A stretch of DNA of 37,671 bases from assembly GCF_030409335.1 (NCBI RefSeq), contig NZ_JAUFPN010000108.1:63848-101518 (forward strand). Reading direction: 5' to 3'. The notes under the pieces are model-generated. The model was given only the letters and a program-made list of their open reading frames with translations, was not told the DNA's origin and ran no database searches. The number at the start of each line of letters is the position of its first letter. Positions within the stretch are counted from its first letter, which is position 1. Below are positions 1 to 37,671 of this stretch, one piece after another. The position numbers and the translations under genes were made by a program. The stretch comes from Paeniroseomonas aquatica. Its GTDB lineage: Bacteria; Pseudomonadota; Alphaproteobacteria; Acetobacterales; Acetobacteraceae.

Positions 1-411
1 CGCCCGGGCCAGCGCCACCCGCTGCTGCTGGCCGCCCGAGAGCTGCCGCGCCGGCCGCCCGGCCAGCGCCGCCAGCCCCACCCGCTCCAGCGCCGCCGCC
101 GCCCGGGCGCCGCGCTCCGCCCGCGGCACCCCGGCCAGGGCCAGCGGATAGCGCACATTGGCCAGGACCGAGCGCCGCAGCAGCACCGGGCGCTGGAAGA
201 CCATGCCGCCGCGGATCGGCGCCTCCGGCGTGACCCGCCCGGCGGAGGGCCGCAGCAGCCCGTGCAGCAGCCGCAGCAGCACGGACTTGCCGGCGCCGTT
301 GGGGCCGATGATCAGCAGCGGCGGCCCGGCCGCGATCTCGAGCGAGACCCGGTCCAGGATGGCGACGCCACCGGCGGCGAAGCAGAGGCCCTCCGCCCGG
401 ACCGGCAGCAT
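1..411 (-). CDS. ABC transporter ATP-binding protein, TupC/ModC-like (3' end outside window)
   Basis: This is the nucleotide-binding subunit of an oxyanion importer that energises the adjacent TupB-like permease at the inner membrane. The first 137 codons are open. They carry Walker A GPNGAGKS at residues 36-43, the Q-loop FQ at 72-73 and the ABC signature LSGGQQQRVALARA at about 124-137, where the window ends. Walker B and the rest lie beyond the left edge. The ATG overlaps the permease stop by one base (TGATG), so the two are translationally coupled. Substrate assignment (tungstate or molybdate) rests on the permease, since ABC ATPases look alike. The protein contains short hydrophobic and Arg-rich stretches typical of this GC content. 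No binding protein (TupA) is visible; it may lie to the left or elsewhere. The ATPase identity is certain, the substrate moderately so. Confidence 0.9.
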   Translation of the reverse strand, partial: MLPVRAEGLCFAAGGVAILDRVSLEIAAGPPLLIIGPNGAGKSVLLRLLHGLLRPSAGRVTPEAPIRGGMVFQRPVLLRRSVLANVRYPLALAGVPRAERGARAAAALERVGLAALAGRPARQLSGGQQQRVALARA

Positions 412-1118
412 CAGGCCGAGGCGCGCCGCAGCGCCGCGTCGCGCAGCCCCTGCGCCAGCGCATTCACCCCGAGCACGATCAGCATCAGCAGCAGCCCCAG
501 CGCCAGGGCGAGCGGCAGGTCGCCCTTGCTGGTCTCGAGCGCGATGGCCGTGGTCATGGTGCGGGTGAAGCCCTCGATGTTGCCGCCGACCACGATCACC
601 GCGCCGACCTCCGCCGCCGCCCGGCCGAAGCCGGCGAGCAGCACGGTCAGCAGGGCGAAGCGGCCGTCCCACAGCAGGGTCGGCACCGCCCGCCAGGGGC
701 CGGCGCCGAAGGAGCGGAGCTGCTCGGCGTATTCCTCCCACATCGCCTCCAGCACCTGCCGGGTCAGGGCGGCGAGGATGGGGGTGATCAGCACCGCCTG
801 GGCGATGACCATGGCCTGCGGGGTGAACAGCAGCCCGTAGCGGCCGAGCGGCCCGGAGCGCGACAGCAGCAGGTAGATCAGCAGCCCGGCCACCACCGGC
901 GGCAGGCCCATCAGCGCATTCAGCGCCACCACCACCAGCCGCCGCCCGGGAAACCGCGCGACCGCCAGCAGCGCGCCCAGCGGCAGGCCGACCAGCGCCG
1001 CGATCCCCAGCGCCGCCAGGCTCACCTGCAGCGACAGCGCCAGGATGCGCAGCACCGCCGGATCCCCGGCCCGGACCAGCGCCACGGCGGCCGTCATGGC
1101 GGAGCCCAGATCCTGCAT
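411..1118 (-). CDS. tupB: TupB-like tungstate/molybdate ABC transporter permease
   Basis: A 235-residue integral membrane permease with about five to six hydrophobic segments. It imports an oxyanion, probably tungstate or molybdate, with the downstream ATPase. Recognisable stretches are the first membrane span around residues 25-50, the LMGLPPVVAGLLIYLLLSRSG segment near 88-108, and the cytoplasmic EAA-type coupling loop around residues 145-165. The segment AAAEVGAVIVVGGNIEGFTR near 170 is very characteristic of the TupB/CysT branch. Length fits TupB (about 230 residues). The gene is the first of the visible minus-strand operon and starts about 140 bp from the divergent CinA gene, so the promoter should lie in 1119-1256. 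Molybdenum/tungsten supply fits the fdhD-mobA operon 20 kb away. Family call is firm; choice between Mo and W is inference. Confidence 0.85.
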   Translation of the reverse strand: MQDLGSAMTAAVALVRAGDPAVLRILALSLQVSLAALGIAALVGLPLGALLAVARFPGRRLVVVALNALMGLPPVVAGLLIYLLLSRSGPLGRYGLLFTPQAMVIAQAVLITPILAALTRQVLEAMWEEYAEQLRSFGAGPWRAVPTLLWDGRFALLTVLLAGFGRAAAEVGAVIVVGGNIEGFTRTMTTAIALETSKGDLPLALALGLLLMLIVLGVNALAQGLRDAALRRASA

Positions 1119-1256
1119 GCTGCTCCCAGGTTTGCGGCCGCGGTCGGCCAGGCGGCCGGAAGGTGGTGGCGCCGGGGCATGGGGTCAATCACCTTTCCCC
1201 TTGCCGGACGGCAGCGGCAGCGGTCTGCTGCCCGGCAGACACCAGGAGAACGACCG

Positions 1257-1745
1257 ATGGACACGCTGCTGCCGCTCGCCGCCCGCGCCGGCGCCCTGCT
1301 GAAGGCCCGCGGCGAGACCATCGCCGTGGCGGAGTCCTCGGCCGGCGGGCTGGTCTCGGCGGCGCTGCTCGCGGTGCCCGGGGCCTCGGCCTATTTCCTC
1401 GGCGGCACCGTGGTCTATACGCGCGCGGCGCGGGAGGCGCTGCTGGCGATCCCGCCGGCGAGGCTGGACGGCGTCCGCCCCTCGAGCGAGCCCTATGCCG
1501 CGCTGCTGGCGGCCGGCGCGCGGGAGAAGCTCGGCACCACCTGGGGCCTGGGCGAGACCGGCGCCACCGGGCCGACCGGCAACCGCTACGGCGATGCCGC
1601 CGGCCACGCCTGCATCGCCGTCTCCGGCCCGGTCGAGCGGACCCTGACCATCGAGACCGGGCATGGCGACCGGGTCGCCAACATGCGGGAATTCGGCGCC
1701 AGGCTGCTGGGGCTGCTGGTGGAATGCCTGGAAGCCAGGCCCTGA
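1257..1745 (+). CDS. pncC: CinA C-terminal family protein (nicotinamide-nucleotide amidohydrolase)
   Basis: A stand-alone CinA C-terminal domain of 162 residues. Members of this family (PncC) deamidate nicotinamide mononucleotide to nicotinate mononucleotide in cytoplasmic NAD recycling. Visible family motifs are the N-terminal VAESSAGGLVSAALLAVPGA block (about residues 24-43), FLGGTVVYT shortly after, and GETGATGPTGNRYGDAAGHACIAV near residues 100-125, the glycine-rich nucleotide site. I chose the ATG at 1257 because a GGAGAA Shine-Dalgarno sits 7-8 bases upstream; a farther in-frame ATG at 1179 would add 26 Arg-rich residues with no family match. The gene is divergent from tupB and followed after 26 bp by the VOC gene, probably co-transcribed. 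The family also contains proteins of uncertain activity, so the reaction is inferred. Confidence 0.85.
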   Translation: MDTLLPLAARAGALLKARGETIAVAESSAGGLVSAALLAVPGASAYFLGGTVVYTRAAREALLAIPPARLDGVRPSSEPYAALLAAGAREKLGTTWGLGETGATGPTGNRYGDAAGHACIAVSGPVERTLTIETGHGDRVANMREFGARLLGLLVECLEARP

Positions 1746-1771
1746 CCCACCCAGCCGAAGGAAGACCGGCC

Positions 1772-2548
1772 TTGTCCGAACACGATGGCCATTTCGTCTG
1801 GCATGAGCTGATGACCACCGACCTGCCGGCCGCCGAGGCCTTCTACCGGGCCGTGATCGGCTGGGAGGCCGAGGCGCTGCACCACCTCGACGTGCCCTAT
1901 ACCCGCCTCGGGCTGGGCGGCCGGCCGATGGCCGGGATGATGGAGCTGCCCGAGGCCGCCCGGGCCCTGGGCGCGCGGCCCGGCTGGATCGGCCATGTGG
2001 CGGTCGGCGAGGTCGATGTCGCCGCGGCCATGGCGCAGGACCTCGGCGGCCTCGTGCATGTGGCGCCGTGGGACATTCCGGGGATCGGCCGCCTCGCGGT
2101 GCTCGGCGATCCGCAGGGGGCGGTCTTCGCGGTCTTCGCCGCCGCCTTCGCCATGACCGAACCGGCGGCGGCCGGCATGCCGGGCCAGGTCGGCTGGAAC
2201 GCGTTGCTCACGCCGGTCCGGGAGCAGGCCTTCGCCTTCTACGCCGCGCTGTTCGGCTGGAGAAAGGCGGAGGCGCTGGAGAGCGGGCCGATGGGCACCA
2301 TCCAGACCTTCGGCCTCGGCGAGGCGGCCTTCGGCGGCATGCGCGACCAGCCGGCCGCCGTGCCCCGGCCCTTCTGGCTCTACTCCCTCACGGTCGAGGA
2401 CATCGACGCCGCCGCCGCGCGGGTGGCGGCGGCCGGCGGGCAGGTGCAGATGGGGCCGATGGCGGTCCCGGGCGGCGGCTGGAGCCTGCAGGCGCTGGAC
2501 CCGCAGGGGGCGGCCTTCGCGCTGCTGGGCCCGCGCCTTCAGAAATAG
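1772..2548 (+). CDS. Two-domain VOC (glyoxalase/bleomycin-resistance fold) protein
   Basis: A 258-residue protein made of two vicinal-oxygen-chelate modules, about residues 1-125 and 133-256. Each opens with a typical strand and helix: FVWHELMTTDLPAAEAFYRAVIGW in the first, GWNALLTPVREQAFAFYAALFGW in the second. Each closes with DPQGA-FA (LGDPQGAVFAVF and LDPQGAAFALLGP). This resembles the two-domain lyase CFP30B-like group; no specific substrate is known to me. I chose a TTG start at 1772 because GAAGGAAGA lies 8-10 bases upstream and the domain begins at once; no ATG is available until inside the fold. The stop overlaps the end of the convergent acyl-CoA dehydrogenase by 10 bp. Confidence 0.8.
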   Translation: MSEHDGHFVWHELMTTDLPAAEAFYRAVIGWEAEALHHLDVPYTRLGLGGRPMAGMMELPEAARALGARPGWIGHVAVGEVDVAAAMAQDLGGLVHVAPWDIPGIGRLAVLGDPQGAVFAVFAAAFAMTEPAAAGMPGQVGWNALLTPVREQAFAFYAALFGWRKAEALESGPMGTIQTFGLGEAAFGGMRDQPAAVPRPFWLYSLTVEDIDAAAARVAAAGGQVQMGPMAVPGGGWSLQALDPQGAAFALLGPRLQK

Positions 2549-3705
2549 CCCCGCGCCAGGATGCCGTCCGGGCCGGGGTCCTCGGCCATCAGCTTCTTGC
2601 CGATGAGGTCGCGCAGCGTCTCCGACGCACCGCCGCCGAGCGAGCCGTAGCGGGCGCCGCGATAGAGGCGGGAGACCGGGTACTCGTCGGTGAAGCCGAA
2701 GCCGCCGTGCAGCTGCACCGCCTCGTTCGTCACGCGGATCGCCATCTCGTTGCAGAAGACCTTGGCGGTCGCGGCGAGGAAGGGGTCGGGGAAGGGATCG
2801 GCGGTCATGCAGGCGCGGTACAGCAGGCCGCGGGCGGCCTCGATGTCCTTGTACATGTCGGCCAGCTTCCAGCGGGCGCCCTGGAAGTCGCCGATCGGCT
2901 TGCCGAAGATGGTGCGGTCGCGGACGTAGCGCAGCGTCTCGTCGAAGGCGCCCTCGGCCAGGCCGAGGCTGATGGCGGGGTTCAGGCAGCGCTGGGTGTT
3001 GAAGGCGGTCAGCAGGCGCCTGAAGCCGTCCTCGCGGAGGACGAGGTTCTCGAGCGGCACCTCCATGTCGCGGAACTGCACCTCGTGCAGGTTCTCCCCG
3101 CCCATGGTGTGGTAGGTGCCGGTGACCTCGAGGCCCGGCGTGCCGCGCTCCACCAGCACGCAGCCGATGCCCTCGCGGCCGGGCTTGCCGTCGATGCGGG
3201 TGAAGACGACGAACATGCCGGCTTCCTCGGCCCGGCTGATCAGCGTCTTGACGCCGTTGACCACCACGCGGTCGCCCTTGACGACGGCATTGGTGCGGTA
3301 GTTCGCCACGTCGGTGCCGGCATGCGGCTCGGTCATGCAGATCGAGAGGATGCAGTCGCCGCTGCAGACCTGCGGCAGGATGCGGCTGCGGATGCTTTCG
3401 GGGGCATACTTGGCGATGACGCGGGTCTGCACCCCGGCCTCGCCCAGCACCGCCATGGCCGTGGGGTAGCAGACCTTGGCGATCTCCTCGAGGACCAGCG
3501 CGGTCTCGAAGACGGCCAGGCCCATCCCGCCGTATTCCTCGGGCACCGACATGCCGAGCACGCCGAGGCTGGCAAGTTCCCGGATGTTCTCCCAGGGGAA
3601 GGTGCCGTCCATCCAGCGCAGCCCGCGCTGGCGGAAGCGGCCCTGGGCCAGTTCCCGCACCGAGCCGACGAGCGCGCGCTGGGTATCGCTTAGACGGAAT
3701 TCCAT
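2539..3705 (-). CDS. Acyl-CoA dehydrogenase family protein
   Basis: A 388-residue FAD-dependent acyl-CoA dehydrogenase that introduces an alpha,beta double bond into an acyl-CoA, passing electrons to ETF. The flavin/substrate loop CMTEPHAGTDVANYRT (about residue 125-140), the FGKPIGDFQGARWKLADMY helix (about 265-285) and the C-terminal QLHGGFGFTDEYPVSRLYR block are all present. The sequence GGGASETLRDLIGK at about 362-375 carries the glutamate in the usual catalytic-base position. The ATG at 3705 is chosen because MEFRLSDTQRALV is the family's normal start; an in-frame ATG 10 codons earlier lies inside the SDR gene. The SDR stop is only 4 bp upstream, so both are co-transcribed. Chain-length preference cannot be told. 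The pair suggests catabolism of an acyl-CoA or acid. Confidence 0.9.
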   Translation of the reverse strand: MEFRLSDTQRALVGSVRELAQGRFRQRGLRWMDGTFPWENIRELASLGVLGMSVPEEYGGMGLAVFETALVLEEIAKVCYPTAMAVLGEAGVQTRVIAKYAPESIRSRILPQVCSGDCILSICMTEPHAGTDVANYRTNAVVKGDRVVVNGVKTLISRAEEAGMFVVFTRIDGKPGREGIGCVLVERGTPGLEVTGTYHTMGGENLHEVQFRDMEVPLENLVLREDGFRRLLTAFNTQRCLNPAISLGLAEGAFDETLRYVRDRTIFGKPIGDFQGARWKLADMYKDIEAARGLLYRACMTADPFPDPFLAATAKVFCNEMAIRVTNEAVQLHGGFGFTDEYPVSRLYRGARYGSLGGGASETLRDLIGKKLMAEDPGPDGILARGYF

Positions 3706-3709
3706 GATG

Positions 3710-4483
3710 TCAGCCCCGGAACTGCGCCCCGCCATCGACGTCGAGCGTGACGCCCGAGAGGTAGCCGCCCTTCTCGCTGGCGCAGAAGACCGCGAGGTCG
3801 GCGATCTCCTCCGGCTTGCCGGCGCGGCCCAACGGCAGCCCGGCCAGCATCTCCTCCCAGCGGCTCTCGTCGCCGAACTTGGTCTTCGCCCGGGACTTCG
3901 ACAGGGTGATGATCCGGTCGGTCATCGTGGCCCCCGGGGCGATGCCGAGCACCCGCACGTTGTGGTCCGGCGACTTGCCGCCGAGGGCGGCGGTGAAGGC
4001 GATGAGCGAGGCATTGCCGGCGGCGCCGCAGATGTAGTCGGCGCGCGGGCCGCGCCCGGCCATGCCGATGATGTTGACGATGACGCCGTCCAGCCGCGCC
4101 TCCATTGCCGGCAGGTAGAGCTGGCAGAGGTGGATATAGCCGAAGACCTTCAGCGCCCAGGCCTCCTGCCAGCGGTCCAGCGAGATGTCGTGGATCGTGC
4201 CGCCGGGGATGGCGCCGGCGTTGTTCACCAGGATGTCGATGTCCGGGAAGGCCGCCTGCAGGGCGATGCGGGATGCGGCATCGGACAGGTCCGCCGCATG
4301 GGTCGCGACATTCACGTTGTGCCGGCCGCGGATGCCGGCCGCCGCCTTCTCCAGCGCGGCGGCATCGCGGGAAGCGAGGATGACGTCGCAGCCCTCGGCG
4401 GCGAAGGCGGCGCCGCAGGCGAGGCCGATGCCCTTGGAGCCGCCGGTGACCAGCACCCGCTTGCCGGCGATGTTCATGTCCAT
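3710..4483 (-). CDS. SDR-fold protein lacking the canonical catalytic lysine
   Basis: A 257-residue short-chain dehydrogenase/reductase fold. The nucleotide-binding motif TGGSKGIG is at residues 13-20, the NNAG motif at 87-90 and the C-terminal VTLDVDGGAQ strand is normal. The catalytic site is not: Tyr150 is kept, but the position four residues later is Ala154 (YICGA instead of YxxxK), and the usual serine position is Ile139 in NIIGMAG. I recall the same YICG-AGN signature in an annotated SDR subgroup (PRK06125-like), so this may be a subgroup trait, not decay. ATG 4483 follows GGGGGGAAACGACA, a strong ribosome site, 28 bp after the TolC-type gene. It is coupled to the acyl-CoA dehydrogenase. 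It may bind NAD(P) and use other chemistry; the reaction is unknown. Confidence 0.85.
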   Translation of the reverse strand: MDMNIAGKRVLVTGGSKGIGLACGAAFAAEGCDVILASRDAAALEKAAAGIRGRHNVNVATHAADLSDAASRIALQAAFPDIDILVNNAGAIPGGTIHDISLDRWQEAWALKVFGYIHLCQLYLPAMEARLDGVIVNIIGMAGRGPRADYICGAAGNASLIAFTAALGGKSPDHNVRVLGIAPGATMTDRIITLSKSRAKTKFGDESRWEEMLAGLPLGRAGKPEEIADLAVFCASEKGGYLSGVTLDVDGGAQFRG

Positions 4484-4511
4484 TGTCGTTTCCCCCCGCT
4501 TCGCGGGAAGC

Positions 4512-6062
4512 CTATAGCCTCGGCGCCACGCCGGAAACCCCGCTGGCCTGCTCCAGCTGCGACAGCGCGACCAGGTAGGCATAGCGCGCCTGGTTGGCCT
4601 GGATGCGGGTCGCGTTCAGCACCCGGAGCGCATCCAGCACGTCGAGCAGGGTGCGGCCGCCGGCGACATAGGCCTGTTCCGTGCTGCGGTAGGCCTCCTC
4701 CGCCCGGCCCAGCGCGCCGCCGGCATAGAGGTTCAGCAGCGACCGCGTCTGCTCGACGCTGGCCCAGGCGCCGGCGAATTCGGCGCGGGCCTGCAGCAGC
4801 GCCGCCCGGGCGATGGCATCCGCCTGGCCCTGCTGCGCCGCGGCGGTGGCGATGTTGCCCTCGACGATGCGCGAGGTGAAGATCGGCACCGAGAGCGTCA
4901 GGCCGAAGCTGTTGATGGCGTTCAGCCGGTCGCGGGAATCCGGCAGGTCCTGCGAGAGGCGCGAGCGGCCCCAGCTGCTGTCCACCGTCACGTCGCGCGA
5001 CCGCCCGGCCTCGACCAGCAGCCGGTTGGCGCTGGCGGCGGCGGACTGGCGTTCCGCCACCACCACATCGGCCCGGCTGGCGACACCCTGGGCCAGCTCC
5101 TCGCGGCTGATGCCGAGCTCGGGGATGGCATCGAAGCGGCCGCGCACGTCGAAGGCGACCGGGGAGAGGATGGTCCGCACCGCGGTCGGCGCGCTGGCCG
5201 GGCCGGCGGGCGTGCCGGTGCGCGGACGCTCCGGCGGCGGCGCCAGCGCCCCGGTCACCCTCGGGTTGATCCCGAGCGCGGCGAGCTGCCCGGCGCCCTG
5301 CTGGAAGGCGGCGGGGTCGGCGGCCAGCAGCGCCGCGACGGCGGCGACGCCGGCGGCATAGGCCTGGGCATTGCTGGTCACGTCGATCTCGAACTGCAGC
5401 CGGCTGGCCTGGAAGCGCAGCAGGTCGCCTTCCGGGATGGCGCCGTCGCGCAGCTGGCGGCGCAGCAGCTGCTCGGTGCGGTCGAGGCTGGCGCGGTTGC
5501 CCAGCGCCACCTCGAGGTTGGCGCGCGCCAGCAGCGCCCCGAGGAAGGCCTGCCGCAGCTGGAACAGCGAGGTGCGCAGCGCATCCAGCACCTGCGCCTC
5601 GGCGCCCTCGATCTGCCGGTCGGCGAAGCGGGAGCGCAGCGTGCGCTTCGAGCCGCGCTCGACCAGCACGGTCAGCCCGACGTTGATGTTGTTGGAGGGG
5701 CTGAGGTAGCGGGTGCCGCGGATGGCGCCGTTCCGGGTCTCGCTGAACTGGGCGACGCTGCTGCCGACCGAGACCTGGGCCGGCGGCAGGGCGCCGGCGA
5801 CGAGCCGCTGGGCGCGGGCCACGTCGACGCCGCGGCGGGCGGCGAGGACGGTCAGGTTGCGCTCGACCAGCGCTGCCTCGGCCTCGGCCAGGGTCAGCGG
5901 CTGGGCGCTGGCGCCGACCGGCAGCGGCAGGGTGCCGGGGCGTGCCGCGGGGGGCTGGGCCGCGGGGGGCTGGGCCGCGGGGGGCTGGGCCTGGGCGAAG
6001 GCGGCCGGCACGCCGGAGAGCAGCGCCAGGCCGAGCAGCGCGGCGCGCATGGACATGGTCAT
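4512..6062 (-). CDS. TolC-family outer membrane efflux channel (CzcC/CusC-like)
   Basis: A 516-residue outer-membrane factor that would complete the tripartite metal efflux pump with the RND and adaptor proteins encoded just upstream. It has a signal peptide (RAALLGLALLSGVPAAFAQA, residues 6-25), a Pro/Ala-rich linker and then the two OEP repeats: one with LTLAEAEAALVERNLTVLAARRG near residue 52, the second starting near 320 with ISREELAQGVASRADVVVAERQ. The C-terminal block EQAYVAGGRTLLDVLDALRVLN is very typical. An insertion rich in Pro/Ala/Gly (about residues 258-290) links the halves. The ATG overlaps the RND stop as ATGA. No lipobox cysteine is seen. The metal cannot be deduced. Confidence 0.88.
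   Translation of the reverse strand: MTMSMRAALLGLALLSGVPAAFAQAQPPAAQPPAAQPPAARPGTLPLPVGASAQPLTLAEAEAALVERNLTVLAARRGVDVARAQRLVAGALPPAQVSVGSSVAQFSETRNGAIRGTRYLSPSNNINVGLTVLVERGSKRTLRSRFADRQIEGAEAQVLDALRTSLFQLRQAFLGALLARANLEVALGNRASLDRTEQLLRRQLRDGAIPEGDLLRFQASRLQFEIDVTSNAQAYAAGVAAVAALLAADPAAFQQGAGQLAALGINPRVTGALAPPPERPRTGTPAGPASAPTAVRTILSPVAFDVRGRFDAIPELGISREELAQGVASRADVVVAERQSAAASANRLLVEAGRSRDVTVDSSWGRSRLSQDLPDSRDRLNAINSFGLTLSVPIFTSRIVEGNIATAAAQQGQADAIARAALLQARAEFAGAWASVEQTRSLLNLYAGGALGRAEEAYRSTEQAYVAGGRTLLDVLDALRVLNATRIQANQARYAYLVALSQLEQASGVSGVAPRL
5944..5988 (-). repeat. Three perfect 15-bp tandem repeats coding AQPPA in the TolC-type protein
   Basis: The 15-bp unit GCCGCGGGGGGCTGG (plus-strand reading) occurs three times without a mismatch. 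On the minus strand it encodes Ala-Gln-Pro-Pro-Ala repeats just after the signal peptide. Because the unit is a multiple of three, copy-number change would lengthen or shorten the linker without a frameshift. Confidence 0.9.
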
Positions 6063-9000
6063 GCCCGCACCGCCCCGCGCAGCGCCGCGGCTTCCGCCGC
6101 GCGCACGCTGCGCGGCTTGCCGAAGAGGTCGATCATCGCCGGGAAGACCACCAGGATGAACAGCGGCACCAGCCCGATGCCGCCCACCACCACCAGCGCC
6201 AGCGGCTTCTGCACGTCGGCGCCGATGCCGGTGGCGAGCGCCATCGGCAGCAGGCCGGCGAAGCTGGCGAAGCAGGTCATGAAGACCGGCCGCATGCGGT
6301 CCGTCCCGGCCTGGTCCAGGGCGGGGCGCCAGGGCATCCCCTCCAGCCGCAGGTGGTTGAAGTGGGACAGCATGATGATGCCTTCCATGACGGTGATGCC
6401 GAACAGCGCCAGGAAGCCGATGGCCGCGGGCACGCTGAAGTTGAGCCCGGCGACGGCGAGCGCCGCGATGCCGCCGGTGATGGACATCGGCACGATGCCG
6501 AAGACCAGCAGCGTCTCCCGCAGGGTGTTGAACTGCACGTAGAGCAGCACGAGGATCAGCGCCAAGGCCGCCGGCACCACCACCAGCAGCCGGCCGATGG
6601 CCTCCTGCAGGTTGCGGAACTCGCCCACCCAGTCGAGCCGGTAGCCGGGCGGCAGCTCGACCGCCGCCTCCACCTTCTCCTGCGCTTCCGCCACGGTGCT
6701 GGCCGGGTCGCGGCCACGCACGCTGAAGCGGATGGGCACGTAGCGCGAGGCATCCTCGCGGTAGATGTAGGAGACGCCGGCGACGAGATGGATATCCGCC
6801 ACGTCGGCCAGCGTCGCCCCGCGCGGGCCGCCGACCGGGATGCGGCCGATGCTCTCCATGCTGTCGCGGAAGGGCGTATCCAGCCGCACCACGATGGGGA
6901 AGTTGCGGTCGCCGCCGGGCTCGTACAGCCGCCCGGCCTCGCGCCCGCCGATCGCCGCCTGCACCACCTCGTTGACGTCGTCGATCGCCAGGCCGTAGCG
7001 GGCCGCCCGTGCCCGGTCGATCCGCACCGCGACGGTCGGCTGGCCGAGCGAGCGGAAGACCGCGAGGTCGGCGACGCCCTCGACGCCGGCCATCACCGCG
7101 CGGATCTCCTCGGCCTTGCGGGCGATGATGTCGAGCTCCGGCCCGAAGACCTTCACCGCATTGGCGCCCTTCACGCCGGAGGCGGCTTCCTGGACGTTGT
7201 CGCTGATCGCCTGGGAATAGCTGAACTCGACGCCGACGAACTGGGAGGAGAGGCGCGCCTGCATGGCATGGACCAGCCCGTCGCGGTTGGGCGCGGTGGT
7301 CCATTGCTGCGGCGGCTTCAGGGGCAGGAAGAACTCGGCGTTGAAGAAGCCGGCGCTGTCGGTGCCGTCGTCCGGGCGGCCCTGCTGCGAGGTGGCGGTG
7401 ATGACCTCGGGGAATTCCAACAGCACGCCGCGGATGCGGTTCACCGTGGCATTGCCCTCCTCGAGGCTGATGGTGCCCGGCATGGAGGCGCGGACCCAGA
7501 GGTTGCCCTCCTCGAGCGTCGGCAGGAATTCGGCGCCGAGCAGGCTCATCAGGAAGATCGAGGCGGCGAACAGCCCGGCCGCCAGCATCAGGCACAGCGC
7601 CCGGGCCCGCATCGCCACGGCATAGAGCCGGGTATGGCCCCAGCGCAGCGCCCGGACCAGCAGGGTGTCCCGCTCCCGGCTGTCCTCCTTCAGCAGCGCC
7701 GCGGCCAGCGCCGGGGTGATGGTGAAGGTCGCCAGCAGGGCGCCGATGATGGCGTAGGCATAGGTCTTCGACATCGGGCCGAAGATGCGGCCCTCGATAC
7801 CGCCGAGGGTGAACAGCGGGATGAAGGCGGCGATGATGATGAGCGCCGAGAAGAAGATCGCCTTGTCCACCTCGCCGGCCGCCCGCAGCACGGTCAGCGA
7901 GAGGCCCGACAGCTCCTTCGAGCCGGTGGGGGCGATGTAGCGATGCGCCGGATTCCGGCTGAGCCCCAGGTGGCGGTAGATGTTCTCGACCATGATGACG
8001 GTCGCATCCACCAGCAGGCCGAAGTCGAGCGCGCCGAGGCTGAGCAGGTTGGCGCTCTCGCCGCGGGCCATCATCAGCAGGATGGCGAAGAGGAAGGCGA
8101 AGGGCACCGTCGCCGCCACCACCAGCGCGCCGCGGAAGTCGCCGAGGAAGAGCCACTGGATGATGAGGATGAGGATCACGCCCTCGATGATGTTGTGCAC
8201 CACCGTGCGGGTGGTGATCTTCACCAGATCCTCGCGGTCGTAGACCGTGACGATCTTCACCCCCGGCGGCAGCACGCCGCCGGCATTGATCCGGGCGACC
8301 TCGGCCTGGACGCCGTGGATGGTGGGCAGGGTCTGCTCGCCGCGGCGCATCAGCACCGTCGCCAGCACCACGTCGTCGTCCTGCTCCTGCCCGGCGATGC
8401 CGAGGCGGGGCTGGTTGCCGATCTCGATGGTGGCGATGTCGCTCAGCAGCACCGGGACGCCGCCCTCGGCCGAGATCACCACGTTGCGGAGGTCGTCCAT
8501 GCCGCGGATCAGGCCGATGCCCTGGACCACGGCGGCCTGCGGGCCGATGCGGATGGTTCCGGCGCCGACGGTCGCGTTGCCGGCCCGCACCGCCTTGATC
8601 ACCTCCGGCAGGGCGAGGCCCATGGCCGCCATGCGCGGCAGGTTCACCACCACGTTGTAGCTTTTGGTCAGCCCGCCGAAGGAGGTCACGTCGACCACGC
8701 CCGGCACCCGCTTGAAGGTACGGTCCAGCACCCATTCCTGCAGGGTCTTCAGATCCGCCAGGGAATAGCCGGGGGGGCCGATGAGGCGGTAGCGCAGGAT
8801 CTCGCCGATCGGGCTCAGCGGGCTGATCTGCGGCTGCACCCCCTCCGGCAGGCCCTGCAGCTGGCCGAGCCGGTTCAGCACCTGCTGCAGCGCCTGGTCG
8901 TAGGTATAGTTGAAGTTGAACTGCACCCGGACGTCGGACAGGCCAAAGAGGCTGGTGGAGCGGACCGAGGCGAGGTTCGGCAGCCCGGCCATCGCCACCT

Positions 9001-9205
9001 CGACCGGGATCGAGACGTAGCGTTCGATCTCCTCGGCCGACTGGCCGGGGTTCTGGGTGATGATGACGACCTGCGGCGGGACCGGGTCCGGATAGGCCTC
9101 GATGTTGAGCTTGGTGAAGGCCACCAGCCCGACCACGATGAAGGTGAAGAACAGCAGGATGACCAGCGGCCGGCGCTGCAGGGAGAAGGCGACGATCTGG
9201 CGCAT
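6059..9205 (-). CDS. Heavy-metal efflux RND permease, CusA/CzcA family
   Basis: A 1048-residue inner-membrane proton/metal antiporter, the usual size for heavy-metal RND pumps. It opens with the family N-terminus QRRPLVILLFFTFIVVGLVAF and INIEAYPDP-type periplasmic start (LNIEAYPDPVPPQVVI). The TM4 proton-relay segment reads LDFGLLVDATVIMVENIYRHL, keeping the two aspartates and the glutamate of the CzcA/CusA signature. The later segment VMEGIIMLSHFNHLRLEGM and TDRMRPVFMTCFASFAGLLPMA near the C terminus also match. ATG 9205 has GGAAAGA upstream. The gene lies 165 bp after the adaptor and overlaps the channel gene by 4 bp. HME-RND pumps export Co, Zn, Cd, Ni, Cu or Ag; the metal is not determinable here. 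No metal-responsive regulator is adjacent. Confidence 0.93.
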   Translation of the reverse strand: MRQIVAFSLQRRPLVILLFFTFIVVGLVAFTKLNIEAYPDPVPPQVVIITQNPGQSAEEIERYVSIPVEVAMAGLPNLASVRSTSLFGLSDVRVQFNFNYTYDQALQQVLNRLGQLQGLPEGVQPQISPLSPIGEILRYRLIGPPGYSLADLKTLQEWVLDRTFKRVPGVVDVTSFGGLTKSYNVVVNLPRMAAMGLALPEVIKAVRAGNATVGAGTIRIGPQAAVVQGIGLIRGMDDLRNVVISAEGGVPVLLSDIATIEIGNQPRLGIAGQEQDDDVVLATVLMRRGEQTLPTIHGVQAEVARINAGGVLPPGVKIVTVYDREDLVKITTRTVVHNIIEGVILILIIQWLFLGDFRGALVVAATVPFAFLFAILLMMARGESANLLSLGALDFGLLVDATVIMVENIYRHLGLSRNPAHRYIAPTGSKELSGLSLTVLRAAGEVDKAIFFSALIIIAAFIPLFTLGGIEGRIFGPMSKTYAYAIIGALLATFTITPALAAALLKEDSRERDTLLVRALRWGHTRLYAVAMRARALCLMLAAGLFAASIFLMSLLGAEFLPTLEEGNLWVRASMPGTISLEEGNATVNRIRGVLLEFPEVITATSQQGRPDDGTDSAGFFNAEFFLPLKPPQQWTTAPNRDGLVHAMQARLSSQFVGVEFSYSQAISDNVQEAASGVKGANAVKVFGPELDIIARKAEEIRAVMAGVEGVADLAVFRSLGQPTVAVRIDRARAARYGLAIDDVNEVVQAAIGGREAGRLYEPGGDRNFPIVVRLDTPFRDSMESIGRIPVGGPRGATLADVADIHLVAGVSYIYREDASRYVPIRFSVRGRDPASTVAEAQEKVEAAVELPPGYRLDWVGEFRNLQEAIGRLLVVVPAALALILVLLYVQFNTLRETLLVFGIVPMSITGGIAALAVAGLNFSVPAAIGFLALFGITVMEGIIMLSHFNHLRLEGMPWRPALDQAGTDRMRPVFMTCFASFAGLLPMALATGIGADVQKPLALVVVGGIGLVPLFILVVFPAMIDLFGKPRSVRAAEAAALRGAVRA

Positions 9206-9370
9206 GCGGGTCTTTCCAGCGAACCCGGGGCCGAGGAAGCCCTGCGGCCGGGTGGTCTAACGTGCTCCGGACGAGGGCCCGGCCACCAGTCTCAGCTTGC
9301 AACCGGGCGCGGGGTCCGGCGACCCGCGGAACCTACCAGAGGTTGGGCTTCGCGGGGCGGGAAAGGCGCC

Positions 9371-10783
9371 TCAGTCGATCCGCGCCGCGCGGTCGATGAA
9401 GAGCGCGCCGCCGGTGACCACCCGGTCGCCCGGCTTCAGCCCCTCGGTCACCTCGACCATGTCGCCGGCCCGGATGCCCGGCGTGATGCGGCGGAGGATG
9501 AAGCGGTTGCCGTCGAGCGCCACCCAGACGCTGGCCTCGGCGCCGCGGTAGATGATGGCGTTCACCGGGACGCCGACGTTCTCCTGGCCGTCCCCGACCG
9601 CGATGCGGAAGGTGGCGAACATCTCGGGCTTCAGCAGGTGCTCGGGGTCCTGCACCTCGGCGCGGACGGTGAGGCGGCGGGTGGCGGCGTCGAGCCCGGC
9701 GCCGATGGTGGCGATGCGGGCATCGAAGGTCCGGCCCGGCAGGGCGCCGACGCTGACCTCGACCGGCTGGCCGAGCTTGATCATCGGCGCGTCCATCTCC
9801 CGCACCGCGGCGACCAGCCAGACGGTGGAGAGGTCGGCGATGGTGAAGACCGGGTCGGTGGCGCCGGTGCTCAGCCACTGGCCGGGGCCGACCCGGCGCT
9901 GCACCACGGTGCCGCCCATCGGCGCGGTGACCGGCACCACCGCATCGACCATGCGGCTCTGCTCGATCCGGGCGATCTGCTCGGCCGAGCGGCCGAGCAC
10001 CCGCAGCTTGTCCCGCGCCGCGGCCAGCGTCGCCTCGGCGCTCCGCTGGTCGGCGACGGCGGCGGCGGTCGCGACGCGCGCCTGCTCGACCTCCCGCTGG
10101 GAGGTGGCGCGGGCGGAGAAGAGGCTGTTCTGCCGGGCTTCCTCGCGGCGGGCCTGGTCCAGCGCGCCGCGGGCCTTGTTGGCGGCGTCGGCGGCCGAGA
10201 GCAGGTCGTTGGCGGCGCCGGCGAGGTCGGTGGTCTCGACCTCGAACAGCGTCCCGCCGGGGGCCAGGGTATCGCCCAGCCGGGCGTTCACCTTCACCAC
10301 GCGGCCGTTGTAGGGGGTGAAGACCGGGGTCGAGCGGTCCTCGTTGTAGGCGATGCGGCCTTCGGCCACGCGCTCGGCGCGGAAGCCGCGGGACTGCATC
10401 TCCTCGATCCGCAGCGCCCGCATCTCCGTGTCGGAGAGGCGGAACTCGCCCTGGGACAGCGGCTCGGGCTGGCTGGCGGCCGGGGAGGTGGGGATGGCCA
10501 GCGCCGCCTGGCGGTGCTGGCCGTACAGGTAGTAGCCGCCGCCGCCGAGGGCCGCGACCAGGCCGAGCGTCACCCACAGCCAGACCCGGCGCGGCGCCGG
10601 CGGCTCCGGATGGCCGGCGGGGCCGCCCGCGGGCGCGGGGGCCGGAGGCACCGGCCCCGGCAGGCCGGGATGCGCCAGTCCCGGTCCCGGCAGGGTGATC
10701 GGATCCGCCGCGGGCCCCATCCGGTCCGGATGCGTCCCCTGGCGGTCGTTCCCCATGGCGGGCGGCAGATGCGTTGCGTTCAT
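9371..10783 (-). CDS. RND efflux periplasmic adaptor (HlyD/CusB family)
   Basis: A 470-residue membrane-fusion protein linking the RND pump to the TolC-type channel. Residues 1-66 form an unusual cytoplasmic head rich in Pro, Gly and His. A single membrane anchor follows (VWLWVTLGLVAALGGGGYYL, about 68-87). Then come the barrel-sandwich half VFTPYNGRVVKVNARLGDTLAPGG, a long alpha hairpin with Ala/Arg-rich heptads (about 210-270), the second lipoyl half VTAPMGGTVVQRRVGPGQWL and beta-barrel domains ending GDRVVTGGALFIDR. First gene of the operon, so its 5' region 10784-10941 should hold the promoter. An internal ATG at codon 10 (MGNDRQG) is an alternative start. Not clearly CusB: no CusF-like domain or Met cluster is seen. 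Confidence 0.9.
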   Translation of the reverse strand: MNATHLPPAMGNDRQGTHPDRMGPAADPITLPGPGLAHPGLPGPVPPAPAPAGGPAGHPEPPAPRRVWLWVTLGLVAALGGGGYYLYGQHRQAALAIPTSPAASQPEPLSQGEFRLSDTEMRALRIEEMQSRGFRAERVAEGRIAYNEDRSTPVFTPYNGRVVKVNARLGDTLAPGGTLFEVETTDLAGAANDLLSAADAANKARGALDQARREEARQNSLFSARATSQREVEQARVATAAAVADQRSAEATLAAARDKLRVLGRSAEQIARIEQSRMVDAVVPVTAPMGGTVVQRRVGPGQWLSTGATDPVFTIADLSTVWLVAAVREMDAPMIKLGQPVEVSVGALPGRTFDARIATIGAGLDAATRRLTVRAEVQDPEHLLKPEMFATFRIAVGDGQENVGVPVNAIIYRGAEASVWVALDGNRFILRRITPGIRAGDMVEVTEGLKPGDRVVTGGALFIDRAARID

Positions 10784-10806
10784 GCTGGTTCCGGACTGGC
10801 CGAGCG

Positions 10807-10840
10807 GCGCGCATCGGGCAGGAGTTCCCCCGATGCGCGC
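10807..10840 (-). promoter_or_regulatory. Perfect 12-bp inverted repeat in the leader of the metal-efflux operon
   Basis: GCGCGCATCGGG (10807-10818) is repeated in inverted form as CCCGATGCGCGC (10829-10840) around a 10-base loop. It ends 24 bp upstream of the adaptor ATG. In RNA it would form a strong leader hairpin; as DNA it could be a repressor site. It also lies 100 bp downstream of the TPP-enzyme stop on the same strand and could terminate that transcript, though no T-run follows. A CCTGAAA tandem pair (10873-10886) lies farther upstream in the only A/T-richer part of this gap. Confidence 0.6.
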
Positions 10841-10941
10841 ACTGTAGGGTGCGGGCGATTGCAGTGACCCTGCCTGAAACCTGAAACCTCGGAAATCTAT
10901 TTCCTTTTCCAGTGTCTCAGCCGGCGATAATCCGGCCCCGG

Positions 10942-12486
10942 CTAGATCATCAATTCGATCAGGAACGGCCCGGGACGCGCCACGCTCTGGGCCAGCAGGT
11001 CGCCGCAGGCCTCGAGCGTGCTGGCCTGCGCCGCCTCCACGCCCATGCTGTTGGCGAGCTTCACCCAGCTGATGTCGGGGTTGCCGAGGTCGAGCATGTC
11101 GAGCGCCGTCCGCCCCGGATTGGCCCCCACGTTGCGGTATTCTCCGAGCAATATCTGGTACTTGCGGTTGGACAGCAGAATGGTGGTGACCGGCAGCTTC
11201 TCCCGCGCCTGGGTCCAGAGCCCCTGCACGGTGTACATCGCGCTGCCGTCGGCCTGCAGCGCGATCACCCGCCGGCCGGCCCCCGCGACCGCGGCGCCGA
11301 TGGCCACCGGTATGCCGTAGCCGATGGCGCCGCCGCAGTTCTGCAACCAGTCATGGGCAGGCGCCGCATAGGTTTCGGGAAAGAAACCTCGCCCATATGT
11401 GACGGACTCATCCACGATGATGCTGTGCTCCGGCATCAGCGCGGCGACGGTGCGGGCCAAGCCCTCCGGGCTCAGCGCGCCGCGCGGGGCTTCCGGGCGG
11501 GGGCCGGCGGCGGCGATGGTGGCGGGCGGGGCGCCCAGCTCGTCGGCCAGCGCCCGCAGCGCCGCCTCGGCATCCTGCTCCAGCCGGGCCAGCACGTGCA
11601 GTTCGGCGTCCGCCGGCTGCAGCCGGCTCGGCTTGCCGGGGTAGCCGAAGAAGCCGATCGGCTCCTTGGCATTGACCAGCACGAGGTGCCGCACGTCGGC
11701 CAGGGCGGCGAGCGCCTGGTCCACCACATAGGGCACCCGGTCGAGCGGCAGGCGGCCCTGGCCGCGGGCGGTGCGGGCATTGGAGCCCTCGGCCAGCAGG
11801 CGGCAGCCGGTGGCGGCGGCGATGCGGTTGGCCTGGATCTGGGCGCCCTCCCGCAGCGCCATGCCGCCGAGGAGCAGCATCACGCCCTTGCCGCGGCTCT
11901 CGCGCAGGATGCGGGCGACGCCCTTGACCTGGTGCGGGTCGGCCAGCGGCACGGCGGGCACCGGCAGCGGCGCGGCGACCACGCCGCCCTCGTTCCAGGA
12001 GCTGTCGGAGGGCAGGATCAGCGTCGCCACCTGGCCGGGCGCGGTGCGGGCGGCCTGGATGGCGCCGGCGGCATCGGCCCCGACATCCTCGGCGCGGGAG
12101 GAGGTGCGGACCCAGGCGGAGACGCCGCGGGCCCAGCCCTCGGTATCCGCGGTCAGCGGCGCATCGAAGGGCCGGTGGTAGACCGCCTGGTCGCCGACGA
12201 TGTTGACGATGCCGGACCGCGCCCGGCGGGCGTCGTGCAGCCCGGCGAGGCCGTTGGCCAGGCCCGGGCCGCAATGGAGCAGGGTGGAGGCGGGCTTGTC
12301 GGCCATGCGCCAGTAGCCGTCGGCGGCGCCGGTGACCACGTTCTCCTGCAGGCCGAGGATGCAGCGCATGCCGGGGATGCGGTCGAGGGCGGCGACGAAA
12401 TGCATCTCGCTGGTGCCGGGGTTGGAGAAGCAGACATCGACGCCGCCCTTGAGCAGCGTGTTCACCAGACTTTCGGCACCGTTCAC
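10942..12486 (-). CDS. Thiamine-diphosphate-dependent enzyme, acetolactate synthase large-subunit-like
   Basis: A 514-residue decarboxylase/ligase-type TPP enzyme. The N-terminal Pyr domain contains the activating glutamate E48 in GLQENVVTGAADGY, preceded by FSNPGTSEMHFVAALD. The central domain (about 185-310) is followed by the C-terminal PP domain with GAIGYGIPVAIGAAVAG. The Mg/TPP motif appears as QADGSAMYTVQGLWTQARE ending in LLSNRKYQIL. The usual first Gly of GDGS is Ala. I recall that a subgroup annotated as acetolactate synthase (PRK07586-like) has ADGSAMYT, so this is probably normal. No small regulatory subunit is adjacent, so a catabolic 2-oxoacid decarboxylase (benzoylformate-decarboxylase-like) is as likely as branched-chain amino-acid synthesis. 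Divergent from the membrane protein at 12610. Confidence 0.85.
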   Translation of the reverse strand: MNGAESLVNTLLKGGVDVCFSNPGTSEMHFVAALDRIPGMRCILGLQENVVTGAADGYWRMADKPASTLLHCGPGLANGLAGLHDARRARSGIVNIVGDQAVYHRPFDAPLTADTEGWARGVSAWVRTSSRAEDVGADAAGAIQAARTAPGQVATLILPSDSSWNEGGVVAAPLPVPAVPLADPHQVKGVARILRESRGKGVMLLLGGMALREGAQIQANRIAAATGCRLLAEGSNARTARGQGRLPLDRVPYVVDQALAALADVRHLVLVNAKEPIGFFGYPGKPSRLQPADAELHVLARLEQDAEAALRALADELGAPPATIAAAGPRPEAPRGALSPEGLARTVAALMPEHSIIVDESVTYGRGFFPETYAAPAHDWLQNCGGAIGYGIPVAIGAAVAGAGRRVIALQADGSAMYTVQGLWTQAREKLPVTTILLSNRKYQILLGEYRNVGANPGRTALDMLDLGNPDISWVKLANSMGVEAAQASTLEACGDLLAQSVARPGPFLIELMI

Positions 12487-12609
12487 GGCAGGGTTTCCTT
12501 CCCAAAAGGGGTAGTCTCAGCGGCGCAAGGTGCGCGGGACCGGGCGGCTGGGCAAGAGCGGCGGGATGCCGCTGGCGCCCGGGGCGCGGGCCGGGCTAGC
12601 TTCCGGCGC

Positions 12610-13050
12610 ATGATCAGAATAATCACCTTCGGTTTCCTCGCCGGCTTCGTCTCGGTCCTGGTCTTCCACCAGGGCACCGCCTTCCTGATGTACGCCTTCG
12701 GCAACGACGTCCCCGCCGTGGTGAGTTTCTTCGGCCGCACCAACGCGCCCTTCGCCATGACCCCGACCCGGCCGCTCGGCGTGCCGCTGGTCGGCTCCCA
12801 GGCCTTCTGGGGCGGCGTCTGGGGCATCGTGCTGGCGCTGATCCTGGTCAAGCTGCGGCCGCCGGCCCTGCTGTCCGGCTTCGTCTTCGGCGCGCTGGCG
12901 CTGACCGCCGTGGCGGTGACGCTGGTGCCGGCGCTGAAGGGCCTGCCGGGCTGGAGCGGCGCCATTCCCTGGCGCGGCCTGCTCTACAACGGCGCCTGGG
13001 GCTGGGGCGTGGCGCTGATGCTGCTCGCGCCGCTCGGGCTGCGGCGCTGA
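12610..13050 (+). CDS. Small four-helix integral membrane protein of unknown function
   Basis: A 146-residue protein with four predicted membrane segments: IITFGFLAGFVSVLVFHQGT (about 4-23), AFWGGVWGIVLALILV (60-76), LLSGFVFGALALTAVAVTLV (83-102) and a last span ending WGVALMLLAPLGL (about 128-143). I recognise only a general resemblance to hypothetical membrane proteins common in Acetobacteraceae and rhizobia; no function is known to me. The ATG at 12610 opens directly with the first span, with no strong ribosome site. The gene lies divergent to the TPP enzyme (123 bp gap) and 32 bp before the binding-protein gene, so the two may share a transcript. Confidence 0.75.
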   Translation: MIRIITFGFLAGFVSVLVFHQGTAFLMYAFGNDVPAVVSFFGRTNAPFAMTPTRPLGVPLVGSQAFWGGVWGIVLALILVKLRPPALLSGFVFGALALTAVAVTLVPALKGLPGWSGAIPWRGLLYNGAWGWGVALMLLAPLGLRR

Positions 13051-13082
13051 GCCGGCCGGCCGGCTGAAGGGAGGCGGTCGCC

Positions 13083-14111
13083 ATGGGAGTGCAGCGCTTC
13101 ATCGTCTCGCGCCGCGCGGCGCTCGGCCTGGCCGGCGGGCCGCTGCTGGTCGCGGCCGGCCCGGTGCGGGCGCAGCCGCGGCTCGACCGGGTCAGCTTCG
13201 TCACCAACTGGCGCGCCCAGGCCGAGCACGGCGGCTTCTACCAGGCGCAGGCGGCGGGGCTCTACCGGGCGGCGGGGCTCGAGGTCGAGCTGCGCTCGGG
13301 CGGGCCGCAGATCAACCCGGCGCAGCTGCTGATCGGCGGCCGGGTCGACATGGCCATGGGCAACGGCCTCGCGGCGCTGGGCTTCGTCCGGGAGGGCATC
13401 CCCTTCCTCTGCATCGGCGCGATCTTCCAGAAGGACCCGGTGGTGCTGATCGGCCACCCCGGCACCGGCATCGACGGCTTCGCCTCGCTCAAGGGCCGGC
13501 CGGTGCTGATCAGCGCCGAGCCGCGCGTCACCTGGTGGCCCTTCGTGCGGCAGCGCTACGGGCTGAGCGACGACCAGGTGCGGCCCTATACCTTCAGCCT
13601 GGCGCCCTTCCTGGCGGACAGGCGGGTGGTCCAGCAGGGCTACCTCGGCAGCGAGCCCTTCTCGATCCGCGAGCAAGGGGTCGAGCCGGTGCTGCTGCTG
13701 GTGCACGACAGCGGCTTCCAGGACTACGGCACCACCATCAGCATCGGCCGGGCGACCCTGGCGGCGAAGCGCGAGGTGATCCAGCGCTTCGTCGAGGCCA
13801 GCCTCGCCGGCTGGGACCAGTACCTGAAGGGCCCGGCCGGCGGCTTCGACACCGCGCCGGCGAACCGGCTGATCCGGGCGCAGAACCCGGAGATGGGCGA
13901 TGCGCTGCTCGCCTACGGCACCCGCATGATGAACGAGCAGGGCATCGTGCGGTCCGGCGACGCGGCGACGCTCGGCATCGGGGCGATGACCGAGGCGCGC
14001 TGGGCGGCGCTGCACGCGGCGGCGGCGGAGGTCGGGATCGTGCCGGCGGCGATGGACTGGCGGCGGGCCTTCGACCTCTCCCTGGTGAATGCCGGGATCG
14101 GCCGGGGCTGA
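13083..14111 (+). CDS. ABC transporter substrate-binding protein, Thi5/NMT1/SsuA-like, Tat-exported
   Basis: A 342-residue periplasmic binding protein. The N-terminus VSRRAALGLAGGPLLVAAGPVRA carries a twin-arginine motif (SRRAAL) and a signal cleavage site after Ala near residue 31. The mature start VSFVTNWRAQAEHGGFYQAQAAGLY matches the ThiY/Thi5-like group, which binds pyrimidine precursors of thiamine; the broader superfamily also binds sulfonates, nitrate and aromatic compounds. ATG 13083 has GGGAGG 9 bases upstream. No permease or ATPase is adjacent; a matching pair starts 5.2 kb downstream (19324-20873) after two kinase genes. I saw no thiamine riboswitch upstream. Fold is certain; ligand is inference. 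Confidence 0.87.
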   Translation: MGVQRFIVSRRAALGLAGGPLLVAAGPVRAQPRLDRVSFVTNWRAQAEHGGFYQAQAAGLYRAAGLEVELRSGGPQINPAQLLIGGRVDMAMGNGLAALGFVREGIPFLCIGAIFQKDPVVLIGHPGTGIDGFASLKGRPVLISAEPRVTWWPFVRQRYGLSDDQVRPYTFSLAPFLADRRVVQQGYLGSEPFSIREQGVEPVLLLVHDSGFQDYGTTISIGRATLAAKREVIQRFVEASLAGWDQYLKGPAGGFDTAPANRLIRAQNPEMGDALLAYGTRMMNEQGIVRSGDAATLGIGAMTEARWAALHAAAAEVGIVPAAMDWRRAFDLSLVNAGIGRG

Positions 14112-14120
14112 GGCGGCCCA

Positions 14121-14180
14121 ACTTCGCTCAATTCCCCTCAATTCGGCTCAATTCCGCTCAATTCGCCTCAATCTCCCTCA
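14121..14180. repeat. Six tandem 10-bp units, consensus ATTCNNCTCA
   Basis: Immediately after the binding-protein stop the sequence runs with an exact 10-bp period. Units at 14131, 14141, 14151 and 14161 match ATTCNNCTCA perfectly, and the first (14121) and last (14171) are degenerate copies. Only positions 5-6 vary (CC, GG, CG, GC). The period equals about one helical turn, so the repeated element faces the same side of the DNA. It lies 40 bp before the AbrB-type gene's promoter. No protein-coding role: the period is not a multiple of three and no gene covers it. Confidence 0.85.
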
Positions 14181-14219
14181 GGCCGCGGCGGCGAAGCCCT
14201 TGATCCTCCTCGGTTTGGC

Positions 14220-14248
14220 TTGACAAATTTAGGAATTTAGTCTTTTAT
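14220..14248 (+). promoter_or_regulatory. Near-consensus sigma-70 promoter of the AbrB-type gene
   Basis: TTGACA (14220-14225) and TTTTAT (14243-14248) are separated by exactly 17 bp. This is the best housekeeping-type promoter I can see in the window and sits in its most A/T-rich stretch. The predicted start of transcription is about 14255, some 30 bases before the ATG at 14284. Confidence 0.75.
14225..14240. promoter_or_regulatory. Candidate operator between -35 and -10 (AAATT-N4-AATTT)
   Basis: The promoter spacer contains the inverted repeat AAATT (14225-14229) TAGG AATTT (14234-14238). It also contains the direct repeat ATTTAG (14227-14232 and 14235-14240), period 8. AbrB/MazE-type proteins commonly repress their own promoters at A/T-rich repeats, so this is a likely autoregulatory site. 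Confidence 0.5.
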
Positions 14249-14283
14249 GCCGCCGCCGGCGGGGTCCGGCCAGGGAGCGGCGC

Positions 14284-14520
14284 ATGATGATCCGGATTTC
14301 GCCCCAGTGGCAGCTCACCATCCCCAAGGCCTATCGCCAGCACCTCGGCACCGCCGGCTGGCTCGAGGCCCAGGTCGAGCAGGGCGCGATGGTGCTGCGG
14401 CCGGTCATCGCCCCCTCCGCCGCCTGGGTCGAGGACCGCTTCGCGCCCGAGGGCATCACCCGCGAGGTGCTGTGGGAGGCGATGCGGCTGATCGAGAGCC
14501 GGCGCCAGCGTTCCCGTTGA
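14284..14520 (+). CDS. AbrB/MazE/SpoVT-type DNA-binding protein, no toxin partner
   Basis: A 78-residue protein whose N-terminal half is a swapped-hairpin AbrB domain: MIRISPQWQLTIPKAYRQHLG at residues 2-22 is the diagnostic strand-turn-strand, followed by VEQGAMVLRPV (about 35-45). The C-terminal part, TREVLWEAMRLIESRRQRSR, is a helix with a basic end, like the toxin-binding tail of MazE/VapB antitoxins. No VapC or MazF gene follows; the next gene is a kinase on the other strand. It could be a solitary regulator or the survivor of a lost toxin-antitoxin pair. Two adjacent ATGs (14284, 14287) are possible starts; AGGGA lies 8-12 bases upstream. A dedicated strong promoter precedes it. Confidence 0.8.
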   Translation: MMIRISPQWQLTIPKAYRQHLGTAGWLEAQVEQGAMVLRPVIAPSAAWVEDRFAPEGITREVLWEAMRLIESRRQRSR

Positions 14521-14569
14521 TTATTTTCCTATAACAGGCGCCGGGCCGGAGCGCCAGCGGATTCGGCGC

Positions 14570-16420
14570 CTAATCGGCCGCGGCCTCCGGGTCGAGCGGC
14601 AGCTCGAGGGTGCAATCCAGGCCGGCGGGCCGCCATTCCAGCGCCACCTCGCCGCCGAGCTGGTCCCGCAGCAGCCGGGCCAGCATGCGCGTGCCGAAGC
14701 CCTGCCGCGCCGGCGGCAGGCCGACCGGCGGCCCGCCGGTCTCGGTCCAGTGCAGCCGCAGCACCGGGCCGGCGCCCCGCCCGGGTGCCGCGGGGCGCCC
14801 CAGCTCCCAGCGGATCGAGAGCAGCCCGGTGCTGGCCGAGAGGGCGCCGTACTTCACCGCATTGGTCGCCAGCTCGTGGATCGCCATGGCGATGGGCTGC
14901 GCCGCCCGGGCCGGGAGGGTCACCGCGGCGCCCTGCAGCTGCGCCCGCGGCCCCGCGTCCAGGCGGTCGAGGAAGCTGAGCAGCTCGCCGCGCAGCAGCC
15001 CGCCCAGGTCGGCCCCGGACCAGTGGTCCGCCGCCAGCAGCGTCTGCGCCCGGGCCAGCGCCATCACCCGTCCCTCGATGGCGCGGACGAAATGCTGGAT
15101 GCTGTCGGCCCGGGTGAGGCGCAGCGCCGCCAGCACCACCGCCAGCATGTTCTTGGCCCGGTGGTCCACCTCGCGGGCCAGCAGGGTCTGCCGCTCGGCC
15201 GCCCGCTTGGCCTCGTCCACGTCGGTCATCACCACCAGCGCGGCGGTGATGCGGCCGGCCGGGCTGCGGACCGGAATGCCGCTGACCCGGCGCCACAGCA
15301 CCCGGTCCTCCGGGTCCCGGAACCGGAAGTCGACATCGAGGGCGAGCTCGCCACGCAGCGCCCGGCTCACCGGGAAGTCCGCCAGGGCGAGGGTGCCGCC
15401 GGCGGCATCGATGGCGGACCAGGGCCCGGCCGAGCGGGTGGCGACCGAGGAACCGCCGGGGTCCGGCAGCAGCCGGCGGAATTCCGGATTGGCGAAGATG
15501 ACCTGCCCGGCATGGCCGATCAGGCCGACGCCGATCGGCAGGTGCTCGAAGGCGGCCTCCAGCCTGCCGGCGTCGCGCAGCACGTGGCGCAGGCGGCGGC
15601 TGTCCTGCACCTCCGCCCGCAGCCGGGCATTGGCGATGGTCAGCGCCCGGGTACGGGCGCCGACCCGGCGCTCGAGCAGGCGGTTGGCCTCGCGCGCCTC
15701 CTCGAGGGAGCGCAGGCGGCCGACCGCGGCGGACAGCAGGTTGGCGTAGCCGCGGAGGAAGGCGGTGTCGCTGCGGGTGAAGCGGCGCGGCACCCGGTCG
15801 GCCACCTGCAGCAGGCCGAAGGGCGGCCGCCCGCGGCCGCCGATGATGATGACGTTGATCAGGGCGCGGACCCCGTTGTCCTTCAGCACCGCGGCATACT
15901 GGAAGCGGTCGTCCTTCTCGATGTCGGCCGAGCTCACCGGCTTGCCGAAGCGGAGGGCGACGCCCTCGGGCGAGGTGCCCTCGACCTGCAGCCGGGTCTG
16001 GCCGACCACGCCGGGCTTCCAGCCGACCCCGGCGCGGATCAGCAGCGCCTGCCCGTCCGGCTGCAATTCCATCACCTTGGCGAGGTTGGTGCCGAGCGCC
16101 TCGCCGGCCAGGCGGCAGGCCTCGGTCAGGATGGCGTCGAGGCTGTCGCTGCGCAGGGCGAAGCGGCCGAAATGCGCCAGCACGCTCTGCTGGCGCAGCA
16201 TCTCCTGGTACCTGGAGCGTTCCCGGTGCAGGCGCCGGCCGTCGGGGTCCGCGCCGGGAGGCCGCTTGGGCCAAAGCGCGGTGTAATCAGGCATGAGGGC
16301 GGCGCCGGCGCGGGGTGCGGGGCGGGCCCCGGGGCGGGCCGGGCGCTCCGGCGTGCCGTCGTTCGGGGAGACCATGCCAAGGGTGGCGCCCTCCGGGTGG
16401 TGCGGCGCCGAAGTATCCAT
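14570..16420 (-). CDS. HWE-family sensor histidine kinase with GAF and PAS domains
   Basis: A soluble sensor kinase of up to 616 residues. A GAF domain spans about residues 85-240 (AGEALGTNLAKVMEL, GVRALINVIIIGGRGRPPFGLLQV). A coiled coil follows (about 240-280), then a PAS domain about 285-400 (AAFEHLPIGVGLIGHAGQVIFANPEFRRLL). The HWE kinase core has the phospho-acceptor box EVDHRAKNMLAVVLAAL near 415, the N-box IHELATNAVKYGALS, the W-x-E signature LHWTETGGPP and GFGTRML. It autophosphorylates on His and signals to a separate regulator; none is encoded nearby. No membrane segment is present. Start is uncertain: ATG 16420, or 16294 (MPDYTALWPKRP), which removes a disordered Pro-rich head. GAF-PAS-HWE kinases often sense light or redox; no bilin cysteine is obvious. 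Confidence 0.85.
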   Translation of the reverse strand: MDTSAPHHPEGATLGMVSPNDGTPERPARPGARPAPRAGAALMPDYTALWPKRPPGADPDGRRLHRERSRYQEMLRQQSVLAHFGRFALRSDSLDAILTEACRLAGEALGTNLAKVMELQPDGQALLIRAGVGWKPGVVGQTRLQVEGTSPEGVALRFGKPVSSADIEKDDRFQYAAVLKDNGVRALINVIIIGGRGRPPFGLLQVADRVPRRFTRSDTAFLRGYANLLSAAVGRLRSLEEAREANRLLERRVGARTRALTIANARLRAEVQDSRRLRHVLRDAGRLEAAFEHLPIGVGLIGHAGQVIFANPEFRRLLPDPGGSSVATRSAGPWSAIDAAGGTLALADFPVSRALRGELALDVDFRFRDPEDRVLWRRVSGIPVRSPAGRITAALVVMTDVDEAKRAAERQTLLAREVDHRAKNMLAVVLAALRLTRADSIQHFVRAIEGRVMALARAQTLLAADHWSGADLGGLLRGELLSFLDRLDAGPRAQLQGAAVTLPARAAQPIAMAIHELATNAVKYGALSASTGLLSIRWELGRPAAPGRGAGPVLRLHWTETGGPPVGLPPARQGFGTRMLARLLRDQLGGEVALEWRPAGLDCTLELPLDPEAAAD

Positions 16421-16444
16421 GTGCGGATGAACCCGGAGGTGAAG

Positions 16445-16472
16445 GAAGTACCCTTGATACCACCGAAGTCAA
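16445..16472 (-). promoter_or_regulatory. Possible promoter of the HWE kinase gene
   Basis: Reading the minus strand, TTGACT (complement of 16467-16472) is followed after 16 bp by TACTTC (complement of 16445-16450), about 25 bases before the ATG at 16420. The surrounding 16440-16520 is A/T-richer than average. The -10 is weak, so the call is tentative. Confidence 0.35.
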
Positions 16473-16623
16473 ATGCGCGGGGAATTTCTACCGCAGGTTA
16501 ATAATTCAACATTCAAGCATATCCGGACCGGCGTCGAATCGGGCTTTCTGCAAGGCCCTGCCGGGCAATCGGGACAGGGGGCGGCTTTCCAACGGGCGAG
16601 TCATTGTCGATACGCGGCCGGCC

Positions 16624-19083
16624 TCAGGCCGGCGCCAGCGCCATCCGCGCCAGCGGCACCGCGATGCGGAAGGTGCTGCCCCGGCCCGGCGCGCTCTCGA
16701 CCGCGATGGTCCCGCCCATGGCCTCCACCACCATCCGCGCCACCGCCAGCCCGAGGCCGGCGCCGTTGTAGCGGCGGGCGCTGGAGGCATCGGCCTGGAC
16801 GAAGGGATCGAACAGCCGCTCCCGGGCCTCGGCCGGGATGCCGATGCCGGTATCGGCGACGGCGATGTCGAGGCGCCAGCCGGAGGCGGTCTCGGCCAGG
16901 ACGGTGGCGCTCAGCCCGATGCCCCCGGCGGCGGTGAATTTCACCGCATTGTCCAGCAGCTTCACCAGCACCTGGCGCAGCCGGCCGGCGTCGCCGAAGG
17001 CCTCGGCCGGCAGCGCCGGGTCGAGCTCCAGGGTGAAGCGCAGCCCCCGCGCCGCCGCCCGCGCCGCCGCCGGACCGGCCAGCTCGCGCAGCGTCGCGGC
17101 CGGGTCGAAGGCGGTCTCCCGCAGGGTGAGCCGGCCCTGCTCCAGCCGCGCGACCTCGAGGATGTCGTCCACCAGCGCCAGCAGCTGCCGGCCGGCCGAC
17201 TCGATCTCGCGGAGGCTCGCCGCCTGGGCCGGGCCCGGCTGCTGCTGCAGCAGCACCTCGGCGAAGCCGATCACCGCATGCAGCGGGGTCCGCAGCTCGT
17301 GGCTGACGGTGGCGAGGAATTCGCTGCGGCTCCGCAGCGCCGAGGCGGCCGCCGCCTGGGCGGCCTGCTGCTGGCGCAGCGCCGCCTGGCGTTCGGAGAT
17401 GTCGGCATAGGTGCGGATGACCCGGCCATCGGCCAGGTGGCGGCCGCGGATCTCGAGCAGCCGGCCGTCGCGGCTCGGGCGGACATAGGCGCGGTCGGGC
17501 ACGTCGCCGTCGGCGATGGCGTGGCGGGCGTCCAGCTCCAGCTCCGGCTGCGCCGCCAGGTCGCCGCGGGCGAGCTGCAGCCGCAGGATCTCGGCTCCCG
17601 GGGTGCCGGGGACCGCGAGCGCCGGCGGCAGGTCGAGCAGCGCGACGGCGAGGCTGTTCATGATCTCGACCCGATGGTCGGCGCCGAGCAGGATGATGCC
17701 GAGCGGCGCCTGCTCGAAGGCGGCGCTGAGCGCCGCCCGCGCCGCCACCGCCGCGTCGCGGGCGGCGGCGATGGCGGCGGCGGTGCGGCGGGCCTCGGTC
17801 ACGTCGGTCCAGCTGCGGACGAAGCCGCCGTCGGGCAGGTGGTCGACCCGGATCTCGAGCACGGTGCCGTCGGGGCGGGTGCGTTCCCAGATATAGGGCG
17901 CGGCGCCGTGGCTCGGGTCCTGGCTGGCGAGGTGCTCGGGCGGGGCCCGGCTGCCGTATTCGCCGGCCGCCTCCTGCCAGCGGATGATCTCCTCCAGCGG
18001 CCGGCCCGGCACCATCAGCCCGGGCGGCAGGCCGAGCATGTCGCTGACCCGGGCATTCGCCAGCACCACCCGGCCGGCGGCATCGACCATCATGATGCCA
18101 TGCCCGACATGGGCGAAGGTGCCCTCCAGCGCGGCGCGCGAGGCCCGCTCCATCCGGCGCATGCGCGCCACCGCCCCGCAGAGCCCGGCGGTCAGCAGCG
18201 TGAACAGGGCGCCGAGGCCGAGCCATTGCAGCCGGTAGCGGCGGGATTCGGCCAGCACCCGGTCGGCGGCGAGCCGGACCGTGACCAGCAGCGGATAGCC
18301 GGCGACCCGGCGCCAGGTGGCGAAGCCGGGGGTGCCGTCGAGCGCGCTGCTGCGGACATCGGTGCGCTCGACCAGCCCCGCGCGGAAGGGCGTCATTGCC
18401 GCCTCCGGCAGGCGGTCCCCGGGCGCCACGGGCCCGTCCGGGCTGCGGGCGCGGATCACCCCGTCCAGCCCGACCAGCAGGATCCGGCCGTCGCGCAGGT
18501 CGAGCGCCTGGTGCAGCCGGGAGAACAGGGTGGCATCCAGCGCCAGCAGCATGATGCCGCCCGGCTCGCCGGCGGCGGTCCGGAGGCTGCGGGAGAAGGC
18601 GATGATGGGCCGGCCGCTCAGCGGGCCGCGGACCGGCCAGCCGATCTCCAGCCGGTCCGCCGCGGGGTCGCGCAGATGCGCCTGGATATGCGGCCGATCG
18701 CGCAGGTCGAGGGGCTCGGCCAGCGGCCCGTCCCGGGTGGCCAGGGCGAAGCCCTGCGGGCTGACCAGCACCGCGCTGACCGTTTCCGGGTCGCCGCCGA
18801 TGACCGACCAGTCGCCCAGGCTGAATGCCGCCGGGTCGCGGGCGAAGAGGACCTGGCTGAAGCGCAGGGTGGCGTCGATGGCGTCGATGCGGCCGGCGAC
18901 CTGGGCTTCCAGGATCCGGGCGAGGTTGGCGGTCTCGCGCAGGGCGAGGTCGGCGGCGGTGTCGAATTGCCGGCGGATGGTCAGGCCGATGGCCAGCCAG
19001 AGCAGCCCGACCGCCAGCGCGGCGAGCGCCAGCCCGGCCCGGTCGCGGCGGATCGGGCGGAAGCGGGGCGGCCTCAGGGCCAT
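16624..19083 (-). CDS. Membrane sensor histidine kinase with periplasmic sensor and two PAS domains
   Basis: An 819-residue kinase. A membrane span (LALAALAVGLLWLAIGLTI, about 17-35) precedes a periplasmic Cache-like sensor region (about 40-270). A second span follows (LQWLGLGALFTLLTAGLCGAV, about 288-308). Then come two PAS modules (about 320-430, FAHVGHGIMMVDAAGRVVLAN; and 455-570, AFEQAPLGIILLGADHRVEIMN). The transmitter contains the H-box EFLATVSHELRTPLHAVIGFAE near 590, the N-box LLDNAVKFT, DTGIGIP and GAGLGLAVA. No receiver domain and no adjacent response regulator. It lies tail-to-head behind the HWE kinase with a 200-bp gap, and divergent from the ABC ATPase gene. The pair brackets the distance between binding protein and transporter, suggesting but not proving a sensory link. 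Confidence 0.9.
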   Translation of the reverse strand: MALRPPRFRPIRRDRAGLALAALAVGLLWLAIGLTIRRQFDTAADLALRETANLARILEAQVAGRIDAIDATLRFSQVLFARDPAAFSLGDWSVIGGDPETVSAVLVSPQGFALATRDGPLAEPLDLRDRPHIQAHLRDPAADRLEIGWPVRGPLSGRPIIAFSRSLRTAAGEPGGIMLLALDATLFSRLHQALDLRDGRILLVGLDGVIRARSPDGPVAPGDRLPEAAMTPFRAGLVERTDVRSSALDGTPGFATWRRVAGYPLLVTVRLAADRVLAESRRYRLQWLGLGALFTLLTAGLCGAVARMRRMERASRAALEGTFAHVGHGIMMVDAAGRVVLANARVSDMLGLPPGLMVPGRPLEEIIRWQEAAGEYGSRAPPEHLASQDPSHGAAPYIWERTRPDGTVLEIRVDHLPDGGFVRSWTDVTEARRTAAAIAAARDAAVAARAALSAAFEQAPLGIILLGADHRVEIMNSLAVALLDLPPALAVPGTPGAEILRLQLARGDLAAQPELELDARHAIADGDVPDRAYVRPSRDGRLLEIRGRHLADGRVIRTYADISERQAALRQQQAAQAAAASALRSRSEFLATVSHELRTPLHAVIGFAEVLLQQQPGPAQAASLREIESAGRQLLALVDDILEVARLEQGRLTLRETAFDPAATLRELAGPAAARAAARGLRFTLELDPALPAEAFGDAGRLRQVLVKLLDNAVKFTAAGGIGLSATVLAETASGWRLDIAVADTGIGIPAEARERLFDPFVQADASSARRYNGAGLGLAVARMVVEAMGGTIAVESAPGRGSTFRIAVPLARMALAPA

Positions 19084-19323
19084 GGGACTCTCGGCTCCCC
19101 GGCAGAATCGGGCATGTGGTTCACCAGCGCGGCAGGCGCTCTAGCATATCTGTGGTTGCAGCGGGGCCGTTTCGTTGGACCAATCGGCGGCGGCCCGGCG
19201 GAAAGCCGGCGGACTGAGGCATTCCTGCCGATCCGGCCCGGGGCGGGGTTGCCGCGCTCCGGCCGGCGGCCGCATCCTGGCGCCGATGCCGCCCCGCCCT
19301 CTCCCATCATGGCCCCTGCCCGC

Positions 19324-20097
19324 ATGACGCTGGTCGCGCTCGAAGGGGTGGGCAAGCGCTTCGCCAGCGGCACCCAGGCGCTGGCCGGGGTGGAGCTGCG
19401 GATCGAGGCGGGGGAATTCCTCGCCATCCTCGGCCCCTCCGGCTGCGGCAAGTCGACCCTGCTGCGGCTGATCGCCGGCCTGGCGGCGCCCACCGAGGGG
19501 GTGATCCGCCGCGCCGCCTCCCGCCAGGTCGGCTTCGTCTTCCAGGACCCGACCCTGCTGCCCTGGGCGGATGCGCTGGGCAACGTGCGGCTGCCGCTGC
19601 GCCTCGCCGGGGTCGACCGGGCGGAGCAGGAGGCGCGGGCGGCGGCGGCCATGGCCGCGGTCGGGCTGGCCGGCTTCGAGCGGGCCTGGCCGCGCGAGCT
19701 CTCGGGGGGCATGCGGATGCGGGTCTCGATCGCCCGGGCGATGGTGACCCGGCCGAGCCTGCTGCTGATGGACGAGCCCTTCGCCGCGCTCGACGAGCTG
19801 ACCCGGCACCGGCTGAACGACGACCTGCTCGGGCTCTGGGCCGGCAGCGGCGGCGCCGATGGGACGACCGTGGTCTTCGTCACCCATTCGGTCTTCGAGA
19901 GCGTCTACCTCGCCTCCCGCGTCATCCTCATGGCGGCGCGGCCCGGGCGGGTGGTGGCGGAGATGCCGGTGGTGCTGCCGGGCGGCGTCCCGGGGGGCGC
20001 GGCCGCGCCGCGGCCGGCCGGGTTCCGCACCTCGGCGGACTACGCCGCGCTGTGCCGGCAGGCGACCGAGGCGCTGGAACGGGCGATGGCGCCGTGA
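19324..20097 (+). CDS. ABC transporter ATP-binding protein, SsuB/TauB/ThiZ-like
   Basis: A 257-residue nucleotide-binding subunit for a nitrate/sulfonate/pyrimidine-type importer. Walker A GPSGCGKST lies near residue 38, Q-loop FVFQDPTLLPW near 78 (the LLPW is typical of the TauB/SsuB branch), signature LSGGMRMRVSIARAM near 125, Walker B LLLMDEPFAALDELTR near 145 and the switch His in VFVTHSVFE near 185. The start is ambiguous: ATG 19324 begins at the usual MTLVALEGVGKRF, ATG 19309 would add five residues; neither has a clear ribosome site. The stop overlaps the permease start (GTGA). The natural partner binding protein is probably the orphan at 13083. Confidence 0.9.
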   Translation: MTLVALEGVGKRFASGTQALAGVELRIEAGEFLAILGPSGCGKSTLLRLIAGLAAPTEGVIRRAASRQVGFVFQDPTLLPWADALGNVRLPLRLAGVDRAEQEARAAAAMAAVGLAGFERAWPRELSGGMRMRVSIARAMVTRPSLLLMDEPFAALDELTRHRLNDDLLGLWAGSGGADGTTVVFVTHSVFESVYLASRVILMAARPGRVVAEMPVVLPGGVPGGAAAPRPAGFRTSADYAALCRQATEALERAMAP

Positions 20098-20873
20098 AGC
20101 CGCAGGACGCCATCGCCCCGGGGATCGTCGGGCTGGCCGTGCTCGGCGGCTGGGAGGGGCTGGTGCGGCACTATGCGGTGCCGAGCTACGTGCTGCCGGG
20201 GCCGGTCGCGATCGGCCAGGCGCTGGTGGCGGACTGGCCGCTGCTGGCCGGCTCGCTGCTGGTGACGCTGCGGATCGCGCTGCTGGCGCTGCTGCTGGCG
20301 GTCAGCCTCGGCGGGCTGCTGGCGGTCGCCTTCGCCCAGTCCCGCTGGGTGGAGCGGGCCTTCTTCCCCTATGCGGTGGTGCTGCAGGTGACGCCGGTCG
20401 TGGCCATCGCGCCGCTGATCCTCATCTGGGTCGACGACGTCACCGTCTCCCTGCTCATCTGCGCCTGGATCGTCGCCTTCTTCCCGGTGCTGTCGAATAC
20501 CGTGCTCGGGCTGAACAGCGCCGACCGCAACCATCTGGAGCTGTTCCGGCTGTATGGCGCCTCGCGCTGGCAGACGCTCTGGCTGCTGCGGCTGCCGGGC
20601 GCCCTGCCCTATTTCCTGGCCGGGCTGCGGGTGGCCGGCGGGCTGGCGCTGATCGGCGCGGTGGTCGCGGAATTCGTCGCCGGCGCGGGGGGGACCGGCT
20701 CGGGCCTGGCCTTCCGCATCCTGGAAGCGGGCTACCAGCTCAAGATCCCCCGCATGTTCGCGGCGCTGGCGCTGATCTCGGCGGCGGGGATCGCGATCTT
20801 CGCGGTCCTCGGACTGGTGCAGCACCTGCTGCTCCGGCGCTGGCACGAGAGCGCGATGACGCCCGAGGGCTGA
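20094..20873 (+). CDS. ABC transporter permease, SsuC/TauC/ThiX-like
   Basis: A 259-residue inner-membrane permease with about six hydrophobic segments. It reads GTG-initiated MKPQDAIAPGIVGLAVLGGWEGLVRHY, then VPSYVLPGPVAIGQAL, the standard BPD transporter entry. The cytoplasmic coupling loop ELFRLYGASRWQTLWLLRLPGALPYFLAGLRV (given in two blocks, about 140-171) contains the EAA-like G. The C-terminal block FRILEAGYQLKIPRMFAALALIS is typical of the TauC/SsuC family. The start GTG at 20094 overlaps the ATPase stop by four bases, a much better fit than the ATG 14 codons upstream inside the ATPase. Periplasmic binding partner is not adjacent. Followed directly by a hairpin terminator. Confidence 0.9.
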   Translation: MKPQDAIAPGIVGLAVLGGWEGLVRHYAVPSYVLPGPVAIGQALVADWPLLAGSLLVTLRIALLALLLAVSLGGLLAVAFAQSRWVERAFFPYAVVLQVTPVVAIAPLILIWVDDVTVSLLICAWIVAFFPVLSNTVLGLNSADRNHLELFRLYGASRWQTLWLLRLPGALPYFLAGLRVAGGLALIGAVVAEFVAGAGGTGSGLAFRILEAGYQLKIPRMFAALALISAAGIAIFAVLGLVQHLLLRRWHESAMTPEG

Positions 20874-20898
20874 GGCCGGGGCGGGCGCCGCCCCGGCC
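20874..20898. terminator. Perfect 10-bp hairpin between convergent genes
   Basis: GGCCGGGGCG (20874-20883) pairs with CGCCCCGGCC (20889-20898) around a 5-base loop. It begins at the base after the permease stop and lies 6 bp before the end of the convergent BON-LysM gene, so it can serve both. No T-run follows in either direction, as is common in such GC-rich genomes. Confidence 0.65.
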
Positions 20899-20904
20899 GC
20901 CGCC

Positions 20905-21441
20905 TCAGGGCTTCGGCGGGATGCGCAGCACCAGGCCGGGGCCGGGCGCACCACCCGCGAGGACCGGCGCATTGGCCTCCTGCAGGCGGCGCTGGCCGCC
21001 CGGGTCGCCGTAGTGGCGTTCGGCGATCTCGGCCAGGGTCTCGCCCGGCTGCAGCGCGTGGAACAGGCTGCCGGCCGGGCCGAAGCGGGTGCCGGCCTCG
21101 GGCATGGCGGCATGGACGGCGGTCTCGGCCGCCTCGGTGCTGGCGCTGCCGGCCGGCAGCCGGGCGAAGGCGCCGAGGCTGTCGAGCAGGCCGGGGGCCT
21201 GGCCGGCGGTCAGCTGGTCCCGCACCTGGGCGATGCCGGCGAGGTTGCCGGTCGCCAGCACCAGCAGCTCCTCGGCGGCGGCATCGGCGACCCGGCCCTC
21301 CAGCGTCACGGTGTCGCCGCGGCGGGCGATGCGGACGCCCGCATGCGCGACCCCCATGCGGTCGAGCAGGGCGGCGATCGCCTCCGGCGTCGCATCGGGC
21401 AGCGGCTGGCCGGCCTCGGCGGGGAAGTGGTAGCTGGGCAT
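20905..21441 (-). CDS. BON and LysM domain protein (Kbp/YgaU-like)
   Basis: A 178-residue protein. A BON-like domain occupies about residues 15-80 (VRIARRGDTVTLEGRVADAAAEELLVLATGNLAGIAQVRDQL, seen as two blocks). A Pro/Ala/Ser linker follows. A LysM motif lies at about 127-176 (FHALQPGETLAEIAERHYGD and GLVLRIPPK). This order matches E. coli Kbp (YgaU), a cytoplasmic potassium-binding protein, although here the linker is longer (Kbp is about 149 residues). No signal peptide is seen, consistent with a cytoplasmic location. ATG 21441 is preceded by AAGGAGAG. Role in potassium binding is inferred from architecture only. Confidence 0.85.
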   Translation of the reverse strand: MPSYHFPAEAGQPLPDATPEAIAALLDRMGVAHAGVRIARRGDTVTLEGRVADAAAEELLVLATGNLAGIAQVRDQLTAGQAPGLLDSLGAFARLPAGSASTEAAETAVHAAMPEAGTRFGPAGSLFHALQPGETLAEIAERHYGDPGGQRRLQEANAPVLAGGAPGPGLVLRIPPKP

Positions 21442-21523
21442 CAGGCGTCTCTCCTTCGCCCGCGGGAACGTGTGACGGCGGGCCGGGGTTGCCGCCGGGC
21501 CGGGGGCGCCTCACCTCAGGGCC

Positions 21524-22396
21524 ATGCCAGGCCCCCTCCTCGTCCAGCCCGATCCCTCCGACCCGCGGCTGACCCGGCGCGTCTCGGGCCTCGACCACAC
21601 CGGCGCGCGCATCGAGGCGAGCGTGACGGTGGAGCGGCCGCTGACGCTCTACCTGAACGGGCAGGAGATCGTCACCATGATGACCATCCTCGACCGGCCG
21701 GAGGAGCTGGCGCTGGGCTACCTGCTGAACCAGGGCATGCTGCGGCGGGACGATGCGGTCACCGGCATCGACTACGACGATGACCTGCAGGTGGTGGTGG
21801 TGCGGACCGCGCGGCGCACCGACTACGAGGCGAAGCTGAAGAAGAAGACCCTGACCAGCGGCTGCGCCCAGGGCACCGCCTTCGGCGACCTGCTGGAGGA
21901 TTTCGGCGAGCGGACGCTGCCGCCCGCGGCGCTGCGCACGAGCTGGCTCTACGGCCTGCTGAAGGCGATCAACACCCTGCCGACGCTCTACCTCGAGGCC
22001 GGCGCCATCCATGGCTGCGCGCTGTGCAAGGCGGATGCGCCGCTGGTCTACATGGAGGACGTCGGCCGCCACAACGCGGTGGACAAGATCGCCGGCTGGA
22101 TGTTCCGCACCGGCTGCGACCCGGCCGACAAGATCTTCTACACCACGGGGCGGCTGACCTCGGAGATGGTGATCAAGACGGTGCGCATGGGCATCCCCAT
22201 CCTGATCTCCCGCAGCGGCTTCACCGCCTGGGGGGTGGAGCTGGCGCGCGAGGTCGGGCTGACCCTGATCGGCCGCTGCAAGGGCAAGCGCTTCGTGGCC
22301 CTGGCCGGGGAGGAGCGGATCGTCTTCGACGCCGATCTCGCCGCGGTGGGCGAGGAGAATCCGAAGCACTGGCGCAAGAACGGCCGCGATGCATAG
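21524..22396 (+). CDS. fdhD: Formate dehydrogenase accessory sulfurtransferase FdhD
   Basis: A 290-residue FdhD, which passes sulfur from cysteine desulfurase to bis-MGD so that formate dehydrogenase becomes active. Seen are [16 protein letters not shown] (about 38-53), the catalytic loop [11 protein letters not shown] with Cys114, and the highly conserved [15 protein letters not shown] (about 178-192) and [20 protein letters not shown] blocks. The E. coli enzyme has a Cys pair (CxxC) in the loop; here only Cys114 remains, while a different CxxC occurs as HGCALC (165-168). Its last 8 bases overlap mobA, so the two are coupled. No formate dehydrogenase structural gene is in the window. Divergent from the BON-LysM gene across 82 bp. 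Confidence 0.93.
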
Positions 22397-22997
22397 CGTG
22401 CTGGCGGTGGTGCTGGCCGGCGGGCTGGCGCGGCGGATGGGCGGCGGCGACAAGCCGCTGCGGCTGCTGGGCGGCCGGCCGCTGCTGGCGCATGTGATCG
22501 AGCGGGTGGCGCCGCAGGTGGCGGGCATCCTGCTCAACGCCAATGGCGACCCGGCCCGCTTCGCCGGCTTCGGCCTGCCGGTGGTGGCCGACCCGCTGCC
22601 GGACTACCCCGGGCCGCTGGCCGGGGTGCTGGCGGCGCTCGACTGGGCGGCGGCGGAGCGGCCGGAGGTCGCGACCGTGCTCTCGGTGCCGGGCGACGGG
22701 CCCTTCCTGCCGGCGGATCTGGTGCAGCGGCTGGAGGCGGCGCGGCGGGCGGCCGGCGTGCCGATGGCCTGCGCCGCCTCCGGCGGCTGGACCCATCCGC
22801 CGATCGCGCTCTGGCCGGTCGCGCTGCGCGGGGAGCTGCGGGCGGCGCTGCTGGCGGGGGAGCGGAAGATCGACCGCTGGACCGCGCGCTTCGGCTGCGC
22901 CAGCGCCGCCTGGCCGGCGGTGCCGGTCGACCCCTTCTTCAACGCCAATGCGCCGGAGGATCTGGCGGCGGCGGAAGCCCTCTTGCCATCGCCCTGA
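22389..22997 (+). CDS. mobA: Molybdenum cofactor guanylyltransferase MobA
   Basis: A 202-residue cytoplasmic nucleotidyltransferase that attaches GMP to molybdopterin, giving the bis-MGD cofactor used by the DMSO-reductase family, including formate dehydrogenases. The N-terminal signature [25 protein letters not shown] (about residues 9-33) contains the GTP-binding GG and the catalytic [22 protein letters not shown] (near 73) and [13 protein letters not shown] (near 102, metal-binding Asp) follow. The C terminus [18 protein letters not shown] is the normal ending. It overlaps fdhD by 8 bp and is followed by a 41-codon gene and two permease genes in the same direction. Length is normal for MobA. 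Confidence 0.93.
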
Positions 22998-23039
22998 GGC
23001 GGACCCATACGCAGGGGATTCGCCCAGGAGACCGCCGCC

Positions 23040-23165
23040 GTGAAAGCCTTCCTCATCGGCATCGCCGCCGCCGCCGGCCTGGCCGCGATCGCCGCCGCGG
23101 TGCTGGACACCGAGGTCCAGCGCAGCGCCGGGGAGCGCTACCAGACGGAGGCCGTGCGGCTCTAG
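23040..23165 (+). CDS. 41-residue single-span membrane peptide in the fdhD-mobA operon
   Basis: A GTG-initiated ORF with AGGAGA about 9 bases upstream. The product starts MKAFLIGIAAAAGLAAIAAAV, one uncharged membrane helix (residues 3-21). It ends in a short polar tail (LDTEVQRSAGERYQTEAVRL) rich in charged residues. It lies 42 bp after mobA and 10 bp before the first half-permease gene. Codon use is as GC-biased as its neighbours. I do not recognise the family. The good ribosome site, the helix-plus-tail design and the tight operon position argue that it is expressed; it could be a subunit or regulator of the permease pair. Confidence 0.6.
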   Translation: MKAFLIGIAAAAGLAAIAAAVLDTEVQRSAGERYQTEAVRL

Positions 23166-23175
23166 CCGCCGCCCC

Positions 23176-23718
23176 GTGCCGGGCTTCCTGCGCCGGCAGT
23201 CCAACCTGCTGATCATCGCCGCCATCGGCCTCGCGGCCGGGGCCGCGGTCTGGCGGCTGCACGGGCCCGAGGGGGTGATGCGGGCGCTCGGCGTGGCCGC
23301 GGGCGTCTTCCTCGGCGTGCTGCCGGCGATGCTGGCGGGGCTGCTGCTGGCCGGCAGCCTGAAGCAGCTCATCCCGGCCGGCGCCCTGGCGAAGTGGATG
23401 GGCGCCGAGAGCGGCTGGCGGGGCCTCGGCGTCGCGACGCTGGCGGGGATGGCCATGCCGGGCGGGCCGATGGCCGCCTTCCCGCTGGTGCTGGTGCTGG
23501 CCCAGGCGGGGGCGGACCGCGGCGCGCTGATCGCCTTCATCGTCGCCTGGGCGCTGAACGGCTTCCAGCGGGTGCTGGTCTGGGAGGTGCCGCTGCTGGG
23601 CGCCGACTTCGCCATCCTGCGCTTTCTCTGCGGCCTGCCGCTGGGGCTGATCGCCGGGGCGCTGGCGCGGCGCATCCCGATCGCCTGGACCCCGCCGGGC
23701 AGCGGCAACACGGCATGA
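23176..23718 (+). CDS. Half-size permease A (ArsP/YraQ-like fold), paralogue of the next gene
   Basis: A 180-residue membrane protein with about five hydrophobic segments. Residues 73-165 contain WMGAESGWRGLGVATLAG, the motif MPGGPMAAFPLVL (PGGP at 95-98) and ALNGFQRVLVWEVPLLG. Layout resembles one half of the two-lobed COG0701/ArsP_1 permeases, but the Cys/Ser motif of arsenic permeases is replaced by PGGP. GTG start at 23176, 10 bp after the small peptide gene. The stop overlaps the next gene as ATGA. The product is about 44 percent identical by eye, over about 93 residues, to the next protein, so the two probably assemble as a heterodimeric transporter. Substrate unknown. Confidence 0.75.
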   Translation: MPGFLRRQSNLLIIAAIGLAAGAAVWRLHGPEGVMRALGVAAGVFLGVLPAMLAGLLLAGSLKQLIPAGALAKWMGAESGWRGLGVATLAGMAMPGGPMAAFPLVLVLAQAGADRGALIAFIVAWALNGFQRVLVWEVPLLGADFAILRFLCGLPLGLIAGALARRIPIAWTPPGSGNTA

Positions 23719-24230
23719 CGCCCGGCCAGATCCTGCTCTTCGTGGTGGCGCTGGTCGCCTTCGCCCTGGCGCTGCGGCGGGGCGTGCCGACGGCGCAGCG
23801 GGCGCTGCGCGAGACCGGGCAGACCATCGTCCGGGTGCTGCCGCTGCTGGTGGTGGCGCTGCCGATGGCCGCCTTCCTGGCGGAGCTGATCCCGCCCGAT
23901 GCCGCCGCCGGCTGGCTCGGGCCCGAGAGCGGGCTGGTGGGCATCGTCATCGCCAGCGTCGCCGGGGGCTTCATCCCGGGCGGGCCCTTCGTCTCCTTCC
24001 CCCTGGTGCTGACCTTCATCAAGGCCGGCGCCGGCGGGGCGCAGATGGTGGCGCTGATCACCGGCTGGGCGATCCTCGGCTTCCACCGGGTGATCGCCTG
24101 GGAATGGCCGGTGCTCGGCGGGCGCTTCGTGGCGATCCGCCTCGCCGCCTCCTTCGCCCTGCCGATCCTGGCGGGGGTGCTGGCGCAGCTGCTGCTGCCC
24201 TGGTTCCCCCACGCGCTGATCCGGCCCTGA
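23715..24230 (+). CDS. Half-size permease B (ArsP/YraQ-like fold), paralogue of the preceding gene
   Basis: A 171-residue membrane protein with hydrophobic segments at about 5-20, 40-58, 74-104, 110-125 and 140-163. It shows the same core as permease A: WLGPESGLVGIVIASVAGG, IPGGPFVSFPLVL (PGGP at 88-91) and ILGFHRVIAWEWPVLGGRF. Charged residues inside the core are shared with permease A (Glu in PESG/AESG, Arg in GFxRV, Glu in WExP, Arg in IR/LR), suggesting they line a transport path. The ATG overlaps permease A's stop by four bases. The position after fdhD-mobA hints at an ion linked to molybdoenzymes, but this is a guess. A 22-bp palindrome follows the stop at once. Confidence 0.75.
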   Translation: MTPGQILLFVVALVAFALALRRGVPTAQRALRETGQTIVRVLPLLVVALPMAAFLAELIPPDAAAGWLGPESGLVGIVIASVAGGFIPGGPFVSFPLVLTFIKAGAGGAQMVALITGWAILGFHRVIAWEWPVLGGRFVAIRLAASFALPILAGVLAQLLLPWFPHALIRP

Positions 24231-24252
24231 GCGGGCGCCCGCGGGCGCCCGC
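24231..24252. terminator. 22-bp perfect palindrome between convergent genes
   Basis: The decamer GCGGGCGCCC occurs twice in tandem (24231-24240, 24241-24250) and is followed by GC. The whole 22 bp reads identically on both strands. It starts at the base after permease B's stop and ends 11 bp before the end of the convergent peroxidase gene. Most likely a bidirectional terminator. Confidence 0.55.
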
Positions 24253-24263
24253 CCCCGTGGCGC

Positions 24264-25826
24264 TCAGGCCAGCACGGTATCCGCCGGCAGCGGGATGACG
24301 AGCTGCGGCAGCTCGGGGTCCATCGCCTCGCTGCCCTCGGCGCGGCGCTCGGCGAAGGTGAAGACGTCGTCCTGGATGTGCTGCGTGTCGGTGTTGCGCA
24401 GGATGATGTCGCTGAGGCCGCTGTGCCGGATCTGCTGCAGCGTCTCGGCGTCGAAGCCCTGGTTCTCGAACCACAGCCGGTCGCCGTCGCGGCTGCGCTC
24501 GAACTGGTCGGCGATGATGAGGCCGAAGGTCTCGCCGACGAAGGCGCCGGGCATGACCCGCTCGGCCAGGCCGCCGGTCCAGAGGTCGACCGCGTCCACC
24601 GAGCCGAAGGCCTGCTCCAGCGCCGCGACCGTGCCCTGGTCGTCGGTGATCTGGCAGAAGGCGGTATAGGGGTCGAGGTGCAGCGCCTCCCGCATCTCGT
24701 TCAGGTGCGGCAGGCCGAGGTCGCGGCCGCGCTGGATGTTGATGGCGGCGAGGTCGAGCCCGACCGGGGGGTCGAACAGGAAGTTGCGGAGGTCCTCGAC
24801 GATGCGGGCGTCCATCGCCTGCGACAGGTCGGAGGCGAGGTGGCGCAGCAGCCCGTCGGCCCCGCCGTCGGCGGCGAATTCGGCCGGCGTCAGGAAGAAG
24901 GTCTCGCGCAGCGAGATCTCGCCGGCGGGGTGGCCGTACTCGTCCAGCTTCTCGGTCCGCGGCGAGACGGTGGAATGGCCGAAGCGATAGGCGGCGCCGG
25001 CGAATTCGATGGCCATGCGGGGGTCGACGGCATCGTCGAAGCCCCGGTACTCGCCGGGCGCCAGGTCGCCGAGGAGGTGGGGCAGGAATTCCTGGTAGGT
25101 GATGTTCTGGATCTCGGCGGTGACGATGGCGCGGGCCATGTTGAAGACGGTGTCGCCGTCGAGGCAGGGGTTCCCGGCATAGAGGCGGTCGACCTGCCAG
25201 TTGTGCTCGCGGACGAAGAGCGTCTGCAGCGCGGTCAGCGAGGGGTTCTCGTCGGCGCGGCCGTCGCCGGCGATGTGGCCGAGCAGGCCGCCGGACTGGG
25301 CGGCATCCTCGCCGGTCGGGTCGACCGGGCCGACCGGCAGGTTGCGGCCTTCCGACATCAGCATGTGGCCGTCGGGGGCGCGCAGCCGGGCGGCGGTCGC
25401 CTCGGTCGAGCCATAGACCATGGAGCCGTCGATCCAGCCGGTGACGGCATTCACCGGGTCGCCGTTGGCGTCCACGTCGGCCCGGCTCATCGGGATGATG
25501 GTGCCGTCGGCGAAGACGGGGTCGCCCTTCGGGATGACGATGCTGATCGGCTGGCCGGTGCGGCTGTCGGCGGTCAGGTTGATGTCGTGGTCGATGAACT
25601 GGCCCCAGGCGTACATCATGCCGGAGAGGCCCTGCGGGTTCTCGATGTCCGCGGCGCCCTCGCCGACGACGACATTGCTGATGCTGCGGGGATTGGGGCC
25701 GTCGACCAGTCCGCGCTGGTCATCGGCGAAGTATTCGGGTGCCAGGCGCAGGAAGGCGGTATTGGTGACGTTGGTCAGCGGATTGCCGGGATCGTTGCCC
25801 GAGCCGTCGATACTGCGGTATTCCAT
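24264..25826 (-). CDS. Animal-type haem peroxidase (peroxidase-cyclooxygenase superfamily)
   Basis: A 520-residue haem peroxidase. The distal site WGQFIDHDINLT (74-85) carries the distal His80 and the calcium/haem-linked Asp79 equivalents of myeloperoxidase GQ-xDHD. The catalytic Arg lies in LFVREHNWQVDRL (near 215). The proximal His is in AAYRFGHSTVSP (near 290), and INIQRGRDLGLPHLNEMR (near 380) is a superfamily hallmark. It oxidises halides or organic donors with H2O2; the donor is unknown. There is no signal peptide, and the hemolysin-type calcium repeats found in many bacterial relatives are missing. ATG 25826 is chosen for the AGGAGAGAG upstream; a longer 30-residue extension reads as low-complexity leader. 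The 5' region contains an operator-like inverted repeat. Confidence 0.88.
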   Translation of the reverse strand: MEYRSIDGSGNDPGNPLTNVTNTAFLRLAPEYFADDQRGLVDGPNPRSISNVVVGEGAADIENPQGLSGMMYAWGQFIDHDINLTADSRTGQPISIVIPKGDPVFADGTIIPMSRADVDANGDPVNAVTGWIDGSMVYGSTEATAARLRAPDGHMLMSEGRNLPVGPVDPTGEDAAQSGGLLGHIAGDGRADENPSLTALQTLFVREHNWQVDRLYAGNPCLDGDTVFNMARAIVTAEIQNITYQEFLPHLLGDLAPGEYRGFDDAVDPRMAIEFAGAAYRFGHSTVSPRTEKLDEYGHPAGEISLRETFFLTPAEFAADGGADGLLRHLASDLSQAMDARIVEDLRNFLFDPPVGLDLAAINIQRGRDLGLPHLNEMREALHLDPYTAFCQITDDQGTVAALEQAFGSVDAVDLWTGGLAERVMPGAFVGETFGLIIADQFERSRDGDRLWFENQGFDAETLQQIRHSGLSDIILRNTDTQHIQDDVFTFAERRAEGSEAMDPELPQLVIPLPADTVLA

Positions 25827-25859
25827 GGACGCTTGTCTCTCTCCTGGACGAGAATACTG

Positions 25860-25877
25860 CCCCCGCGCGCGCGGGGG
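25860..25877. repeat. 18-bp perfect GC palindrome in the peroxidase leader
   Basis: CCCCCGCGCGCGCGGGGG is its own reverse complement and lies 34-51 bp upstream of the peroxidase ATG, downstream of the proposed promoter. In RNA it would form a hairpin in the 5' leader; alternating GC could also adopt Z-DNA. Confidence 0.6.
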
Positions 25878-25949
25878 CGGCCCTGCCACAGCCGGCCCGC
25901 CCGCGCCGGATGGCACGGGACGCGGGCTCAGGTCGGTCGAGTGTCCGGG

Positions 25950-25968
25950 TGACCGATACAGTCGGTCA
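25950..25968. promoter_or_regulatory. TetR-like operator TGACCGA-N5-TCGGTCA
   Basis: A perfect 7-bp inverted repeat with 5-base spacer (TGACCGA 25950-25956, TCGGTCA 25962-25968) resembles the ACCGA..TCGGT half-sites of TetR-family operators. An extra half-site GGTCGGTC lies at 25931-25938. It overlaps the spacer and -10 of the proposed peroxidase promoter. No TetR gene is in the window. Confidence 0.55.
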
Positions 25969-25980
25969 TGCAGGAGTCAA
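25953..25980 (-). promoter_or_regulatory. Candidate promoter of the peroxidase gene
   Basis: On the minus strand TTGACT (complement of 25975-25980) is followed after 16 bp by TATCGG (complement of 25953-25958). The -35 is good and the -10 weak. The predicted leader is about 120 nt. Overlap with the inverted repeat supports repression of this promoter. Confidence 0.4.
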
Positions 25981-26110
25981 GCAAGCCGCACCATTTTCCG
26001 TCCAGATTCCCAATAATAATCCTGCTCTACGATTACCCTCTGCTTTCATGCACGACGCGGTTGATTACACTGCCGCAATGCGTCCTGCTGCACACGCATG
26101 GGTTGTAGCG

Positions 26111-26130
26111 CCGGGCCGATGGAGGCCCGG
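26111..26130 (-). terminator. Hairpin after the chemoreceptor gene
   Basis: CCGGGCC (26111-26117) pairs perfectly with GGCCCGG (26124-26130) around a 6-base loop, 13 bp beyond the chemoreceptor stop. No T-run follows. Confidence 0.45.
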
Positions 26131-26142
26131 GGCGGCGGCGCG

Positions 26143-27618
26143 TCAGCGTACCAGCACCCGCGCCGCATCCTTGGTCTTGGTGACGGCCTGGCCGGCCTGC
26201 AGCACCGCCGAGGCGATCTCGGCAATATTCGCCGAGACGGTGGAGACGGCGCCGGCGGCGGTCTGCATGTCGGCGGACATGCCGCGGGTGACGGCGCTCT
26301 GCTCCTCCACGGCGGAGGCGGTCAGGGTCACGCTCTCGCGCACCGTGGTGACCGCGTCGCGGATGGCGTCGAGCGCGCCGGCGACCTCGAGCGAGGTGGC
26401 CTGGATGCCGTCGATCTCGCCCGAGATCTGCTCGGTGGCGCGGGCGGCCTGGACCGCCAGGTTCTTCACCTCGGAGGCGACGACGGCGAAGCCCTTGCCG
26501 GCATCGCCGGCCCGCGCCGCCTCGATCGTGGCGTTCAGCGCCAGCAGGTTGATCTGGCTGGCGATGTTGCGGATGAGCCCGACGATGCCGCCCATGGCCT
26601 GGGCCGCATTGGCCAGGGTCTCGGTGTTGCGGCCGACCGCCACGGTGCGGTCGAAGGCGCTGTCGGTGGCGGCGCGGGACTTGGCCATGCTCTCGGAGAT
26701 CTCGGTGATCGAGGTCGCCAGCTCCTCGGCGCTCGCGGCCACCGACTGGACGCTGTTCGAGGTCTCCTCGGCGGCGGTGGTCGCGGTGCGGGCGCTGCCG
26801 GTCGAGAGGTCGATGGCGCCGTCGATCTCGCCGAAATTCTGGTCGATCAGGGTCTTCAGATTGGCCAGCAGGGTCATCTGGCCGGTGACGTCGGTCGCGA
26901 ATTTCACCACCTTGGTGACCTTGCCGGCGGAATCGAGGATGGGGTTGTAGGAGGCCTCGATCCAGATCTCCCGGCCGCCCTTGCCGATGCGCTTGAACTG
27001 CGCCGCCTGGTATTCGCCACGGCGCAGCTCTTCCCAGAAGCGGGCATACTCGGCGCTGCCGTGCAGGGCGGGCTCGACGAACATGCTGTGATTCCGGCCG
27101 CGCACCTCCTCGAGCGTGTAGCCCATGGCCTTCAGGAAATTGGGGTTGGCGTCGAGGATGGTGCCGTCGGTGCCGAACTGGATGACGGCCAGGGACCGGC
27201 CGATGGCCGCGATCTGCGCGGCATAGTCGAGGTTGAGCAGGCGGGCCCGCGCATCCGCCCATTCGACCGTGAAGCCGAGCGGCTTCCCCTGGTCCTGCAG
27301 CGGGGTCACCAGCAGGTCGAAGGCCCGGCCGCCGACATGGATGGTGGCCGCATGCGGCCTGGCCAGCCCGGCCAGCATCTGCCGCTGGTGCGTCGGGTTG
27401 CGGTGGAAGATGTCGATGTTGCTGCCGATCAGCCGGGCCAGGTCGAAGCGCGGCAGCTCCTGCCGCAGCTCCGCCTCGGCCTCGCGCATCAGCGCCATGG
27501 CGGAGGGGTTGACGTAGATGATGTTCAGATCCGGGTCGGCGATCATCACGTTGGTCCGCAGCGCATCCAGCGCCGCGATCCGGGTGACGTCGAAGGTGGT
27601 CTTGCCAAACAGCCGCAT
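26143..27618 (-). CDS. Soluble PAS-PAS methyl-accepting chemotaxis protein
   Basis: A 491-residue chemoreceptor with no membrane segment, so it should sit in the cytoplasm or on a cytoplasmic array. PAS 1 covers about 18-130 ([30 protein letters not shown] in two blocks, starting near 24). PAS 2 covers about 135-245 ([29 protein letters not shown]). Both belong to the PAS_3/PAS_9-like group often carrying haem or FAD in aerotaxis sensors. The signalling tip [20 protein letters not shown] (about 370-389) is diagnostic and identifies the CheA/CheW contact. No CheB/CheR pentapeptide is at the C terminus. ATG 27618 (MRLFGKTTF) is chosen; ATG 27642 would add eight residues. No chemotaxis genes are adjacent. 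Divergent from the RibD-type gene. Confidence 0.88.
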
Positions 27619-27733
27619 CGGTCGTGAACCCCTGGTCCTCATTCGAGGGCCCCATCATTGCGGGTCCCGGTAAAGATATCCTTGCGCCGAGGCCGCTGGC
27701 GCCGGGCGCCGGCATCCGGCAAGGTCCGCCGCG

Positions 27734-28540
27734 ATGGATATGACCTCGGAAGGACGCCCCCCTGCCCCGCCCGGCTGGGCGGCGCTGCTGGCCCTGCGGG
27801 ACGCGCCCGGCGGGGCGGTGCCGGCGGCCGGGCCGCTGGCGGCGCTGTTCGGCCCGCTGCTGGCGCCGCCGGCCGCGGCCGACGGCTGCACCGTGGTGGG
27901 GCGGCTGGCGCAGACGCTGGACGGGCGGATCGCCACCGCCTCCGGCTCCTCGCAGTGGATCGGCGGGGCGGGCGACCTGCTGCATACCCACCGGCTGCGG
28001 GCGCTCTGCCATGCCGTCGTGGTCGGCGCCGGGACGGTGCGGCACGACGACCCGCGGCTGACCACGCGGGGCTGCCCAGGCCCCGATCCGGTGCGGGTGG
28101 TGCTGGATACCGACCGCCGGCTGGGCGCCGGGTACGGGGTGTTCCGCGAGGGGCCGCCGACCCTGCTGCTGGCCGCCGAGGACGCGCCGGGCGGCGACCG
28201 GCTCGGGCTGGCCGAGGTGGTGCGGCTGCCGCGCGATGCGGCGCATGGCGGGCTGGCGGTGCCGGCGATCCTGGCCGCGCTGGCCGCGCGCGGGCTGACG
28301 CGCCTCTTCGTCGAGGGCGGCGGCGTCACCGTCAGCCGCTTCCTGGCGGCGGGCTGCCTCGACCGGCTGCACGTGACGGTGGCGCCGGTGCTGCTCGGCT
28401 CCGGCATCCCGGCCTTCACCCTGCCGGAGGCGGCGCGCATCGCCGACGGGCTTCGCTTCGCCTGGACGGTGCACGACCTGGCGCCGGACGTGCTTTTCGA
28501 CATCGCGCTCGACCGGGTGCGGCCGGGGGTGTGTTCGTGA
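27734..28540 (+). CDS. RibD C-terminal-type reductase (DHFR fold), first gene of a pteridine-like operon
   Basis: A 268-residue NADPH-dependent reductase related to the C-terminal half of RibD, with no deaminase domain. Motifs are VVGRLAQTLDGRIATASGSSQWI (about 54-76), HAVVVGAGTVRHDDPRLTTR (about 93-112), FVEGGGVTVSRFLAAGCLDRLHV (near 194) and VAPVLLGSG (near 217). RibD proper has Lys at the start of the first motif where this has Arg. The family reduces ribosylamino-pyrimidines or folate-like pterins; this member's substrate is unknown. Residues 1-50 are a Pro/Ala-rich extension. ATG 27734 or 27740. The stop overlaps the next gene's GTG. Divergent from the chemoreceptor over 115 bp, where the operon promoter should lie. 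Confidence 0.85.
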   Translation: MDMTSEGRPPAPPGWAALLALRDAPGGAVPAAGPLAALFGPLLAPPAAADGCTVVGRLAQTLDGRIATASGSSQWIGGAGDLLHTHRLRALCHAVVVGAGTVRHDDPRLTTRGCPGPDPVRVVLDTDRRLGAGYGVFREGPPTLLLAAEDAPGGDRLGLAEVVRLPRDAAHGGLAVPAILAALAARGLTRLFVEGGGVTVSRFLAAGCLDRLHVTVAPVLLGSGIPAFTLPEAARIADGLRFAWTVHDLAPDVLFDIALDRVRPGVCS

Positions 28541-29502
28541 AGGCGCGCGCCCTGTGGTGCGTGGCGCCGGGGGTGGCCGAGCTGCGCGAGGAGACGCTGC
28601 CGCCGCCGGCCGAGGGCCAAGCGCTGGTCAGGGCGCTGGCGAGCGGCATCTCCCGCGGGACCGAGCGGCTGGTGCTGGCCGGGCGGGTGCCGGAGAGCCA
28701 GTGGCCGGCGATGCGGGCGCCGCTGATGGCCGGCGAATTCCCCTATCCCGTGAAGTACGGCTACGCCGCGGTCGGCATGGTGGAAGCGGGGCCGGCGGCG
28801 CTGCTGGGCCGCCGGGTCTTCTGCCTGCATCCGCACCAGGATCGCTTCCTCGCCCCGGCCGCGATGTGCGTGCCGGTGCCGGATGCGGTGCCCGACCGGC
28901 GCGCGGTGCTGGCGGCGAACATGGAGACCGCGGTCAACGTGCTCTGGGACGCGCGGCCGCTGGTCGGCGAGCGGGTGCTGGTGATCGGCGCCGGGGTGGT
29001 CGGGCTGCTGGTGGCGGCGCTGCTGGCCGGGGTGCCCGGGCTCGACCTCGCGGTCTGCGACATCGACCCCGGGCGGGCGGCGCTGGTGAACGCCCTGGGC
29101 GCGCGGTTCTGCGCGCCGGAGGAGGCGCCCGGGCAGCGCGACCTCGTCATCCATGCCAGCGCGGCGCCGGAGGGGCTGGTGCTGGCGCTCGGCCGGGCCG
29201 GCTTCGAGGGGCGGATCGTCGAGGCGAGCTGGTACGGCGACCGCGCCGTGACCCTGCCGCTGGGCGAGGCCTTCCACGCGCAGCGGCTGTCGATCGTCTC
29301 GACCCAGGTCGGGCAGGTCGCGCCGGCGATGCGCGGCCGGCGGACGCACGGGGAGCGGCTGGCGCTGGCGCTGCGCCTGCTCGAGGATCCGCGCCTCGAC
29401 GCGCTGCTGGCGCCGCCGGTCGCCTTCGCCGCATTGCCGGCGGCCTTGCCCGGGATATTGAATGGCCCGGCGGCGCACCCCTGCCCCACCGTCACCTACT
29501 GA
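28537..29502 (+). CDS. Medium-chain dehydrogenase/reductase without zinc ligands (BchC-like fold)
   Basis: A 321-residue MDR protein. The Rossmann motif is VLVIGAGVVGLLVAALLAG (about 147-165), followed by an acidic strand VCDIDPGR suited to NAD(H). The N-terminal catalytic domain reads ALASGISRGTERLVLAGRVP (near 30), where normal alcohol dehydrogenases have the zinc-binding Cys in GICGSD. Structural-zinc cysteines are absent too. The SGIS-GTE signature recalls BchC-type dehydrogenases. The GTG at 28537 is chosen because it overlaps the upstream TGA (GTGA). The PTPS-like gene starts 14 bp after its stop. It probably oxidises or reduces a side-chain hydroxyl or ketone of the pathway intermediate; the reaction is inferred from context. 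Confidence 0.82.
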   Translation: MKARALWCVAPGVAELREETLPPPAEGQALVRALASGISRGTERLVLAGRVPESQWPAMRAPLMAGEFPYPVKYGYAAVGMVEAGPAALLGRRVFCLHPHQDRFLAPAAMCVPVPDAVPDRRAVLAANMETAVNVLWDARPLVGERVLVIGAGVVGLLVAALLAGVPGLDLAVCDIDPGRAALVNALGARFCAPEEAPGQRDLVIHASAAPEGLVLALGRAGFEGRIVEASWYGDRAVTLPLGEAFHAQRLSIVSTQVGQVAPAMRGRRTHGERLALALRLLEDPRLDALLAPPVAFAALPAALPGILNGPAAHPCPTVTY

Positions 29503-29516
29503 GCGAGCGAGCGACC

Positions 29517-29918
29517 ATGTACAGCCTGACCGTCTGCGACCACATCATGGTGGCGCACAGCTTCCGCGGCGACGAATTCGGTCCCGCCCAGCGCCTGCAC
29601 GGCGCCACCTTCGCGGTGGAGGCGGAGTTCCGCGCCCCCGGCATCGATGCGCTCGGGCTGCTGGTGGACATCGGCCTGGCCAAGGTGGAACTGCGGAAGG
29701 CGCTCGATGGCCTCGACTACCGCAACCTCGACGGCGAGCCGGCCTTCGCCGGGGTGAACACCACCACCGAATTCCTCTGCTCGCACATCCATGGGCTGCT
29801 GGCGGCGGCACTGCGGGCGGGGAAGCTCGGGGCGCAGTCGGCCAACGTGACCGGGCTGAAGATCCTGCTGCGGGAAAGCCCGAATGCCTGGGCGGCCTTC
29901 GAGGGGCCGGTGGCGTGA
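29517..29918 (+). CDS. Divergent PTPS/QueD-family protein lacking canonical catalytic residues
   Basis: A 133-residue T-fold protein of the 6-pyruvoyl/6-carboxy-tetrahydropterin synthase family, by order of motifs. AHSF contains His14, GPAQRLHGATF (22-32) contains His28, LVDIG spans 49-53, LDYRNLD spans 66-72, NTTTEF spans 81-86, and LRESPNAW contains Glu120, the usual pterin-anchoring Glu. Family enzymes have Cys-x3-His-Gly-His and Asp-His. Here the Cys position is Ala24, the second HGH histidine is Ala30, and Asp67 is followed by Tyr68. So the nucleophile, the catalytic His and one of three zinc ligands are gone while the pterin site is kept. ATG 29517 follows a GAGC tetranucleotide run. 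Coupled to the glycosyltransferase by GTGA. It must have changed chemistry or a binding role. Confidence 0.82.
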   Translation: MYSLTVCDHIMVAHSFRGDEFGPAQRLHGATFAVEAEFRAPGIDALGLLVDIGLAKVELRKALDGLDYRNLDGEPAFAGVNTTTEFLCSHIHGLLAAALRAGKLGAQSANVTGLKILLRESPNAWAAFEGPVA

Positions 29919-31021
29919 CGGGGTCCGATGACCGGAGGGCGCAGGCGAAGCCGAGCACCGAAGGTCTGGATCGGGGCCAGGCCTTGCCGATTGCGCTGCT
30001 CGTGCCGGCGCCCTTCGGGACCATCTCCGGCGGCTACGGCTACGACCGGCGGCTGGTGGAGGGCTTCCGGGCGCTGGGCCAGGAGGTGACGGTCGTCGAG
30101 CTGGCGGGGCGGCATCCGCTGCCGGATGCGGCGGCGCTGGCGGCGGCGCGGGCGGCGCTGGACGGGGTGCCGGCGGGGGCGCGGATCATCCTCGACGGGC
30201 TGGGCCTGCCGGCCTTCGCGCCGCTGGCCGATGCGCTGGTCGCCCGCCGGGCGGTGGCGCTGATCCATCATCCGACGGCGATGGAGGCCGGGATCGGCGC
30301 CGATGCTGCGGCGGCGCTGCGGGCGACGGAGGCGGCGATGTTTCCGCGGCTGGCGCGGCTGGTGGTCTCCTCCGCCACGACGGGGCGGGAGCTGACGGCG
30401 GAATTCGGCGTGGCGCCGGAGCGGATCGGCGTGGTGGAGCCGGGGACCGACCCCGCGCCGCGGGCCCGCGGCTCGGGCGGGCCGGGCGTTGCCATCCTCT
30501 CGGTCGGCACGCTGATCCCGCGCAAGGGGCATGACGTGCTGCTGAAGGCCCTGGCGCGGCTGACCGATATCGACTGGACCCTGACCATCGCCGGCGCGGC
30601 GCGCGACGCGGTCTATGCCGATGGGCTGGCCGCGCTGGTGGAGGAGCTGGGGCTGGCGCAGCGGGTGCGCTTCGCCGGGGAGGTCTCCGGCGCGGCGCTC
30701 GAGGCGCTGTACGACCGCAGCGACGTCTTCGCCCTGGCGACCCATTGGGAGGGCTACGGCATGGCCGCGGCCGAGGCGCTGGCGCGCGGCCTGCCGGTCG
30801 CCGTCACCGCCGGCGGGGCGATCGCCGAGGTGGTGCCGGTCGAGGCCGGCTGCGTCTCGCCGCCCGGCGACGTCATGCTGCTGGCGCGGGCGATGCGGCG
30901 GGTGCTGTACGATGGCGGGATGCGCGCCGAGATGGCCGAGGCGGCCTGGGCGGCGGGGCAGCGGCTGCCGCGCTGGAGCGACCGGGCCGCGGCCTTCCTC
31001 GATGCGCTGGAGCAGGCCTGA
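29915..31021 (+). CDS. GT4-family glycosyltransferase
   Basis: A 368-residue retaining GT-B glycosyltransferase. The N-terminal domain starts PIALLVPAPFGTISGGYGYDRRLVEGF (about residues 25-51) with the acceptor-side glycine-rich turn. The C-terminal donor domain begins at AILSVGTLIPRKGHDVLLKAL (near 190). The nucleotide-sugar signature WEGYGMAAAEALARGLPV (near 275) has the E-x7-E motif. It would transfer a sugar from NDP-sugar or UDP/GDP donor; in this operon the acceptor is probably the small molecule made by the preceding enzymes, not lipid or polysaccharide. The start GTG at 29915 overlaps the PTPS-like stop; TTG 29984 just before the fold is an alternative. The stop overlaps the methyltransferase ATG by one base. 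Confidence 0.87.
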   Translation: MTGSDDRRAQAKPSTEGLDRGQALPIALLVPAPFGTISGGYGYDRRLVEGFRALGQEVTVVELAGRHPLPDAAALAAARAALDGVPAGARIILDGLGLPAFAPLADALVARRAVALIHHPTAMEAGIGADAAAALRATEAAMFPRLARLVVSSATTGRELTAEFGVAPERIGVVEPGTDPAPRARGSGGPGVAILSVGTLIPRKGHDVLLKALARLTDIDWTLTIAGAARDAVYADGLAALVEELGLAQRVRFAGEVSGAALEALYDRSDVFALATHWEGYGMAAAEALARGLPVAVTAGGAIAEVVPVEAGCVSPPGDVMLLARAMRRVLYDGGMRAEMAEAAWAAGQRLPRWSDRAAAFLDALEQA

Positions 31022-31920
31022 TGGCGGAGGAATTCGCGCTCGACTGGCTGGACCTGCGCGAGCCCTTCGATGCCATGGCGCGCGACACCGACCTTGCCGA
31101 TGCGCTGCTGGCGCGGCTGCCGGCGCGGCCGCGCTTCCTCGACCTCGGCGCCGGGACCGGCAGCCTGCTGCGCTTCCTGGCGCCGCGGCTGGGCCGGGCG
31201 CAGGTCTGGACCCTGGTGGACGCGGACCGCGAATTGCTGGAGGCGGCCTTCGACACCATCGCCGACCGCAGCGAGGCCATCGGCTACAAGGTGACCGTGC
31301 CGAACCGCCGCACCCTGCTGGTGCATGCCCCGGGCGGCGCCTGGCGGGTGGAGACGCTGGTCGCCGACCTGGCCGAGGCGCCGCGCGGGCTGCCGCTGCA
31401 CAGCGTGGACGCGGTGGTGTCCTCGGCGCTCTGCGACCTGGTCTCGCGGGACTGGGTCGGGCGGCTGGCGGCGGCGCTGCGGGTACCCTTCTACGCCGCG
31501 CTCTGCGTCACCGGGCGGGATCGCTTCACCCCGCCGCACCCGGCCGACCGGGTGGTGGCCGACGGCTTCCGCCGCGACCAGGGGCGGGACAAGGGCTTCG
31601 GCGGGGTGGCGCTGGGCGACCGGGCGCCGGCGGCGATCGCCGAGGCCTTCGGGGCGCGCGGCTTCGCGGTCAGCAGCGCGCCGAGCGACTGGGACGTCCG
31701 CAGCCGCGGCGCCATGCCGATGCCGGGGCTGCACGAGGCGGCCTCGCGCTTCCTGAGCGAGCTGGTGATGGGCCATGCCGAGGCGGCGCAGCGGCAGGAC
31801 CGGCGCGGCGACCAGCGGATCGGCGCCTGGCTGGAGGCGCGGCTGGAGCAGGTCGCGGCGCGGCGGCTGGCGGCACGGATCGGCCACCGCGACGTGCTGG
31901 CGCTGCCCCGGAGGACATAG
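31021..31920 (+). CDS. Class I SAM-dependent methyltransferase
   Basis: A 299-residue methyltransferase. Motif I FLDLGAGTGSLLRFLAP is near residues 39-55, and the acidic loop LVDADRELLEAAF is near 66-78. A variable cap and C-terminal helices (about 240-295) follow. The family name of the substrate cannot be read from the sequence. It closes the five-gene operon: its ATG overlaps the glycosyltransferase stop (TGATG). The likely role is methylation of the glycosylated product or of an earlier intermediate. Downstream the reading frame stops at 31918-31920 and the frameshifted GNAT remnant begins at once in the same frame. Confidence 0.87.
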   Translation: MAEEFALDWLDLREPFDAMARDTDLADALLARLPARPRFLDLGAGTGSLLRFLAPRLGRAQVWTLVDADRELLEAAFDTIADRSEAIGYKVTVPNRRTLLVHAPGGAWRVETLVADLAEAPRGLPLHSVDAVVSSALCDLVSRDWVGRLAAALRVPFYAALCVTGRDRFTPPHPADRVVADGFRRDQGRDKGFGGVALGDRAPAAIAEAFGARGFAVSSAPSDWDVRSRGAMPMPGLHEAASRFLSELVMGHAEAAQRQDRRGDQRIGAWLEARLEQVAARRLAARIGHRDVLALPRRT

Positions 31921-32360
31921 GCGGAGCTACCACCGGGGCCGACCCTCTCCATCGAGGGCGAGCCGGCCAGCGCGGATGTCGAGGCGCTGCCGGATGGGCT
32001 GGAGGCCTTCAACGAACGGCGATGGCCGGGGCACCCGCCCTGGGAGCCGCTGGCGCTGCTGGTCGGGCGCGGCGGCACGGTGCCGGGTGGTCCGTCGGGG
32101 AGGGCTATGCCGGCTGGGTCTTCATCCGCTGCTTCCGGCCGGATGAGAGCATCCGCCGGCTCGGCCCCGGGCGGCAGGTGATCGCCGCGGCCGGGCAGCG
32201 GGCGCGGGAGCGTGGCTGCCACGGCATCTGCGTGGATACCTTCAGCATCCAGGCGCCGGCGTTCTGCCGGACGCAGGGCCATGGGGAATTCGGCCGGCGG
32301 CCCTATCCGCCGGAGGGGGAGCGGATCTGGCCGCGGAAGATGCTCCGGCACGGCGGCTGA
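31921..32360 (+). pseudogene. Frameshifted GNAT-family N-acetyltransferase remnant
   Basis: The conceptual protein is split between two frames. The N-terminal part, in the frame directly following the methyltransferase stop, reads LSIEGEPASADVEALPDGLEAFN. It reaches LALLVGRGGTV at about 32075. The rest lies in the next frame as SVGEGYAGWVFIRCFRPDESI, then ERGCHGICVDTFSIQAPAFCR, ending at the TGA at 32358. The join is near 32085-32105. No start codon precedes the first part. The acetyl-CoA loop is degenerate (RRLGPGRQV in place of R/Q-x-x-G-x-G/A). It looks like a GNAT gene that lost its start and suffered a one- or two-base indel. Confidence 0.7.
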
Positions 32361-33612
32361 GCAGCAGGACCAGCAGGGCGGCGAGCTGGACCGCGGCGGC
32401 CAGGGCGTAGAGCGCCGGGGCGCTGCCGCCCGGCAGGCCGGGCGCCGGCGGCAGCAGGTCCCGCAGCGCGCCGAAGGCCAGCGGGGCGAAGGCATAGGCG
32501 GCCTGGCTGCAGGCGGTGACCAGGGCGACCACCCGGCCGGTCTCGGCCGCGGCGAAATCCTGCTGCGCGATCAGCGGCGGCAGCGAGGTGGTATTGCCCA
32601 GCCCCAGGCCGAACAGCGCCACGCCGAGCACCAGCAGCGGCACCGCCTCGCCGCCGGCGGCCAGCAGCGCCAGCGAGCCGGCCGCCTGCAGCCCGTAGTT
32701 CCCCGCCGCGACCAGCCGGCGATCGGCTGCGGCGGGCAGCAGCCAGCCGAGCAGCGAGCGGCCCAGGATGGCGAAGGCGGTCGCCAGCCCGGCCAGCACC
32801 CCGGCGCCGCCGGCCCCCAGCACCGGGGTCAGCAGCGAGAAGAGATGCGCGATGAGGCCGATCTGGGCGAAGAGGCCGAGGCTGCTGGCCAGCGCCAGGC
32901 TGCGGAAGCGCCGGTCGCCCCGGAGGCGGAGGCGGGGCGCGGCGGGCGGCACCGGCGCCGGGGCGGCGTCGCCATCCGGGTGCAGGCCCAGGGCGGCCGG
33001 GCCATCGCGGAAATGGCGGCCGGCGAGCAGCCAGAGCGTGGCGACCATCGCCAGCCCGACCAGCCCGGCGGCGCCGGCGAAGCCGATGCCGGCGATCAGC
33101 GCGACCCAGAGCGGCGAGAAGACGACGCCGCCGATGCTGGCGCCGTTGTAGGCGAGCGACAGCGCGGCCGGCCGCCGGCGGCTGAACCAGGGGGAGACGA
33201 TCGCATTGATCGCCGCCGCGCCGGTCGCCGCCCAGCCGGCGCCGCTGACCAGCGTCGCGGCGAAGAGCTGCCAGGGCTCGGCGGCCAGCGCCCAGCCGAG
33301 CATGCCGAGCGCCGTCGCCAGCGCCCCGGCCCGGGTGACGGCGACGAGGCCGAAGCGCCGGTGCAGCCGGGCGAGGTCGGCGACGACGACGGCGCCGAAC
33401 AGGAAATGGCAGGTCACCGCCGCCGAGACGAGGGAGACCGGCCAGCCGCGCGAGGCCTGCACCGCCTGGAGGAAGATCGGCGGGCCGTAGAAGCCGACGC
33501 CCCAGCCGAAGACGGCGACGACGAAGGCGGCCCAGGCGACCTGCCAGCCGGGGAAGCGGGCGGGGAGGCGGCCAGGGAGGCGGTCGGGGGCTGGCGGGGT
33601 CGGATCGGTCAT
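32242..33612 (-). CDS. MFS transporter, tail overlapping the GNAT remnant
   Basis: A 456-residue major facilitator with about 12 hydrophobic segments, in the range of oxalate/formate-antiporter-like MFS proteins. The first span is WQVAWAAFVVAVFGWGVGFYG (near 24-44). The loop-2/3-like motif HRRFGLVAVTRAGALATALGM follows near 85. The middle loop (about 205-225) is Pro-rich and cytosolic. The last span ends AAAVQLAALLVLLLSRRAG near 415. About 40 disordered residues follow and are translated antisense through the last 119 bp of the GNAT remnant. That tail lacks hydrophobic or conserved features, suggesting that the original stop was lost or that a deletion joined the genes. ATG 33612 is the first of the domain. 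Substrate unknown. Confidence 0.82.
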   Translation of the reverse strand: MTDPTPPAPDRLPGRLPARFPGWQVAWAAFVVAVFGWGVGFYGPPIFLQAVQASRGWPVSLVSAAVTCHFLFGAVVVADLARLHRRFGLVAVTRAGALATALGMLGWALAAEPWQLFAATLVSGAGWAATGAAAINAIVSPWFSRRRPAALSLAYNGASIGGVVFSPLWVALIAGIGFAGAAGLVGLAMVATLWLLAGRHFRDGPAALGLHPDGDAAPAPVPPAAPRLRLRGDRRFRSLALASSLGLFAQIGLIAHLFSLLTPVLGAGGAGVLAGLATAFAILGRSLLGWLLPAAADRRLVAAGNYGLQAAGSLALLAAGGEAVPLLVLGVALFGLGLGNTTSLPPLIAQQDFAAAETGRVVALVTACSQAAYAFAPLAFGALRDLLPPAPGLPGGSAPALYALAAAVQLAALLVLLLSRRAGASSAARSAPPPADRAAGRIPHGPASGRTPAPGC

Positions 33613-33688
33613 GCGGCCTCCGGCGGTGCGGGCGAGGCGCAGGCTTAGCCGCGCCGGCGCGGCGGATGCTGCGGCGGCGGCCGAAGCG

Positions 33689-33962
33689 TCAGCCCTCCGG
33701 CACCGAGGCGACCGCCTCGACCTCGAGTGCGCAATCCATCGGGGTGCGGGCGGGCAGGGCCGCCTGGCTGGTGAGAGGCAGCGGCGGTCGGTGCGGTCGA
33801 ATTCCTCCCGCGGGCGCTGGTCGCGCAGCCGGACGATGACCTTCGGCAGGCAGTCCATGTCGGACCCCGCCGCCGCCAGCCGCTTGTCGCCGTGCCGGAC
33901 GCGGAGGTCGAAGGGCCCGCCGGTTTCCCGGAATCCCCCGCCTGGATGATTCGCTTGTCCAT
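33689..33962 (-). pseudogene. RidA (YjgF/UK114)-family gene remnant with several frameshifts
   Basis: Pieces of a RidA-like protein occur in order on the minus strand in all three frames: MDKRIIQAG from the ATG at 33962, then GGFRETGGPFDLRVRHGD, then AAGSDMDCLPKVIVRLRDQR and PREEFDRTD, then LTSQAALPARTPMDCALEVE ending VASVPEG and a stop at 33689-33691. The last piece holds the usual ART..MDCALEVEA ending of the family. At least two frame changes and an internal loss between RHGD and AAGSDM make it non-functional. RidA hydrolyses reactive enamines/imines. It sits upstream of the MFS gene on the same strand, probably a former operon partner. Confidence 0.72.
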
Positions 33963-34139
33963 GGAATCCCCCGGCCCCACCCTGTACGGGGATCAGCCTC
34001 GCCGCAAGGACGGGGAAGGACGATGCCGGACCGGCGGGTGAACCGCGGCGCCCCGGATGTGCTTCTGCCGCAGGCGCTTGACCGCGCGACCCACCCGGGG
34101 GACGACCCTCGCCGGGCCGCCGCAACAAGGGAGAGAACC

Positions 34140-35417
34140 ATGCCATTGCTCGGCTGCATCGCCGACGACTTCACGGGCGCCACCGACCTGGCGAATACGC
34201 TGGTCAAGGGCGGCATGACCGCCGTGCAGGTGATCGGCGTGCCCACGGGGCCCTTGCCGGAGGCGGATGCGATCATCGTCGCGCTGAAGTCCCGCACCTC
34301 CCCGGCGCGGGAGGCGGTGGCCGAGAGCCTGGCCGCCTGCGAGGCGCTGCTGGCGGCCGGCGCGAAGCAGATCTTCTTCAAGTACTGCTCCACCTTCGAC
34401 AGCACCGAGGCGGGGAACATCGGGCCGGTGGCGGATGCGCTGGTCCAGCGGCTCGGCTGCGGCTTCGCCATCGCCAACCCGGCCTTCCCGACCAACGGCC
34501 GGACCGTCTTCCAGGGGCATCTCTTCGTCGGCGACAAGCTGCTGAACGAAAGCGGGATGGAGAACCACCCGCTGACGCCGATGAAGGATGCCAACCTGGT
34601 GCGCGTGCTGGGCCGGCAGACCGGCGGCACGGTGAAGCTGATCCCCTTCGCGGTGGTCGAGCAGGGCGTGACCATCCTGCGCCACACTATGACCGGCCTC
34701 AAGGAAAGCGGCTGGCGCTACGCCATCGTCGATGCCGTCACCGACGCGCACCTGCTGGCGATCGGCGAGGCGGTGGCCGACCATGCGCTGGTCACCGGCG
34801 GCTCGGGCGTGGCGATGGGGCTGCCGGCGAACTTCCGCGCCAAGGGGCTGCTGCCGGACCGTGGCGAGGCGGCCGCCGCCCTGCCGCCGATGGCCGGGCC
34901 GGCGGCGGTGCTGGCCGGCTCCTGCTCGCGCGCGACCATGGGGCAGATCGGCTATGCCCGGGACCACGCCCATACGCTGGAGCTCGACGTGCTGGCGACG
35001 CCCGACGCGGCGGCGCTGCAGGCCGAGGCGCTGGCCTGGGCCGAGGGCAAGCTGGGCGACGCGCCCATCGTCATCGCGGCCTCGGCGCCGCCGGAGAAGG
35101 TGGCGGCCCTGCAGCGGAAGCTGGGGCGCGAAGCGGCGGGCGCCCTGGTCGAGGATACGCTCGCCGGCATCGCCGCGGCGCTGGTGGCGCGCGGGGTGAC
35201 GCGGCTGGTGGTCGCCGGCGGCGAGACCTCGGGCGCCGTCGTCTCGCGGCTCGGCGTCACGGCGTTGCGGATCGGGCCGGAAATCGACCCGGGCGTGCCC
35301 TGGACCTATGCCGAGTCCGGCTCCGCCGGGGGTGCGGAGCATCCCGGGCTGCACCTCGCGCTGAAGTCCGGCAACTTCGGCGCGCGCGACTTTTTCCTGA
35401 AGGCCTTCGGCGTATGA
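34140..35417 (+). CDS. otnK: 3-oxo-tetronate kinase OtnK (four-carbon acid sugar kinase family)
   Basis: A 425-residue kinase of the DUF1537/four-carbon acid sugar kinase family. It phosphorylates 3-oxo-tetronate (L-threonate- or D-erythronate-derived) at O4 with ATP. The N-terminal domain opens MPLLGCIADDFTGATDLANT (residues 1-20), the diagnostic DDFTG substrate site. KQIFFKYCSTFDSTEAGNIG (near 79) and NPAFPTNGRTVFQGHLFV (near 117) follow. The nucleotide domain ends with LVVAGGETSGAVVSRLGV (near 358) and the terminal LKSGNFG. The ATG at 34140 has GGGAGAG upstream; an in-frame ATG 39 codons earlier gives no family match. The otnC start overlaps the stop by four bases. The dehydrogenase that would form the substrate is not in the window. 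Confidence 0.92.
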   Translation: MPLLGCIADDFTGATDLANTLVKGGMTAVQVIGVPTGPLPEADAIIVALKSRTSPAREAVAESLAACEALLAAGAKQIFFKYCSTFDSTEAGNIGPVADALVQRLGCGFAIANPAFPTNGRTVFQGHLFVGDKLLNESGMENHPLTPMKDANLVRVLGRQTGGTVKLIPFAVVEQGVTILRHTMTGLKESGWRYAIVDAVTDAHLLAIGEAVADHALVTGGSGVAMGLPANFRAKGLLPDRGEAAAALPPMAGPAAVLAGSCSRATMGQIGYARDHAHTLELDVLATPDAAALQAEALAWAEGKLGDAPIVIAASAPPEKVAALQRKLGREAAGALVEDTLAGIAAALVARGVTRLVVAGGETSGAVVSRLGVTALRIGPEIDPGVPWTYAESGSAGGAEHPGLHLALKSGNFGARDFFLKAFGV

Positions 35418-36049
35418 GCGCCGAGGCGGATCTCCGCGAGGCGATCGCGGCGCATGGGCGGCTGCTGTTCGGCCGGGGATTCTCGGTCGGCTCGGCCGGG
35501 AACATCAGCGTGCGGCTGGAGGATGGCTTCCTCATCACCCCGACCAACTCCTGCCTCGGCCGGCTGGATCCGGCGCGGATCAGCAAGCTGGACGGGCAGT
35601 ACCGGCACGTCTCGGGTGATGCGCCCTCGAAGGAGGTCTTCATGCACCGCGCCTTCCTGGCGACGCGGCCGGAAGCGGGGGCGGTGGTGCACCTGCACTC
35701 GACCCATGCGACCGCGATCGCCTGCCTCGCCGCGCCGGGCGAGGCGGCGCCGATCCCGCCGCTGACGCCCTATTTCGTCATGCGGGTCGGCCGCAGCCTG
35801 CCGGTGGTGCGCTACTACCGGCCGGGCGACGCGGCGATGGAGCCGGCGATCGCCGCCGCGGCGAAGGATGCCCGCGCCGTGCTGCTGGCGAACCACGGGC
35901 CGGTGGTCTCCGGCCGGACCCTCGACGACGCGGTCTATGCGGCGGAGGAGCTGGAGGAGGCGGCGAAGCTGGCGCTGCTGCTGCGCGGCCAGCCGGCCCG
36001 CACCCTGACGCCCGCCGAAGTGGACGACCTGCTCGGCACCTTCGGCTGA
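35414..36049 (+). CDS. otnC: 3-oxo-tetronate 4-phosphate decarboxylase OtnC (class II aldolase fold)
   Basis: A 211-residue class II aldolase/adducin-type lyase, cytoplasmic and metal-dependent. It should act directly after OtnK, decarboxylating 3-oxo-tetronate 4-phosphate to dihydroxyacetone phosphate. Seen are FSVGSAGNISVRLEDGFLITP (about 23-43, phosphate-binding), DAPSKEVFMHRAFLATRP (catalytic Glu near 73), the zinc motif VVHLHSTHATAIAC (two His near 92-97) and the third zinc His in LLANHGPVVSG near 157. The ATGA overlap with otnK shows a coupled pair. An L-fuculose-phosphate-aldolase role is less likely because of the kinase neighbour. Length matches the OtnC family. Confidence 0.9.
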   Translation: MSAEADLREAIAAHGRLLFGRGFSVGSAGNISVRLEDGFLITPTNSCLGRLDPARISKLDGQYRHVSGDAPSKEVFMHRAFLATRPEAGAVVHLHSTHATAIACLAAPGEAAPIPPLTPYFVMRVGRSLPVVRYYRPGDAAMEPAIAAAAKDARAVLLANHGPVVSGRTLDDAVYAAEELEEAAKLALLLRGQPARTLTPAEVDDLLGTFG

Positions 36050-36068
36050 GCCGGACAGGAGACATCGC

Positions 36069-36668
36069 ATGAGCACCGCGCCCGACCGGGAAGCCCCCGC
36101 CGCCTACCCCATCGAGGCCCTGCTGCGGCGGCGCTGGAGCCCGCGCAGCTTCACCGGGGAGGCGGTCTCCCCGGCGGCGCTGCAGAGCCTGCTGGAGGCC
36201 GCCCGCTGGGCCGCGAGCTGCAACAACGGGCAGCCCTGGCACTTCGTCATCGCCCGGCGGGAGGCGGAGCCGGCGGCCTTCGCCGGGCTGCTCGCCACGC
36301 TCTCGCCGAACAACCAGGACTGGGCGCGGCAGGCCGGGGTGCTGATGATCGCGGTGGCACGGCTGGCCTTCGCCGCCAACGGCAAGCCGAACCGGCATGC
36401 ATTGTACGATACCGGCGCGGCGGCCGCGCAGATGGCGCTGCAGGCCGGGGCGCTCGGGCTCGGGATGCACCAGATGGCGGGCTTCGACGCGGACCGCGCG
36501 CGCGCGGCCTGCGGCATCCCGGAAGGCTTCGAGCCGGTGGCGGCGATCGCCATCGGCCACGTCGGCCCGGCCGAGGCGCTGCCGGAGGCGCTGGCCGAGC
36601 GGGAGGTGGCGCCGCGGCAGCGCCGGCCGCAGGCGGAATGGGCGTTCTTCGGCGGCTGGCAGGGCTGA
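36069..36668 (+). CDS. Nitroreductase-family flavoprotein
   Basis: A 199-residue FMN-dependent nitroreductase-fold protein. The entry IEALLRRRWSPRSFTGEAVS (about 15-34) has the usual RRS.R-type FMN contacts (here RRWSPRSF). WAASCNNGQPWHFVIARR (about 47-64) and the Gly-rich segment TGAAAAQMALQAGALGLGMHQM (near 114-135) are classical. It would use NAD(P)H to reduce nitro, quinone or ene substrates; family members have very diverse roles. The C-terminal ERR/REVAPRQRRPQAEWAFFGGW ending resembles the NrfE-like small group. The start ATG 36069 has ACAGGAGA upstream. It follows otnC by 19 bp and precedes the NTF2-like gene by 5 bp, so a four-gene operon is probable. Confidence 0.88.
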   Translation: MSTAPDREAPAAYPIEALLRRRWSPRSFTGEAVSPAALQSLLEAARWAASCNNGQPWHFVIARREAEPAAFAGLLATLSPNNQDWARQAGVLMIAVARLAFAANGKPNRHALYDTGAAAAQMALQAGALGLGMHQMAGFDADRARAACGIPEGFEPVAAIAIGHVGPAEALPEALAEREVAPRQRRPQAEWAFFGGWQG

Positions 36669-36673
36669 GCGCG

Positions 36674-37273
36674 ATGCAGCAGGAGATGCTGGACCGCCTC
36701 GCCATCCGGGCGCTGGTCGAGAACTGGGCGGTCTGGCGCGACGCCGGCGACTGGGTGCGCTTCGCCACCTGCTGGCACGCGGACGGCACCATGTGCGCCA
36801 CCTGGTGCCAGGCACCGGCGGCCGAGTTCATCGCGGCCAGCAAGGCGGCCTGGGCGAAGGGCGTCTCCATCCTGCACTTCCTCGGCGGGCACAGCGCCGA
36901 TGTCGCGGGGACGCGGGCCATCGCCCAGACCAAGATGACCATCAGCCAGCGCGGGCCGGTGCATGGCGTGGTGGTGGACGTGGTCTGCACCGGGCGCTTC
37001 TACGACTTCCTCGAGCGGCGCGACGGCCGCTGGGGCGTGGTGCTGCGCCAGCCGATCTACGAGAAGGACCGCATGGACCCGGTGGACCCGGCGGCGACGC
37101 TGGCGCTGGATGCGGCGCTGCTGGCGCGCTTCCCCGCCGGCTACCGGCACCTGGCCTATCTGCAGACGCAGATCGGCTATGCGGTGAAGGCCGACATGCC
37201 GGGGCTGACGGGGCCGGAGGTGGAGGCGCTCTACGCCCGCGGCGCCCGCTGGCTGGCGGGCGAGGCGGCCTAG
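36674..37273 (+). CDS. Nuclear transport factor 2/SnoaL-like protein
   Basis: A 199-residue cone-fold protein. The N-terminal helix QEMLDRLAIRALVENWAVWRD (about 3-23), the strand WHADGTMCATWCQAPAAEFIA (near 36-56) and later MTISQRGPVHGVVVDVVCTGRFYDFLERRDGRW (two blocks near 92-124) follow the SnoaL/NTF2 pattern of a small hydrophobic pocket. Family members are hydratases, isomerases, dehydratases or ligand binders; here the reaction is unknown. The His/Asp pair needed for ketosteroid-isomerase-type chemistry is not evident. ATG 36674 is chosen because it lies 5 bp after the nitroreductase stop; the ATG at 36638 inside that gene is unlikely. The neighbours suggest a role in metabolism of the same substrate set. 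Confidence 0.82.
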   Translation: MQQEMLDRLAIRALVENWAVWRDAGDWVRFATCWHADGTMCATWCQAPAAEFIAASKAAWAKGVSILHFLGGHSADVAGTRAIAQTKMTISQRGPVHGVVVDVVCTGRFYDFLERRDGRWGVVLRQPIYEKDRMDPVDPAATLALDAALLARFPAGYRHLAYLQTQIGYAVKADMPGLTGPEVEALYARGARWLAGEAA

Positions 37274-37381
37274 CGCGGTTTCCGTTCGCACCGGCTCACG
37301 GAGCCCGCCTGGCCTGCTGTTCAGGCGAGCAAGTATCTCCGGCCTGGTGAGTCCAGCGGGTCGGAGTTTGCTCCGGTCGCG

Positions 37382-37417
37382 ACGAGGGCGCCGCCCCTCG
37401 CGGGACGGCGCCCTCGT
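37382..37417. terminator. 12-bp hairpin between convergent NTF2-like and H1-like genes
   Basis: ACGAGGGCGCCG (37382-37393) pairs perfectly with CGGCGCCCTCGT (37406-37417) around a 12-base loop, followed by TTC. It lies 11 bp before the end of the minus-strand Lys/Ala-rich gene and 108 bp after the NTF2-like stop. A bidirectional terminator is likely. In 37274-37381 I see no gene. Confidence 0.7.
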
Positions 37418-37428
37418 TCAGGCGGCGA

Positions 37429-37671
37429 TCAGGTCGCCGGGGTCTCGCTCTCGGCCGGCGCCGCGGCGGGTGCCGGGGTGGCGGCGGCGGGGCTGGCCAT
37501 CGCGGCCTTGCGGGCGGCGCGGGTGGCGGCGCCCTTCTTCGCGGCTTCCGAACGCGCGGACGGCGCCGCGGCCTTGGCGGCGCGCTTCGGCGCGGCCTTG
37601 GCGACGGCCTTCGGTGCCGCGGCCTTGCGGGCGGCCGGCCGCTTCACCGCGGTGGCCTTGCGCGCGGCCGG
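37429..37671 (-). CDS. Lys/Ala/Pro-rich histone H1-like protein (5' end outside window)
   Basis: The last 80 codons of a gene that continues past the right edge, with no stop in the remaining frame. The visible part is composed almost only of Ala, Lys, Arg, Pro. It has PAARKA-type repeats (PAARKATAV, RPAARKAAAPKAVAKAAPKR, EAAKKGAATRAARKAA). It ends in an acidic/Pro tail (PAPAAAPAESETPAT). This is the composition of bacterial histone H1-like C-terminal domains (AlgP, Hc1-like), which bind DNA unspecifically and compact it. The apparent GTG at 37647 is not a convincing start because the same repeat pattern runs through it to the edge. What lies N-terminal is unknown. Confidence 0.6.
   Translation of the reverse strand, partial: PAARKATAVKRPAARKAAAPKAVAKAAPKRAAKAAAPSARSEAAKKGAATRAARKAAMASPAAATPAPAAAPAESETPAT

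Follow-up and report, generated by a model that had tools for sequence, protein, structure and literature searches.

Related systems

Biopterin glucosides are made in cyanobacteria by a pathway of GTP cyclohydrolase I (GCH I), a PTPS-II, a reductase and a glycosyltransferase. More widely, GCH I is the origin of most biological pterins according to a 2026 review (PMC13259868). A further subfamily of COG0720, PTPS-IV, has been named (PMC5041015), with an FGPAQ signature and PF00925 and PF01872 as neighbours (PMC5445326); the PF00925 node is labelled FolE2 in the latter paper, PF00925 being the GTP cyclohydrolase II (GCH II) family. Searches of open-access papers found neither an identified product nor a full description of the cluster considered here.

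The five-gene set

The window, meaning the whole stretch of 37,671 nucleotides of Paeniroseomonas aquatica DNA that was analysed, carries the following genes at 27734-31920:

27734-28540, + strand: RibD_C reductase, 268 aa, ATG start, PF01872 at E 3.8e-38
28537-29502, + strand: zinc-less MDR dehydrogenase, BchC-like, 321 aa, GTG start, TIGR01202 below cut-off
29517-29918, + strand: PTPS-IV (COG0720 subfamily), 133 aa, PF01242 at E 9.5e-20, FGPAQ at residues 21-25
29915-31021, + strand: GT4-family glycosyltransferase, 368 aa, GTG start, PF00534 at E 2.6e-31
31021-31920, + strand: class I SAM-dependent methyltransferase, 299 aa, PF13649 at E 7.7e-7

The RibD_C and MDR genes overlap by 4 bp, a gap of 14 bp separates MDR from PTPS, and overlaps of 4 bp and 1 bp join PTPS to GT4 and GT4 to the methyltransferase. 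Coordinates and family matches agree with an earlier sequence-only reading in the five genes and their joints, and the Pfam matches agree with its description of enzyme families acting on GTP-derived rings together with a glycosyltransferase and a methyltransferase.

The nearest solved relatives of the RibD_C protein are 6p8c, RibD and the MjRED-type 2azn, and HxHRxRA, TxxxDxPxLxxR and EGG are common to six aligned cluster RibD_C proteins. With PF01872 passed and the NCBIfam cut-offs missed (TIGR00227, 129.1 versus 150.15 bits; TIGR01508, 100.6 versus 186.45), the window protein is, on profile evidence, of the same family but not a typical riboflavin enzyme. The MDR gave no Pfam match at E 0.001 and has bchC as its top NCBIfam match (TIGR01202, E 5.7e-15, 55.2 bits versus a cut-off of 291.25); a profile of the cluster MDRs finds butanediol, sorbitol, threonine, xylitol and galactitol-phosphate dehydrogenases, with the matches falling mostly on residues 105-230, the coenzyme-binding part. 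The usual MDR zinc-ligand motifs, GxCGxDxH and GHE, are missing, SGISRGTE standing in place of the first and the second being absent. For the GT4 protein the closest solved sequences are 6kih, 3c4q and 7qsg (D-inositol 3-phosphate glycosyltransferase), and for the methyltransferase, whose PF13649 match is to a generic domain, no strong relative was seen among solved structures.

The PTPS-IV protein

The window PTPS scores 71.2 bits against PF01242 (gathering cut-off 22.4), and its FGPAQ signature recurs in 90 of 100 family members inspected. A family profile made from the window protein and its relatives finds 3d7j (SCO6650) at E 8.6e-67 over nearly the full length of SCO6650, a solved but uncharacterised protein. 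The QueD and BH4 motifs with their three zinc histidines, CxxxHGH and CxxxxxHGH, are not matched, the window having FGPAQRLHGAT. Across PTPS-IV the third zinc histidine has become Ala in 140 of 153 members and the catalytic histidine Tyr in 139 of 154, and so the chemistry need not be PTPS chemistry. E85 and E120 are invariant in all 154 loci, and the glutamate that anchors the pterin ring in PTPS enzymes is kept at every one of them. Calling the protein a PTPS homologue, as had been done, thus holds for the PF01242 fold family, but the subfamily is PTPS-IV, in which the motifs typical of BH4 and queuosine enzymes are missing. Phage records gave no PTPS match at E 1e-5.

Spread and conservation

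At least 581 PTPS relatives came from the genome scan, and the order MDR-PTPS-GT4 was found again in Alphaproteobacteria, Gammaproteobacteria, Actinomycetota and haloarchaea, the haloarchaeal clusters having a divergent PTPS and being carried by plasmids. Carriers make up 40 of 337 sampled Alphaproteobacteria genomes (about one in eight, the window's genome included) and 16 of 346 Actinomycetota genomes (the centre genome included, six being distant matches). Gene neighbours were counted at 154 loci, no two identical in both PTPS and MDR ends, which include 80 best-match loci, mostly of Acetobacteraceae, and even draws of 39 and 15 loci; the haloarchaeal locus L008, with no PTPS match, stands outside them. 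The MDR lies directly upstream of and on the same strand as the PTPS at 144 (stop-to-stop distance below 900 bases) and the GT4 directly downstream at 138 (below 1500 bases), and so the grouping is not due to chance; for the 54 evenly drawn loci the counts are 51 and 50. These 54 (L119-L172) are the only loci that did not contribute to the family profiles, whose sources were L004-L103 and the window. The sequence-only reading had named lack of conservation outside close relatives as a refutation; the set is in fact kept well beyond them, and the view of one coupled biosynthetic unit is supported.

Within the stretches MDR is found at 147 of the 154 loci, GT4 at 142, methyltransferase at 122, RibD_C at 113 and RibA at 42, or 41 without L144, a weak RibA-profile match with no zinc cysteines that is not a real GCH II and was dropped from the residue count below. 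The 39 evenly drawn Alphaproteobacteria loci give 38, 37, 34, 31 and 14 (13 without L144) respectively. The flanks extend no further than about 10 kb, and less than that in some cases, so absence here means not within the stretch. The conserved core has no riboflavin or FO synthase gene.

Other neighbours raise the idea of a membrane-anchored phospho-glyco-lipid with the GTP-derived ring as its head group, which in other groups would be completed by a CDP-alcohol phosphatidyltransferase (present within the stretch at 44 of 154), a flippase-like LPG_synthase_TM protein (28 of 154) and a sulfatase-like enzyme (18 of 154, the match being below cut-off). However, no such gene was found near the window copy or is labelled at L016-L073 and L075, mostly Acetobacteraceae, and the three PF01066 CDP-alcohol phosphatidyltransferases of the window's genome are not of the cluster type, giving no BLAST match to it; a lipid of this kind seems very unlikely.

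A service of PTPS-IV and its cluster to coenzyme F420 biosynthesis goes back to a remark in passing, on unpublished data, in PMC5041015. The window's genome has an FO synthase and, by reading matches, CofD- and CofE-like genes, the cluster occurs in haloarchaea, and in G295 and G375, which belong to a single genus, some 9 kb separate FO synthase from PTPS-IV. Two co-occurrence tests were unfavourable, however, most carriers examined having no FO synthase: it is present in 9 of 40 carriers versus 44 of 297 non-carriers in the even Alphaproteobacteria sample (Fisher p 0.25), and in 17 of 49 carriers picked by hand from the 80 best-match loci. The F420 role is accordingly held to be highly improbable.

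GTP cyclohydrolase neighbours and the precursor

GCH I and GCH II had been read as absent from the window, and indeed no GCH II occurs there, the genome's three PF00925 places all being on other contigs, and BLAST with the genome's own FolE as query gave no GCH I in the window. Elsewhere in the genome there is an intact-looking GCH II (C14), not near the operon, and, on C91, a GCH II domain beside RibD that lacks the three zinc cysteines, so the C14 enzyme may simply be the riboflavin one. FolE is also present, as recognised by reading matches.

Among the relatives GCH II (PF00925) lies within the stretch at 41 of 154 loci, which makes it a frequent but not a required neighbour, while a FolE-type GCH I occurs at one, as a weak match in a BLAST with one FolE query. 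The association with GTP cyclohydrolase genes that the sequence-only reading had suggested looking for therefore exists for GCH II and, in some haloarchaea, GCH III, but not for GCH I. These counts bear on a conventional GCH I route, in which the PTPS would use dihydroneopterin triphosphate as for BH4-glucoside or limipterin-type pterins. The FolE of the window's genome would serve it, and GT4, PTPS and dehydrogenase together resemble the cyanobacterial BH4-glucoside gene set; nonetheless the neighbour counts favour GCH II and the PTPS-II motif CxxxxxHGH is absent, and this route seems quite unlikely.

The cluster GCH II enzymes are of two kinds at the residue aligned with E. coli Tyr105, which is Tyr at 29 loci and Met or His at 8 and 4. 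A creatininase-family gene is in the stretch at 12 of 12 Met/His-type loci versus 4 of 29 Tyr-type (Fisher 2.3e-7, kinship ignored, a value that overstates independence because all Met/His-type enzymes come from Actinomycetota). RibD_C is present at all 29 Tyr-type loci and missing from 11 of 12 Met/His-type ones, which retain the MDR. An unlinked RibD_C search in eight Met/His-type genomes gave best scores of 75 to 103 bits, in a search where G589's own cluster gene, of the Micromonospora type, reached no more than 100.6. No reductase substituting for RibD_C was found in gene families present at four or more of 18 actinobacterial loci, as defined with a simple codon-bias gene caller. An annotated F420-dependent oxidoreductase lies near L006 alone.

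Of eight haloarchaeal loci three have a GCH III-type gene (L008, L015 and L102, PF05165 being tested on L008), one has a creatininase (L014) and four have neither in the stretch. The cluster creatininases score below the ArfB cut-off. A creatininase-family enzyme of Sinorhizobium, BrbF, removes the formyl group from the GCH III product to give the diaminopyrimidine discussed below, and that work left open where bacteria obtain the formylated intermediate (PMC9478397); the Met/His-type GCH II is a candidate for its source. Judged from the neighbours, the GCH II and the GCH III/creatininase arrangements are predicted to converge on 2,5-diamino-6-ribosylaminopyrimidinone phosphate. As GCH II or GCH III and not GCH I travels with the set, the precursor is more likely a riboflavin-type diaminopyrimidine than dihydroneopterin triphosphate.

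A proposed pathway

The observed gene content, its conservation, the PTPS-IV membership and the association with GCH II (GCH III in some haloarchaea) over GCH I suggest that the cluster probably makes a small molecule with a methyl group and a sugar, starting from the GTP-derived precursor of vitamin B2. The best explanation overall, given about an even chance of being right as a whole, sees in the operon a widespread PTPS-IV cluster in the compact version of the Acetobacteraceae, with a GTP-derived, methylated and glycosylated pteridine-type product built on a 2-amino-4-oxo-pyrimidine core. GCH II, encoded elsewhere in the genome, would provide 2,5-diamino-6-ribosylamino-pyrimidinone 5'-phosphate, as the neighbouring genes of relatives suggest, and the dedicated RibD_C would, by its family, reduce the ribose to a ribityl chain. 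The MDR may then convert a secondary alcohol in the side chain into a ketone, although the RibD_C and MDR steps are not an obligatory linked pair, given that most Met/His-type loci keep the MDR with no RibD_C in the stretch. In what is the weakest step, the ketone and the 5-amino group might condense, and/or PTPS-IV might process the side chain, to yield a dihydropterin-like ring, and decoration by the methyltransferase and the GT4, as expected of their families, would follow.

Alternatively, no pterin ring would be made at all, and a ribityl-diaminopyrimidine, or a lumazine or other ring, would be glycosylated and methylated with PTPS-IV catalysing a different reaction. Cluster-linked genes point to the diaminopyrimidine precursor only, and the canonical PTPS active-site residues are lost from most PTPS-IV; yet the glutamate that anchors the pterin in PTPS enzymes is kept throughout the 154 loci, and lumazine synthase is not among the labels of the annotated clusters inspected, so that this outcome appears somewhat unlikely.

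The pteridine-type reading has a more specific form, itself unlikely, in which bacteria and archaea would have a second, GCH I-independent pterin route. Here the diaminopyrimidine would be made by GCH II, or by GCH III and a formamidase; reduction of the ribose at C1' by RibD_C and oxidation at C2' by the MDR would add up to the Amadori step that GCH I performs; ring closure by the 5-amino group would give a dihydroneopterin-type phosphate; and PTPS-IV, methyltransferase and GT4 would lead to a dedicated methylated pterin glycoside. Were the product a pterin, its origin would lie at the riboflavin branch point. The first committed precursor of a widespread uncharacterised cluster can now be predicted.

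Comparison with known systems

With published PTPS-IV the window shares FGPAQ and an adjacent RibD_C, and some of its relatives share a nearby GCH II; the published passages on PTPS-IV do not describe the MDR-PTPS-GT4-methyltransferase core or the creatininase and GCH III alternatives. The S. fungicidicus plasmid locus (L006) has a CDP-alcohol transferase, MDR, PTPS-IV, GT4, methyltransferase, creatininase and Met-type GCH II, whereas the window has RibD_C and no adjoining creatininase, CDP-alcohol transferase or GCH II. The likeness to Streptomyces coelicolor concerns the SCO6650 sequence; SCO6655 is a GCH II of that organism. The early steps of archaeal riboflavin and F420 synthesis (GCH III, formamide hydrolase and reductase), along with BrbF, imply the same first intermediates, but the cluster continues with MDR, PTPS-IV, GT4 and methyltransferase. 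The cyanobacterial biopterin glucoside pathway shares a PTPS fold, a dehydrogenase and a glycosyltransferase with the cluster, which in contrast has GCH II and RibD_C, a GCH I neighbour and the PTPS-II motif not being found. The glycosylated pterin analogue of the sequence-only reading is thus plausible as a pteridine-like product class, and its analogy to limipterin or biopterin glucosides extends to that class at most, since a glycosylated pteridine-like product would plausibly arise here through GCH II chemistry and not the GCH I chemistry of the biopterin glucosides.

Conservation of the operon

The five genes form a real, conserved unit. They lie where the sequence-only reading placed them, with the junctions it described and all on the forward strand, and its families are upheld by Pfam and NCBIfam.

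27734-28540, +, RibD_C (family by Pfam and NCBIfam)
28537-29502, +, MDR (nearest NCBIfam model bchC, far below cut-off)
29517-29918, +, PTPS (family by Pfam and NCBIfam)
29915-31021, +, GT4 (family by Pfam and NCBIfam)
31021-31920, +, methyltransferase (family by Pfam and NCBIfam)
24264-25916, -, animal-type haem peroxidase (PF03098, E 8.3e-133), adjoining the chemoreceptor gene
34023-36049, +, SBD_N/NBD_C sugar-acid kinase, then class II aldolase

Left of the operon are a PAS/MCP chemoreceptor gene and the haem peroxidase gene, both on the opposite strand, and right of it an MFS transporter (opposite strand) followed by the kinase/aldolase pair. The kinase family is found in the flanks of 7 of 38 representative loci and the aldolase in 5 of 38 (window counted). 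Directly 3' of the operon (31936-32360, +) two frames resemble fragments of a decayed acetyltransferase; neither has a Pfam match. None of these flanking chemoreceptor, peroxidase, transporter or kinase/aldolase genes is reckoned an operon member; the pair is possibly a lineage-wide neighbour, and in the window the MFS gene stands between it and the operon.

Among 154 PTPS-bearing loci, MDR lies just upstream of PTPS at 144 and GT4 just downstream at 138 (51 and 50 of the 54 evenly drawn), and RibD_C is upstream on the same strand at 71 (17 of 54) and on the opposite strand at 27 (20 of 54), and so the gene set is a strongly conserved functional unit and not a local accident. As far as open-access literature shows, it is uncharacterised. 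MDR, PTPS, GT4 and methyltransferase are consecutive in most neighbourhoods read (two of the records carry no annotation), and various groups add nearby genes for RibD_C, RibA, CDP-alcohol phosphatidyltransferase, creatininase, FkbM, cytochrome b561 and flippase-like and sulfatase-like proteins. Scanning 84,980 species genomes gave at least 581 confirmed PTPS relatives; in even draws such relatives occur in 40 of 337 Alphaproteobacteria genomes (32 of 253 genera) and 16 of 346 Actinomycetota genomes. Twenty plasmid records of Alphaproteobacteria, Gammaproteobacteria and Actinomycetota hold PTPS relatives, and the MDR as query, with 32 records matched, brings in haloarchaea. Two Streptomyces plasmids (L010, L011) carry a PTPS-IV-like gene with no MDR, GT4 or methyltransferase within 9 kb; there MEKHLA-domain and cupin genes are close by.

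At E 0.001 Pfam gives no hit for the MDR. All 16 aligned cluster MDRs match bchC (NCBIfam), the window's member scoring far below cut-off, and the alignment shows none of the zinc-ligand motifs that classical alcohol dehydrogenases carry. The better solved relatives by profile search include butanediol, sorbitol, threonine, xylitol and galactitol-phosphate dehydrogenases, with matches mostly through the coenzyme-binding part, and on these relatives secondary-alcohol oxidation seems likely.

PTPS-IV and the F420 question

Residues 21-25 of the window's PTPS read FGPAQ. Across 152 to 154 aligned members His14, His28, Asp51, Glu85 and Glu120 never vary. In 140 of 153 an Ala stands where ordinary PTPS has its third zinc His, and in 139 of 154 a Tyr takes the place of the catalytic His. 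Six haloarchaeal cluster PTPS examined (L015, L099-L103) keep HxH and lack FGPAQ, and so the third zinc His has not been lost throughout the gene set. The family profile matches 3d7j (E 8.6e-67), the structure of SCO6650 from Streptomyces coelicolor, which was deposited as uncharacterised. FGPAQ is the PTPS-IV signature in PMC5445326, which also finds PF00925 and PF01872 in the PTPS-IV neighbourhood; it labels the PF00925 node FolE2, whereas PF00925 is the GTP cyclohydrolase (GCH) II family. The PTPS-IV pattern would be that of an enzyme still binding the 2-amino-4-oxo ring, with its chemistry changed.

PTPS-IV takes part in F420 synthesis according to PMC5041015, on unpublished data, and this was tested because the window's genome has an FO synthase above family cut-off. 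In the evenly drawn Alphaproteobacteria, FO synthase, called at E at most 1e-80, occurs in 9 of 40 carriers as against 44 of 297 non-carriers (p 0.25); in a second set 17 of 49 carriers have it. In favour of a link, two genomes of a single genus (G295:C10, G375:C132) have it about 9 kb away from PTPS-IV.

Source of the precursor

GCH II lies in the stretch of 41 loci (42 were counted, one not a real GCH II). The position aligned with E. coli Tyr105 is occupied by Tyr at 29 of them, by Met at 8 and by His at 4. The Met-type SCO6655 of Spoonamore et al. in 2006 reportedly halts at the formylated pyrimidine. The GCH III product is likewise the formylated compound; the eight haloarchaeal loci have a GCH III-type gene in three, creatininase in one and neither in stretch in four. 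A creatininase-family gene accompanies all 12 Met/His loci (L006, L078, L080, L087, L088, L096, L158-L161, L163, L164) compared with 4 of 29 Tyr loci. In PMC9478397 a creatininase-family enzyme strips that formyl group in Sinorhizobium. That paper leaves open where the formylated pyrimidine comes from in bacteria, and the Met/His enzymes of these 12 loci are candidates for its source. Because the two cluster creatininases scanned, nearer the MftE and creatininase NCBIfam models than ArfB, match all below cut-off, their activity is putative. Judged by their genes, Tyr-type GCH II, Met/His-type GCH II with creatininase, and haloarchaeal GCH III would be three solutions converging on 2,5-diamino-6-ribosylamino-pyrimidinone phosphate.

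RibD_C is in stretch at 29 of 29 Tyr-type loci versus 1 of 12 Met/His-type loci while MDR stays in the latter, which weakens the case for RibD_C and MDR being an obligatory pair. Searched with a profile of six RibD_C members, eight Met/His-type genomes reach best scores of 75 to 103 bits. They may still have an unlinked dedicated enzyme, because in that search the own cluster gene of G589, a Micromonospora-type genome, scores only 100.6, against 304.9 for G077, whose RibD_C lies about 62 kb from PTPS-IV.

The window's own genome has PF00925 at three places. On C91 (L105) the GCH II domain adjoins RibD and its aligned region is without the three zinc Cys; the match on C61 is weak; on C14 the zinc Cys and catalytic Tyr are present, with 55% identity over 195 residues to the Palleronia cluster GCH II. 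C14 could supply the operon's precursor. Given the C91 domain, the intact-looking C14 enzyme may simply serve riboflavin, and so does not count as evidence for the operon. Within this genome RibD_C is confined to the window and to RibD on C91. Three creatininase-family genes and a FolE (recognised by reading) are present, and no cluster-type CDP-alcohol phosphatidyltransferase was found.

Comparison with known pterin glucosides

A pteridine-type product, as first proposed, stays plausible as a class, and we infer the steps beyond the first intermediate. The neighbourhoods do not point to the likeness drawn to pterin glucosides: FolE-type GCH I is in stretch at 1 of 154 loci, where it weakly matches the one query used. 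Those glucosides derive from the GCH I route, whereas the cyclohydrolase in cluster neighbourhoods is GCH II at 41 loci and of GCH III type at three haloarchaeal ones.
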